Part shown: in pieces, positions 1-64,000 of the stretch
Layout of the letters: every line of letters starts with the position of its first letter
Position numbering within the stretch: position 1 is the first letter of the stretch
Made by a program: the position numbers and the translations under genes
NCBI RefSeq assembly: GCF_964204865.1
Contig: NC_135258.1
Span: 9,601,001 to 9,665,000 of the forward strand
Direction: 5' to 3'
From: Styela clava
Taxonomy: Eukaryota; Chordata; Ascidiacea; Stolidobranchia; Styelidae
DNA: 64,000 nt
Notes under the pieces: generated by a model
Seen by the model: only the letters and a program-made list of their open reading frames with translations
Database searches by the model: none
Told to the model about the DNA's origin: nothing

Positions 1-3000
1 CAACGATTTGATTCAGATACCCAACATGGACAAGCGACAAGCTTTTCATAGTAACATAAAAGTTATATTACAAACTGAACCATCAATTTTCAGCAAAATG
101 TATATCCTGATAGTCTTACAATTTTGTGAATTTAAGACTAAAACAAATAAGTTTTAATTCGGGAATCGAATACATCCAAAAAAGGTGATGTTAATCGAAC
201 CAATTCTGATTGTTTTGTGCGAACGAAATAATAATAATTGTCTGCATATCTGTAAAATTGGAAATCTGTAAAAACACTCATATTTTTGTGACTGCCGCTC
301 TGGTTAGCTTTCCCTCTTTCCACTCTTGTTTTTTTGACTGCTGCTCTCTCAAATTCTCGCTATAATTCTAATTTTCAACACTCATATTTGTTATTTTTTC
401 TATCCTTTATCCACATCCAGCGGAATGTGTGAGCAAAATTAGATATAGTAAACGAATTAGATATAGCCTCCATAGTTTTAAAGATTTCTCTATTATAACT
501 TACAGAGAGCACTCGACAGCTATTTACAAAAAGGCGATTTAGGTATAAATTGGCAATAAAAATACTTCGTTTTATTTCACTGTTAACATAATCTACAAAT
601 TATAAGAAATCCCTAGTTTCCTCAAAGCTTTACAATAAGTTTTGCAAACGTATATCCTTCTAGCTTTGTTTATAGCCCTTTTAAAACCCACATGAAATAA
701 TAGAATAATTGAACATCAAAAGAATACTATTTGTAACAAGACTGTGTTAATCCATGAATGACCATTTGTTGCGACTATTGTACTAAAATTATTTTCTGGT
801 TAATTTATTCTGTTATGTGGAAACCAGCATGTGGACGCAATTTTGTTGTTGGGGACATCATGCTAAACCTCGAAAGGCCATCCCCTACTTTCATTTCTGT
901 CGGAAATTATATCTGAGTATGTCGGGATATTTTATTTCTTTTTCACACCCAAGTTATGGTTCAGATGCACGATAGATTAAAGGTTGATGTGAAACTTTCA
1001 GAATTCCGTACTTTACGTTACTACAAAAATTGAAACATTTACAATACTTCATTGTTTTATATTTTTATATTCTATGTATTGATAACACTTAGTACTGAAA
1101 CGACTTAATTGTTTTACACTGATGTCCAAAACGCTGAATACTGCATTTCTCATCATCAAGGACTGAAAACAGTCCCAATCATTTTCCTCTCATCTGTTCA
1201 CTGAAAATTATTCTGTAGCTAATTATTATAATTTTATCAACGTCACAGTATAATCATAAAGCTGTTTTATTCGGGACGGATTTCCAGTCACAAAATCATA
1301 AAGTCATGTGTGTTTCGAAAACCCCAAGTCGACCACATAATTTGAAAATTCTGACTAAAAATGAATCCCTGACTATCATCCATTTCATATATGTCTTGCT
1401 GTAACATATTACAAAAATCTTGAATGTGAACCTTCGAATTACTTACTACTCGTTCAGATGTTGGCCCTTCTCCTTTCGCTTTTATTCACAATATTAACAG
1501 AAAGATCAAACGAACTTTGGGTAAATCAGACGTCTTTACAGCGTCGTCACAAAAATACACGACTCGGTGTTTTGTTAAGCCGGCCTGGTGATTTACATCA
1601 ACGTCTATTGTCTAAATTTACATTTATATAGTATCTACGTAACACCTTTGCATTTGAAAGATGTAATTTCAAAAGAGAAAATCATAGGCTTCAAATCACG
1701 ACGCCCTATCAAAAAGTATGATTATGATTAGAGATAGAACACAGTGTGATCGCTTGATAGACTTGCAAATTTTGGCATATTTGCTAAACTTGGCAATGCC
1801 ATCGGACGTGAATCAGTAAATTACGCCGTGATGAATTTATTGTCTCTAAGTTCTTTTTACTGGTATATCATGGTTGTAAATGGACTCAATTTTTGGAGGC
1901 TCAACCCATCCCAAACCATAATAAAATGTGAAGACTAAAATTTTATAGTAGGCTAATAAAATAACTCGTGTGGCAAATATTATTGTTCTACAAAATAATG
2001 AGTTTGAACAAACCAAAATTGTTTGACTGTTGAGTTCAAACTATTTTAATGGACGACCATAAACTTTATCGTTTAGCACTGTCGCGGCACTGTGGTTTTA
2101 TTGAATATGATCTGAAATACTTGGTTATCACACAAATTACTTGTTGAATAATGAGTAAATAAATAATTGTGAAAAATGAAATATTATGAAAAGGTGGACA
2201 CGAGGTCAAAAATGAATGGAAAAGTGAGTGCTCGGTCAAATTCATGATGCGCATTAATCCTAAGCAAATATCATTGTAATTTCGTTAATATTTTTTCATT
2301 TTCAGTCAATTTTTAGTATATTACAAAAGGGTTTTTTCATAACATTTTTTCCTCATTTTCCACACTTTAAGTATGTCTAACCGTCACCTTACATAAAAAC
2401 AGAAGGTAAAAGATTTATTTTCGTTAATGACATGAATAACATGACATCATACCTTTATCCCGTTTCTCCAAATTCAGGAAAGGTAATCAAGACGTTGCTA
2501 AGCAACAAAAAAAATAAAACAATGACGGGGTGGCTCATTTTACCACATCAAGATGAAATCACCCGAGTGGGGCGCGCTGTAATAGACAACCCATGTTGTT
2601 GATCACGAAGTATTCAGCCGAAGGTACTGCGTGTTTTGTGATTTGAATTTAGTGCGGACCATTAGTATGATATGTATAAATCAGGACTCAGTTACAAAAT
2701 AATTTATTTCTCTCCAAAGTTATTTCGTGGGTGGATATGTCACCTATAATTTTCTGGTTTAGTGAGTTCGTTTCATTCCGATAATTTGGTATGTTTGTCT
2801 GTTTCGTCTAAAGAATAAACAGACATATTTTCAAGTTTCCGTCAGAAAAATCCCCAATATTGAGACCAAATTCATGCGGTTACGAATCACATAACATGAT
2901 GTTTGTTCCCACCCAAAATACCGCCAAAATATACTCTTCTCTTTGAAGTCCAACTAGCATGCACCCTTTGTGAACCTTGCAAAATCGTAGGTATTCTAAG

Positions 3001-6000
3001 CCGGGTTTTATCAATGTTTATTCTTTGCATGGAATTATATCATAGAACTTTCTGTATCATCCATAATATATTCTATACGTGCGAAATTTTTGGAATTTAT
3101 CGCATCGTGGGTAAAAAATTCAAGTGTTGATTCAAGCGCCCTCTCGATTCGCTTGAAGGAAAATTGTCATGTATGCAAATGTACTGTATTCAAATTTTTG
3201 TGATATTATGAAATGAAGATGTATTTTTTTTCATTTTCGTAACGTCTTCAGTGAATGCGTCATTCTCGGATTACAGTTTTTATATTCTATTGCGTTTAAA
3301 TTGGTCATAGATACATGATACAATATTTCTAATCTCGTACAATATGTACGGAATGAATGAAAAAATTTAAGATATATCTTAGTCGAGGCAATGGCCTGAA
3401 CAAATCCAATAAATTGTCATGTTTGTGTTTCATTTTTATGTTTATTTATCATTTTTTGTTAAGTCGTGATGCGGAATCTAATTTGTTAAATTTGAACCGC
3501 GAGTTTTATTATATTCGCAATAAATATAAATCGATATGAGTCTAAAAGGATCTGCCATCGTTTCTAGATTTTACAAAAGTTATCACCACTCACATAAACA
3601 AATTGTCGCTTACAATATGCAGGTCTTTGTATTTAGTGAGGCCTGATAAGACGCGACCTAAAACCAAAACGCTTTTTATTATTTCGTATTCTTTTACGTT
3701 CACGCACAAAACACGGAGTGGGGCGATGAAAAGTTGACCAAAACAATGTTAATTTAAAAGAAACCAAGCGCATCGGGCGCTGGCTTGATTCACATGAACT
3801 CTTTGCTGGATAAATGGGTATTATCAAGCGCGGGTAACATATATATACTACGGATATTCTAAATGGGTTCATACATGTTCGCTCACACTTCACCCACCAG
3901 GGAAATTACTAAAAATATCTGGGTGGGATTCCACGCCTGGCTGCCATCAACTGGTAGGTTACAAATTTTTGGTTTGAACGAGCAATATATCACGAGCAAT
4001 ATGTATTCATTTATTTTATACTAGGGTTTAAGTTAATATAGACTGCCTTGATCTATGCGGTCTAGGCTCACCTTTTATTTGAATTAAAAAACGCGACAGT
4101 GCGGATTGGATTAAACCTCAGTTCGATTCCAAGGCTTAGAAATATTCAACTCAAATAAAAACCATTGAAAAACGGATAATTTCTGTTGAACATTTTCAAT
4201 AATTTAATGGCAGTACAGCTGACGCCAGATATTAAATTGGCGTATTAAACATATAATAGTTATGGCATAACAATATAGTAGTTCTCACTCTCTTTCCTAT
4301 TGAAGTAGTGAAGTGGGTGATGAATCAGAAATAACGGGTTGCATCCGTGAAAATAAAATTCCTGTATTATTATTAAATAAAATAATATTTATGACTGCCA
4401 CACCGCATGATCAGGACATTTAAGTCTATCGGGCGGGACAGCTTGTAAAAAATTGGGACTGTCGCGTCTATAGCGGGACGCATGGTAAGCCTAACTATAA
4501 TAGTCCATCCCTATATTAAAGAGTGGATGACCCAAAACCCGAACTATAGTTCAGGGAATATAAGCAAGTAAACAGGACTGAGGAAATGAATCGTACTGAG
4601 TATCAGTTATTGGGAATCACCGTCCTTATAAAATCAATAAAATGAAACTCGTGTCTCGGAGGATTATAAATGCGCCAAATGTATATAAACCTACAATCTT
4701 CCAAAACATAAAAAATATGTAATTTTTTAACTTAGCATGGAAACATAACGTTTAATCACTGCAGCTAACATAGAATGTCGTGATCGTATTTATTATATGT
4801 TTGCAATTTGAGAAATATCTGATGCTAGATTTCGAATATTTTGTCTGAGTAACACAAAGTTTTATAGGTAATGCGTACGCTAATTTCGACAATTGACCAG
4901 TTCATCACTGGCAATTCAGACACTTGATAATGAAACCGATGAACCGAGTGAGAACATTTTTTTAAGGTATTGTTATTTCTCTGTGCCTTAAAATTTTATT
5001 GGGATCACTACACACGGGCTATTGTTGTTCATAAGTCCCCAAATTTCACCCATATATCACGTCGTTGTCATGCAGTACCTCGTGTGGGTGACAAGCATAG
5101 AAACACGAGCTTTTATACCACTTACTAAGAGGAAGTTCACGGTTGAATTCACGACAAAATGATTTCATTTCAGGAACAGGCCCTGTTGCTAGGAAACGGA
5201 AATACGAAATCTACGTATTTGGGAATGATCAACCTGTTTTTGTTCATCTTGCAAGGTTGCAAATTAGTAGTGCATGAAGTGTATACCAATGTACCAACGT
5301 TTTACCTAACACGCTACAGTGGTTGTCGTTATATATTACGAAATATAACATTAGTCAATGACGTAACCTGTGACGTCATAACATCGTGCCGAACCCATTT
5401 GAACTCGACACATGTTACGAGTTAAGATATGAGATTGAGTAGTTAACATCTTCAAACACGACTCAGCACCGAGACGAGATTTTTTTAAATGGGAAGCATA
5501 TACGACGTAATTATCTAACCGAGTTTTGAGACTCGGGAAATTGATACATCAATACAACTGTGCTGATATACACAAATTCTTAACATTAAATTTAGACCGA
5601 GATATACATCAAGAATTTGATCATTTTGAAATAAAACTAGTATTAGAAATAAATTATCTCAACTAATTTGCGATTGAAAATGAAAATTTTTGTAGGAGAC
5701 GGGTTTCATACATATGAAAATTGGGTTAAAGTTTAGTATCAACCAAAAAGCTGTTGTTTAATCAAAGACAGTGATGGAAAGAACTAATGCGTTTTTATTT
5801 ATGTTTTACACATGGTTGAGGTCGGACTAAAATCATTTCTTAATTTTAACAGAATGCTTATTCAAATATAAGAATGAAGTCAAGTTTACTCAAAATTAAT
5901 GTTGTGCTATAAAAGTACTGTTTCTTTCTTCGATTTACAATTAAGTAAAAACAATCATCGACTATATTAGAATCCCGTCTAATTGGGTTTCCATAATGTG

Positions 6001-9000
6001 ATAAGGCCTGATTTCAAGAGAAGTCAGAGATTTCTTCAGTCGATCATTGTTTCTAACACGCTATACAGGCCCAGGATTTTAAGCATTTCGCAATGATAAT
6101 TTTAGTACCACTATAGGAGTAGAAAGTAAATTTCTTTCATGCAGGTGATGCTGGGTTATTTTAACATGATTGACCCTTGTACAGGTAATAAAAGCTTTTA
6201 CTGGGGAACAAAAAACAATTGTTTCTTTACTGTGAAAACAATACATTGCATATGCAGTCAGGTGTGTAGAGCAAAAAGAAGCGAAGTGGAAAATTACTGG
6301 CGTAAGCTTATTTTTGGGGTTTACATTGTCTCATGTCAGCAATTCAGAATACACCAATAACAGTTTTTATTTGAAACATTATAGCAGACGTTTGCAAATC
6401 CAATTTTTTTAGAAAGTGATTTGAATATTAAATGGTGAATGTGTACTTACTAAAGAATTTTTTTTCCGAAAATTTCAACTTTTATGGGTATACTTTTGGG
6501 ACTTTTTAAGCGAGTTCTCTCTAATGGACCTCATTATTGAGCGGAAGCTGGGCGGTGGCAATTTTGTGTTCATTGTGGCTCACTATTACACCTAGTGGTT
6601 TTTAATAACCAAGTAAAGAATTATTTCAATTGGAAAATAACATATCCACTTTGCTTTACACTTCTTCGTGTACATATGAGAAATACAGAAGCAACTTTAA
6701 ACAAATTATTGCAAAATTGGCTATGATTTTGCTAATTAGAACGCGCCCAAACAAAATAAAAATCTGGGTCTGAAGCCATTTGCCCAGATTTTCAAATTAT
6801 TAAATATATTATTAAAACATAATATATTGTTAGATTTATTTCAGAAAATAGTGAAAACGGAACACTTGGAAATTGAACAGCACGTAACCTTACCTTGACC
6901 ACAGGATGAAGGAATCAAATATAGAAGAGCGAGTGAGAAAATCTTCAACAACATCTCAGTTGGTGGATGGTCAGTCAGTTGGTCGCATCAATATACAATT
7001 TCCGTATCCAAGAATATTCTTTGAGGATTAGTACACGTAGGGTAAAATTACCCCTTAAATAAAAAATGAGCTAATGAAAAAAATAAAAGAAACTTCAATG
7101 ACGCAACGCAGAAACGAAATCGACTCATTTTACCATACTTCCGTATATATTGTCGATAATTTTAGATCTCGATTAAAACTCTTGTGTATTCTAATAAAAA
7201 TATCGCGGTGTTTTAGACAAAGCTACACATATTTCTACAGTTTTATATTTCGTAGATTTTGGCAATAATTTATAACCAATGTGATACCCCACTCAAAAAT
7301 AAGTGGTCCAAATCAATAAGTCACTTGCTCAAAAGTTTGATTAAATTTTGATGGGGGTTCACATCAATGGAAAATCTTACGTTTTTGTCTGAGCGGCACA
7401 AAAAATACAAACGCAGTGTGCTGCCTGCAGTGACTAGACAACTAAATATACTTTAGTTGCGTTCCTCACGTATATGAAATTATTTTCTTTTATTGTTTGT
7501 GAAAAAAAGGTTCTTGTTGACTGTCAATGCGCCGATGTGAAACATCTAAAAGCGTCAGAAAACGCCCCATTCTTGAACTATTAAACGCTCTATGAATTTC
7601 AGCTCCCTGATGAAATATTTTATATTTTTTTTTTTCGTTACCTTGTATCGTTGAGTAAGATGGTAAGATAATATTAAGCAACCAATCTCTTGCTACGTGG
7701 AAACAATGTCTCCACAAACCTAATTATGTGGAAATCTTTGTAGTTTTTATAAGTATGTTACATGTAATTTTTACACTGTTCTTGAAAATACTACTTCCAC
7801 AGCTACAGAACTCAATGTATCTCTGTCACACTACAATTTGGTAACACGAGTATACAAAGCTGATTAATCTTTGAACTTTCGAAAATAATTGAAATATTCT
7901 ATAAAGCTTTCTTCTTCTATAAATTAATAATGCTTTACATTAAACTTATCTACAATTTCCAACCTAAAAATAAGCTAATTGAGATATAAAGGCCTCTGTC
8001 AAATCTTACAATTTAAAGTTCATATGCTGTGTATTCTAGATTCTTCGATCGTAAAATAATTTCACGCTTCATTCGCGTTATTTAGCATCTTTTGGTTTAA
8101 AAATAATACACCCTGTAACATCGCAACCGCGAAATTTTTCTTGAAAGATTTGTGAAAAGCCAATGCCCAACCGCGAAAACCATTAATTTTTGAGATTACA
8201 AAATCCGTTATTTTTTAGAAAAACAAATTTGAATCAGTTTCAAATAAAATTGCTAGATTAGTTATAGCGGTAGGTATATAATAAAATATAGTTATTACAA
8301 TACTTCTACTATAGCTAACATTATCTGTATTTTACGCATCTGGTATGGATGATGTGTACTGTTGCGTATTCTCTACTCTATATATATATATATATATATA
8401 TAACTAGTTCTGCTTTCAAGTCGAAATTGAGTTATGAAGTCGGAAATCAAAAACATATTCCTGATCCTAAAATAGCATCAACGTTCGGTTATCAATTCTT
8501 TGTCTGCATGTTGCTTCAGTGATTCAACACGTAATTGATAGATTAGAAATCCGATTCACTCAGAGAAAAATTTCTTCGTTTAATCAACTGTTGTCTACGA
8601 ATGGTAGTACTAAAATAGCAATCAGCTACCTGCAGTCGGAATAATTTCCCGCAAAGGCAGAACTTCTCACTATATTTAGTTTGTAGTCGACTGTATTGCT
8701 GTTTGTCCACATTTTTTTTAAATTACCAATTCATTTCAGCTTTCAATTAATTTCATATATCTTAGAATGTCTCACAAGTTTAATCGAACTATTATTAAGG
8801 TGATCATTTTGAGTGAGTAACGGGGAGCGAGAAAAGCATCTGGTTTTTGAACGGATTTGTTTTATGATTAAATTTCGACAAAATTTTCTACCTTTACCAA
8901 GGTTCTATTGGACGACCTATTTCATGTTTACATTTTTCAATTACCGGAACTTTATTTTTAAAATATCGTCCCTAATGCTTCTATCCGTATAAATTCTTAT

Positions 9001-12000
9001 TGAAATCGAATGTTCGCATGTATAATATATTAATATGGATACTTCTCAACCCATCGCATTCTGCAAAATAATGAATCTTATTATTCCGTGCATAACAAGT
9101 AAACACGCCTTTAAAGTTCATTGAAGCGCAGCCTAGAAATTTCTAGAACACAATTCTGCGTTGGTTACATGCATGGATAAATGAATCATCGTTCAACCCG
9201 CTGACAGCTTAAACTAAATTCACTGTGGTTTTACAGGTAATGGTTCCGTATTCACTTCCATCAATCCGTTGGAAACATTGCGAATTCTTTAGCCTCGAAA
9301 TGTCGTGGAAATAGCCGGCATTGGTTTGAATGAGAAAATAATATTATATTTTTATGTAACCTGGATTTAAATGTTACGCATTTTACTTACAGCGTTATGC
9401 AAAAATTTCCATAAACATCCATCTTTATAAGTAACCGTTTAACAATATATTTATATATCGCGATTACATCGTGTCCTTGCTTAATACAGACAATACGATG
9501 AATGTAGCTTACCTTTAAATCAATCAATTAGTGTAATGATAATACAAAAGAAAACCAACATAATGTTGTGATGAATTATTGGGTTGCTAATCGTAACATG
9601 GGGAACATCTTATTTAATCCCGAGCGAAAGGGTTTACAGAGAACCGAAAATATACTCTCGACCGCATTTCAACCCAAAATTCGAAAACAGCTGGTGACGT
9701 TAGATGTATATGTAGAAAAGTGTAATTCATACTTATTGTCTATATCAAAGTCTTAATTATTTCACCCATGCATAGCCGAAAAGACCATTAGTTGGTTGCA
9801 CTGTCGAAGTCCTATTTATAGAAATAAATTAATTTTCAGATTTTGGTGTTTTGAAGACTGCAGATATAACGCCAATTTTTCATATTAATGACATTAAATC
9901 ACATGTAAAATAATCTTCTCTAAAATCTATCTTTTCGACTTCGTGATATATTGACACCTGCTCGAAAGCCTATATCTAAGAGTAGACTGTCTGATAATCG
10001 CCTAGTAAAATTGTTTTATTGTGTGTGCTGTGGATGCAAATCAGAAGTTGTAATGCACTCTGAGGAATCAGCCTTTTTGCGTAGATTTATATTTTCAGAT
10101 GCAGATTGGAATTGAAAAACACTATAGTCACGTGTGTTGTACCAAAACAACTCAACAAAAGTCTACAATGTCAATTATTTCTTTAATGTAGTGATGCAGA
10201 ATAGGCTTCGTTTTGTATAAAACAATTCAGTAACTTCAGGGAATGTTGCTGATGAACATTTATTTTTAGGACTCCAGTTTTAATATTAAGCAATATTTAT
10301 GATTTGCCTAATTATGATTCAGACTTTTTCTGAACTTCAGTTACTTGAAAATCTTTATGCTAACACATAGTCCTTCGTCTCAATAACACAATATGACTCA
10401 AATTAACGAAATTTTTATTACTTATTGAAAAAAACGCAATTTCAAGTTTCGCAAATATTACCAATTAATTAAACATTGAAAAAAAATTGAAAATTTGACT
10501 TTGACAAAATACAGAAAACACGAAGAGAAAATCCATCGTCTTCTGTTGATGACAAAATTAGACTGGACAGGCTGCAAAACAAACTGGATCTGCGACGGCA
10601 CACATGCAGGAACGTGCAACGATACCTAATATAAAAACGAAACACCTTGAGTCAGGAAGTGTATGGTTAACCCAGTCAGGGACGACCTTGGGGAATCGCA
10701 ATCTATGCGATCGCAGTAGGTCTTTCGCTAAGTCTATATGGTTAATTTAAACAATATAATCATATACAAGTCACTGTGTTTATTTCTTACACACAAGACT
10801 CGCAGAGTAAAGTTAATTTATTCGTGTTTTAGTGATAAAATGTAACGATGAATTAATCTTCTATTACAAAATCTTAATTACGGTTATCATCCTAAATTTG
10901 CCCAAACCAGACCCCGCGCAGTCCGTTTGGTTTGGGGTCTTGCTTCAAATAAGGCCTGCTCAGGGACTTTTTGTGAATATGCTACCCATAAGCAGTTGCA
11001 ATGAGAAAAATTGCGAGTTCTATGATAGTTGTGCTTTTATTGATCATTTTGAATTCAACTTTCACATTATATAAATCAATAGGTGATTGCCAGTGAGCGA
11101 ATGTATTTTTTCAACTAGTTCACTACATTACCCTTTTTGGCTTTTCTCTCATTTTCTAAAGCTGGTATGCAAATAGTTTGATAAATTGTTGGTTCTGGTT
11201 CATCTACAAGACAGAGTTCTGCCAACATGCGCAATCCTATTTTACGCATTATTATTCTTCCTTCTTCTGAAAGTTGGTTTTCTTGAAACTGTCCACAAAA
11301 ATTTGTAAATATTACCTTTTTGCAATTAAATCTCTATTTTATTTTTTCAATTTACAGCCACGCTCAAAACCAAAGTTCCAAGTGTGAATACAGAATCCAC
11401 ATATGCAAACAATAATTAAAATAAAAAAAAAATTTCAATCGGTCTATCTATACCATTTTTTTTCTAACAATTTGAAAATTTCAAGTGAATGATTTTTAAA
11501 TCCCGACGCAAAAGTTATAGGATATAAACATAAAATACTCAAAACTCACCAACTATAGACAAATAAGGAAATTGTAATATGTGGAGATTTAATTAAATTA
11601 CTAAATGATAGTCTGAAGTAGTGAGGTAAGGCGATCAAGTGTTTGTGAGGTCGCACAGTAAACGTCCCGATATATCCATGTGCCATCCAATAGTGCAATT
11701 TATAATCGCACGTCTGAGAGCGGTGGGGAAACCACAACGACAAAGTTTAAAGCAAATACAGAAGCTTGTGTATTCAGCTGGTAGCAGTTACATGAATTGA
11801 ACTTTGAAGTGGATAAGATATTTGTTGTGCAAATTATTCATTCAACATAGCAATAAATGAAATTTCCGCAATATCTATAATTACTAGCATATGCTCCGTG
11901 CTTAAAACAGAATTGAACAAATTATCTGTCCCAACTAAAATATACGTGCAATTTTATTGACATCAGTTCCTAATTTGATAATGATCGCGAATTGCTACTT

Positions 12001-12180
12001 CAATGTAGTTTATCCTATTTTCAGCTTTGTTGATTGTCGCTTTATATTTGATTGCAAAAATTGTTTTCCAAAAACTTCATTTATGCGGAATTCATCACAT
12101 CCTATCTGTATGAGCTGCTTCAACTCTTGGGTCATCGTTAATTACTAACTCGTTAGTTACCGATATAATTCTTTATTGTA
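1..12180. other. gene-poor AT-rich intergenic region
   Basis: I see no coding region that I can support. Open frames here are short (about 60-90 codons), resemble no family I know, and lack matching splice-site partners. The DNA is AT-rich with many homopolymer runs. Apart from a (TA)n microsatellite near 8.38 kb and a GC-rich self-complementary patch at about 10,901-10,940, I recognise nothing. Distal regulatory DNA or old decayed repeats are possible but not shown. Confidence 0.6.
8379..8402. repeat. (TA)n microsatellite
   Basis: An uninterrupted run of about 12 TA dinucleotides, visible directly. No gene start lies nearby, so it is not read as a TATA box. Confidence 0.95.
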
Positions 12181-12184
12181 TCAC

Positions 12185-12554
12185 CAGCTTTCGGAACTTA
12201 TGTGTTTGTCCGCAAGTTTTCTCAGAGATCTCTTTTTTTCCTTCTGAGTGAGTGCTCGTGACCTTGCTATGAGCAAATATTTTCCATGTAATCAAAATAA
12301 AATATACAATAAACACCAAAGAACGTGATTTCACAGCTTATGAACTAGGTTCAGAACGCTAGAAACTTAACGACGTGAATTTGGAGAATTCTGGTCTCGC
12401 ACAGCATATAGATATGATTCAAGAATAAACGCAGTGGTAAGGGTATATATTTTCTCACCTCGACAAGTTCCTGTTCATGCTTCTTTGATGGAAAAGAAAA
12501 AACTGACGAGAACAGGAGACAAAACAAGATCGTAGCTATAAATTTTAAACCCAT
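12185..12554 (-). CDS. candidate 5' exons of a small secreted protein (weak)
   Basis: The putative first exon (12,554 down to 12,459; 32 codons) opens with MGLKFIATILFCLLFSSVFS, a textbook signal peptide. It then has a Lys/Glu-rich stretch and ends exactly at a good donor (GAG then gtgaga). An in-phase second exon (12,262 down to 12,185; 26 codons, one Cys, rich in Lys/Ser/Thr) lies between an AG acceptor and a gtgata donor. Its polypyrimidine tract is poor and a competing AG lies three bases upstream. I found no convincing terminal exon further down the minus strand and recognise no family. It could be a secreted peptide precursor, or a chance hydrophobic frame. Confidence 0.28.
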
Positions 12555-12882
12555 AGTCAATCTAATTTGAAATTTATAGATAAAATTCTGTAAAATAGAT
12601 GATTGCGTAAAATATTTTATACGGGATTAAATTTATGGTTTTTAAAAAAGATATTTTTTGATTATTTAACCTTTATATTGATGAATGTATATAATTAAAT
12701 ATTAGAATATTTTTATCACATTCTCCAAAATATGTTATTGTCCAGCGACCCTTCTATCAAAAAATTCCAATTCTGGGTAGATATACTGGCTTTCAATGAA
12801 TCGGGAAAATTGCGAAAAAGTGCAGGTGGTTGGTTAAGGTGGTGCAGATGGTGCGACAGCAAATGATATGCATAAGATTTTT

Positions 12883-13120
12883 CGGGGCTCCCGAAGTATG
12901 CGAACCAAGATGGCGGACATCGGAATGTAATATGTGTACTAGGGGAGGGTTAGGCCATAATTTTAGGTATAAATACTACGGGAGGCTCTTGGCTAGTCCT
13001 CGAACTGATAATAGGACTAAAATGAGGAAAATTGGAAAAAAATTATCGCCTAACCCTAACCTGTTACCCATGTTACGTTCCGATGTCCGCCATCTTGGTT
13101 CGCATACTTCGGGAGCACCG
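12883..13120. mobile_element. 238-bp palindromic MITE with long inverted repeats
   Basis: The ends form a near-perfect inverted repeat of over 40 bp, beginning CGG(G/T)GCTCCCGAAGTATG. It is flanked on both sides by ATTTTT, a likely target-site duplication. The middle is also partly self-complementary and contains TTAGGCCATAATTTT-like and TAACCCTAACCT motifs shared with repeats at 14.55 and 55.2 kb. The 109-codon frame running through it is a by-product of the palindrome. No transposase is encoded, so it would have been moved in trans; the superfamily is not clear. Confidence 0.8.
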
Positions 13121-13348
13121 ATTTTTCAATACATCAGTATCATCAATAGAAATAGATAAGTCAAATTTTTATATTATATGCGCCTCATCAACTGAAACCC
13201 GAAAGATATCCTAATTAAAACCTTTGTCCTTTTATATAAGCGATAGCTGCAAATAGTGTAGACTAATCCATCTCTACAGTACCCGTATTGCTGCTATCGA
13301 TGGAAAATCTTTCATATCTTGACAAATATCAAAACTTGCGATATCAAC

Positions 13349-13472
13349 CTGGGGTAACGAAAGTTGATACATAACCACAATCCCATTAGGTACTATTTTC
13401 AAGCCTTTTAAGCTTGAACTAATTTGGTAGCTCAGGATCGTCAAACTAGTTACCGAAAGCGTATCCACTGAG
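13349..13472 (-). CDS. isolated candidate exon, SEA-domain-like (weak)
   Basis: A 124-bp segment bounded by a cggcag acceptor and a CAG/gttgat donor encodes about 41 residues. The core, GLKIVPNGIVVMYQLSLP, loosely resembles the strand pair of SEA domains, where an alternating hydrophobic 'NGSVIVxYxL' pattern is typical. No partner exon was found in the 2 kb either side, so it could be a pseudo-exon or a chance frame. Confidence 0.15.
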
Positions 13473-14550
13473 CTGCCGAAAAGTTTCAATGTAATATTTA
13501 TCAAACATATTATATGATATTTATTCTAGACTATATCCAAAACTGTTCTAATAATTTTTGTCCCACGTAGCTTTTATCAACCGAGAAAAAAATGAAAATG
13601 TTCAAACATTCTAATGGCATACGGCAGTCATTCTAAATTACATTTTAGCAACCTGGCAACCTATTTGCCAAGCATGGCGTATCGCAGGTATTAACGTCAA
13701 TGCATGCTCGGCAGACAATAATATGAATAAAATAAACCTGAAAGATGGAAGTACCGTTAATTAAAATGAGTGTCATTGCGTAACTTTTACAGTATAAAAG
13801 AGTCCACATTTTAGGTTTGATTTTCAGGAGTATCCTGACCTATCGTTAATTTTATTGTGTTTGAATAATTTTACAACAAGATACGCTGCCTGATGTGGTG
13901 GGATTTACAATTCTAATTTACTACAACACGCCCATTTTCGGTTTTCTCTGAGGTTATAAATTGAGGGAGAGCAAAGAGAAGATCAATGCCATTTATTAAC
14001 CTGAGGATCGCAAATAGAAAACATTATATTAAACATGGCATTTATGGCAACCGTCGCCGAATATATTTTGTCTACCACAATTACCTTGTCATCTGGTGTT
14101 ACCTCAATTTCCTGACATTATAAAATTTCATTTTTTAAATACCGTTCTCCCCCCTTTCCGTTTCCGCATGTTTATCTTTTAGGCGTACCCCCTGAATCTT
14201 AAAGAGAAATATATTGCCACGAATGATCTTAACGACTTAATAACCGTTAACGAGACTCTGTTGGCTCGGCTTGCACCACGGCTGTATTTGGTCGCCATGA
14301 CTATCGTAAATAACAAATATTAAAATCGCCTTGATATTGCTTGGTAAACAATAAAGAAACTTTGGTTTTACATTTGGCAAGTTTAACATTTATTCTTTAT
14401 TATCTCTATTACTTCTATAATCCCGCGGCGTTAACTAATAAAATTAGCATCAGACATTCTCAGATTTTACTTTTACTATTGTTCACAACAAAAAACTCAC
14501 AGAAAAAATACTTTATTAAAACATTTGGGGAATAATTAGGACGTGTCACA

Positions 14551-14752
14551 AAATGAATACTCCCGTAGTATGTGTACCAGGTTAGGGTTAGACCATAATT
14601 TTATTCCGATTTACCTTATTTTGTTCTATTACGAGTTCGTGGACTTTTTGTGTTAGCCAAGTAAATATACCCCTACCCATAGGCTTCTGTCCCTACACAA
14701 CTTGATGTAGAGTAGGCGAACACAATAACTTACCTCCATATTGATACACATA
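14551..14752 (-). repeat. interspersed repeat, also at 55.16 kb
   Basis: Read on the minus strand this segment aligns base for base, with scattered differences, to 55,158-55,364 on the plus strand. Shared landmarks are GGCTAACACA, GAACTCGTAATAGAAC, CGGAATAAAATTATGG and CTAACCCTAACCTGGTACAC. It shares its CTAACCCTAACCT/attatggcc end with the 12.9 kb MITE, so the three form one non-coding family. Confidence 0.75.
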
Positions 14753-16317
14753 CGTCTGGAGCGTCAAAACTGTACTTATGTATAAGTATAATATCGGAAA
14801 TTAGTTGAGTTACTGGCAAGTTTTCAATCTTCCATAGTGTTATAACTCATAACAAATTGCTAGAATATAAACATAATCTATTATCTATCTATGGAAAACT
14901 GCTACAAAATGGTAAATTATTTCTATCATAGCCTGACTTCGATATATATATTTAACATAACAACAAGTACCTATCTTTTATCATTTGTTTTCCACTGGAC
15001 TTCATGAAGCATGTTTATATAGCTCGTGATGGAGAAATCACCTCGTATTTACATAATTCGTCGTGAGTAAGAGTTCAGCCTGACCATTCTAAAATGCATA
15101 TACTCATATGTACGTGATATTAATTCTTCTGTTTTTCAGACACAATTTGTTTATACCACTATGGGTAATACTAACAAGAAACATGACTCTGATCTCCCGA
15201 AATAAGAGCAAAGCGAGATAAAGTTGCTTTTGTTTATAAACCTCCTGCAATACATGTTCAGATTTCTAACAATTCGATTCACTTCTTACTAACAGATGAA
15301 TATTAGTAGTTCATAGCAAGTGTGATTTGTCGTTAAAATATTTTATGAGAGATCGGACATATGACAATACATTTTTACGAGCAAATTTTCCATATGTCCT
15401 TGTATTTGATTGCCAATACACGAAAGGGTACGATAACATTAACTCAGACTGCCTCCGACATTCACGGCTGACAGTAAATCCTATTCTAAAAAAAGTTTTC
15501 AAAATTTTACTGAAAACACAAGAAACATATGTGTATTTTATAATGTGGCACTACATCCTTTGTGGCGTAACACGCAAAACGAACAAAAACATTCCCATAT
15601 CGCTTCATTTAAGGTGCGCAATAGCGGGCGAGGGCGATCTCTAAAGACAAGGACCGATGGCGCACCAGCGCTATGGACGTTTCCCCGACCATTGACCCCG
15701 GAAAAATTACTCTTATACTTTACTATTGCAAACTTTATGCTTATTCTGAGAGTGTTTTGGTGTGTTGGCGCATATAAATTGGTTTACGGGTTTGAAACCA
15801 TAATTTTTATTAAAATTAATCAATCATGTGCCGTTGCAGCTACTGATATAGCTAAGTTTAGCCTTGTCCATCGCAGCATTTGCGAGATTCAATTTCGATC
15901 ACTGAAACTAAAGTAAAGCTCCGCGGAAGACATAATGACAATTGAGTTAATTAATTCACTATTATTTTCTTGAAACACAGCTGAAAACTGACAACTAACA
16001 CTCAAAACTACAAAAACGAGGCAATGTTTGCAACCATGCTTGAATATTTGTTTGAGCGACAAAAGTGTCTGAGCGGCTGAGTGCAGAAATTGCAATTGTT
16101 ACGTGTTGCGTCATTATTGACTTATTGCTGATTGGTTATAGTTACGGAAAAAAACAAGGAGCAAAACAACAAGTGCTTGGGGAAACATCCATAAACGCTG
16201 TCCCGCGAATACATACAGTAAGGAAGAGAAAGCGTTGCCGGTATATTTTAGTCAACTGAAAGGTTAATTGTTGCAATAATTCAAATCTGCTCGCGTATAC
16301 CAGTTGAAAAGCTCCCG

Positions 16318-16362
16318 CGTACCACTAGTGATACGCGTACCACAGGTTGAGAACCACTGCTA
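16318..16362 (-). mobile_element. hAT-type terminus (partial)
   Basis: On the minus strand this reads GCAGTGGTTCTCAACCTGTG, the characteristic start of many non-autonomous hAT elements. The opposite terminus and an 8-bp duplication were not found, so the extent is unknown. Confidence 0.45.
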
Positions 16363-17662
16363 TAAAACAACTATTTGTAAACGGCACATTTATATTATAA
16401 AAAACAAATAGACACAGGCACATCAAATGTAATGATGAAACATTATGTTATGCCTTAAAACATGAAAATACTAATTATCATTACCATTTCAATATTGAAT
16501 CAGAAATCATATATATTTATTCCTACCATTCTATTTTATTTTTGGCAGAGGCATTTTATTCTATGATTCATAAAAAAAAGAGTTTAAATTACTGCGTCAA
16601 ATTACAATTTTTCACATATATATTATTAGTTTTTTATTCCGTATCTAAACCAACTGTTTATTAAATATTCGGTTGTGACGTAACAAGTGTGAATAATAAA
16701 TTGTTAAAATTCAATTTAATTAATATAATTTATTGCAATGTAGTAGTTCCAGAGAAAGTTCTGCTTTGCTTAGAATAAAAATACCTGAAGCTGAAAAGCG
16801 AGAAGATTAAATGCGATTTTATGGATTAAAGAAAATAAAACAAATTAAATCGTGGAAGAAAAAGCTGCAAAATAAAAATTAAAGTTAGACTTCTCATGTA
16901 AGTGTACAGTCTTGAAAGCGATGATGCTGTTGTTTCGAAGCAATTGAATGCTATTCACAAAAAAATTAAACAGTAATGTAAAACTATTGTATATTAAACT
17001 GAACAAGACGTTGTTGCACAAGTGGGATGAGCTTAGCAAATTTACATTGTCGCTTAATAAATATAATATTGTAACTGAAGTACGATTTAAGACTTGATGT
17101 TAAGCAAGGCAATAAATAGAAATAGACAATTTATACTTTTGTCGGCGGATTTAAATACTATGAGCAATTTTCTGAATTGTCATATTTGTGTGTGCGCGTT
17201 GCATGAACAGAAAGTTGACAAAACGATCAATTCGTGAACTAAATCTAATTTAACATATATCCATTTGTGAAGCAATCACATGAAAAAATATAAAATTTGA
17301 GTTCCATTTCGAGCTTTCTTAGGATTTTTTATGCGCTCAATTGTTTTGTGTGAATGTATAGCAATAAGTACATTTATTCGTATTAAGGCTCAAACTATGT
17401 CAATATTATCCGATTGTGAATTTCATATTAGCTTCTCTATTTAGCTCCATTCATACCTTTTACAGATATACTATCAGGTATAATTCCCCTAGATCGGAGG
17501 CATTTTGCTGTTAGGAACATAAAGTAAGCACGAGTACTTTCTTACAAAATTTATTATAGAGCGTAATGGAAAATTACAAATTAAAGTCATAATTGAAATT
17601 TCTGCGCAGATAATTAATTAAACCTAATTTGGTCATTCTGCAGAAACCAGAAACTCGACTAT

Positions 17663-20600
17663 TCATAGAGCTCCGTTATATTCGGTAACCTTGACATATT
17701 TTATTTTCATTGCCGCCTTTTCTCCTTGCCATGTTGGATACCAGTCATCTTTTTTGTCCCAAAAATCCTAAAAGAATATGTAAATTACACCATTAATATA
17801 GTATAAAAAATATAGCAATAATATAATATAGTATAATATAGTATTTGCGCGACGCTTATTCGCGCCCCCTATTGCTCCAATCAATACCCTGCACAAGCAT
17901 TTACTGATCTCTGACGATATATGAGGAGGTACTAATATCGTAAGGACCGGATTTTTTTTGGGTCGGAATTGCCTACTCAATTTATTGCACCCTGGGTGAC
18001 GTGGGGGTCATGGGTTTTGTAAACGAGATGTGTAACCTGTGAAACGAACACACAAGTCCTACGCCTTAACCAATAAGCCATATTCCCAACATTAGAGACG
18101 AAAGAGGATCAAACAAAAACAAAAATACTTTTAAAAAAAGATTCACCTTTGCTGCGGTTGGTGAGTTATTAGCCCAAGGTTTATCTTTTCTCTCCTGTCC
18201 ATTATAGTTATTGGCATCGTCTGAGAAAAAACCTGTAGTTCCACCAACAGCCACGTTTAATATCAGATAGTATTTCTGGTCGAAAGGAGCAAGCTTTGAA
18301 CCCGCAACCCAAGGATTATCGCCGTTATTGGTTTTCGTTGCAAAGTCTCCCCACTCGTACATTGATTGACCTTCATTAGGGGCAACGTTTAAAATATTTT
18401 CATCGTCAATGTAAAATCTGTTATTTAAAAAATATAATCTATTAAACTTCTGGCCGATTGAAGATTCATTACTTGAGTAAAACTACTATTTTGTTATTAT
18501 TTTGCATTTATTTTGGCAACAATGGCAAAAGTACTTCTACATCTGAATATATCTTTTTGAACGACTAAAATTGGCTGTGAAACAAGCTCAGTAGTTGATC
18601 ACAAATGACTTCTTCTATTACTTTGAGTCTGATAACTGATTAGTTGTTTCATACTTTTATATCTTATATATTTTGTGAAATCCATTTGCTTCTTTACAGT
18701 TGATCACAGTTTTTATACTTCTTCTATCATTCAATCTATAAAAATGCGTATTTCTGTGTTCCCATATATTCAATGTTACCAGGGTCGCGTATGTTTTGAA
18801 GGGGACAGTTCGGAATACCTTTGACATTTTTTTTTTGTGTGTGTGTGTGTCTGAGTGGAAAAGTTACTGGATGTAAGTCGAAACCATTTTTACGTGTGAG
18901 AATTACGGACAAAGGAGTTGACAGACGAAAAAACGAGATTCAATTGTGTATTGTTGAATCTTACTTTAAGCCGCTGGGCCTCCATTCCAGAGTATATTTG
19001 TGGAAATCATCTGCAAATGTAGAGTCAGTCAAAGTTCTAAAACAGAAAGAAATAAGTTAACTGTAAAACAAATAAGTCAGCTTAATCAACTCTCCATTTA
19101 TTGTGATTTATCATAACTAAAGTTTATCAATTATACAAGATTGACATTCATTACAAAATAACAACAAAATATAAAATACAGCAAGGTTAATTAATTGTAT
19201 AAACACTGTCTTCTCCTTCATCTAAATATAAAAGTTGTGATTTAGAACACCCCATTGTTCGGAGGTTTATAGCAGTAAGGACTCTGATGTGACGCGTGTT
19301 GCCATAGCGCAAGAATGTGATACGTTTTAATGGGAAATAGCAGGAATGGGTCTTGAACATTGGAATATTTACACAGCGTTGTTACACCTCGCAAAAAAAG
19401 TAAAATCAGATTTGAAACCAGCCAAGCATCTGGAATTTGAACCCCGCTTTGTTAGGCAGATAACTTGTAAATGTATGTTGAGCAAATTAGACCGTCGCAA
19501 CAAAAACGTCACATGAATACAATTGGGTTTTGACCAGATCAACATGATCATACAGAACAAAGTCGGATTCCTTCAGTAACGTGAGATGAACAAAAATAAA
19601 TAAATAAAATATTTGACTTATTTTCTTCTGAATCTTGACTTGAACTTTGAAGTAAAATCTCGAATCAATTGAAGTTTGATATTTGATCGTTCAACCTGTC
19701 CTGCCATTATATCTAACGATCTCTATTGATCGCCCAGGCGACCGCGAACTTTTTATAGTATATATTTTGCTTCGAACAGGGATCTAAAACTATGCAAGGT
19801 AACTTAACGATGATTATTCACAAATACAATCTGTTAATACAGAATATTTCTGTTGTTTTGTGCAAAATCAATCAGGAGCACTGGTATGAAACGAACTCCT
19901 TTATGTTGGAAGGTCCGGAATATTTCCGGTTCGGCGTTGCCCACCCAATTTATTACAGTCTGGGTGATGTGGTGGGCATGAGATTCGAACCCAAGATTTT
20001 TACCCGTGGTGCCATCAGAGTTAGTTAATTTTTTATTCATCTGATCTAGTACAAAGTTGTCAATTTGATATAGACACTTTGCAGACATCGTTGACCCTAT
20101 GATTTGATTGTTTATTTTTTGACATTATAGGATTAAGGAATCAGATTTTATAATATTTTGAAACGTTTTCATAAAAGTTCGTTATCCTAATTATACAGAT
20201 GATAGCAAACTTACTTAGTATTATGCGTCATGAACCAATTATTCCATGGCCAATAAGGTCCCCAGTGTAGAGTAGAGCCGGAACTATGTGCCCCAATCAT
20301 CTTCCCGGATGCATCTGACAAATTCATGTTTCCTATATATAGAAAATGATTGGTTGGTTGACAGTCTTCTAATATTAGGATAATCAGATTCCGAAGGATT
20401 CACTCAGTTTATTTTGTGATGTTAGTCAATTCAGCTGTTATTTCGTTCCCAAAGTATAAACAAAATATAAGGAGAGGATATCTTCTTACCTCTACTTTCC
20501 ATAATATCAATTTCGCCTGAAGCTGGCCAGTCACCGTATGCGTTCGTCGTTGGAAGCATCCATATTGCAGGCCATATCCAATCTCCAGCTGGTAACTGTG

Positions 20601-22697
20601 CTTCAATTTCGACTTTCCCAAATCTTAATGAATATTTATTTATTCATTAAAACACATTCTAGTCTTTTACAATGAGAACCTTCCTTTGTTTAAACTTTTA
20701 CGTAAAATGTCACATTTTTTTGCTCAGTAACTGAACGATGTGCTCGAGAAAGCATAATCTTAAGTTGAAACGAAATTCCCTACTAATGTGAGCGATCTAT
20801 TGAGATTTACTTATTTGCGAAGTCTAAATATACCTGAAATTTAAAGATTCGACAGTTCGCAAACGAGCAGACTGAATCGGGTTTACGATAGTTCCCCCGT
20901 CATAGTTGCCAGTTCTTTCGCATCCATGCCATTGACGTCCGGTACACATGTTTGCTGGGGATGAGCCTATAGGCATGGAATTTCCAAAGATAGACAATCG
21001 TCAATAAAGCATTGCGTGAGACCTCACAGTACCTTACGCACATAAGACACATTACATCACACAATATATTTAAGAACTTCATTTCATAAACGCTCCAAAA
21101 ATCCAAAAATAATCATAAGGCCTACTTCTTTGTTGTGCAAAAACACTGTGATGCCCGCTAGTTCTAATACCCATAAACCTTTTGGAACACTATCTAGTAT
21201 CGAGAAAAAAAAACATGCATTTAATAAATAATACAACATGTCTATTCTAATTGCCCACTTGACTATGACCGATTTTATGTCATTTTCTAACACTGCCCTG
21301 ATATGGATGGTACCAGTTTACCTTCCAGAGACAAGGTTCCATTCTTGACAAAATTTTCATCGTATTTATCTGAAGTTAGAGTCTGCAAATACAGAATAAG
21401 GAAATACAATGTTTTAGTCTGGAAATTGTTACTCATGGTATCATCATATAAATAGCCTTCAATATACTTATATATTTATATTGGTGTGACCATACTCCAA
21501 TGAAAATCTAATGTTTGAGAGGCTTGAATAGAATAGGACTTAATTAGCTTCATTTTCTTCAAATAATTCAAGAAAAAAGAGTAGAAAAGTTTCATATCCT
21601 AGAAGCCATAAAATTGTACCGGTTTTAAATAGAGAACTCCGTCTTTGACGTAGCTATTTGAGCGGTTGTTTGTGTAATACTGAAATTCCCAATTCTGTCA
21701 AAATAATGCTTTATTCATAAATATATTTAGAAAAAACATGACGTCCTTTAAAAATTATTCAGAAAAAGATTAGACCTAATTTGAACCCGGTTTCTAAGGG
21801 TATCTTGAGAACACAGCGTTTACAAAAACGGTGAAAGTGCGTGAATTGTATATTTTTCCTTTTTTTAATATAAACATTTCTTGAACACAAATTTAATTTT
21901 GTTATAAAAAAATATGAAACGGATTTTATAGGGAATATAATACAAAGATACTTTCTTTATGAAAAGCTTAAATAAAGAAAAATCATTGGCAGGAAGTTAT
22001 TTTTTAAAGTGGCCAAAGAATTTTATTTGATAGACTTGTTTTGCAAACTGAAAATTAGAGCAAAAAGACGAACGAGTAAGCAAGTTTGTGTTAACATATG
22101 ATAAAACCAAAATTAATTGTTCCAATTGATTTACATTGAATACGCAAACCGAAACAAAATGCATACAATCTTCAAATCAATCCAGAGCTTAAAAACTACT
22201 TACCCCTCCACCACCTGCCGTAATTTCATGTTGCCAGGTTTCAAGATCCAGAGTGTCAAATTCATCATAAAATGTCACATTTTCTAAAGAGAATAAATGT
22301 TGATTGAAACCAAGAAGGATTGTTGTATTGACTCAACCGTTGTTCTGTATATAAACAACAGTTACAGATGACTGAACTGTCGCTTTTCTGTGACCAATTT
22401 AAGAGTTTGCAGCTAATAAAAAATTGCACCTAATTATATTTCCACATTCTAAACACGACTTGAATAACAATTGTTTCATACTAAACAGCAAAAAGTATTG
22501 GCTTACAAGAGAACAATGTTAATTAATAAAGCTACGAAAATTGAATTATCACCAAAAGATTATACATACAGAATATTAATAGAGTTGTAAGTAAACGATG
22601 ATTTACCAAATTCTTTCGTGGGGGTGGTAGAAGATTGTTTGCAAGAAAATGATAAACCATTAAACATGAACAGCAGAAACAAAATGTACGATTTCAT
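17663..22697 (-). CDS. secreted GH16 beta-1,3-glucanase / glucan-binding protein, copy A
   Basis: Ten exons can be joined with consistent phases: 22697-22607, 22283-22204, 21694-21620, 21382-21322, 20966-20834, 20623-20490, 20332-20215, 19036-18965, 18417-18147, 17767-17663. The product is 379 aa. Residues 1-18 form a signal peptide (MKSYILFLLFMFNGLSFS), so it should be secreted. Family landmarks in order: DLETWQHEITAGGG, NWEFQYYTNNRSNSY, MCTGRQWHGCERTG, NPIQSARLRT, GDWIWPAIWMLP and GEIDIMES, then HWGPYWPWNNW and NVAVGG near the C-terminus. Glu184 and Glu189 in E-I-D-I-M-E fit the GH16 nucleophile and acid/base, so hydrolysis of beta-1,3-glucan is likely, unlike arthropod GNBPs that lost these residues. 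The expected role is digestion or antimicrobial recognition. A poly(A) signal (AATAAA on the minus strand) lies at 17,555-17,550. The equivalent exon lengths in copy B support every boundary. Confidence 0.9.
19700..20050. repeat. SINE-like insertion in an intron of GH16 copy A
   Basis: This stretch in the intron between exons 7 and 8 is absent from the equivalent intron of copy B. It contains GAGATTCGAACCC (a tRNA B-box-like motif, read on the minus strand as GGTTCGAATCTC) and 'caatttattacagtctgggtgatgtggtgg'-type sequence. The latter also occurs, degenerate, at about 17,970-18,010 in another intron of the same gene. A tRNA-derived SINE is the simplest reading; its ends are uncertain. Confidence 0.4.
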
Positions 22698-23016
22698 GTT
22701 TGCTTATATTATATTATTAATTTGAACTGTAACCTGTAACAAAAAGGTATTATGAAAGAGAAACTCGTAAAAAAACGTCTTTTGCATTGCATGACGACTT
22801 TAAACGAAACCGCTTTATGCATTGTATACTGTCATCGTGGAAATCAAACTATGAAAATATGTTAACTACGTAGTATACTTTCGGACGAAACGAATCTTGA
22901 CGAATTTTATCCATTCATGAACGAAATTTGTATTCTAGCCATCGCAGCAATTTACTTGAAAGTATCATATAATCCGAAATGCACCATCATTTTTGTTGCG
23001 AATATTATTCGACATT

Positions 23017-23180
23017 AACGCGCCAGTAGTCACTTGCATTTTTAAACGAATGATCGTCTCCCGCCTTGAAGTACTGTACACTCATTTAGAATATATCTAA
23101 AAGTTTTTTTCTGATATCTTTGTATAGCAACCGGTATTTTATACTGACGAAGTCATCGTGCGCCATCGCTAGACAAAAGA
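23017..23180. other. 165-bp presence/absence segment upstream of GH16 copy A
   Basis: Flanking sequence (gaatattattcgac on the left, gcaaaatat(at)ttgc on the right) is continuous in unit B at about 32,865-32,900. In unit A it is interrupted by this stretch. It lies 0.3-0.5 kb upstream of the GH16 start codon. I see no terminal repeats, so it may be an insertion in A or a deletion in B. Confidence 0.5.
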
Positions 23181-24024
23181 TTTTGCAAAATATTTGCGAT
23201 CTTTTCATCGGCTACTTGCAATTCAGTAAATGATTCTTAAGTAATGCCATATATATTTACTGTCGTTTATATAACTCTGAAAAGTGCTTTTTGGTTGTAA
23301 AAAATTTTGCGTCTTTTATGAAAAACACGTCCCTTCATTTTAAATATTTGATAGAGATGTCACAAAAAGTTATCACAATGTAAAATGGCACTTTTCGGTA
23401 TGAATTGACAGAAGCCTGCAAACAAATGATTACCTCAGTTGCGCACATTTCTTTTATGCTCGAATTGTAAATACTTTCCATTGTTGCGGCTACCTCAAAT
23501 GACCGGGCAAGTCGAACAGGACAGAAAGCCGAACAAATATGACCGATAAAACGTATTAAACAACCTTTCTTTGTGTAAAATAAGTGGAATTCCTAAATGA
23601 TTTATGCAGTCGCCGGAGACGAATGAACTTGTAAAACATTTGTGGTAGAAATAAAATGCCAATAATTTCAAAATAATATAATAAATATAATAATATACAA
23701 TAATCGTAATAGCTAACAGAATATGAGTAGATTGCGATTATCAGTTAATGAAGTCAAAATCTTGGTCGATACGAAGGCGGTATTTGTTTAAGTACATGAT
23801 ATACCATAAAGAAGCGGCAAAACATCATTGTGTAAATATAAGTTTATATCCGGGTTCACGCAAAATAAGGTTTCAAAAGCGAAATGACCTGCATTTTTGT
23901 TGCTAATGCGAGGAATGGGCGGACATTCATTCATAAATAAAATTGTTTCATCGGTCGGAAAACTTTGAAGAATCCAGGAAGAGCAACATTTAGAGTTATC
24001 TAACGACTTCGCCGTATTACTTAC

Positions 24025-24373
24025 TGGCTCGATATAAAGAACTCCGTCTGTGACGTGTATGACACTATCTCTATCACACATAGCAATGTTTCGTAGCTTT
24101 GAACGATTTTTAGAACATCAATTCTCTTGGAAACTCATCTAGCTGTTACAGTCTAACATGGCAATTACAAATTTCAGAACTTGAGCTCACCTAGTATGCC
24201 TACTTAAACTGGGCGTTCACACTTAAATACAAACAACTATTTAAAGAACAAAGACAAAACAGGCTGTCCCGAAAAGAATATATGTATATATATATATATG
24301 CCATTCCCAGTTATTTCATGTTGCCATACGCCCAAGTCTAAAGTTTGGAATTTGTTATAAAAAGTCGCTTTTC
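24025..24373 (-). pseudogene. relic third GH16 copy, unit A
   Basis: Two pieces of the GH16 exon series survive. At 24,373-24,301, a sequence matching exon 2 (F-Y-N-K-F-Q-T-L-D-L, then VWQHEIT) still has its acceptor but has lost the donor, reading GGCATATAT where intact genes have GGGGTAAG. At about 24,081-24,025, the 3' half of exon 3 (VTDGVLYIEP) keeps a perfect gtaagt donor, but the NWEFQYYTNN half is gone. No later exons were found between here and 22.7 kb. It is a decayed paralogue lying directly upstream of the intact gene. Confidence 0.7.
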
Positions 24374-24635
24374 CTAAATGAAAAAAATTTAAAAATGAAA
24401 GAACGTGAAGAAAAATTTCATATTAAAATTTAGGACATAATTTTTAAGCTCAATAAAGCAAAGTGAAATCTTACAAATACAATAGCATCATTTCAGCTGC
24501 AACTTTTAAAGTATAGTCAGATAAATATTAAATCCATATTGCAATATACAATACATTGAAATTATTAAAAAAAAAACATTGCGATTTCAAGGCACAAAGA
24601 TAAATTTTACATGAGCAATTCCAATACTTCATCAT

Positions 24636-24956
24636 TTAATAATATAATCTATCACCAACCACAGATGTCGAACAAAAAAAAATTGAAAAGACTATGGGGC
24701 TTTTAGGGCCAAAATATTGTAAGTATTGACGGTTTGCACGTAAAAGATACACCGACAACCAAAAAGCAACAAAAAGAAGAGCAAATTTTAATATTAACGA
24801 TTGATTCCAATTTCTGTCTCGTAAATCAACTTTTTCAACTTGCATTCGAAAATTACCTACAAAATCCTTCAAAAAAAGTTTGCAGTCGATCGCCCAACTC
24901 AATCGATTAAAATGTACGTGAAGGTTAAAACAATAATAATATTTGAGGGAATGCAT
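24636..24956 (-). CDS. open frame with transmembrane segment, upstream of GH16 relic A
   Basis: This 106-codon open frame contains MQVEKVDLRDRNWNQ (Met38), followed by a hydrophobic stretch LILKFALLFVAFWLSVYLL and then basic residues. That is the layout of a short cytoplasmic tail plus a signal anchor. The same sequence occurs in unit B at 34,170-34,545, but there it is broken. It lies about 0.3 kb upstream of the exon-2-like relic, the spacing at which the signal-peptide exon lies in the intact genes. It may therefore have been the first exon of a membrane-anchored GH16 paralogue. That is inference; I recognise no family for it. Confidence 0.3.
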   Translation of the reverse strand: MHSLKYYYCFNLHVHFNRLSWAIDCKLFLKDFVGNFRMQVEKVDLRDRNWNQSLILKFALLFVAFWLSVYLLRANRQYLQYFGPKSPIVFSIFFCSTSVVGDRLYY

Positions 24957-25639
24957 GCACCGATGGTTCTGAATTCGGTTTGGATTTCAAAAATATAACT
25001 ATTTTACAAGCAAAATATTTCGACTTTCACCTAGTAAATCTTGACGAATAATATACAAAGTTTTGCTTCATTTCCGTTGAATTGACGAGACCGATTTAGG
25101 CGGTTTCCTAATTATGTAAGAGTTATTATTACAAACCATCTTGTAAACATGCCCGACATAAGAAATTTCGAATACAAAGTGGGCTGATGATGTTTTACGG
25201 ATTTTTGTTGTTGTTCCTTTTGGCACATTGTTACGCATTGCCACATATTGCAAACATCATTAGTCGAATGGTCAATCGTATTGCATTTTTGTCAGACAAT
25301 AGCAATATTCTATACGGTGGTATGCAAATTCTTTTATAGAAAGAATCACACTCGTTCTCATCAAAAAAGCATACACAATAGGCGCCAATATTATAAGTTT
25401 AAAATTAAACATTTTTTATGTTGATGTTTGATATGTGCGGTATTAATTGCCCGGCGACGTCATGGCGCCGAGTAATCATACTTTTCGCTTTCGATTCATC
25501 GCGATAGCGCAAACTTTAGAAACCTAAAAAAATCAGCATGCGTACTTTTTACGATCAGCAGCATGCTTTTCTTGAATGATATTAACTTCCAAATAAAAGG
25601 TTAAGAATATTCTTTGTTTAAACCAGAAAACTGTTAAGA

Positions 25640-26140
25640 ACAGTATAATATTCCTGAGCTTCGCCCTGATATCCAGCAGGATATAAACTTGTTGCGACCC
25701 TGCAGGTGGTCACGAGGCGCGCAACAAAAGCATGGTCCGCTGAGATCTTTTCCGGCGATACACAAGCAGGATTTTGAGCCTGGTGCTAGATTACCAACGA
25801 CTTTATCATTGTAATATAAATTTTTTTGATTTGGGCGTCGATTAACTTCAGGGATTGATAGGATGAACCCGGTGAAACCTCTTATTTAGAGTCCAGATTT
25901 GTAAAAGAATCACTGTCACAATTCTTGGGCTTTCTTGAGTCGTCTTGACAACGAATACCCATCGCTAAGTAATCGAGCAATCAAACTGTTGCCCGATTTT
26001 GCAACCAGTTTCTTGTACAAAAAACTTTTTATCACTAGCTTTAATCAAAACGAAACAAAGAATTCGACTGTGAGGCGCTGCAGAGCTACGTTTTGTAGAA
26101 TCTTTTTTGATGCCTCGTTTGCAATCCTGCATTGAAAACG
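25640..26140 (-). repeat. interspersed repeat shared with 60.1-60.5 kb
   Basis: Read on the minus strand this matches 60,066-60,520 on the plus strand, with substitutions and indels. Shared landmarks include ATTGCAAACGAG(A/G)C, GTAGCTCT(A/G)CAGCG, GTATTCGTT(A/G)TCAA, TACCAGGCTCAAAATCCTGC-like sequence and a GGTCGCAACAAGTT segment. Both copies are riddled with stops. The element class is not determined. Confidence 0.65.
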
Positions 26141-26763
26141 AAACAGCAGCAAAATTCTTACTAGAGTTAATTGTTTTTGTACATAATTTGGCATGTACAT
26201 GTTTTTTATTGTACCACTGTCGAACAAAGCTCGTACTTCTCGTTGACCGACTTCTACTAAAGCAGTGGCATGTCGTAATGTAGACGGAACGTATCCAACA
26301 TGAGTAGAAGGTTTGTTATGAATAGTAGCCAATGTTGAATGTGTTATCATTGCTGAAATATCAAAGCGATGCCAGAGTCATTATTCGAATTAGTTCTTCC
26401 ACGACATACCTTTGCAAAATGTTATTTCTTTTGGCACTTGAAACAGACTACTTCCCGAGCGGGGCATTTCGATCGTGGATATCTACTATTACCGCAGATA
26501 GCGGATTTACTTCTACTTGTCATAGCTGCATTTTCTGGCGACGATCCGACATCGAAATTGTTAAAGATGCTGCTCCGACGGGAGTGTTGATCAACCATTT
26601 CGTCCAATGTCACTTTCTTATTTTCCAGTAGTCGTTGTCGTAACCAAGTGGAATTCAAGCCACGTCTATAGGTGTACCGAATATATTCATTCTGGTATTC
26701 TTTAGCACAGAGTCGTCCCACATTTGGCCCGCTCGGTAATTTTCGAATCCCAACGTCTTTCAC
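26140..26763 (-). pseudogene. LTR-retrotransposon gag C-terminus and protease fragment
   Basis: The minus strand encodes a Gag-like stretch ending in a zinc-knuckle region (CGNSRYPRSKCPAREVVCFK, continuing to a second Cys pair). After a stop and frame break comes an aspartic-protease-like stretch with the active-site motif A-L-F-D-S-G-T and the following 'Y-M-P-N-Y-V' context. This order (knuckle, then DSG protease) is typical of Ty3/mdg4-type Gag-Pol. Reverse transcriptase, integrase and LTRs are missing, the frame is interrupted, and both sides run into unrelated repeats. It is a dead fragment. Confidence 0.7.
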
Positions 26764-27300
26764 AAATCTGAGCCATTATTGAAACCTCTAATGAAAAAAA
26801 TTGTCGTTCAAACGCGCGAGAAGCACCTATCTATCGAAAGCTTCTTTTATGTAAATTTGTGGTCGTTATTGCCAGTGAGACATGTTTGAGTTTATTTTTA
26901 TCGTCTGCCATGTATTTCAATCTGTTCTCCTGTCTTTTTTCTGTGAAGCTATAGAAGAGGCAGTATTATAACCTCAATATTTGACGGCATTTACTTCTTC
27001 TTGCGACTCCCCCTGAAAAACGCTTTAATACTTTTCAATTTCCCCTCTTTTGCAATGAGTTTTATTTAAATTATCCTGAAGTAAAAATGCCGTGGTGTCA
27101 ATATTGGATATTTGCTTGAGCCAAAGCGCTGAACGTTGCTCAACAATGCTCGATGTGTCCTTGCTCATAAAAGGATTAGAAATGAACGACATGCATGACG
27201 CAACCATATCCAAGTGTGTGGGATATCGTATTTGGAACAGTATCTAATGACCCGTGACACTAGTGAGGTCAAATAGTTAAAGTTGAACGTTACAGTTTTT
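26711..27300. mobile_element. degenerate hAT copy (family of 35.19 kb)
   Basis: The left part (tcgtcccacatttggcccgc, and the 'ttcaaacgcgcgagaagcacc' segment) matches the 616-bp hAT element at 35,189-35,804. Further right, the minus strand at 27,213-27,060 encodes FISNPFMSKDTSS and downstream residues resembling hAT transposases of the GTF2IRD2/ZBED5 type. Ends are uncertain and the copy is broken. Confidence 0.5.
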
Positions 27301-27399
27301 AAATTTATTGTCTTCTTCAGTTCTCAAGTGATTGCAACGAGAGTTAGACTTTTTCTACGGAATGCAGTTTCGCAAAAGAGGAAAGTGTTGCGACGCCCT

Positions 27400-27444
27400 A
27401 GAAAAATTGAAATGACGCCCACTTTGAGAACCACGGCTGTAAAC
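27400..27444 (-). mobile_element. hAT-type terminus (partial)
   Basis: On the minus strand this reads CAGCCGTGGTTCTCAAAGTG followed by GGCGTC, a typical hAT left end. The partner end is not identified, and it may belong to the transposase-bearing remnant immediately to its left. Confidence 0.5.
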
Positions 27445-27818
27445 AATAGAATAACACGCTAACAGTATAGAATGCAGTATGACAGAACTGGGGTAATCGA
27501 GAGTACGTTGTTTATCTAATAACTACACTGTGAAAAAACACGGAAACAAACGGCAACAATGTCAATATTATTCGATTGTCAATTTCGTGTTTTGATTCTC
27601 TGCTTAGCCGTGTCCGGGCCTTATAATTATCGGGTATAACTAACCTACATCGGAAGCATTTTGCTGCTAGAAACAAGAAGTAAACACGATTATCTCATTA
27701 CGAATTTATTATAGAGTGTATTACGAAATTGCAAATTAAAGTCAGAATTGAAATACCTGCACTGATAATTTTTTTAATCCTATTTTGGTTATTCTGCAGA
27801 AATCAGAAATTGGATCAT

Positions 27819-30800
27819 TCATAGAGCTCCGTTATATTCAGTAACTTTGACATATTTTATTTTCATTGCCGCTTTTTCTCCTTGCCATGTTGGATACCAG
27901 TCTTCTTTGTTGTCCCAGAAATCCTGGAAAATATGTAAATTAAACCTTTGATAAATAATAGAAACACCATTGAAGTTTTTTTTTGGCAATTTTTTTTATA
28001 TATGTGCGACGCCTATTCGCGCCTTTTGCCCCAATCAATGCCATGTATTCTCTTATAGCTAACGATATACCGGGTGGTCACTGAAAACCGACAATTTGTC
28101 AAACAGCTATTCATTTTTAAAGAATAACTTTTTACTTTTACACTTTTTTAAAGTTTTTAAATAATAGAAACACCATTAAAGTTTTTTTGTTAATTTTTAT
28201 TGTAAAAAAACTTGTAAAAAAAATTACCTTTGCAGCGGTGGGTGAGGTGTTAGCCCAAGGTTTATTTTTTCTCTCCTGTCCATTATAATTATTGGCATCA
28301 TCTGGGAAGTATCCTGCCGTTCCACCAACAGCGACGTTCATTAACAAATAGTACTTCTGGTCGAAAGGAGCAAGTTTTGAACCCGCAATCCAAGGATTGT
28401 CACCGTTATTGGTTTTCGTTGCGAAGTCTCCCCACTCGTACATTGATTGACCTTCGTTAGGAGCAACGTTCAAAATATTTTCATCGTCAATGTAAAATCT
28501 GTTGAAAAGTATAATCTAATAAATTTCTGGCTGATTGAAGATTGATTATTTGAGTGAAATTACTGTTTAATTTTTATTTGGAAATCGTTGACATCAACGG
28601 CAAAAATACTTTTCCATCTGAATATATCTTGCTGAACGACTAAAATTGGCTGCCAAAGGACGCTCAGAAGTTGATCACAAATGGCATCTGCTGTACTTTG
28701 AATTCTGATAAGCACTAAGGTGTTTTTCATCTTTTACATTTTGCCAAACCCATTCTTCTCCACAGTCTCATATATGAAATGCGTATTTGGTTAAGTATTA
28801 ACCGTGACTCGTGTAGCTTTTGAGTGAAAAAAGACGGCTGGAATACTTAAATTTGACAATTTAATTATTTTTGTAACCGATTGCAAGTACGGACGAAAGA
28901 ACTGACATTCGAAAATAATATTTAATTGTATATTGTTAAAACTTACTTTAAGCCGCTGGGCCTCCATTCCAGAGTATATTTGTGGAAATCATCTGCGAAT
29001 GTAGAGTCAGTCAAAGTTCTAAAACGGAAAGAAATAAGTTAACTGTAAAACAAGTAAGTCGACTTGCTTGTTTTACTCTTGATTGATTGTGATTCATCAA
29101 TAACAAAAGTATATATAAAGTATATATTCTGGTCCGACATATGATGAATGCACATGCAAAATCTGGAGCAGATTCAATCTTGCTTTCGTGAGATATCGCG
29201 TGCATCTAACAGACAGACAGACAAGCGGACAAATACCTATCAACATACTCACCGATTAAAATCGATAAGTAATAAATATTATCGGAATATCAATATCAGG
29301 AAATCTTCGTTTGGAAATTGGCGTGTTGATATCGGATCTGTAGCGGACATGTGGGGCACCTGGGACAAGTGGGACACGTAGGGCACGTGGGAGAAGTGGG
29401 ACACGACATTTTTGAGACACCCATATATGGATAAATATATGTGTGTTGAGCGAATTAGACCGTCGCAACAAAAACGTCACATAATTGAGTTTTGATCATG
29501 TTAACAGGATCATACAGAACAAAGTGGTATTTCGTAAGATAAATCACGAAATATAATAAAATAATAATGAAATATCTGACCTATTTAGCTCTAAACTTTG
29601 ACTTTGACGTGAAATTTCTATTCGTACCGTGTTCGAATCAATTGAAATATCAGATTAACTATAGTTCAGACTGTTGTATACTATTTTTATGAGTTGTCCA
29701 AGATGCCGCGAAATAGCTCTTATGCCATATATTTCAAAATGCAACCTCACATTCTATTACGATACTTACTTACATAGAAAATCTGTCAATTCATTTTATT
29801 GTTGATGTTTTTTGCGCAATCAATCTTTTTTTCTCAATTTCATGAGTCTCCAAGCATTTTTATACATCAAAAAAAGATCTTGTTTATTTAACCAGTACAA
29901 ATTTGTCAATGTGATATAGAAGACCATTTGTGCATATTGATGCCCCTTTAATTTGATTTTTCATTTCTTAGTCATTAGATTAGATGATTAAAAAATCTAC
30001 TCTACATAAGACAGTCATACAGATGAAAGCAAACTTACTTTGTATTATGCGTCATGAGCCAATTATTCCATGGCCAATAAGGTCCCCAGTGTGCAGTAGA
30101 ACCAGAAGTATGTGCCCCAATCATCTTTCCGGACGCATCAGACAAGTTCATGTTTCCTATACAGAATGATGAAGGTTGATAGACATTCTTCCAATATTCT
30201 CCATGTGCATTAGTAGAAATGACTGAGTGGGAATTTCACCATCGCATTTGACTTTCGAAGTTTAAGGCTGTTCTTGCATTAATAGCTCACACTAAACAGG
30301 ATAATCAGATTCTAGGGGAATTTCGTGGTATCAGTCAGTTCATATGATATTTTACACCCAGAGTTTAAAAACTACAGGTTGTTCTATTTTCTTACCTCTA
30401 CTTTCAACAATATCAATTTCGCCTGAAGCCGGCCAGTCACCGTATGCGTTCGTCGTTGGAAGCATCCATATTGCAGGCCATATCCAATCTCCAGCTGGTA
30501 ACTGTGCTTCAATTTCGACTTTCCCAAATCTCAATGAATAATTATTTATTTATTCATTAAAAACATTCTGGTCTTTTAGAATGAGAATCTTCCTTTGTTG
30601 AAACTTTTACGTAAAAATTATACATTTCTTGCAAAGTAACTGAACGATGTGCTCAGAAAGCATAATCTTAAGTCGAAACGAAATTCCTTACTAATGTAAG
30701 CGATGTATTAAGATTTACTTATTTGCGAAGTCTAAGTATACCTGAAATTCAAAGATTCGACAGTTCGCAAACGAGCAGACTGAATCGGGTTTACGATAGT

Positions 30801-32537
30801 TCCCCCGTCATAGTTGCCAGTTCTTTCGCATCCATACCATTGACGTCCGGTACACGTGTTTGCTGGAGATGAGCCTAGGCAATATAGAACTTATAGGCCT
30901 ATGTCCATTAATTTCCAAAATAAAGACAATCGTCAATAATGCTTTGCGGAAGACGTTACAGGACCTCAGGAACATGAAACAAATCACACAATATATATAC
31001 TTACAAACTTCATTTCATTAACGCGTCCAATAATAATCATTAGGCCTATATTTTTGTTGGACAAAAACATTGCGATGCCCGCTAGTTTTAATACATACAA
31101 TCCTATTGGAATCTTATCTAGTATCGAGAAATAAAAACTTGCATTTAATAAACCATATTGTGTCTATTCTAATTGTTTATTTTACTATGTCCGTTTTATG
31201 ACACTGCATTTAAATTTACAGTAGTAGTTTACCTTCCAGAGACAAAGTTCCGTACTTGACAAAATTTTCATCGTATTTATCTGAAGTTAGAGTCTGCAAA
31301 TACAGAATAAGGAAATACAATATTTCAGTTACTCGCGGTAACGTCATGTGTTAGCAGAAATCCAATTTTTGAGAGATTTGAATTGAATAGGATTCAATTA
31401 ATGACATTGGTATGCATTAAATATTTATTAAATTATTAATTCAAGAAATAAGACTAGAAAATTTTTATATTCCAGATTTTATTTAACGTTTGCTGAACAA
31501 AAACATAATCTTCAATTATTAGTCATTAATTGTACCGGTTTTAAATAGAGAACTCCGTCTTTGACGTAGCTATTTGAGCGGTTGTTTGTGTAATACTGAA
31601 ACTCCCAATTCTGTCAAAACAATGTTTTAAAAATTATTCATAAAAACATTAAACTTTAGTTGAACAGGGTAACTAAAAAGATCACGAGAACACAGCGTTT
31701 ACAAAAATAGTTTTTCAAGTTCTTAAACTGTGTATTTCGAAGACATCAGATTAATTTTTTTACACAAATATGAAACTTTGTCCATAGTGAATATATTAGA
31801 AACGACCATTATTTAAAGATCATTTTATGAAGTGATCCAAGAATATTGTTAGACAACCTTGTTTTGCCAAACTGAAAATACGTTTTACAGAATAAGACCA
31901 AAATAAGCAAGATTCTATAAGAGCATGATCAAACCCAAATTATTTGCAATATTGTATTTAACGCCAAATGATACAATTTCTCAAAAAATGCGTACATGTT
32001 TTAAACCAAGTCTTTTCTTAAATAACTACTTACCCCTCCACCACCTGCCGTAATTTCATGTTGCCAGTTTTCAAGATTCAACGTGTCAAATTCGTCATGA
32101 AATATCACATTTTCTAAAGAGATTAGAAGACGATTGAAACCAAGAACGGGTATAGAGTATTGACCCAAACCCTTTGCATATAACTAACAGATTGAACTGC
32201 CGCTTTTCCGTGCCGGATAATACTTCATCACTTGGTGTGTGAATAAGTTTGCAGCTAATAAAAATTTCATTTATTCTCTTTCCACATTCTAAACGCAAAA
32301 TGAATAACAACTGCTCCATATTAAACAGCAAAAAGTATTGACTTACAGGAGAACAATGTTAATTATTATAGCCAAAAAAGTTGAATTTCCACCAATGGGT
32401 TATACATACAGAATATTAATAGAGTTGTCAGTAAACGATGATTTACCAAATTCTTTCGTGGGGGTGGTAGAAGATTGTTTGCAAGAAAATGATAAACCAG
32501 TAAACATGAACAGCAGAAACAAAATGCACGAGTCCAT
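27819..32537 (-). CDS. secreted GH16 beta-1,3-glucanase / glucan-binding protein, copy B
   Basis: Exons: 32537-32447, 32113-32034, 31610-31536, 31293-31233, 30874-30742, 30529-30396, 30156-30039, 29018-28947, 28498-28228, 27923-27819. Phases and lengths are identical to copy A, giving 379 aa. The start matches copy A (MDSCILFLLFMFTGLSFS signal peptide). An in-frame ATG five codons upstream (32,552) is an alternative. Catalytic residues are intact (GEIDIVES, Glu184 and Glu189; Met188 of copy A is Val). Other landmarks are GDWIWPAIWMLP, NPIQSARLRT and MYEWGDFATKTNNGDNPW, then NVAVGGTAGYFPDDANN. It is expected to be secreted and to bind or cleave beta-1,3-glucan. The upstream region resembles that of copy A, so similar regulation is plausible. 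A conserved poly(A) signal lies at 27,710-27,705. No frameshift or stop was seen. Confidence 0.9.
29351..29404. repeat. short ~10-bp G-rich minisatellite
   Basis: About five imperfect copies of a GGGACA(C/A)GTG-type unit, located in an intron of GH16 copy B and absent from the matching intron of copy A. The plus strand is G-rich and the transcribed pre-mRNA correspondingly C-rich. Confidence 0.65.
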
Positions 32538-33420
32538 GTTTGTCTGAAGCATATGTATTAATTAGAACTATATTCTGGGACAAAACTGTATTGAAAAAGA
32601 AAGTATTATAAATTAGAGAATCATAAAAATCAAAGGTCATGTGCACTGCATAACGACTTTAAACGAAACCGCCATATATTGTATACTGTCACCGACCAAA
32701 TCAAACTATGAAAAATGTTACCTACGTATAGTATTGTTTCGGACAAAACGAATCTTGACGAATCTTTCTTTATCTGTTCATGAACGAAATTTATATTCCA
32801 GCCATTCTAGGAATTTTATTAGAAATATAATACAATCCAAAATAAACTATCAATTTTGTTGCGAATATTATTCGACTCGACTTTGCAAAATATATTTGCA
32901 ATCTTTTATCGGCTACTTGTAATTCGGTAAATGACTCTTAAGTGATGCCATATATATTTACTACCGCTTATAACACTTTCAAAAGTACTTTTTGGTTGCA
33001 AAATATTTTGCGTCTTCATGGCGAACACGTCACTTCATTTTAAATATTTGATAGAGATATCACAAAAATACTACGATGATTATTCCTTTACAGTTATCGC
33101 AATGTGGAATGACATTTTCCAATAGGACTTGGCTTGGTATATTTCCAATAGGACAAATTTTTAACTCAATTGGGCATATTTTTTTTACATTCAAATAGTA
33201 AGTACATTACATTGTTGCGGCCACCTCAAATGCCCCGGCAAGTCGAACAGGGCAGAAATTCGAACAAATATGACAGATAACACGTGTCAAACAAACTTTC
33301 TTTGTGTAAAAAAGCGGTTTATTGTGTTTTATACGATTGCTTTATATAGTCACCGGGAACAAATGAACTTGCGAAACATTTGTGACTAAAAATAAAATGT
33401 GAATAATTTCAAAAAATTAA

Positions 33421-33853
33421 TAACTGTAGCTAACAGAATTGTTTGTGTAGAGCCAGAACTCGAAATTCTGTGAATCGGAATAATTTAGATTTGATACGTG
33501 AAACAACATGGTGCAACATTGGCTCAATACCAATACAATAAAAAAAATAACACAGAAGTGTCGTTCGTTCAAAATAAAAAATAATACATACGCATTCACA
33601 TAATATATTAGAAGTTCACTCCACATTTGGAAGCCATTTTTTTACGGGTAGAAGAAATTGGGCTCACTAACCGTACTAACCGAGCCTTCAAACTTGAATA
33701 CAAACAAATGTAGAAAGAAATGAAGCCATAATAGGCTGTCCTAAAATGAACAAAAACATTTATATATATATACACCGTCCCCAGTTATTTCATGTTGTCA
33801 TACGCTCAAGTCGGAAGTTTGGAATTCGTCATAATAAATAACTTTTTACAAAT
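33421..33853 (-). pseudogene. relic third GH16 copy, unit B
   Basis: The exon-2-like piece (about 33,850-33,776) retains YYDEFQT and QHEITG, but the invariant Trp codon before QHEIT is a TGA stop at 33,800-33,798. The exon-3-like piece starts at 33,467 after an intact acceptor (ttcacag) and encodes NFEFWLYTNNSVSYSY. It then loses the DGVLYLKP half and its donor. This is the mirror image of unit A, where the 3' half survives. No further exons were seen. Confidence 0.72.
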
Positions 33854-34169
33854 AAAAAATGAAAGAACCTGAAATATATTTCATAGAAAAATTTAGAACA
33901 ATATTTTTAAGCTGAATAAAGCAAAGTAAAATGTTACAAATACAATAGCATTATTTCAGCTGCAACTTCTAAAGTATAGCTAGATAAATAATCAGTTAGA
34001 TATTGCAACATACAATACATTGATATCATTGAATGAAAATTGCAATTATTTCAAATTCACAAAGTAAGATTTTGCATAAACCATTCCAATACTTTATCAT
34101 TTAATAATATAATCTATCACTAACAACAAATGACAAATATGGAAAAATTTAAAGCAAATAGAAAAGGCT

Positions 34170-34545
34170 ATGAAGTGCTTGAACCTTTTGGGTCAAAATA
34201 TCATAAATGCTAAAACTAAGTATTGTTTTCCTATCAAAATATCTCGTATATCTAAAGGTTCGTACGTAAAAGCTACACCGACAATCAAAATAGCAACAAA
34301 AAGAAGAGCAAGTTTCAATATTACCGATTTCAATTTCTGTCTCTCAAATCAACTTTTTCAACTGACATTTGAAAATTGCTCACGAGATCCTTCAAAAAAG
34401 AAGTTTGCAGTCGATTACCTACTTTAAGGGTAAACCCGAACAACTCGCTCCTGCAAATGCAAAAATAATAATTGAGAGAATGCATGCACCGATGGTTCTC
34501 AGTTCGGTTTGGATTCAAGAAAAGACACCAAGTAAAGTTTTTCAA
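34170..34545 (-). pseudogene. broken copy of the transmembrane-segment exon, unit B
   Basis: Homologous to the open frame at 24,636-24,956 (shared MxVEKVDLRDRN), but the next Trp codon is TGA. About 4 bp are also deleted just after it, shifting the frame before the hydrophobic segment (KLALLFVAILIVGVAF in another frame). It decayed in parallel with the GH16 relic beside it. Confidence 0.6.
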
Positions 34546-35188
34546 CTTTCAGCTATAGTAAATCCTATCTGCTTCACGAACAAAATACAATGCTTTGCTT
34601 CATTTCCGCTGACCAGACAGTTTTATGTGGTTTCCTAGTTACGTAAGAGTTATTTTTACATGCCGTAATAAGCTTTGGCTTTACATGCCAAGATAAGGAA
34701 TTTCGGATACAAAGTGGGCTGATGAATCGTTTCACAAATTTTTGTTGTTTTTCCTATATTGGTATTTGAACCTTGTTTCTTGGGACATTTTGACGAATTG
34801 CCACATATTGCATTTTATCAGATAATAGCAAAATTCTGTACGATGGTATGCAAATTCTTTTATAGAGAGAATCACACTTGTTCTTATCAAAAAAGCATAC
34901 ATAATACCCCTTTTTTTGCCAATATTATAAGTTCAGAATCATAAATGACGCTTCCTTTCAAAACGTGATTTTAATAAATTTATGTATAGCGGGAAATGCA
35001 CTATATCAGGCACACACCTTAAGACATAGATTCATAACAAGAAAATATTGCAGGAGTTTATACTGTACTTTTGTAATGTTTGAAGTGCCATATGTTTGAC
35101 AGAATCGGTTCTATAGGAAAATTTCGCCGCATAGGAAATATCGCCGTATGATAAATCGCCTTATTTAAAAAGATTCGTTATTTAAGAG

Positions 35189-35804
35189 CAGGGTCGTCCA
35201 ACCTGTGGCCCGCATGCCACATGTGGCCCGCCGAAGGTTTCTGAGTGCCCGCGCGGTATTATTCGATCCCAATGTATTTCACAAATCTGGGCCTTTATTA
35301 AAACCCCTAATAAAAAAAATTATTTCTCGTCATTCAAACGCGCGAGAAGCACCATCCATTTCAATCTTTTTTTTTTGTCTTTTTCTGTGAAGCTAGAAAA
35401 AGGCAGTTTTCATGACCTCAATAGTTTACTGCACTTAGACTACTTGTACGAGCAAGTTTTTATGCAAATGAACCATGTCAAATCCCCCGTAGGATCAATA
35501 ATTTCTGACAGTCATATGAAAAATTCGCTATGCATTGCTATTGCACCGAACATTGACAAACTTATTGGATGAAAGCGGTGTCATACTTAACATTGAAATA
35601 TCTACGTGTGGAAAAAACTTTCGACTTGACTGTATCTTCGTATTTTTATTGTTTTTATAATTTTGGTGTGAGGGTTTGGTTTGTTTTTTCATTAATCTGT
35701 AGTTGGTGTAGGGAAAACTAGAACACAACAACCATATCAAGTGGCCCGCGCAATCATTTGTAAACTAAATGTGGCCCTTTGGCCAAAAAGATTGGACAAC
35801 CCTG
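35189..35804 (+). mobile_element. hAT element, internal deletion derivative
   Basis: The termini CAGGGTCGTCCAACCTGTGG (left) and, inverted, CAGGGTTGTCCAATCTTTTT (right) are typical hAT inverted repeats. They are flanked by TTTAAGAG and TTTGAGAG, an 8-bp target duplication with one mismatch. Inside, plus-strand residues YEQVFMQMNHVKS and downstream 'NIDKLIG' match the C-terminal dimerisation domain of GTF2IRD2/ZBED5-like hAT transposases. At 616 bp it lacks the catalytic domain, so it is non-autonomous. Confidence 0.85.
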
Positions 35805-36999
35805 TTTGAGAGCGTACTTTAACACTGGCCCTATAAACCTAACTCTTTTTCTCGCAAATCGTTTTACAGAAAAATGCTCTTGCGTTGTTTCCTATGCGGT
35901 GAAATTTCCTGCGGCAAGATTTTCTACGGAGAATTTTCTGGGTCATTGAATTCCGACTATTTCGGACGACATCGTTGACATGCACGGACGTATGTTGTAT
36001 CGCTTTTGTTCTTGTTTGCAATTTATTTTAAGCTTTCAATTTGCAGCGGAAATAAAAAATGTAAAACAAATGGACGTTCGGTATGAATTGTACATGTCCA
36101 AAAATGGCAGTTCAAACTACAGCTGCGTTGTGTGCCTAAACCGCTACTCCTAAAAATATTTTCCCGAGGCAGAGCAAATGCTTCTAATGCACTCATTGCG
36201 GCGACTTCCTGTGCATAGGAAACGAAGAGAATAATCAGGCACACCAAAGTTCAATATTGGCGATGCGCGTTCCGTGACATATATCGCCAGTCCTTATTAA
36301 ATGTCTGTATTTTCTATTTTTTCTGTTTTTTATATTTTTATGCAATCAAACGGTAATAACACTGCATATTGTGTGTTGTTAGTCAGATAAATTTAGAAGC
36401 GACATGTTCTGTGTAAATTCGCTTGTATATCACATTCAAGTCGTTGGCCGCTTCAAGCGTATGATTTTACCTGGGCTAAATGACGTTACACGCTTGTGAG
36501 CGAAAGCAATATGTTGTTTTCGTAAGGAACTAAAGCTACATAATGGAGCTACGCCACGGATTAATAGCCTGACGAAGTAATTCCATAACATCGTAAATGT
36601 GACAACGAAAGAACTATTGAATTAAATTGGTAATGAAATTTTACTGGTGCATCATAAATTCAATCCAACGGTACCATTGGAAAGCTATCTTTAGCTCCTT
36701 GAACTCTAAAAACTGTTTTACGGCTTTCTGGAAAACGTTTTCTACACTGAAAGCCGGTACAGTATTTCGATATCGGCATCCCTATGGAGAAGGCTACGCT
36801 TCTTTGAAACCTCATATCTCGTATTATATTATAATCGAAAAAGTTTTATATCGTGTGAAAGATAATTTTCAAGGCTAATTGTGATTATAAAATAAGATAA
36901 AACGTTTTCGATCATCCTATGAAAATCGGCAAAAGTAAAAAAAAATGAAATTCCTTAAAAGTTCATAATTTAAATTTAAACAAACCTCTTGTTTTAGAT

Positions 37000-37410
37000 T
37001 TAACATAGGGTAGGTAGAAATTTAAATATTTATCCCGTGGAGAAGAAAGCCGACTAGACGGATTAGTTACATGGCGAACCACTGCTTCTCGTCTGTTTAC
37101 CAGTCCGTGTCGGTTATGCCCAACGATTAACATACCGTATGGGTTATGCCAATGGTGGGATTCAGCCGGTTCGCACCGGTTTTTATAGAATCGTCTCACG
37201 GAGTTTTATGAGATCAGCGAACCGGTTAGCATTACTGATTTATTTGCTAAATAAATTTTGTTACAGAACTGGCTGAAAAATATGACTTTTGTGATGGAAC
37301 CGGCTGACAAAAAATTTGAATTCCACCATTGGGTTATGCCCGCAGGGATTAGTTAGTCAGTTATTTGCTTCAGATGCATAAACTTGATGCCTGATGGTTG
37401 TTAAAGGTAT
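37000..37410 (-). repeat. SINE copy, interrupted by a hAT MITE
   Basis: The segments 37,000-37,149 and 37,340-37,410 join into a reverse-orientation copy of the SINE body seen at 37,735-38,160. They share GGCGAACCAC, ACCAGTCC and GGGATTAGT(T/C)AG(T/C)CAG. The gap between them is exactly the MITE plus one copy of its target duplication. Confidence 0.65.
37150..37331. mobile_element. 182-bp hAT MITE
   Basis: The ends are inverted repeats (CAATGGTGGGATTCA; on the other strand CAATGGTGGAATTCAA), followed by a GCCGGTTCGCACCGG-type subterminal motif. The element is flanked by a perfect 8-bp duplication GGTTATGC (37,142-37,149 and 37,332-37,339). It has no coding capacity and sits inside a SINE. 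Confidence 0.92.
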
Positions 37411-37734
37411 CGATGCTCAGATAATTTTTCTCAGACAGATTTTTTGGTTGTAAACATTACCTCGTTTTCGTGTGCTTTGTTAGTTTTTAGTTGTGTTTCT
37501 GAATTTTAAGTATGAATTAAATAAATAACATGTTACCGCAACATAAGTGTGGAGTGTGGACTCAACGAGTGTGGGTTGTGGTAACTCTGATATTTTTTGA
37601 TGTGTATTAGCCTGAGATAAGTTAGGTGCGGTATAGTAAAACACAACAGGTATGATTTTTAAAAAGCACTCAAAACTATTCTACAATAGTCCAACCACAA
37701 GACGGTTTGAGTAATGTCATTTCATCGGCTCGGC

Positions 37735-38160
37735 AGTGTGGCGCATGGCTCGGCGATGTGGCGCATCGTGCTAAGCGTTAGGAATACGCTCGCCGCCGCA
37801 TCTTTGATTACCCTTCGTGAGATCGCAGGTTCGAATCCCATGCGGGGATGATCATGTGCGAGAGGATTGCAGGACTTCTCGCCGCCGTAGGGTGATTCAC
37901 GTAATCGCTGGTCGGTTACGGCTTCCTCCACTATCAAGTCCATGCTTCCGAAAAAAACAAATAACTGGCTGACTAATCCCATACCTGACCTGGACTGGTA
38001 ACCGGACGACAGGCCGTGGTTCGCCATATGATTAAGCTGTCGTATCGGATTTCCTCTCCCCGGGGATAAATATGTAAATCCTATCCTGTCATTACAGGCG
38101 CCTCGGCAGGTATGATCAGGGGGTTGCATGGTTTGTTGGTGCCGCTTGTTGCAGATTACC
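37735..38160 (+). repeat. tRNA-derived SINE
   Basis: The 5' part carries RNA polymerase III promoter boxes: A-box TGGCGCATCGTGC (37,759-37,771) and B-box GGTTCGAATCC (37,828-37,838), spaced as in a tRNA. A body of about 300 bp follows that recurs at 37.0-37.4, 38.4-38.5 and 61.7-61.9 kb. The 135-codon minus-strand frame across it is simply the antisense of the SINE (the B-box reads G-F-E-P). The ends are approximate. Confidence 0.75.
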
Positions 38161-38404
38161 AGAATATGTCGCTACTGTGCTTATAAATATCTGTGAATAA
38201 ATCTATATATATATTTGTGCATTTATATATTATTATTTTTAAACAACTCCCAAGGAAAGTGAAATCAAAGTCGTAACTAAAACTATCTCATGCCACCAAG
38301 CGGTCAGGAAAGTTGAAGGATCAATAAAAATCTGTAAACAGTCTTCATCGTCAGCCGCATTCTGTTAGCGCAAACATAGGATTTACAGAATTAGCTTAAA
38401 TATT

Positions 38405-38500
38405 TCTGTATTTTCCCCGGGGAAAAGAAAGACACAAGATGGCTTAGTTATATGGCGAACCACGGCATTTAGTCTGGGGAAGGAAGCCGTACCGTAGTGC
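38405..38500 (-). repeat. truncated SINE copy
   Basis: Contains CCCCGGGGAAAAGAAAG, TTAGTTATATGGCGAACCAC and GGCATTTAGTCTGG, matching the body of the 37.7 kb SINE in reverse orientation. Only about 95 bp remain. Confidence 0.6.
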
Positions 38501-38820
38501 AGGGCTATTCAGCTATTTTAACGAAGAAGATCCGCATACAAAACTTCAAAAATATTTGGGTCCGGTCTTTCCAGAAATTATATTTCGGCATCTTCGGCAG
38601 ATGCTTCATATCGCGTCATGCTTGTCTCAATAATAATCTAAATTAATCGTGAGTTTTTTGCTAAAATCTCTCCAATGCCATGGTTGAAATATTTTTCCTT
38701 TGATAAATCGAATTATTTTCTCCGGAGGAATTCAATGATGACGTTATTAGATTGACCTTTTTTGTAGTATTTTGCGCAACTTCATTGTACCGGTACTGTA
38801 TTATTATTACCGATATCGAG

Positions 38821-40378
38821 GGGTAGTTATAAAATGGCTATGTCCCATATGTCCGCTATGTCCCTACTAAAATGGCTATGTCCCTACTAAAATGGCTATG
38901 TCCCATCTGAAATTGCGACTCCGATATTTTCCTACTAAAACGACTATGTCCGCTATGTCCCTATTAAAATGGCTATGTCCCTACTAAAATGGCTATGTCC
39001 CATCTAAAATTGCGACTCCGATATTTTCCTACTAAAATGACTATGTCCGCTATGTCCCTACTAAAATGACTATGTCGGCTATGTCCCTACTAAAATGGCT
39101 ATGTCCGCTATATCCCTATTAAAATGGCTATGTCCCATCTAAAATTGTGACTCCGATATTTTCCTACTAAAATGACTATGTCCGCTATGTTCCTACTAAA
39201 ACGGCTATGTCCCTACTAAAATGGCTATGTCCCATCTAAAATTGCGACTCCGATATTTTCCTACTAAAATGACTATGTCCGCTATGTTCCTACTAAAACG
39301 GCTATGTCCCTACTAAAATGGCTATGTCCCATCTAAAATTGCGACTCCGATATTTTCCTACTAGAACGGCTATGTCCCTACTAAAATGGCTATGTCCCAT
39401 CTAAAATTGCGCCTTCGATATTTTCCTACTAAAATGACTATGTCCGCTATGTCCTTACTAAAATGGCTATGTCCGCTATATCCCTACTAAAATGGCTATG
39501 TCCTATCTAAAATTGCGACTCCGATATTTTCCTACTAAAATGAATATGTCCCTACTAAAATGACTATGTCCGCTATGTCCCTACTAAAATGGCTATGTCC
39601 GCTATATCCCTACTAAAATGGCTATGTCCCATCTAAAATTGCGACTCCGATATTTTCCTACTAAAATGACTATGTCCGCTATGTCCCTACTAAAATGGCT
39701 ATGTCCCTACTAAAATGGCTATGTCCCATCTAAAATTGCGACTCCGATATTTTCCTACTAAAATGACTATGTCCGCTATGTCCCTACTAAAATGGCTATG
39801 TCCCTACTAAAATGGCTATGTCCCATCTAAAATTGCGACTCCGATATTTTCCTACTAAAATGACTATGTCCCTACTAAAATGGCTATGTCCGCTATGTCC
39901 CTACTAAAATGGCTATGTCCCATCTAAAATTGCGACTCCGATATTTTCCTACTAAAATGACTATGTCCCTACTAAAATGGCTATGTCCGCTATGTCCCTA
40001 CTAAAATGGCTATGTCCCATCTAAAATTGCGACTCCGATATTTTCCTACTAAAATGACTATGTCCCTACTAAAATGGCTATGTCCCATCTAAAATTGCGA
40101 CTCCGATATTTTCTGACTATGTCCGCTATGTTCCTACTAAAATGACTATGTCCGCTATGTTCCTACTAAAACGGCTATGTCCCACTAAAATGGCTATGTC
40201 CCATCTAAAATTGCGACTCCAATATTTTCCTACTAAAATGACTATGTCCGTACTAAAATGGCTATGTCCCATCTAAAATTGCGACTCCGATATTTTCCTA
40301 ATAAAATGGCTATGTCCCTACTAAAATGGCTATTTCCGATATGTCCCTACTAAAATGGCTATGTCATCTACTACATTT
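38821..40378. repeat. left MULE terminus: higher-order tandem repeat array
   Basis: The array is built from three related modules. They are a 20-mer GGCTATGTCCCTACTAAAAT, a longer form containing GACTATGTCCGCTATGTCC, and a roughly 48-mer containing CATCTAAAATTGCGACTCCG and ATATTTTCCTACTAAAAT. They combine into higher-order units of roughly 75-125 bp, repeated more than a dozen times with small changes in module order. The end of the array (from about 40,330) is degenerate. Such subterminal arrays are candidate transposase-binding sites. Confidence 0.93.
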
Positions 40379-40514
40379 TTAATATAGCCATGCATATCTG
40401 AGAAAAAAAGCTAGTATATGTCTTGATGCAATTAAAATAAGTTTATTGCTTAGGCATATTAACGAATTGTGTCAAGGGCCGACTCTATCAAGGTCTACAT
40501 ATTTTTAATAGTCA

Positions 40515-42284
40515 TTAATGAAAAATTATATTTTTCGAGTCTTTCTCTTCCTTTTTCAATCCAGCTGTTTGTGATGGAGTTATTGTTTGCAATTTACCAT
40601 CAGTTGATGAACAAAGACGAGGAGGACATATATCAGGGGAAGACAACTGAACACGTTGTAAAAAATCTTTAAAATATTTATTTCGTTCGACTTCCGTCAT
40701 CAGCATCCAAGTGTATACGGACAACGAAAATTGGGCATATGGTCCGTACAACGTGTATGGCCCTTGCTTCAACAGTGCCTTTCTCACATCGGTATACGAC
40801 GACTTGATTATATCACCAAGCATGTGAATTAAATCAGGAAGTTTATGTTGTCTCCAATTGGCAACACATTTCAATACATGGTTTAAGGACTCGTTGTTGT
40901 TATTTGTCCACAGGTATCCATTTGTATGTGACTTTTTTTGCCAAATATTATTTTTAAATAACGGAAGAAATCTTGTTTTGAGGTATCCAACAATACCTTT
41001 GCACCTGGTTTTACAGTACGATACGACTTCTTCAGTCTTTGAATCAAACTCTTTTTCATTTTGGCAATGAAACAAACCGAAAACTTCACTAACAATTGAT
41101 CTCCGGAGGTTTTCACTGGTACCGACCTTATCCTTAAGATAATTTATTAAATTTTCCCTCATGTGTCTGCTGCAAAGGACATGAGTTGAATCCGGGAAAG
41201 AAGATGTGAAAGCACCGTGTAGGGCCGATTCGTCATCAGTACCAACGGTCAAGTTATCCAACTTTCTACCAAGTTTGGATTTTATGTTGGTAAAAAATTC
41301 TGTAAATGTGGATTTGTCAGATTTGTGGTGTAAAAATATAGGACCGAAAAACAATGGGTGTTCACCGGATTTACATGACAGCAAGGAAAGATTTTTGAAA
41401 ACTGTAACTGTGACGTAGACTCGTCCTAAATTGAAAGTTTTATCAATCCCAAGAATAGTTTTACCTGAGCAACAAAACCGCTTCAGATCCAAGCATTGCT
41501 CTTCAAAGAATAAAGTTACATTAACAGATTCCATTTTACTGTGGGTTACTTTTTGTACAAATTCGTTTGTTTGCGTCATGTTAATGACCTCTAATATCTC
41601 GTCAGCGTAATTTTTATGATATATTTTTATTCCTGCTCCCTGCTTTTTCTTTTTTTGATTGAACCTCGCATTTTCGATTTGTCTTAGATTTCTGGGGTTT
41701 TCCTCCGCATGTTGTTGAAGATTAACATAAAGTTTTTTTGCAGTAACGCCTTCACATTTAGATATAATATTTTCCATAACGTCTGTTGATGTTCTTATGT
41801 ACGCCTGTTGGTTTATCTTTGCATTTCCATGGGGTGTATGACCAGGAAATATGCCCTTGTATTCCACTACTGCCACATTCATACCAATGTGGCCATCGAT
41901 CCAAGTGATTCGTCGTTCATAGCCAGTCGGTTGCCGAGCATAATAACGTCCAATTCTCCATATTTCACTCGTTTTGGGTTGTGGCTCAATAACTGGATAT
42001 GACAGTTTTTTTCCGTGGCGCGATCTTATGCAAAATCTCCCCCCTTTCTCATAAATATATTTAACCTCGTCATTTTGAAGTAAATACAGAGCGGAGGTAT
42101 AATTGGTTTGTTTCCAGCTTCCGCAATCGTCTTCGAAAATTTGCTTCACTTTTTTCTCTTTTCTGCGTATGTTTTCGTTGTGATCAACTATGAAATAACA
42201 GTTGTTTTTCTCCCCCGTTGGTATTCTAGGACTAACTTTCACGGTTTTGTTTTTGAACATTTTCAACAATTCTGAAATACCCAA
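40515..42284 (-). CDS. MULE transposase, 589 aa
   Basis: Transposase for the surrounding element, expected to act in the nucleus by DDE-type cut-and-paste. The frame is open throughout. Catalytic-domain landmarks are GIDKTFNLGRVYV (Asp281), NLTVGTDDESAL (Asp350/351), then HVLCSRHMRENL (the Cys/His pair at 371/374 typical of MULEs) and TNNNNESLNHVLK (Glu465). The N-terminal 200 residues are basic and likely DNA-binding, and the C-terminal tail is Lys/Ser-rich. The listed Met may not be the true start. The same frame is open upstream for about 18 more residues (DEGWHKLPFGIFL and beyond), overlapping the 3' end of the PHD ORF in another frame. The full catalytic set and absence of stops suggest it may still be active. 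Confidence 0.9.
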   Translation of the reverse strand: MGISELLKMFKNKTVKVSPRIPTGEKNNCYFIVDHNENIRRKEKKVKQIFEDDCGSWKQTNYTSALYLLQNDEVKYIYEKGGRFCIRSRHGKKLSYPVIEPQPKTSEIWRIGRYYARQPTGYERRITWIDGHIGMNVAVVEYKGIFPGHTPHGNAKINQQAYIRTSTDVMENIISKCEGVTAKKLYVNLQQHAEENPRNLRQIENARFNQKKKKQGAGIKIYHKNYADEILEVINMTQTNEFVQKVTHSKMESVNVTLFFEEQCLDLKRFCCSGKTILGIDKTFNLGRVYVTVTVFKNLSLLSCKSGEHPLFFGPIFLHHKSDKSTFTEFFTNIKSKLGRKLDNLTVGTDDESALHGAFTSSFPDSTHVLCSRHMRENLINYLKDKVGTSENLRRSIVSEVFGLFHCQNEKEFDSKTEEVVSYCKTRCKGIVGYLKTRFLPLFKNNIWQKKSHTNGYLWTNNNNESLNHVLKCVANWRQHKLPDLIHMLGDIIKSSYTDVRKALLKQGPYTLYGPYAQFSLSVYTWMLMTEVERNKYFKDFLQRVQLSSPDICPPRLCSSTDGKLQTITPSQTAGLKKEEKDSKNIIFH

Positions 42285-42319
42285 GAAAATACCAAACGGA
42301 AGCTTATGCCAGCCCTCGT

Positions 42320-42706
42320 CTACAGTGTTTTGGTCAGCATTTGCTCCTGCTCAGCTATTTCTTTCAGGAATTTATATACATTTTTGGTATCAAAACTCAC
42401 ACGATCAATTTTTTTCATAACTCTTCTCATCGACACCTCGAAATCATAGCCATGGTCAAGAAAAACACAAGATTTACAATAGTAAGATAGATGTTTTTCT
42501 CCCCATTGTTGCCGTAATTCGGTTTCTATCCGGGCACAATCGAAATGGCACCAGCGTTCACAACCAGAACATTCAATGCAACCAGTTGAATAATCCAAAC
42601 CGCAAAACAAGCATTTGTATGATGACTGATACATACCTCGATCCGGCAGAAATGAAAAAAATCGTTGTGCCAGCGTCGACAAATACAACATGGTGCCAAC
42701 TCGCAA
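42320..42706 (-). CDS. PHD-finger ORF of the MULE
   Basis: A 128-residue frame with Cys/His spacing of a C4HC3 PHD finger: CLFC (32,35), C-I-E-C-S-G-C (43-49), W-C-H-F-D-C (His54, Cys57) and YYCKSC (77,80). A basic helical tail follows, ending MLTKTL. PHD fingers read histone tails, so this part may target or tether the transposase to chromatin. It ends where the transposase frame is already open, so a -1/+1 shift or a tiny intron could fuse the two into one protein. Equally, they may be two genes or a gene broken by one indel. The internal Met25 (MYQSSYK) is an alternative start. Confidence 0.7.
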   Translation of the reverse strand: MRVGTMLYLSTLAQRFFSFLPDRGMYQSSYKCLFCGLDYSTGCIECSGCERWCHFDCARIETELRQQWGEKHLSYYCKSCVFLDHGYDFEVSMRRVMKKIDRVSFDTKNVYKFLKEIAEQEQMLTKTL

Positions 42707-42935
42707 TAAAAAGATACCACACTCATGAATTTTCCCAGCATAAACAATAAATGTGTTTTGCTAAATAAATTCTAAATTATACGCAGTCCAACAAGCACTT
42801 TAAAAATGCTATCTTAATTTTTGATAATTTCCTTGTCTCTTTCTTCTTTACGGTATAGTCATACTATGTGGCAACGTTGGGAAAACTAGCTTGGAAATGT
42901 TCTTTGTGACGTCACTAATACGGAATATATATTTA

Positions 42936-43804
42936 CGGGGTGGTCCAAGGTTGTCGCCTCGCGGGTCACAAAATTACTTTTGCATTGTTCGCGGGCCACA
43001 ATAGTGCCACGAATAGGTAAACAGTGCAATACAAAACAAACACTTTTATTGTGCAAATACATAGTTATCACTCAGACATAGCCATCACAGGCTAATAGAA
43101 TCCGCATTCGATTTTTAGTTTTCTATGATGCCTACCGTGTTTCCGCGAAAATAAGACAGTGTCTTATTTCAATTTTCTTTCGAAAAATATCACTAGAGGT
43201 TATTTTCGGGGAATGTCTTATAATTTTATTCATCAAAAACAAAATTAGAAAGTACAGAATTAGGAGATTTTCAAATAAAAAAAAAAAATATTGAAACCGA
43301 TATCCATTTACTTAAATGACACGTTTTCCTCTCCCACACGTTTTAGATTAGGTAATCATTTATAACGTATGGGAGAGATTTCTTGCTATCGACCAGGTAA
43401 AAAAAAAATTCGCGTTATTGACTAGGTCTTATTGGGGAGGACTTATATTAAAATCAATCCTAAAATTTAGGCTAGGTCTTATTTTTAGGGTAGGTCTTAT
43501 TTTCGGCGAAACACGGTATATATATTGTTAGCATATATTCCCGAACAAAAAGATAGAAAGCCAGATAACGATTTAGACTGCCAAGCACATCATTCAACTT
43601 CGCTAGTTGCCTCAGCTAGCCATAACACTAGTCAATTCAGTGACATTATTGATGTAACAAAATGTCAAAAGTTTTTTCTATTTAATTTTATTACGAAACA
43701 ACACGAAATGCGATTTTTTGATTACTCTCCGAATGTGACGCGGGCCACAGATAATAAAGCGGCGGGCCACATGTGGCTTGCGTGCCTGGGTTTGGATCAC
43801 CTTG
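42936..43804. mobile_element. hAT-like insertion inside the MULE
   Basis: The left end CGGGGTGGTCCAAGG and the inverted right end CAAGGTGATCCAAACC resemble the hAT ends at 35.19 kb. Subterminal 'gcgggccaca' and 'cgggccacatgtggcttgcg' motifs are of the same type ('GTGGCCCGC'). The flanking 8 bp do not match convincingly, so the ends are approximate. About 380 bp of its length is a nested TA-flanked element. Confidence 0.6.
43135..43516. mobile_element. 382-bp TIR element nested in the hAT copy
   Basis: The inverted ends are CCGTGTTTCCGCGAAAATAA (left) and, on the other strand, CCGTGTTTCGCCGAAAATAA (right). Each is flanked by TA, as for Tc1/mariner-type insertion. Repeats of 'AAAATAAGAC', 'GTCTTATT' and 'TAGGTCTTATT' continue inward. 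It contains no transposase and is the innermost of three nested layers. Confidence 0.82.
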
Positions 43805-44074
43805 ATATCGACCTTATAGGTAAGTTTTAAACAAAATATTAACTACTACCATTCAATTTATTTTGACATTCTAGAATAGTTGATTTTAAAAATGTGCAAA
43901 TTTTAAATCAAAATTAGAACTTGAAAAATTGCATCTATAGTCTAGACTCTAGAATCTAGATACAAAGTAACAGTTGATTTGATGTTAATTTCAAAGTCTC
44001 TCTTCTTAACCCTACGTCACAATTGATTTTGTGGTGATGATCATGTTCGATATAAATCTATCAATTTTGATCCG

Positions 44075-45499
44075 ATATTCCAGACATAGCTATTTTAGTT
44101 GAAACTAATCGGAATCGCAATTTTAGAACATAGCCATTTAGGACTTTGCCATTTAAGTAGGGACATAGCCATTTTAGTAGAGATATAGACATTTCAGTAG
44201 GAATATAGCGGACATAGCCATTTTAGTAGGGACATAGCGGACATAGTCATTTTTAGTAGGAAAATATCGGAGTCGCAATTTTAGATGGGACATAGCCATT
44301 TTAGGAGGGACATAGCGGACATAGCCATTTTAGTAGGGACATAGCGGACATAGTCATTTTAGTAGGAAAATATCGGAGTCGCAATTTTAGATGGGACATA
44401 GCCATTTTAGTAGGGACATAGCGGACATAGCCATTTTAGTAGGGACATAGCGGACATAGTCATTTTAGTAGGAAAATATCGGAGTCGCAATTTTAGATGG
44501 GACATAGCCATTTTAGTAGGGACATAGCGGACATAGTCATTTTAGTAGGAAAATATCGGAGACGCAATTTTAGATGGGACATAGCCATTTTAGTAGGGAC
44601 ATAGCGGACATAGCCATTTTAGTAGGGATATAGCGGACATAGCCATTTCAGTAGGGACATAGCGGACATAGTCATTTTAGTAGGGACATAGCGGACATAG
44701 TCATTTTAGTAGGAAAATATCGGAGACGCAATTTTAGATGGGACATAGCCATTTTAGTAGGGACATAGTCATTTTAGTAGGAAAATATCGGAGTCGCAAT
44801 TTTAGATGGGACATAGCCATTTTAGTAGGGACATAGCGGACATAGTCATTTTAGTAGGGACATAGCGGACATAGTCATTTTAGTAGGAAAATATCGGAGA
44901 CGCAATTTTAGATGGGACATAGCCATTTTAGTAGGGACATAGCCATTTTAGTAGGAAAATAGCGGACATGGCCATTTTAGTAGGGACATAGCGGACATAG
45001 TCATTTTAGTAGGGAAATATCGGAGTCGCAATTTTAGATGGGACATAGCCATTTTAGTAGGGACATAACGGACATAGTCATTTTAGTAGGAAAATATCGG
45101 ATTCGCAATTTTAGATGGGACATAGCCATTTTAGTAGGGACATAGCGGACATAGTCATTTTAGTAGGAAAATATTGGAGTCGCAATTTTAGATGGGACAT
45201 AGCCATTTTAGTAGGGACATAGCGGACATAGCCATTTTAGTAGGGATATAGCGGACATAGCCATTTCAGTAGGGACATAGCCATTTTAGTAGGGATATAG
45301 CGGACATAGCCATTTCAGTAGGGACATAGCGGACATAGTCATTTTAGTAGGGACATAGCGGACATAGTCATTTTAGTAGGAAAATATCGGAGACGCAATT
45401 TTAGATGGGACATAGCCATTTTAGTAGGGACATAGCGGACATAGCCATTTTAGTAGGGACATAGCGGACATATGGGACATAGCCATTTTATAACTACCC
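44075..45499. repeat. right MULE terminus: inverted higher-order repeat array
   Basis: The same modules as the left array, in reverse complement (ATTTTAGTAGGGACATAGCC, GGACATAGCGGACATAGTC, and AATATCGGAGTCGCAATTTT with ATCGGAGACGCA variants). Module order differs from the left array away from the last 70 bp or so, while the outermost bases match closely. The ends are therefore kept alike while the interiors turn over. The inner edge (44,075-44,200) is degenerate. Confidence 0.93.
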
Positions 45500-45663
45500 A
45501 TATCGAGGGACAACATTGTTCAGACGTCTCCCAAAGGAGGGGTGTCTGATCATTAGTAAAATGGCTGAATGGGTTTCTCTGAAACAACACAATGTCATTC
45601 AATCTGTATATCGATACCGTAGTGTGAAATTCTTGGAAATTGGATAGTGTGCCGTACATAGTA

Positions 45664-47061
45664 CCGTAAAAGCGCCTAACTTTGGACAAAATTACCATAT
45701 TTTCAACAATAACTCGACAATTTATTGTCCAAACGACAGCAAAATTGATCGGTAAAAACATTCGTGCGGTAATTTACATTCCCTGCAAATTTCGGGTCAA
45801 TTAGACTATTTTTATTATTGAAATAATCTATTTTTCTTGCCATCTGACTGTTATCCTTCCTGCCCTAACTTTGGACAGTCATTTTCCTTACTGCGTAACG
45901 CGACTTACAGAGAGAAAGAGGCTTCCGACGCGGGTGGCGTACTCACGTCGCTGCGTGAAGATAAGACGCTCGATCGGCGTCGTAACGTAACATCTTTGTT
46001 CGTTATTTTCATTACATCAGATCAGTATAATAACACAACACGTTAGTCCTTTCAATCAGGAAATACATATACGTAAATATATCTGATGCAAATCGTTTTA
46101 ATCTACAATGAAATATTTTTAACGGGCTTGTATTGTAACTGTACTGTAAGTCTTTGAAATATTAATATTCTCGAGGATAGCTTTGTTGATGTTACGTTGT
46201 TATCTTTATTAGTGATAAATTTATATCAAACACACGGCGAACTCAATTGTAAAGTTAACTTAATCTTGTTAATTAACATTGAAATAGGTCGCAGGATTTT
46301 TGTTAGAAATTAAATTAATTTTTCACTTCGAGTGAATAAAATTCACCCAGGCTGTATTCAATACCTGTCATTTAGATTTCAAGGCATGAAATAATTGTTA
46401 AGTCAGTATACAGTGCCATATGGGCGTTGGAATTTTCTAGTTTTTATATATTCGATGTTTGACGTCGTCGATTAAGTAAGACATATATTCTCATTAATGT
46501 TATTTTGGCATACATTTACACATGGCCCGAACAAAATACAAAAATACCAGACTGGAACGCCCTTATCTAAACGGAAATTGTCAAGTTGGCGCCGTTATGT
46601 CGGGCGTCAAAATTCATTTCCGCGATGCAGTGTGACGTCGTCACGGAAGTGAGCGAAAAATGATCTACGTTAGGTTGACGTAACTTTCGACGCAGCGTGA
46701 AATCTTAATATTTTTACGAGATTTATAATTCAAACTTTGGGTTTTATTCAAATCTCGTACGACATCTTGCGATCACTCTGATAAATTATATACATTGTTA
46801 TCGCCCTCTCCCGAATAATGGTTTTTTGACGATGATAGCTCAAGTAGTAGCGGCGCTCTGCGCCGTTGAATACCGGGCAGTCATTTTTTAGTAATATTTT
46901 CATTTTTTGACCAAAAAAATATTTATGCAAAATTAAAAAAGTTAAGAATAGATTTATATATAACAGCGCTACCTATAATATTTTAAATTGGCAATATCCG
47001 ACGCCTTTTAGTCAAGATATAACTGTTCAAAATTTTTGTCCGAAGTTAGGCGCTTTTACGG
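45664..47061. mobile_element. 1.4-kb TIR element, non-autonomous
   Basis: The inverted termini are nearly identical over about 30 bp (CCGTAAAAGCGCCTAACTTT followed by GGACAAAA; one T/C difference). Each is bordered by TA (the surrounding GTAC may be part of the target). The internal 1.3 kb has no long frame. A stretch 'ccctaactttggacagtc' at 45,862-45,879 resembles the end motif again. TA flanks suggest a Tc1/mariner-class or related element. Confidence 0.75.
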
Positions 47062-47074
47062 TACCTACCTAATG

Positions 47075-47421
47075 TACTTCTAGTGGGCCTAGCATAACAA
47101 TAACAGCCTAGCATAACAATTTTTTCACCTGTCAATCGTAACCCCCAACCGACTACACCATCCAAAAATTACGTCACTACGACGTCACAATCATGTCATA
47201 GAGCTTATCAAAGTATACCTACGATCGCCCGAAATGGCATTTGCGCCAGCTATAAAAAACTTACTAACGACAGCTCTCTCATTTCGGGATCGCTGCGGCG
47301 AGAAAATGTGAAGAATAGCTTGCTCGGTCATACTGGTAGTGACGTCATTTTTGGATGGCGTAGTCAGGTGGGGGTTAGGATTGACACATGAGAAATTGTT
47401 ATGCTACGCCCTCTAGAAGTA
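47075..47421. mobile_element. 347-bp palindromic MITE
   Basis: Long inverted repeats: the outer TACTTCTAG(T/A)GGGC(C/G)TAGCATAACA segment, then AACCCCCA(A/C)C and CCATCCAAAAAT(T/G)ACGTCAC on the left. All recur in reverse on the right. The left arm contains an extra tandem 'CAGCCTAGCATAACA' copy. It has no coding capacity and lies about 290 bp upstream of the brms1-like start codon. Confidence 0.75.
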
Positions 47422-47709
47422 GGTTAGGTACAAAACTACATGAGACCCCGAAACTACACAAGACCCAATTGTTATGCTACGCTCACTAGAATTGCTACAC
47501 GAGACCCGACAGCATTAAAGTCAGTCGGACAGTGACATTAGTACCGGCATCAACAGGATGTTCTTGAATTTTCAAATGAACGAAATCATCTATTCAGTAT
47601 TTAAGCTTGTTTCTGCTTTTTACTGTTTCAGGCTAAGATCTGCCTTTTTGCAGTTATGAATATAGGGCTAGGAGTTTATTGTGACTTACATATCTAATTC
47701 AACCTCGTA

Positions 47710-50700
47710 ATGGATGCTAATGCCAAAGAAAATTTGAACGTAGCAGAAAGCGGAACCACCCATTTTAGAGGTGATTTTACTGCTTCAACAAGCTCTAAAA
47801 CCACCTTTGAAAAAACGGAAAATGAAAAGAATGTTTCACACCATACCATTGGTGATCAATTTTCTAGTTTAGCTCAGACTGTGGCTAGTGGAATGTATGG
47901 ACAAGAAACCAACATGCTTTCTTTGCTATCATCGGTCGCAAACTCTGAACAAGAAAGGAAAGCAAAGAAACTTGAAGAAATGGCAAAAAAAGGCGTTTCT
48001 CAAGGAATACGAGAGAATCTTCCATCATGTACTTCCTCTTCTTCTTCATCTTCATCAAGCAATGAAGAGGTAGTTATGGCAGAGTAACGAAATATCCTTT
48101 AGAATAGGCTCAATAATACCACGCAAAAATGAAATTGAAATAACGGGGTTCGGGGTTGAAAAAATTGTCAACTTTCCACTTTGTTGTAAAAAATTTCGTT
48201 TTCAGCTCTGAACTCTAAGAAATACAACGTTTGATAACATGAATGCAAGCTTTCGTAAATAAACTATTAGGAATGCTTTGTAAACCTGATGCTTTTTGAG
48301 TTTCTGTGGAAACTGCCGACTTCTTTTATCGCCATTGAAAGTATGAAATCCTGACTTCAATTCTGGGGAAATCAGAATTTCTACTACTGCGAGCTTAACT
48401 GACTCTAGTGAAAACATGCTAAACTCTCCACAGCCCTGGCTCCAACATAAATCTTAAATTTGTGCTATTAATATCACAGGATGATGATTCTGATGCTGAG
48501 AGTTCTGAACTTGATGAAGAAGATTGTGATAGAATTCGATCACAATGTTTAGATGAAATGTCAACAATTGAAAAACAATTTACAGATATCAGAGACCAGT
48601 ATGTCATTCTTGTTTCTATATCAGTTTTTCTCAAACATTTTTTGCCCCAGAAAACTTACGCTTTTTATCTTGCCTCGCGTAACACCAAAACATTAGAAGG
48701 TTGATTAGAATTGATTATAAAAAAATTGTGTGAGGGATTTACTTTGTGCTTCAACTTGCACAACTGGCTTATCATGAAATCTTTTGAGGCTTCCAGTTTC
48801 GATCACTGTCCTGCGGATTTCCGAAAAAGCTCACGGGACAGGGCACAGCGATGTTTCGCGGAACACAGTTTGAGAAACGCTGGTCTATAAATATCGGAGA
48901 AATATTTATGTAATGTATTTTTTGAAAAATCTTCTATGTAATTATGAAGCAAAATTCAATGTAAAAGGGAATGTTCTGAATGCTGTGATAATTTCAATAC
49001 TCTTGAATCAATGTTTAATATTTTATCTCTTCCAATTGTCATATATATTTTGTTATAGACTATACAAAGAAAGGCACAGCCAAATAACAAGCAAGTTAAA
49101 AGAAGTGGAATCAGAAATTGCAGTAGAATATTTAAACCCATACCAGATTTTAAGCAAAAATAAACAAAATAGAATAGAGGTAAGTAATTGATATTTTATT
49201 AAATATTTGATAACCTGATTTATACGTCCTGACAAGCCTCGTCATATAAGTCAGTGATGCCCCATTGAATCTACATTTGTGAATGCAACTGAAATAATAT
49301 TTTTCAATATATTTTCTTGATTGGCTCATGAGAAGATGTACAATCAGCATGTTTTAAGTTGGCAATATAGAAGTTGAGTTAAAAATGGGGAATTCTATAT
49401 ATACAGTTTTCGAAGATTAATTGAAGGTTTCAGGCCTAATTATAAGAGTTTCCTACATTAATACAAGAAGTTATAATATCAAATATATGAAACTTAACAA
49501 ACAAATATATGTGAATATTTAATTCCTTTAGGACATCCCAAATTTGTTAGATTGCTGTCATATATTCGTTAATTTATCCATTGAGTTTAACCTTCAATAT
49601 GTTATAGGTGTGTGAACGACTTCGGAAGTTGCGAAAAGATTCTATCAAATCATGGTATCAGTCTCAGAGACAAGCAAACAATCAACAGTTTGAGGTGCCA
49701 GTTTTTATTCTTACATTGAAATGACTGCTTTTTTCATTTCAATAGGATAAACTAATAAATAAAATATACAGACATAAAATAGATAAAATATGCAAAGCTT
49801 TTTGTGTAATTTTTACACAATTAATGTAGGGTTTCCTCAATACAGTACATGTGCTGGAGATAGACAAATTGAACAGTAAAAATCATTAGGTTTCTTGACA
49901 ATTGCCTACAAATAAATCTTGCTTCCAAATAATCGATTATAAAATTGAATAGTGTGATAGTTATAAGTAAATTCTAATTCAAATGCTGTTTTTTTTAGTG
50001 ATATTCAGTACATTTTGTAAAGATTTCATGAACACAGTTCCTGATTTTCATTTAGCCTGTTAAAATTATATTCTTACTAATTTCTTAAATTGTGTTTCTC
50101 ATTACGTCAGAATGAGAAAATGATTATGTCTGATTCTATTCGACTGGAGATTGAAGAGAAAATCAAAATTCTTGAAGAAGATAGAGACAATGTAGATTTT
50201 TCTACTGAACTATGGACTGATGCCACATTAGGCAACGGACAAAAATTTAGGTCGACATCTGGTGGCAATGGCAGTTCAAAATCTAGTTCGTGGATCAAGT
50301 CGAACAAGAAATCAAAAAAAGAACCACCGTTTCAATTTGGATTTACAAATGGAACAGCAAAGAGGAAAAAGAAACCAGTTACTGTGTCAGATATCCTTTT
50401 GAAATTATATACACATATATTGCATTAATAATGGTAGGAATATAGAGTATTTTCAGTGCTGAAAAAAATGGAAAGTCTTACTGTCGAGTAGAAAGAATTA
50501 TACTTAGATGTGATTTAAATTTCGAAATGTGTTGTTTTTAGGAAGTTTCGAATAGCCAGGGTGTGCTGCAACACCAACAAGGTGGCAAACCATGATTTTT
50601 TTGAAAATTTCCAAATGCTGATTTTACATTGTGCTTGCTTGTTTAATTAACAGCTTATATATATAACATACATATTCCTTAGCACTTTGAACGCCCCTAT

Positions 50701-51598
50701 ATCATTTATATGCTACGAGAAGAAGATATAGTTGACGATTGGACTGTAATCAAGAGAGCCTTAACTGCGAGTAAAAGGAGAAAATCTGGATCGAGAGGTA
50801 TTAAATGTTAATGCTTTGAAAAGTCTGATGAACCGTTATTCCCTTTTCATGCACTTAAGAATACTTAGTAGCAGTTGTAGGCTATCAGCGCTTACCAAAC
50901 CTACCAATGTTATCTATCTATTTATACAACCCTATTTGAACTTTGGTCGTGATGGTGTCATATGTGTAGGATTTTCGAAAAATGAAAATCTTTGCAATTC
51001 GTGCAATTATAAGACGATTATCTGTATTTAACAGATCATTTGCCGAAATTGAAGCACACGTGTCGGATTGAAAATCATAAGTTACAGTATGATGGAAGAT
51101 GGTTTTCCAGAGGGCAAACAATTACGATGAAAAGTAAAGAAACTGGAAACACTCAGTATGTATTGTATAGCATGATGACACAATCAATCTTGATTCATAT
51201 AACATTATCAGTTTCAAGTAAGCTGATAATATACTTTTTGGTAAATGGGCAGCCCAAAAAGTTTTTAAATTTCCCATGGTCTTCTCTATAAGTTGCCTTG
51301 ATGTCAAAGTTTTAAATGGAGTTCCTTACTGCATGATCATAGATTGGCAATAACAGGTCATTTACCATTTTCCTTTCCTGTGTTGACAGTTGACACTATA
51401 ATATTTGATAGTTTTTTGCTTTCTATTCTATGCGTAACCTTTAGCCGCAACCTCAAGTATCTGTCTAATGCTATTTTCAGTGCCACCATCTCCTCTATCG
51501 GTAATAGTGAAATTACAGTACGACAAAGCAACAGCACAATCATAAAGATGCATGTACAACAACTCATCAGGGGAAAGTTTCTGATACGACCAAGATGA
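47710..51598 (+). CDS. brms1l: BRMS1/BRMS1L/SUDS3-family protein (SIN3-HDAC complex subunit)
   Basis: Eight exons, all phases consistent: 47710-48069, 48480-48598, 49059-49179, 49608-49694, 50111-50390, 50693-50797, 51035-51155, 51481-51598; 436 aa. The family core is clear: an acidic patch, then [26 protein letters not shown] (coiled coil), [34 protein letters not shown], and [12 protein letters not shown], ending in [10 protein letters not shown]. These proteins bridge SIN3 and HDAC in nuclear co-repressor complexes. The product is longer than human BRMS1L (about 323 aa) because of a 120-residue first exon rich in Ser/Thr/Glu, ending in a run of nine serines. The exon 5/6 junction uses a probable AT-AC intron. 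A hAT MITE lies in intron 2. Poly(A) signals lie at 51,815 and 51,915. The first-exon assignment rests on phase and donor only. Confidence 0.9.
48622..48882. mobile_element. 261-bp hAT MITE in intron 2 of brms1-like gene
   Basis: The left end CAGTTTTTCTCAAACATTTT and the inverted right end CAGCGTTTCTCAAACTGTGT match over the hAT-typical 'TTCTCAAAC' core. The flanks TTCTATAT and GTCTATAA agree at 6 of 8 positions, consistent with an old 8-bp duplication. It starts only 23 bp after the exon 2 donor. Confidence 0.75.
50391..50692 (+). other. probable U12-type AT-AC intron (brms1-like intron 5)
   Basis: The donor is ATATCCTTTT, a perfect match to the minor-spliceosome AT-AC consensus. A branch-site-like TTCCTTAGC lies at 50,675-50,683, and the intron ends in AC ten or so bases later (50,691-50,692). 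Removing 302 bp joins GTG TCA G to GC CCC TAT, giving V-S-G-P-Y-I-I-Y-M-L. That restores the VSGPYIVYML block conserved in BRMS1 proteins. The only GT-AG alternative (gtgtca ... ttag) gives THFERPY instead and destroys it. Confidence 0.85.
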
Positions 51599-52098
51599 CA
51601 GAATTATTATTTAATGCGTGATTCATTCCATATAACTTTCTAAAATGGAAGGTAGTAAAAAACTGCGGTTATCTATTCAACTTCTGTGATGACAGGAATT
51701 GGGTTAATAGTGATGCAGAGGAAAGACACTGATGCCTTTCTGCTGAAGCAATGTTTATTTTTATATCCGGTTAATACAAGGACTGAAAAGATGTTTCATT
51801 TTTATTTATTTCATAATAAATCTCTACTTCTTTGCATATATATGTGTGTGTGTGTAATAAGTAAATAACGCCAGCATCTTTTCAGATTGAGTGAAGTCGT
51901 TGCAGTTGGCGACAAATAAACAAATTTGGGTTTTCCCATTTCATTTCATTGCAGAGTTTATTACTTCAATTGTACATATTCTTGAATGCTCCACATGCAA
52001 ACTGCCTGGCATTGTGTATAAAGTAGCTTCATTGGTAGGAAAATAAAACTATTTGGCTGCTCCTCAACACTTTTACCCAGCATATCAATGAGCCAACA

Positions 52099-53363
52099 TC
52101 ACACGATTCTTCCAACATACATAGATTTAGGATATTTTTCATGAAGTTCTTTCCACTGCACAAACATTTTGTCGCAGAAATGGTACAGAATCAGTCCCGA
52201 TAGTGAAAGTGACTTTACTCGACAGATGCTTTCAGCAAATATGATTTGACAATGACCAATACCTAAAAACTGTAAAATAATCGATATAACAATTAAAAAT
52301 AGAATATTATATAATAAAAAACTGCAAGCAATGTGGACTCGAGTTCTTAATGACATGTAGAAGCGCATCGAACAGAGCTACAATCAAGAAGAGCTTATAT
52401 GTGTGCTTGATACTTTATTTCGGGCTCTGCGAGATTGCCAAATGACCATTTAGGCCCTATTCTATGTAGAATGATGTTTAATACTTTGTGGTTAATAAGT
52501 TGAACACCACAGTAAAACATAGTTGATACAAATATAACAAGGCATTAAACATATTGCATCTGTAGTAATAATAAGAGGGGTTTTATTAGCAGGCAAAGTG
52601 CGTTAATATATAGATAAATACATATATTAGCTCAGCTAAAATATTATGATGAAAACCCACTTTGTATAGAAATGCTATAAAACATATTGGAATGCAGGTT
52701 CCAGGTCCATTGCATAAAAGTAGGTCAGGATTGCTATTCCAAACAATTGAAAATGAGGAAACAGTGGCAACGAGTGTTGTCCATAAACTGCTTAACCATG
52801 GCTGGGCAACTTCTCGACTTCTGCAAAAGAAAAATTTAAAAGGTCTAGGCTAGCAATTTGTTATTTTTACCCCAAATTGGCACAATTGTAATAGATCTAA
52901 TTAATTCTAATCTAGCATGAGCTTTTACCAAAAAGTCACATTTCTTTATGCTATATACCGGTACCGTATATGACAGCCTCTCACCTTGGAATTGTTACTA
53001 TGCAATAACCTTCGTCATTCTCATCAACCTTCCTGTCCGTTTCAAACTGTTGTATTTTATTTGCACTCATTTTATCAGTGTCCGCAATTACATAACAGAT
53101 AGGACGATAATTCGAAGAAAGAGCTGATAGCAATCGCAGCAGTTCTGCCGTGTGTCCACCTGCAAATTCGCGTAATTCATGAAAACCATCGAAACAAAAA
53201 TAGCAAATAATATTATATCCACTTGACCCTTACCTGACCCTGCAATCGCGAGTACTTTAACTTTTCGACCACTCAAGTTTAGTCCACTTCCAAGATGTTT
53301 AAGAATCCAAATTAATCGTAGAATCGCAAATAGCAGCAAACAAAACAAAATTGGCACGAGCAT
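52099..53363 (-). CDS. alg14: ALG14, UDP-GlcNAc transferase membrane subunit
   Basis: Four exons, consistent phases: 53363-53234, 53159-52985, 52820-52661, 52269-52099; 211 aa, the usual length (human about 216). Residues 4-22 are an N-terminal membrane anchor (PILFCLLLFAILRLIWILK). The glycine-rich VLAIAGSG-GHTAELLRLL loop follows across the exon 1/2 junction, then YVIADTDKMSANKI, then LLLCNGPGTCIPIC. The C-terminus FAESICRV...SLSGLIL...YPKSMYVGRIV is diagnostic. ALG14 anchors the catalytic subunit ALG13 to the ER face and together they add the second GlcNAc to dolichol-PP-GlcNAc in N-glycan precursor synthesis. It converges on the brms1-like gene (500 bp apart; a minus-strand AATAAA at 51,962-51,957) and diverges from polr1e. 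Confidence 0.95.
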
Positions 53364-53790
53364 GTTGTGCTAAATTCAAAAACCTACTCCACAGAAACAC
53401 AAGGCTAAACTACCTCGTGTTCACGGAACACAGTACTAAAGAGGTCAAAATGAGAATTAAATTTATCATCGAAGAAAACTCTAAATTCACTGTGTTTTTA
53501 AGGTAATTCATTTGGTATTTCATTCCGTTTTCAAAATTTCATAGTCAACACGATGTTAAAATTTTTTTTTGTTGACAAATAAAATATTACTGTTATGATA
53601 CGCGCGTGTTATTCATCGTGATTGTTTTATTAAATGAGTTTGTGTCGGTATGGCGTACAGCAAAATCACCGTATATTTTCGCAATTTCTCGGTAGCATGA
53701 TGCTAAACAACAATGTGCCTTATCTATTTAGAGCAGGGCCAATTTAGCTGGAATACTCACTTATTTATTACCTGCGGACCGGCGTTAACG
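53364..53790. promoter_or_regulatory. presumed bidirectional promoter, alg14 / polr1e
   Basis: The two start codons are 427 bp apart on opposite strands, so both core promoters and 5' UTRs must fit here unless distant 5' non-coding exons exist. I see no clear TATA box; a GC-richer patch (gatacgcgcgtgtt) lies at about 53,597-53,610. The call rests on gene layout. Confidence 0.5.
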
Positions 53791-56700
53791 ATGACAGAGT
53801 TTCTTGAAAAAACAGTGTTACCTGTGGGTGAGTTATTATAATAGAGTTGAATATAATACTTTGATACAGATATATTACATTATGGGTTACCGTAGGTGTG
53901 GAGTACCGGTATGATATGTGGATGGAAGGACAGACACTGTTGAACAACATCAGTGAAAACAAAAATTTTACAATTTCACTCAGAAAAAGCCTCTGTATAT
54001 GCAGTCACTGATCATGAGAAGCCAATTTTTTTTAAAGGACCTGTTATGTGTTGGGCGTGCGCTTTGCTGCTTCGAACCACTGATTTTTAACATACAGACG
54101 TATAGATCAAAGGATATTGTTAATCAGTGAACCTATTTTTCCAGTTGAATTCAGCCATGGTCGAGTGAAAGATGGAACAAAAGTGAATGTCACTTGGTAC
54201 ACGAGCGATGAAGATGAAAATAAGAAAAAGATGGTATGTTTTATTTCTATTTTTTATGGAAAGTTCAAATTGATACATCTTATCATTAGTATAGCGGCTG
54301 TTGATGGAGCATATGGTGATTTTCAATAATTTTTTCAACTTTTCCACCAAATTAGAACATCTACTCATATTGTTTCTTGAGATTTTTTTTATACATATAC
54401 AGTCACTTAAAGGTCCCTATTCTAAAGTTCTTCATCTTTAATAGAAAACAAACTTTTATTTTTTCAGGTTTGTGATACACCCGATGGGATGCAACATATT
54501 GGTAGCAACTTTGGATACAATCCATCTCGTGATTACCTTAATCATTATATTGTTCTAAAGAATAAAAAAACAGGAGAAAAAAAAATATTTCTGACAGAGA
54601 ATTACAAGGTAATAATTTTACATATAAATCAGAAATTTAAAAAATATGATGTTGTTATCAGACTGGACTAGAGGTCGTTGTTTGCCGTATAATCTATTTG
54701 CCCGATAGGCTTTCCTTTCCCAAATATACAAAGTTCTCCATCCCCACCCTATCAAGTTTTCTGTAGCAGTTGGTGATTTATATATCATTGAGATCAATAC
54801 TTGTGTCGAATTTCCACAATTTTGCTGCATAGAAGATCAGATTTGAATATTTGGAATAAAAATGAACCAGAAATAAATCATTGAAGGCAATTTCGACAAT
54901 TGTTCAGCCAGTACTCTTATCGAATAATCCTGTCTAATAAAATTTTCAGGTATATCCAATAGTGAAAAGAGACAATGAAATTGACAGTGATGACGAAAGG
55001 AGACAGGCAATAGATAAAGTACAAAATGAAACAAGGTGATGTTCAACTACTCTCTGATTTCAATACACTCTTTGTATCTTTGATGAATGGCGCAAACTAG
55101 TCTGATAAAGAATAGCATTGTTGGAATTGTATAATATTATAAAAAACACGGCGCTTCATTATGTGTACCAATATGGAGGTAACTTATTTTGTTCGCCTGT
55201 TTTACATCAAGTTGTGTGAAGGGACTGAAACCTATGGGCAGGGAGGTATTCATTTGGCTAACACAGACAGTCCCCGAACTCGTAATAGAACTAAAATAAG
55301 AAAGATCGGAATAAAATTATGGCCTAACCCTAACCTGGTACACATACTAGAAGAGTACCTATAATACGATTAATGCTTAAATCTTGAAGACAGATATGAA
55401 CTGCTAATTAATCGTGGTCAGAGTAGTTAAAATGTTAGACTCAACTACGTTCTGATCTCATTAGGGGTGTAATAAGTTGGGTAGGAAATGCCATACTGGA
55501 TTCTGGTCGTTCAAAAATAAAGTACCTCTATATATATTAGTGACTATGTGTGCAGAGCCATGTTTAGAGTAAAATGCGTATAAATACATCATATAAAAAA
55601 AGTAACAAAAAATGAGGTTTTGATATTATTCTGCATTTAACAAATTTTCTGAAGTCACAAAAGACAAATTAATGTCACAAAATTTCTCTAGCTGTTTAGC
55701 GAATAGTTGAACGTTGATTAAAATTATAAGAAATATATTTTGATTCTCAGAACGTTTGATGAAAGATTAGATGATCTTACTGGGGAGTTTGGTAGCAAAA
55801 TCAAAGTACAAGCAATGAATGCGCGGCAACGTAACAAAGTATCTGACACAACTGAAGTTGTGAGAGAGGCAGTTTCTAATCTTGTGGAAGCAGAGGGAAT
55901 ATCTGGTAGAAAAATTAAATCATTTGTATATACATTTCATCTATCATCGTTATTTATGCATAAAATTCCAGCTTTGGGACAGGAATGGCCAAAACTAATA
56001 ATCCACTATACTGAATTCACTCTGTAGATATATTTTATTATGAGAATCTGATTGAAATAGGCATATAGGAGTATTGCGTATACCATATTTGCTAATAACC
56101 CGATTTTCTGGCATAATTTTCTGATGTCGCTACTTGAGCAGCTCGGCTTCTTTGCTTTTTTATGAGATCAGAGAAAATCTGCCTCTGCTTGTGGGGCTAC
56201 TAGAGGAAAACCCTCATTTTAGTGCTAAAAATTGGCAAATATGGTATTTTGCGCTGGAATATAAAGAAAATATTTTAGTTACTGAAAACCAGAAAAAAAT
56301 ATATTAATAGAAATATTAGTTTACACAACAATATGAGCATTTTATATTGTTATTAAATGCAATTATCTTGTATTCTATGGCAGGTCAAAGTCAATCCGAA
56401 AATGTTAATTTGTCAATTCTACCATACGACAAAGAAGCAACTTCAGAAGAAGATGTTTATCCACTTAATAACTTTATTCCACAGCATATCAGAACAGCTG
56501 CATTAGAGTCAGCAAAGGTATAAATTAACACACTGTAAGAAAAAATGATACAGCCAATGTTAAAATCTAAATCAAAGCATGGACATTCGTATAAATGACT
56601 CCAATAGTGCAATATATATTACTTAATGTCTTGGTTAATGCAGTACCGTATGTTACTAGTTCCCACCTTAGTACGCTGTCGCATATTTAGTTCAAAATTG

Positions 56701-59118
56701 TCTTACTTAATACAGCCTTGGCATCTTATACCGGTTTTGTGAAAGCAGATCTCTTGAACATCTATTATTATCGAACTCTCACTCATGTACTAGCCAGCAA
56801 CAATGCACTGTTAGTATCAGGAAAATAGGTATTTAGAATGATTTCAACAAAAAAGTTCTTCCATCTTGTTGTAATCATTGCTGTCTTTAATAACTTGATT
56901 GGAATTTCTTCAGGAATTATTGACACCGACTGCCGATAAAATCAAATCTTGGAGAGAAGAGAAAAAGTATGTAAATTATAGTTTCATTGTAAATACTGAA
57001 GATTTAGGTCTGGAGGATGTATAGGAACAAAAAATTGCTTTTGTATAGATTCGAAAATATTCACCTATTTATGGGTGGAAATAGCCCAACAGATTGGATA
57101 TTTCCAATCTTTTCAAAATCGAAGCATTTGCTTCCTGCGATACAAATCGTGCTTCAATGGGAAAAAATTGGATTTTCAACATAAAATAACGACAAGGTAT
57201 AATTTTTTTTCTGGCACATAAACGATCATGATGAGACTTAATTTCCGTTAGTGCCAGTTTTCTCTCCATTTTAATTTTGAAAATTTTGATTTTTTTTATT
57301 TCAAGTTCTGAATACTTGTAAAGATAAATATTATGTTTATTACGTTTTCAGTCCTCTAGGATGTCGCTACATAGCCTGGCGAGCACGAAATTTACATCCC
57401 AGTATAAGGAATGATGTTGAAGCATGGCAGGATTATGTTTGTAATTTACAAATTCTTGCTTATTTTATGAAAGTCTACAATCCTACTGGTTCTGGTCCAG
57501 AGAAACGTAAGATACATTGATTACATTATTTAGATTAATAGTCCAGTATTCAGGGTTTGAGTAGTAGCTTTTGGCACTCCAAAGGCCGTTCAGTCTTCTA
57601 CACCTATTTCTGGAACAACATAATTCTGTTGCTTTTAACTATTGAACAAATTTCATTCATATTTTCAGTAGAGAAAGATAGAAGTACCTCATAGAAGGCT
57701 ATTGGGAGGGTTGTTTACCCTAAATTCAGCTGATTTTGAAATTTTTGTAATACAAGGGTTTTCCAGCAATTGATACTGTGAAACAAGTGGTCGATGAACA
57801 ATAAATGTTCACTGATGTTGGACCATTGGTACCATTTTCGCTGTGTATTTGATCCTTGGTCTACTGTTGGACCAGTTTAGGAAATTCTTGGTATTCTGTT
57901 ACAATTTGGCAATAAAGGACATTTCCTTTCCTATTATTTGAGCATTTTTATTATTTTAGTGCCTTTTCTCCAAATCTATGTTTTTGTACATGTGTACTCC
58001 TTTAAATGGTTATTTCTTATTTTTCAGTTACGTATCTAGCGAATATAAATGAGACAATCAAATCATGGATTATTCGTGAATTCATGCCGCTGGAAAAAGC
58101 CCTTACTTTAAAGAAGTATGGTTCATAATATTATAGTTTCAAGTCTTTAAACTGCAATCATTATCACTCTTAATATTTTAGACATGCCATTTGGTAAATG
58201 CTTTATAAAAAAGAATGAGATTTGCCTGTCAGAAAATTTGCTTTAAATAATCTTACCGTAATTTTCATGGTGGGCTTATCACCTTCGTTTCAAACTAGAC
58301 AGTACAATATAATACAACTGGTCAAGCATTATGCTTTTTACAACTAGATTGTCGTATGTTTAAATCAGGGTATTTTTAAGCCTGAAGAAAAATCGCTCAA
58401 AGTCAAAGTGCTAAATTATTTTACAATTTATAAATTATCTATTCTTTGCAAGAAAATTTCTATTCTCCATTATTTAGGTTCCTCTTAGCTTTTTCTCTAC
58501 TCTCAGCTTATCCTCAACATGTAAGGGTATTTATACAAGTAAATTGTGGGATATTTAATCAGGGTAAATTTAATTCTAATAGTAAAACCCAATCATTCAT
58601 CATTTCAAACCATTTTCTCAAAGTACAATTATCTCCCATTTGTTATTTATGCACTATAAAGTTATATTCCTTGTATTAAGGTTATTTTCTGTCAATTTCT
58701 TTGCCAAACTATTTTCATCATATGTTTTATCAGGAGACTGGCTGGTGCAGTAAAGGACAAGATATTATCATACTCTATTGTGCTGGCTTGGCATCTTAAT
58801 TCATTTAGTTTCGACATTCAAATGTTGGCAGATGGATTTGGAATTTCTGAGAGAACGTGAGTTTGTGATAGAATAAACTATTCGACCGGGCTGAACATTG
58901 AAATCTTGGAATGCTACAATCACTGGAACTAATAATTTAGTGATTCAGGGCTTTCTGGCATATCTTTTGAGATTTATTTTTCTTTCAGATTGTCGTTAAT
59001 TGTGCGTGCTTTGGGTGGAAAAATCAAAGTAGATATGCAAGAAGGGATGAAAAGAACTATTGCTATTTTGCAACTGCCACTCGTTTTTCCAAATAAACCC
59101 ATGAAGGGCAGAAGATAA
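53791..59118 (+). CDS. polr1e: RNA polymerase I subunit RPA49 / PAF53
   Basis: Eleven exons join in phase: 53791-53827, 54145-54233, 54468-54608, 54950-55035, 55751-55905, 56384-56517, 56914-56966, 57352-57506, 58028-58115, 58734-58856, 58989-59118; 396 aa. The N-terminal dimerisation module has VEFSHGRV and IGSNFGYNPSRDYLNHYIVL. A linker follows (NARQRNKVSDTTEVVREAV), then EDVYPLNNFIP. The C-terminal tandem winged helix includes RLAGAVKDKILSYSIVLAWH and MLADGFGISERT, with LSLIVRALGGKI and a basic tail PNKPMKGRR. With its partner CAST/A34.5 it supports rRNA initiation and elongation in the nucleolus. The first exon encodes only 12 residues; its donor (G/gtgagt) is ideal. AATAAA lies at 59,396-59,401. 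The next-to-last exons match human PAF53 best. Confidence 0.93.
55158..55364 (+). repeat. interspersed repeat in a polr1e intron
   Basis: The inverted partner of 14,551-14,752. It contains GGCTAACACAGACAGTCCCC, GAACTCGTAATAGAAC and CCTAACCCTAACCTGGTACA. It lies in intron 4 of polr1e. Members of this family have self-complementary ends, as in the 12.9 kb MITE. Confidence 0.75.
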
Positions 59119-59739
59119 TACCTCTTCGAAAATGGAAATATGTTCACATCAGTGTTGGCCATACTGAGAGTACATGGTTATATGTACATGGTTTACTTTG
59201 GTTTTTCTGGATTGAAATTTATGGTGTAGACTGTGGGAGATGAAATATGCGAAATTGTTGTATGGAATTTGTCTTTTCTGATTAACTTCTATATAACGTA
59301 GTATTTTGTCATTAGGTTGGAATGAGTTAGTCTATATGTTCATTCATGCATTTGTGTCATATAAAGATCGTGGCATTCTTCTTATTTAATTTTTGAATAA
59401 AAAGAATCAAATTAGTTAAAATATATTTCCTACAAGAGTGAGCAACCATAACAATTTCGGGCATCATCAAAGCAAGTTTATGCAAAAATGCTTCAGTATT
59501 ATAAGGTCAAAAGTAATTTTACAATCAGATGCAAATTTAGGACATGCTCCGTACTGCACTTTTGGCACCAAAAGCAGGAAACCAGTTGTGTGGTTAACTT
59601 TTCATTGTATTTTAACTACTGTTCGACTTTAACGCAGGCGTCTCCGCTCGATAACCAGTACTATATTGGTTTCTCACGACTCCTTTCACCCCTAATTACC
59701 GTTTTTGCTTTTTTATTCACATTCTGTATTCATTTAGTG

Positions 59740-59780
59740 CAGTGGTTCCCACCCAACCTTTCTACCCTGGCGGACCGGTG
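59740..59780 (+). mobile_element. hAT-type terminus (partial)
   Basis: CAGTGGTTCCCACCCAACCT followed by 'accctggcggaccggtg' is a common start of non-autonomous hAT elements. The other end was not found; the element may run into the 60.07 kb repeat. Confidence 0.5.
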
Positions 59781-60065
59781 AAAATTAAAATGAGTGGAGC
59801 AGAAAATAATAACATATGTTTGCGTAATGTCGGGCAATCACTATGCTTTGAGAAAAAAAAGGCACACTTAAAAACCGATCACATGAGGTAAAACTATCAA
59901 ATAATGTACCGGACAAAAATTGAAATGGGTGGAACATAAAATATTAATAACATATATTTGGGTAATAAAATGCAGTGCTGGGCACCCATTATGCGTAAAA
60001 AAGGCACACATATCACATAAAAAACATGTACATGCCAAATAATGTACAAACACAGTTAACTCAAA

Positions 60066-60520
60066 TGAGAATTTTGCTACTGTTTCGTTTCTAATACAGG
60101 ATTGCAAACGAGACATCAAAAAAGGTTTTGCATCACGTAGCTCTACAGCGGCTCATAGTCGATTCATTTGCTTCGTTTTAATTAAAGCTAGAAGTAACTA
60201 GTTGCAAATTCGGACAACAGTTTGATTACTTAGCGACGGGTATTCGTTATCAACAGGGCACAAGAATGAAGTGTGAGAGTAATTCTAACATAAATCTGGA
60301 CTGTAAAGTAAAGGTTTCATTGGGTTCATCATATCATCTCTCTGCAGTTGATCAACACCTCAAAATGAATTTATATTACAGTGATAAAGTCCTTGCTAAC
60401 TTGGTACCAGGCTCAAAATCCTGCTGTGCATTACATGGGAAAGATCTCAATGGCCCATGCTTTTTGTTGCTTGTCCCGTGACCACCTGCCGGGTCGCAAC
60501 AAGTTGGGCAAGTCATCGAT
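60066..60520 (+). repeat. interspersed repeat shared with 25.64-26.14 kb
   Basis: Homologous to the minus strand of 25,640-26,140 over most of its length (GCAAACGAGACATCAAAAAA, GTACCAGGCTCAAAATCCTG, CGGGTCGCAACAAGTTGGG). It is multiply stopped in all frames. Confidence 0.65.
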
Positions 60521-61729
60521 ATTTGTTGCATTTCGAATTTTTTCTTATTGCGAATAAAAAGCCACTGGCAAGTAAATGCCAAGTTTCAACATCCATTTTT
60601 CTTGTTTTAGTTTCAACATATTCAATACAAAAAATGAAATAATACAGCCATTTAAAACAAAACGGCCAAAAAAACTTGTTTTAAAATTATATATTAAATT
60701 ATATATATTGAAAAAATCTCTACCAGTCTGTATTTATCTCCATCGCGAGAAGCAGCCCTTACCATCCCATCTGCATTGCTAAAGTGTTCCGTATGTAACG
60801 CCATCCATTGATTGACAAGTATCCAAAAGCACTCTTCACCATTCGCCGAGCCACCCGCAGTTAAATATCCTCTTTTCTCGATTAAAACCATTTCTACACA
60901 AATATATGTCTTACTCAATAACATGACAATACAAAACATGCCATAAGTTTACTTCATATATGTATTGTTTTCACATTTCAAGGTATTTTACTTTAAACTA
61001 CATTTAAATTCCAAACTGTAAATAACAAAATATGCAATGTCCGAATTCTCCAGAACTATTCCGTGTCAACATCAATCCCAACTAGGCGACGACAATATTC
61101 TCGCACATAAAACAAACTCAAAAGACACACACGTTTTGGGCAAAGTAGCGACATAGTACATAAAATATGACAGTACGCAAAATTTTACATTGGGGTAAAG
61201 TTTCGAAGCTATAACAACTATTTTACTCGAGTGCATATTGACATTAAACAACCAGAACACCAAACACATCATTACGGTAACTCGTTTTTTTTTAATGGTC
61301 GAGCGGTAAAGAGTTAATACTAAGGTTAATTTGATGCAAATACATCACAAAGGGTACTGGCGTTTCTCGAATTTAGAAGATTAAGTATTTATTCCATTTG
61401 CCAACTTCGACTAAAACAAGAGTCCAATACTATTTCAACATATTTACTCCTTTAATAAGCGCCAATGCGAAGTTCACAAAACTACTCCAGTCATAAGCAT
61501 TGTTAAACAATAATCCGACATTTTTCTAATCTATTATTCAGCTTGAATGTATTTATGATATCATGCTCAACAAAAAATATCACGTGGTATTTATATTTTG
61601 TCACTTCTTAAAAATGTTAGAAGGTCCATGTGCAGGCAGATGCTTAAATTTAGATAGCTTAAATTTAGACGGGTGAGAAATCGAACTTTTATTCGATAAT
61701 GTACTGTCAACGTGAAATATTATGATAGG

Positions 61730-61890
61730 ATGCGTCTATTTCTTCTGGGGAGGGCTCGTGCTTATTCATATATATGACAAATCACGGCCCCTCAGTGGTT
61801 ATTAGTTAACCAGTTATTCTTTTCAGATGCATAGACTTGAGGCTGGAAGAGACTCTAACCACCAACGGTTACTTGAAACATCTTACCACG
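61730..61890 (-). repeat. SINE fragment
   Basis: Shares GTTATTAGTTAACCAGTTAT, TTCAGATGCATAGACTTGA and a 'gggga(g)' start with the reverse-orientation SINE at 37.0-37.4 kb. It is a diverged copy lacking the tRNA-like head. Confidence 0.5.
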
Positions 61891-63151
61891 GCGAGAAGTG
61901 AACATAACTATCCCCCATCCCGCGCAGTTTATCAGCGGTACAATGACAAACATGATCTAAATACGATGCGCCAATCCGTCCAAATCTGCTGAATATCCAT
62001 AGATATTAGTCCGCATTTCCTGCTAACTTCCCTTTTTTAAACTCTCAGGACTCTTACACTATCAGACTTTCTATAGATCGTATTGTAAAAAGTTAGCCAC
62101 TAGCCAGAATGAAAAGAAATCAGGATAACTGAAAGAAACTGTAGACTGATATTTCTCGATTACCACAAACTCTCAAAGTAGCTCATTCCAGTTCCACAAC
62201 GGGCATATATTTTCCAAGTTGACACCTACAACGTAGGTTCTTACTTCACCGATAAACATTTGTCCAATGCAAAATGATGTCACACATATCAGACACAATC
62301 TGTTTACGACTAGACGATTACTGTAGCTAATATGACATGGGATATAGTTCTTACAATTTTTTCAATCAATCGAATAACATTAAAACAGTCATAGGAAAAG
62401 CACTAAATCACGAAAACTTTAAAATTCGGTACAATTCTTTCTATAGGCTATTATATTCAATATTATTGAAACATCGACATTTGAATATTCAATATTTCAA
62501 TGCTATAAGTCAGAATCGTATAAACAAAATCATCGAGTGTTTAACAGACTTGGGGGAGCATAATTACTCGTGAAACCACAAAAAGGAACGTCAAATATAA
62601 CATTGAATTACTATATCCTAAAAAACTAGTAAAATTCAAACCGTTGATCGACAACCGGACTTATCAGTTTCTAGACCCCCAATGTCGTATATATATGTAC
62701 TGAAATTGACATAAAAACTTTGAAATTAGTAGCAGTTGATTTTATTTGTTGTGGAGATGTAGAATACCTAATACTCGTATAGGAATTATGATAGTGTAGT
62801 ATTTTACACAGTGTACCGGTTAGACTTACAGTCTCTGAACAAGTCTCTGTAGGGAACCATTCGAGTCTTTATAAAGATTCAAATTCCATAGCAATATAAA
62901 TTAATACAATATATGTGACAAGCATTTATTCAATAAGATGATTGCATTGACAAGAAGTCAAGGAAAAAATGTGACATGCACCTCAATAAAAAAACTAAAA
63001 CAAAATGGAGTTATCCATGATAAACCATCAAAATATTTTTAACTCAAACATTTTTAAGAGTGTCTCTGAAGACACCCACTTCTGGCCGTTTTATTTGTAA
63101 ATTTCGAGTTATATTATCATAATACAGGTATATTATTAGTTTTTTGAGAAA

Positions 63152-64000
<849 letters not shown>

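Follow-up and report, generated by a model that had tools for sequence, protein, structure and literature searches.

The locus considered here raises a double question: do the long repeat arrays that close a transposon in Styela clava belong to the transposon or to a satellite of its host, and does this copy still hold a working transposase gene? The window, that is, the whole stretch of 64,000 nucleotides analysed, contains an element of 6,679 bp (38821-45499), with tips GGGTAGTTAT, beginning at 38821, and ATAACTACCC, finishing at 45499 (Table 1). The initial annotation had reported perfect 8-bp target duplications, ends alike over their outermost ~70 bp and inverted termini of ~1.4-1.55 kb. 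All three hold: ATATCGAG lies on both flanks, the outer terminal inverted repeat (TIR) runs for 63 bp without mismatch, and the two arms measure 1,546 and 1,418 bp. No RNA family reached its gathering score in the window. In searches for host markers, COX1 had no match, PRDM2_PR matched four places without being informative, and a single Glyco_hydro_6 match may point to a tunicate.

Table 1. The element and its parts, in window coordinates.
Feature	Coordinates	Strand	Basis
8-bp target-site duplication ATATCGAG, left copy	38813..38820	n/a	sequence comparison of flanks
Left arm array, 1,546 bp, 82 modules; side of transposase gene's 3' end	38821..40366	+	period search, module parsing
Terminal 25-mer GGGTAGTTATAAAATGGCTATGTCC, left end	38821..38845	+	genome-wide matches of 25-mer
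589-aa open frame, transposase part of broken PHD-OTU-MULE gene	40515..42284	-	ORF, Pfam, comparison with relatives
E465, beyond Pfam MULE domain	40890-40892	-	alignment across families
Pfam MULE domain, residues 279-377	41154..41450	-	E 3.1e-6, 28.0 bits (cut-off 27.6)
D350 of MULE domain	41235-41237	-	alignment across families
D281 of MULE domain	41442-41444	-	alignment across families
128-aa open frame, PHD-finger piece of broken gene	42320..42706	-	ORF, comparison with relatives
Junction of 721-bp internal deletion, microhomology CTGA (4 bp)	42334..42337	-	alignment with relatives
Pfam PHD, below cut-off	42467-42613	-	E 3.1e-4, within 128-aa frame
Right arm array, 1,418 bp, 80 modules, order unlike left; side of gene's 5' end	44082..45499	-	period search, module parsing
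Terminal 25-mer, right end	45475..45499	-	genome-wide matches of 25-mer
8-bp target-site duplication ATATCGAG, right copy	45500..45507	n/a	sequence comparison of flanks

Other copies with the same ends, empty sites, and the chance that a smaller transposon had landed in a satellite of the host had been named from the start as points to check. None of them refuted the transposon reading. With up to two mismatches, the terminal 25-mer has 57 matches in the genome (reversed-pattern control, 0), of which 24 form 12 pairs, 9 lie at other loci examined and 24 outside the loci examined. A perfect 8-bp duplication flanks 11 of the 12 paired-end elements (10/11 in the first set, plus a 44.9-kb pair on C6), C14:13979938 being the sole one without it. 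Among 354 candidates returned by a joined-flank search, 40 were scored; two were the window's own flanks, and the others crossed the junction in 38 cases out of 38, as paralogous empty sites, one of them aligned base by base. The 28-bp module of the arrays (described below) is found 375 times genome-wide (reversed-pattern control, 0), 329 times inside examined element loci and 46 times without an assigned location; the arrays are therefore no host satellite. That a smaller transposon entered or captured such a satellite is almost certainly wrong also in view of the 100 exact module matches listed out of the 375 (C1 and C2), all placed inside four transposase-matching loci or a few kb away at most, of target duplications that sit outside the arrays, and of paralogous empty sites that continue without any array. 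To be set on the other side is a satellite-like 106-bp higher-order unit covering nearly 6 kb on C17 (one search behind this evidence gave 437 matches, and the evidence comes from the matches listed). Long arrays lacking element ends or transposase relics were absent from the loci examined. In viral contigs, 43 stretches fitted a pattern and none was confirmed as a relative.

How the arms are built could then be read from their repeat periods, 20, 29 and 48. The nested 20-bp, 29-bp-type and 48-bp-type modules first described are thus present as periods, but the latter two resolve into units of 20, 9 and 28 bp, all similar to the terminal 25 bp: a 20-mer, CTACTAAAATG(G/A)CTATGTCC, a 9-mer, GCTATGTCC, and a 28-mer, CATCTAAAATTGCGACTCCGATATTTTC. 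The final 16 bp of the terminal 25-mer and of the 20-mer are identical, and the alignment of the 28-mer with a 20-mer plus a 9-mer beats 5,000 of 5,000 shuffles. Chance repeats are ruled out, CTATGTCC being counted 54 and 56 times in the two arms versus a mean of 0.03 over 200 shuffles, with reversed-pattern controls at 0. Parsing of both arms agrees with the earlier remark that internal module order differs between the ends; an early parse let in a 9-bp 't' module, with spurious matches in non-array DNA, and the arm figures given here use the contiguous array only.

The coding part fared differently. This copy had been described as intact, with a 589-aa transposase holding its D, D and E residues and a separate PHD-finger ORF. 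The open frame exists, as do D281, D350 and E465, together with C371-x2-H374, all unchanged in the three families compared. However, 'intact' is wrong: set against its relatives, the gene has an internal deletion and a frameshift. PHD, OTU and MULE parts share a single frame of 975 aa in the least damaged relative (C4) and of 841 aa in another (C13), and the supposed PHD ORF is in fact the leading fragment of one disrupted gene, to which the 589-aa frame also belongs. Alignment with C13, C19 and C2:17160311 shows 721 bp missing from the window, in the interval that separates the PHD part from the transposase; both breakpoints carry CTGA, and the reading frame changes across the junction. Judged from this alignment, the 721-bp deletion is what removed the predicted OTU core and split the gene of the window copy, which is probably non-autonomous. 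A functional two-gene element, making a PHD protein and a separate 589-aa transposase, would account for two open frames and a full D, D, E set; with C4 and C13 joining both parts in one frame around OTU, and with microhomology at the breakpoints of the missing 721 bp, it is very improbable and was rejected. Domain scores call for some care: Pfam MULE gives 26.1 and 26.7 bits in longer relatives, just under the cut-off of 27.6, and the PHD piece displays a C4HC3 spacing seen by eye, with weak Pfam PHD values (E 0.07-0.09) in two relatives, and profile matching pointed to the chain of a CXXC-type zinc finger protein 1 (E 0.0012) and, with weak scores, to PHD chains. There is little sign of coding constraint in comparisons of the window with six relatives (C17 left out): dN/dS is 0.52-2.60 for five of them, on 10-14 changes each, and 0.48 for C6, on 34 changes.

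The arms vary much from copy to copy. In seven copies (excluding the C6 pair and the four older ones) they range from about 0.6 to 5.9 kb, with the caveat that assemblies can mis-size arrays. Five copies differ from the window in coding sequence by a pS of 0.003-0.011 and a pN of 0.006-0.007; six close copies (the window and five others) carry two arm types, of 1.1-3.9 kb and 1.5-2.9 kb. The 60-bp inner edge is identical at 0.96 and 0.88 inside each type and at 0.68 across types. Module-order similarity is 0.79 and 0.92 within arm types, and across types 0.76 in the same copy and 0.75 in different copies. As left-type arms compared across copies, at 0.79, stand barely above the cross-type 0.75-0.76, arm identity comes mainly from the inner edges. 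Inside a given copy, the left and right arms show no sign of having homogenised each other (0.76 within copies versus 0.75 between). The satellite-like turnover initially proposed inside a transposon end is backed by the other copies, the 8-bp duplications, the empty sites and this variation in arm length. The C17 arm is organised in a 106-bp higher-order unit over nearly 6 kb, and such an array, grown at the end of an element, is a possible step towards satellite DNA.

The reading that we favour, with a probability of about 0.75, is that of a Mutator-superfamily cut-and-paste transposon with Foldback-type ends, represented in the window by a deleted copy, whose arrays would be iterated putative transposase-binding sites reshuffled arm by arm. 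The many potential binding sites supposed earlier in the termini are plausible. A full-length PHD-OTU-MULE transposase, made elsewhere, would recognise TAAAATGGCTATGTCC near each tip; the arrays, as iterated and slightly diverged copies of this predicted site, may raise end occupancy or specificity. They would lengthen and shuffle inside each arm via slippage, unequal exchange or gap repair; the 30-60 bp at the very tip would stay fixed, as would the inner edge characteristic of each arm.

The arrays might instead be passive by-products, a short TIR having been amplified by slippage or unequal exchange and having spread by riding on the element, with no gain for transposition. Close copies do differ in arm length, copies of the tip sequence also occur within the arrays, and per-position counts inside the modules, judged by eye and without statistics, do not set a binding core apart from spacer. 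This account is nevertheless unlikely. Modules are kept at both ends in 12 of 12 parsed pairs, though some arms are short (9-11 modules per arm in two older pairs), and two sibling families in the same genome add to the case. Their transposases, of 992 and 908 aa, are about 34% and 32% identical to that of the window family; both have Pfam OTU above cut-off, Pfam MULE gives 28.1 bits in the second family and a weak 16.5 bits (E 0.011, below cut-off) in the third, and Pfam PHD has no match in the second. Tandem repeats, with modules unrelated in sequence to those of the window family, also occur in their TIRs, which measure about 970 bp (93%) in one and 752 bp (89%) in the other; the motifs of these two families are first seen at position 14-18. 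Each of the three families, with its different modules, iterates its own motif starting 11-18 bp from the tip. The target duplication is ambiguous in the second family and is 9 bp in the third (one copy tested). In the third, a pair of copies share 99.84% identity along a gap-free alignment of 6,348 bp that takes in one array; fast turnover is therefore not general. This family, with at least five open frames of 908 aa, may still be moving.

Beyond the favoured reading, one may tentatively imagine an OTU-bearing MULE clade, possible rather than probable, in which each family arrays its own predicted binding motif, motif and transposase co-evolve, and an OTU protease takes part in the transposition machinery. 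If true, these families would allow array length to be tried as a dial of transposition rate. A suitable range occurs naturally in this genome: arm lengths of about 0.6-5.9 kb across seven copies of one family, alongside two sibling families whose modules are unrelated. A 2013 paper on Galileo called the binding-site role of Foldback/Phantom tandem repeats untested (PMC3688188).

As for classification, the window family has a MULE-type DDE with CxxH between the second D and E, and its 8-bp duplication (11/12 paired elements) lies within the about 8-11 bp of Mutator elements. It is of Foldback structural type, with long inverted termini of tandem modules that vary among copies, and a minisatellite lies within or next to its terminal repeat, as in Rehavkus. 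Its duplication is not the 9 bp of Rehavkus, a length found in the one third-family copy tested. Neither a Phantom-type FLYWCH or SWIM zinc finger (window and four relatives; some Phantom members are themselves listed as having none) nor the THAP domain and P-type transposase of Galileo and the P superfamily (window and relatives) gave a match at E up to 1. The Drosophila elements FB and FB-NOF have modular inverted termini with nested short repeats of 10, 20 and 31 bp, which the window arms resemble by description. Mutator placement of foldback elements has exceptions, among which Badal et al. 2013 is cited (PMC4079207).

Rehavkus, in Repbase (Rehavkus-1_TC, Tribolium), combines a MULE-related transposase bearing a PHD finger with terminal tandem repeats and a 9-bp duplication (PMC6446971). 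Compared by this published description, the window family shares a MULE-related transposase with a putative PHD finger and tandem-repeat termini; it differs by its 8-bp duplication and by OTU, unmentioned for Rehavkus in the available part of the source (PMC6446971). Tm1 of root-knot nematodes, a Mutator/Foldback family, likewise has a MULE transposase within composite TIRs built of short tandem repeats of variable number, as well as non-autonomous derivatives (PMC3169594). By contrast, its transposase is a Phantom-type FLYWCH one (496 aa), its repeats are of about 14 bp, its duplication is mostly 9 bp, and the accessible portion of its description mentions neither PHD nor OTU (PMC3169594). 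Galileo too has long TIRs with internal tandem repeats, and the THAP domain of its transposase binds near the end, sites having been identified in the repeats; this transposase is of another superfamily (P), and the likeness is limited to iterated sites (PMC3688188). Tetris, a Foldback element of Drosophila virilis, has tandem-repeat TIRs, 8-10-bp duplications and repeats traced to the outer TIR, but no transposase is known for it, and satellite-like arrays of its ~220-bp repeats exist apart from the element too (PMC4079207). OTU is joined to the transposase in MuDR-6_HM of Hydra, listed without TIR (PMC6446971), and in OTU-bearing Ginger1, of a different superfamily (PMC2836005); a literature search for a published transposase with OTU, MULE and PHD finger together led, among the papers listed, only to Ginger and MULE papers. 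The distinct MULE family suggested by the initial annotation is a fair claim at family level, where the window element is marked off by OTU with a putative PHD finger and by its 8-bp duplication; its architecture is the already known Foldback kind, that of Rehavkus, Tm1 and Galileo.

The main new point is a layout common to three families of MULE-type transposons of the same genome, written in unrelated letters: in all three, a repeated motif begins 11-18 bp from the tip, the tip of the second family being uncertain by about 3 bp. The element of the window represents one (hereafter the window family); the other two are its siblings. The terminal inverted repeats (TIRs) of the second family are about 970 bp long, 93% alike, and contain 166-167-bp tandem repeats carrying CCGGAACGG (10 and 9 copies per arm). 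A clean duplication is absent around this second-family element; only CTTTGTC recurs in the two flanks, shifted on one of the sides. In the third family, the TIRs extend over 752 bp, are 89% alike, and contain 10-bp and 123-bp repeats.

Features of the three families and of the window (bare positions are window coordinates; C and a number denote a contig)
Feature	Position	Size	Details
Window transposon	38821-45499	6,679 bp	ATATCGAG at both flanks (8-bp duplication); perfect TIR of 63 bp
Left array		1,546 bp	82 modules
Right array		1,418 bp	80 modules
20-mer			CTACTAAAATG(G/A)CTATGTCC
9-mer			GCTATGTCC, repeats end of 20-mer
28-mer			CATCTAAAATTGCGACTCCGATATTTTC
Inverted repeat within the element	43134-43518		ACCGTGTTTC..GAAAATAAGAC and complement, read by eye
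Insertion site	38671-38820 and 45508-45657		dispersed repeat, at least 38 other places, ~80% identity
Window-edge frame	63152-64000 (-)	282 aa	presumably C-terminal part of an apparent SERCA-type calcium ATPase
Second family	C10:8546323	~6,050 bp tip to tip	992 aa, 34% identity to window protein
Third family, C18 copy		8,147 bp	908 aa, 32% identity to window protein; 9-bp duplication AAAAATTCC
Copy with opposite-strand frame (L009, L010)	C2:26330734-26348069	17.3 kb	1,366-aa open frame, strand opposite to transposase
Long-armed copy (L016-L018)	C17:7671561-7696784	25 kb	one 5.9-kb arm, mainly a 106-bp higher-order unit
Locus with repeated tips (L014)	C2:14493000-14502000		

The genome comprises 376.6 Mb in 379 contigs, the window being C10:9601001-9665000. 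It has a single Glyco_hydro_6 match, at C9:16179895-16180164 (L042; E 1.5e-6), which hints at a tunicate as host. The window element does have the 8-bp target duplications that the initial annotation had assigned to it, and the 20-, 29- and 48-bp repeats placed in its termini are all among the periods that TRF gives for overlapping arrays in both ends, as are 97, 106 and 126 bp. The arms (left on the 3'-end side of the transposase gene, right on its 5'-end side) carry 54 and 56 copies of CTATGTCC, against a mean of 0.03 in shuffled arms. A dynamic-programming parse splits them into three units, a 20-mer, a 9-mer and a 28-mer. Of the modules first proposed, that of 20 bp holds as a unit, while those of 29 and 48 bp reduce to 20+9 and 20+28. 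Aligned with the 20-mer plus 9-mer, the 28-mer scores 10.0, which none of 5,000 shuffles reaches, and it resembles a diverged form of that pair; the terminal 25-mer and the 20-mer share their last 16 bp (score 12.0, reached by 0 of 5,000 shuffles). Because of these two likenesses, the modules resemble variant copies of the tip of the element itself. They also show a higher order: in the right arm, 11 of 12 instances of the 28-mer have the GAC form of the 20-mer after them; in the left arm, 12 of 15 do. The short inverted repeat in this element is reminiscent of a nested MITE, and two other copies are devoid of different portions of that stretch.

A genome search with the element's end, suggested at the outset, reveals other copies: the terminal 25-mer has 57 matches at no more than two mismatches (its reversed pattern, 0). 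Twelve pairs of facing ends were examined, eleven of them with perfect 8-bp duplications in ten cases (a 1.5-kb pair on C14 is without one), the twelfth a 44.9-kb pair on C6, also perfectly duplicated (CTTATGTC). Empty sites, likewise sought, are represented too: the joined flanks of the window element yield 40 scored matches, 2 being its own, and all 38 others cross the junction at ~80% identity; the match aligned in full (L038) is unbroken through ACCGATATTGAGGGACAAC. These 38 are copies of a dispersed repeat and represent related empty sites. That the arrays could be host satellite is ruled out by these sites, by the 8-bp duplications, and by the 28-mers, 329 of 375 genome-wide lying within the element loci examined (the other 46 are unplaced).

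Among seven copies, arm length ranges from 594 to 2,864 bp on the gene's 3'-end side and from 1,087 to 5,888 bp on the opposite side. The coding sequence of five of the six other copies (C17 left out) is nearly that of the window (pS 0.003-0.011, pN 0.006-0.007). The outermost 30 bp have a mean identity of 0.995 in every comparison class, and the innermost 60 bp are arm-specific: arms of one type share identities of 0.96 and 0.88 there, arms of different type 0.68. Together, these observations argue that the arms change between fixed borders. In one arm at L014 the terminal 25-mer occurs three times, spaced 980 and 1,212 bp, the inner two joined to array sequence, and at two other loci (L033, L034) ends lie 988 and 978 bp apart; these repeated tips look like segmental duplications within an arm, tip included. 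By contrast, a gapless 6,348-bp alignment of two third-family copies, one array included, gives 99.84% identity.

The transposase of the window had been described as an intact protein of 589 aa. Its D281, D350, C371-x2-H374 and E465 are all kept, but its matches elsewhere in the genome lie within longer open frames. On C4, one 975-aa frame unites the transposase with a PHD-type zinc finger (spacing judged by eye) and with DGNCLYRAV ... NHFVPLL, a protease motif of OTU type; a stop closes this frame slightly before the match ends. In the C13 copy the reading frame stays open for 841 aa before it shifts; stops or frame changes interrupt C19, C2:17160311 and others; C2:26330734 has a 940-aa frame in which the OTU cysteine is gone. 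Against each of C13, C19 and C2:17160311, a single stretch of 721 bp is missing from the window copy, with CTGA at both breakpoints, and after this loss its PHD and transposase parts are in different frames. The 589-aa frame is the rear part only of the gene, and the description as intact has to be abandoned. The 1,366-aa frame in the 17.3-kb copy is apparently, by eye, a nested retroelement.

Pfam OTU is above cut-off in the second (E 2.5e-6) and third (E 5e-6) families, and weak, below cut-off, in C4 (E 0.01). A five-protein profile run against the PDB matches OTUD1 (E 2.7e-6) and OTUD5 (E 1.7e-4), its PHD part matching a chain of CXXC-type zinc finger protein 1 (E 0.0012). The Pfam PHD match of the window (E 3.1e-4) does not reach its cut-off; two relatives give E 0.07-0.09, and PHD is absent from the listed matches of the second and third family proteins. 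For protease domains of this sort, the Ginger paper proposes a helping part in the repair that follows transposition (PMC2836005).

As in the MULE superfamily, the DDE transposase would cut at the tips and insert with an 8-bp stagger; the window copy, because it is devoid of the full enzyme, would need it in trans. By analogy with Galileo, the iterated motif is a putative binding site that may add specificity or occupancy: in excerpts of the Galileo study, a footprint places THAP binding ~70 bp from the end, and additional sites are identified within the repeats (PMC3688188).

Membership of the window family in Phantom or P-type was rejected on the domains of the window protein and its relatives. 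Rehavkus, as far as portions of its descriptions tell, is MULE-related, has a PHD finger, a minisatellite before the 3' TIR and a 9-bp duplication, and is hosted by insects and annelids (PMC6446971); Rehavkus-1_TC has 164-bp tandem units within inverted termini (PMC10218199). The window family is built alike. However, its duplication is of 8 bp and its PHD finger is weakly supported by the tools, and because of these differences it is not assigned to Rehavkus. Tm1 (PMC3169594) and Tetris (PMC4079207), in the sections that describe them, have the same architecture as the window family.
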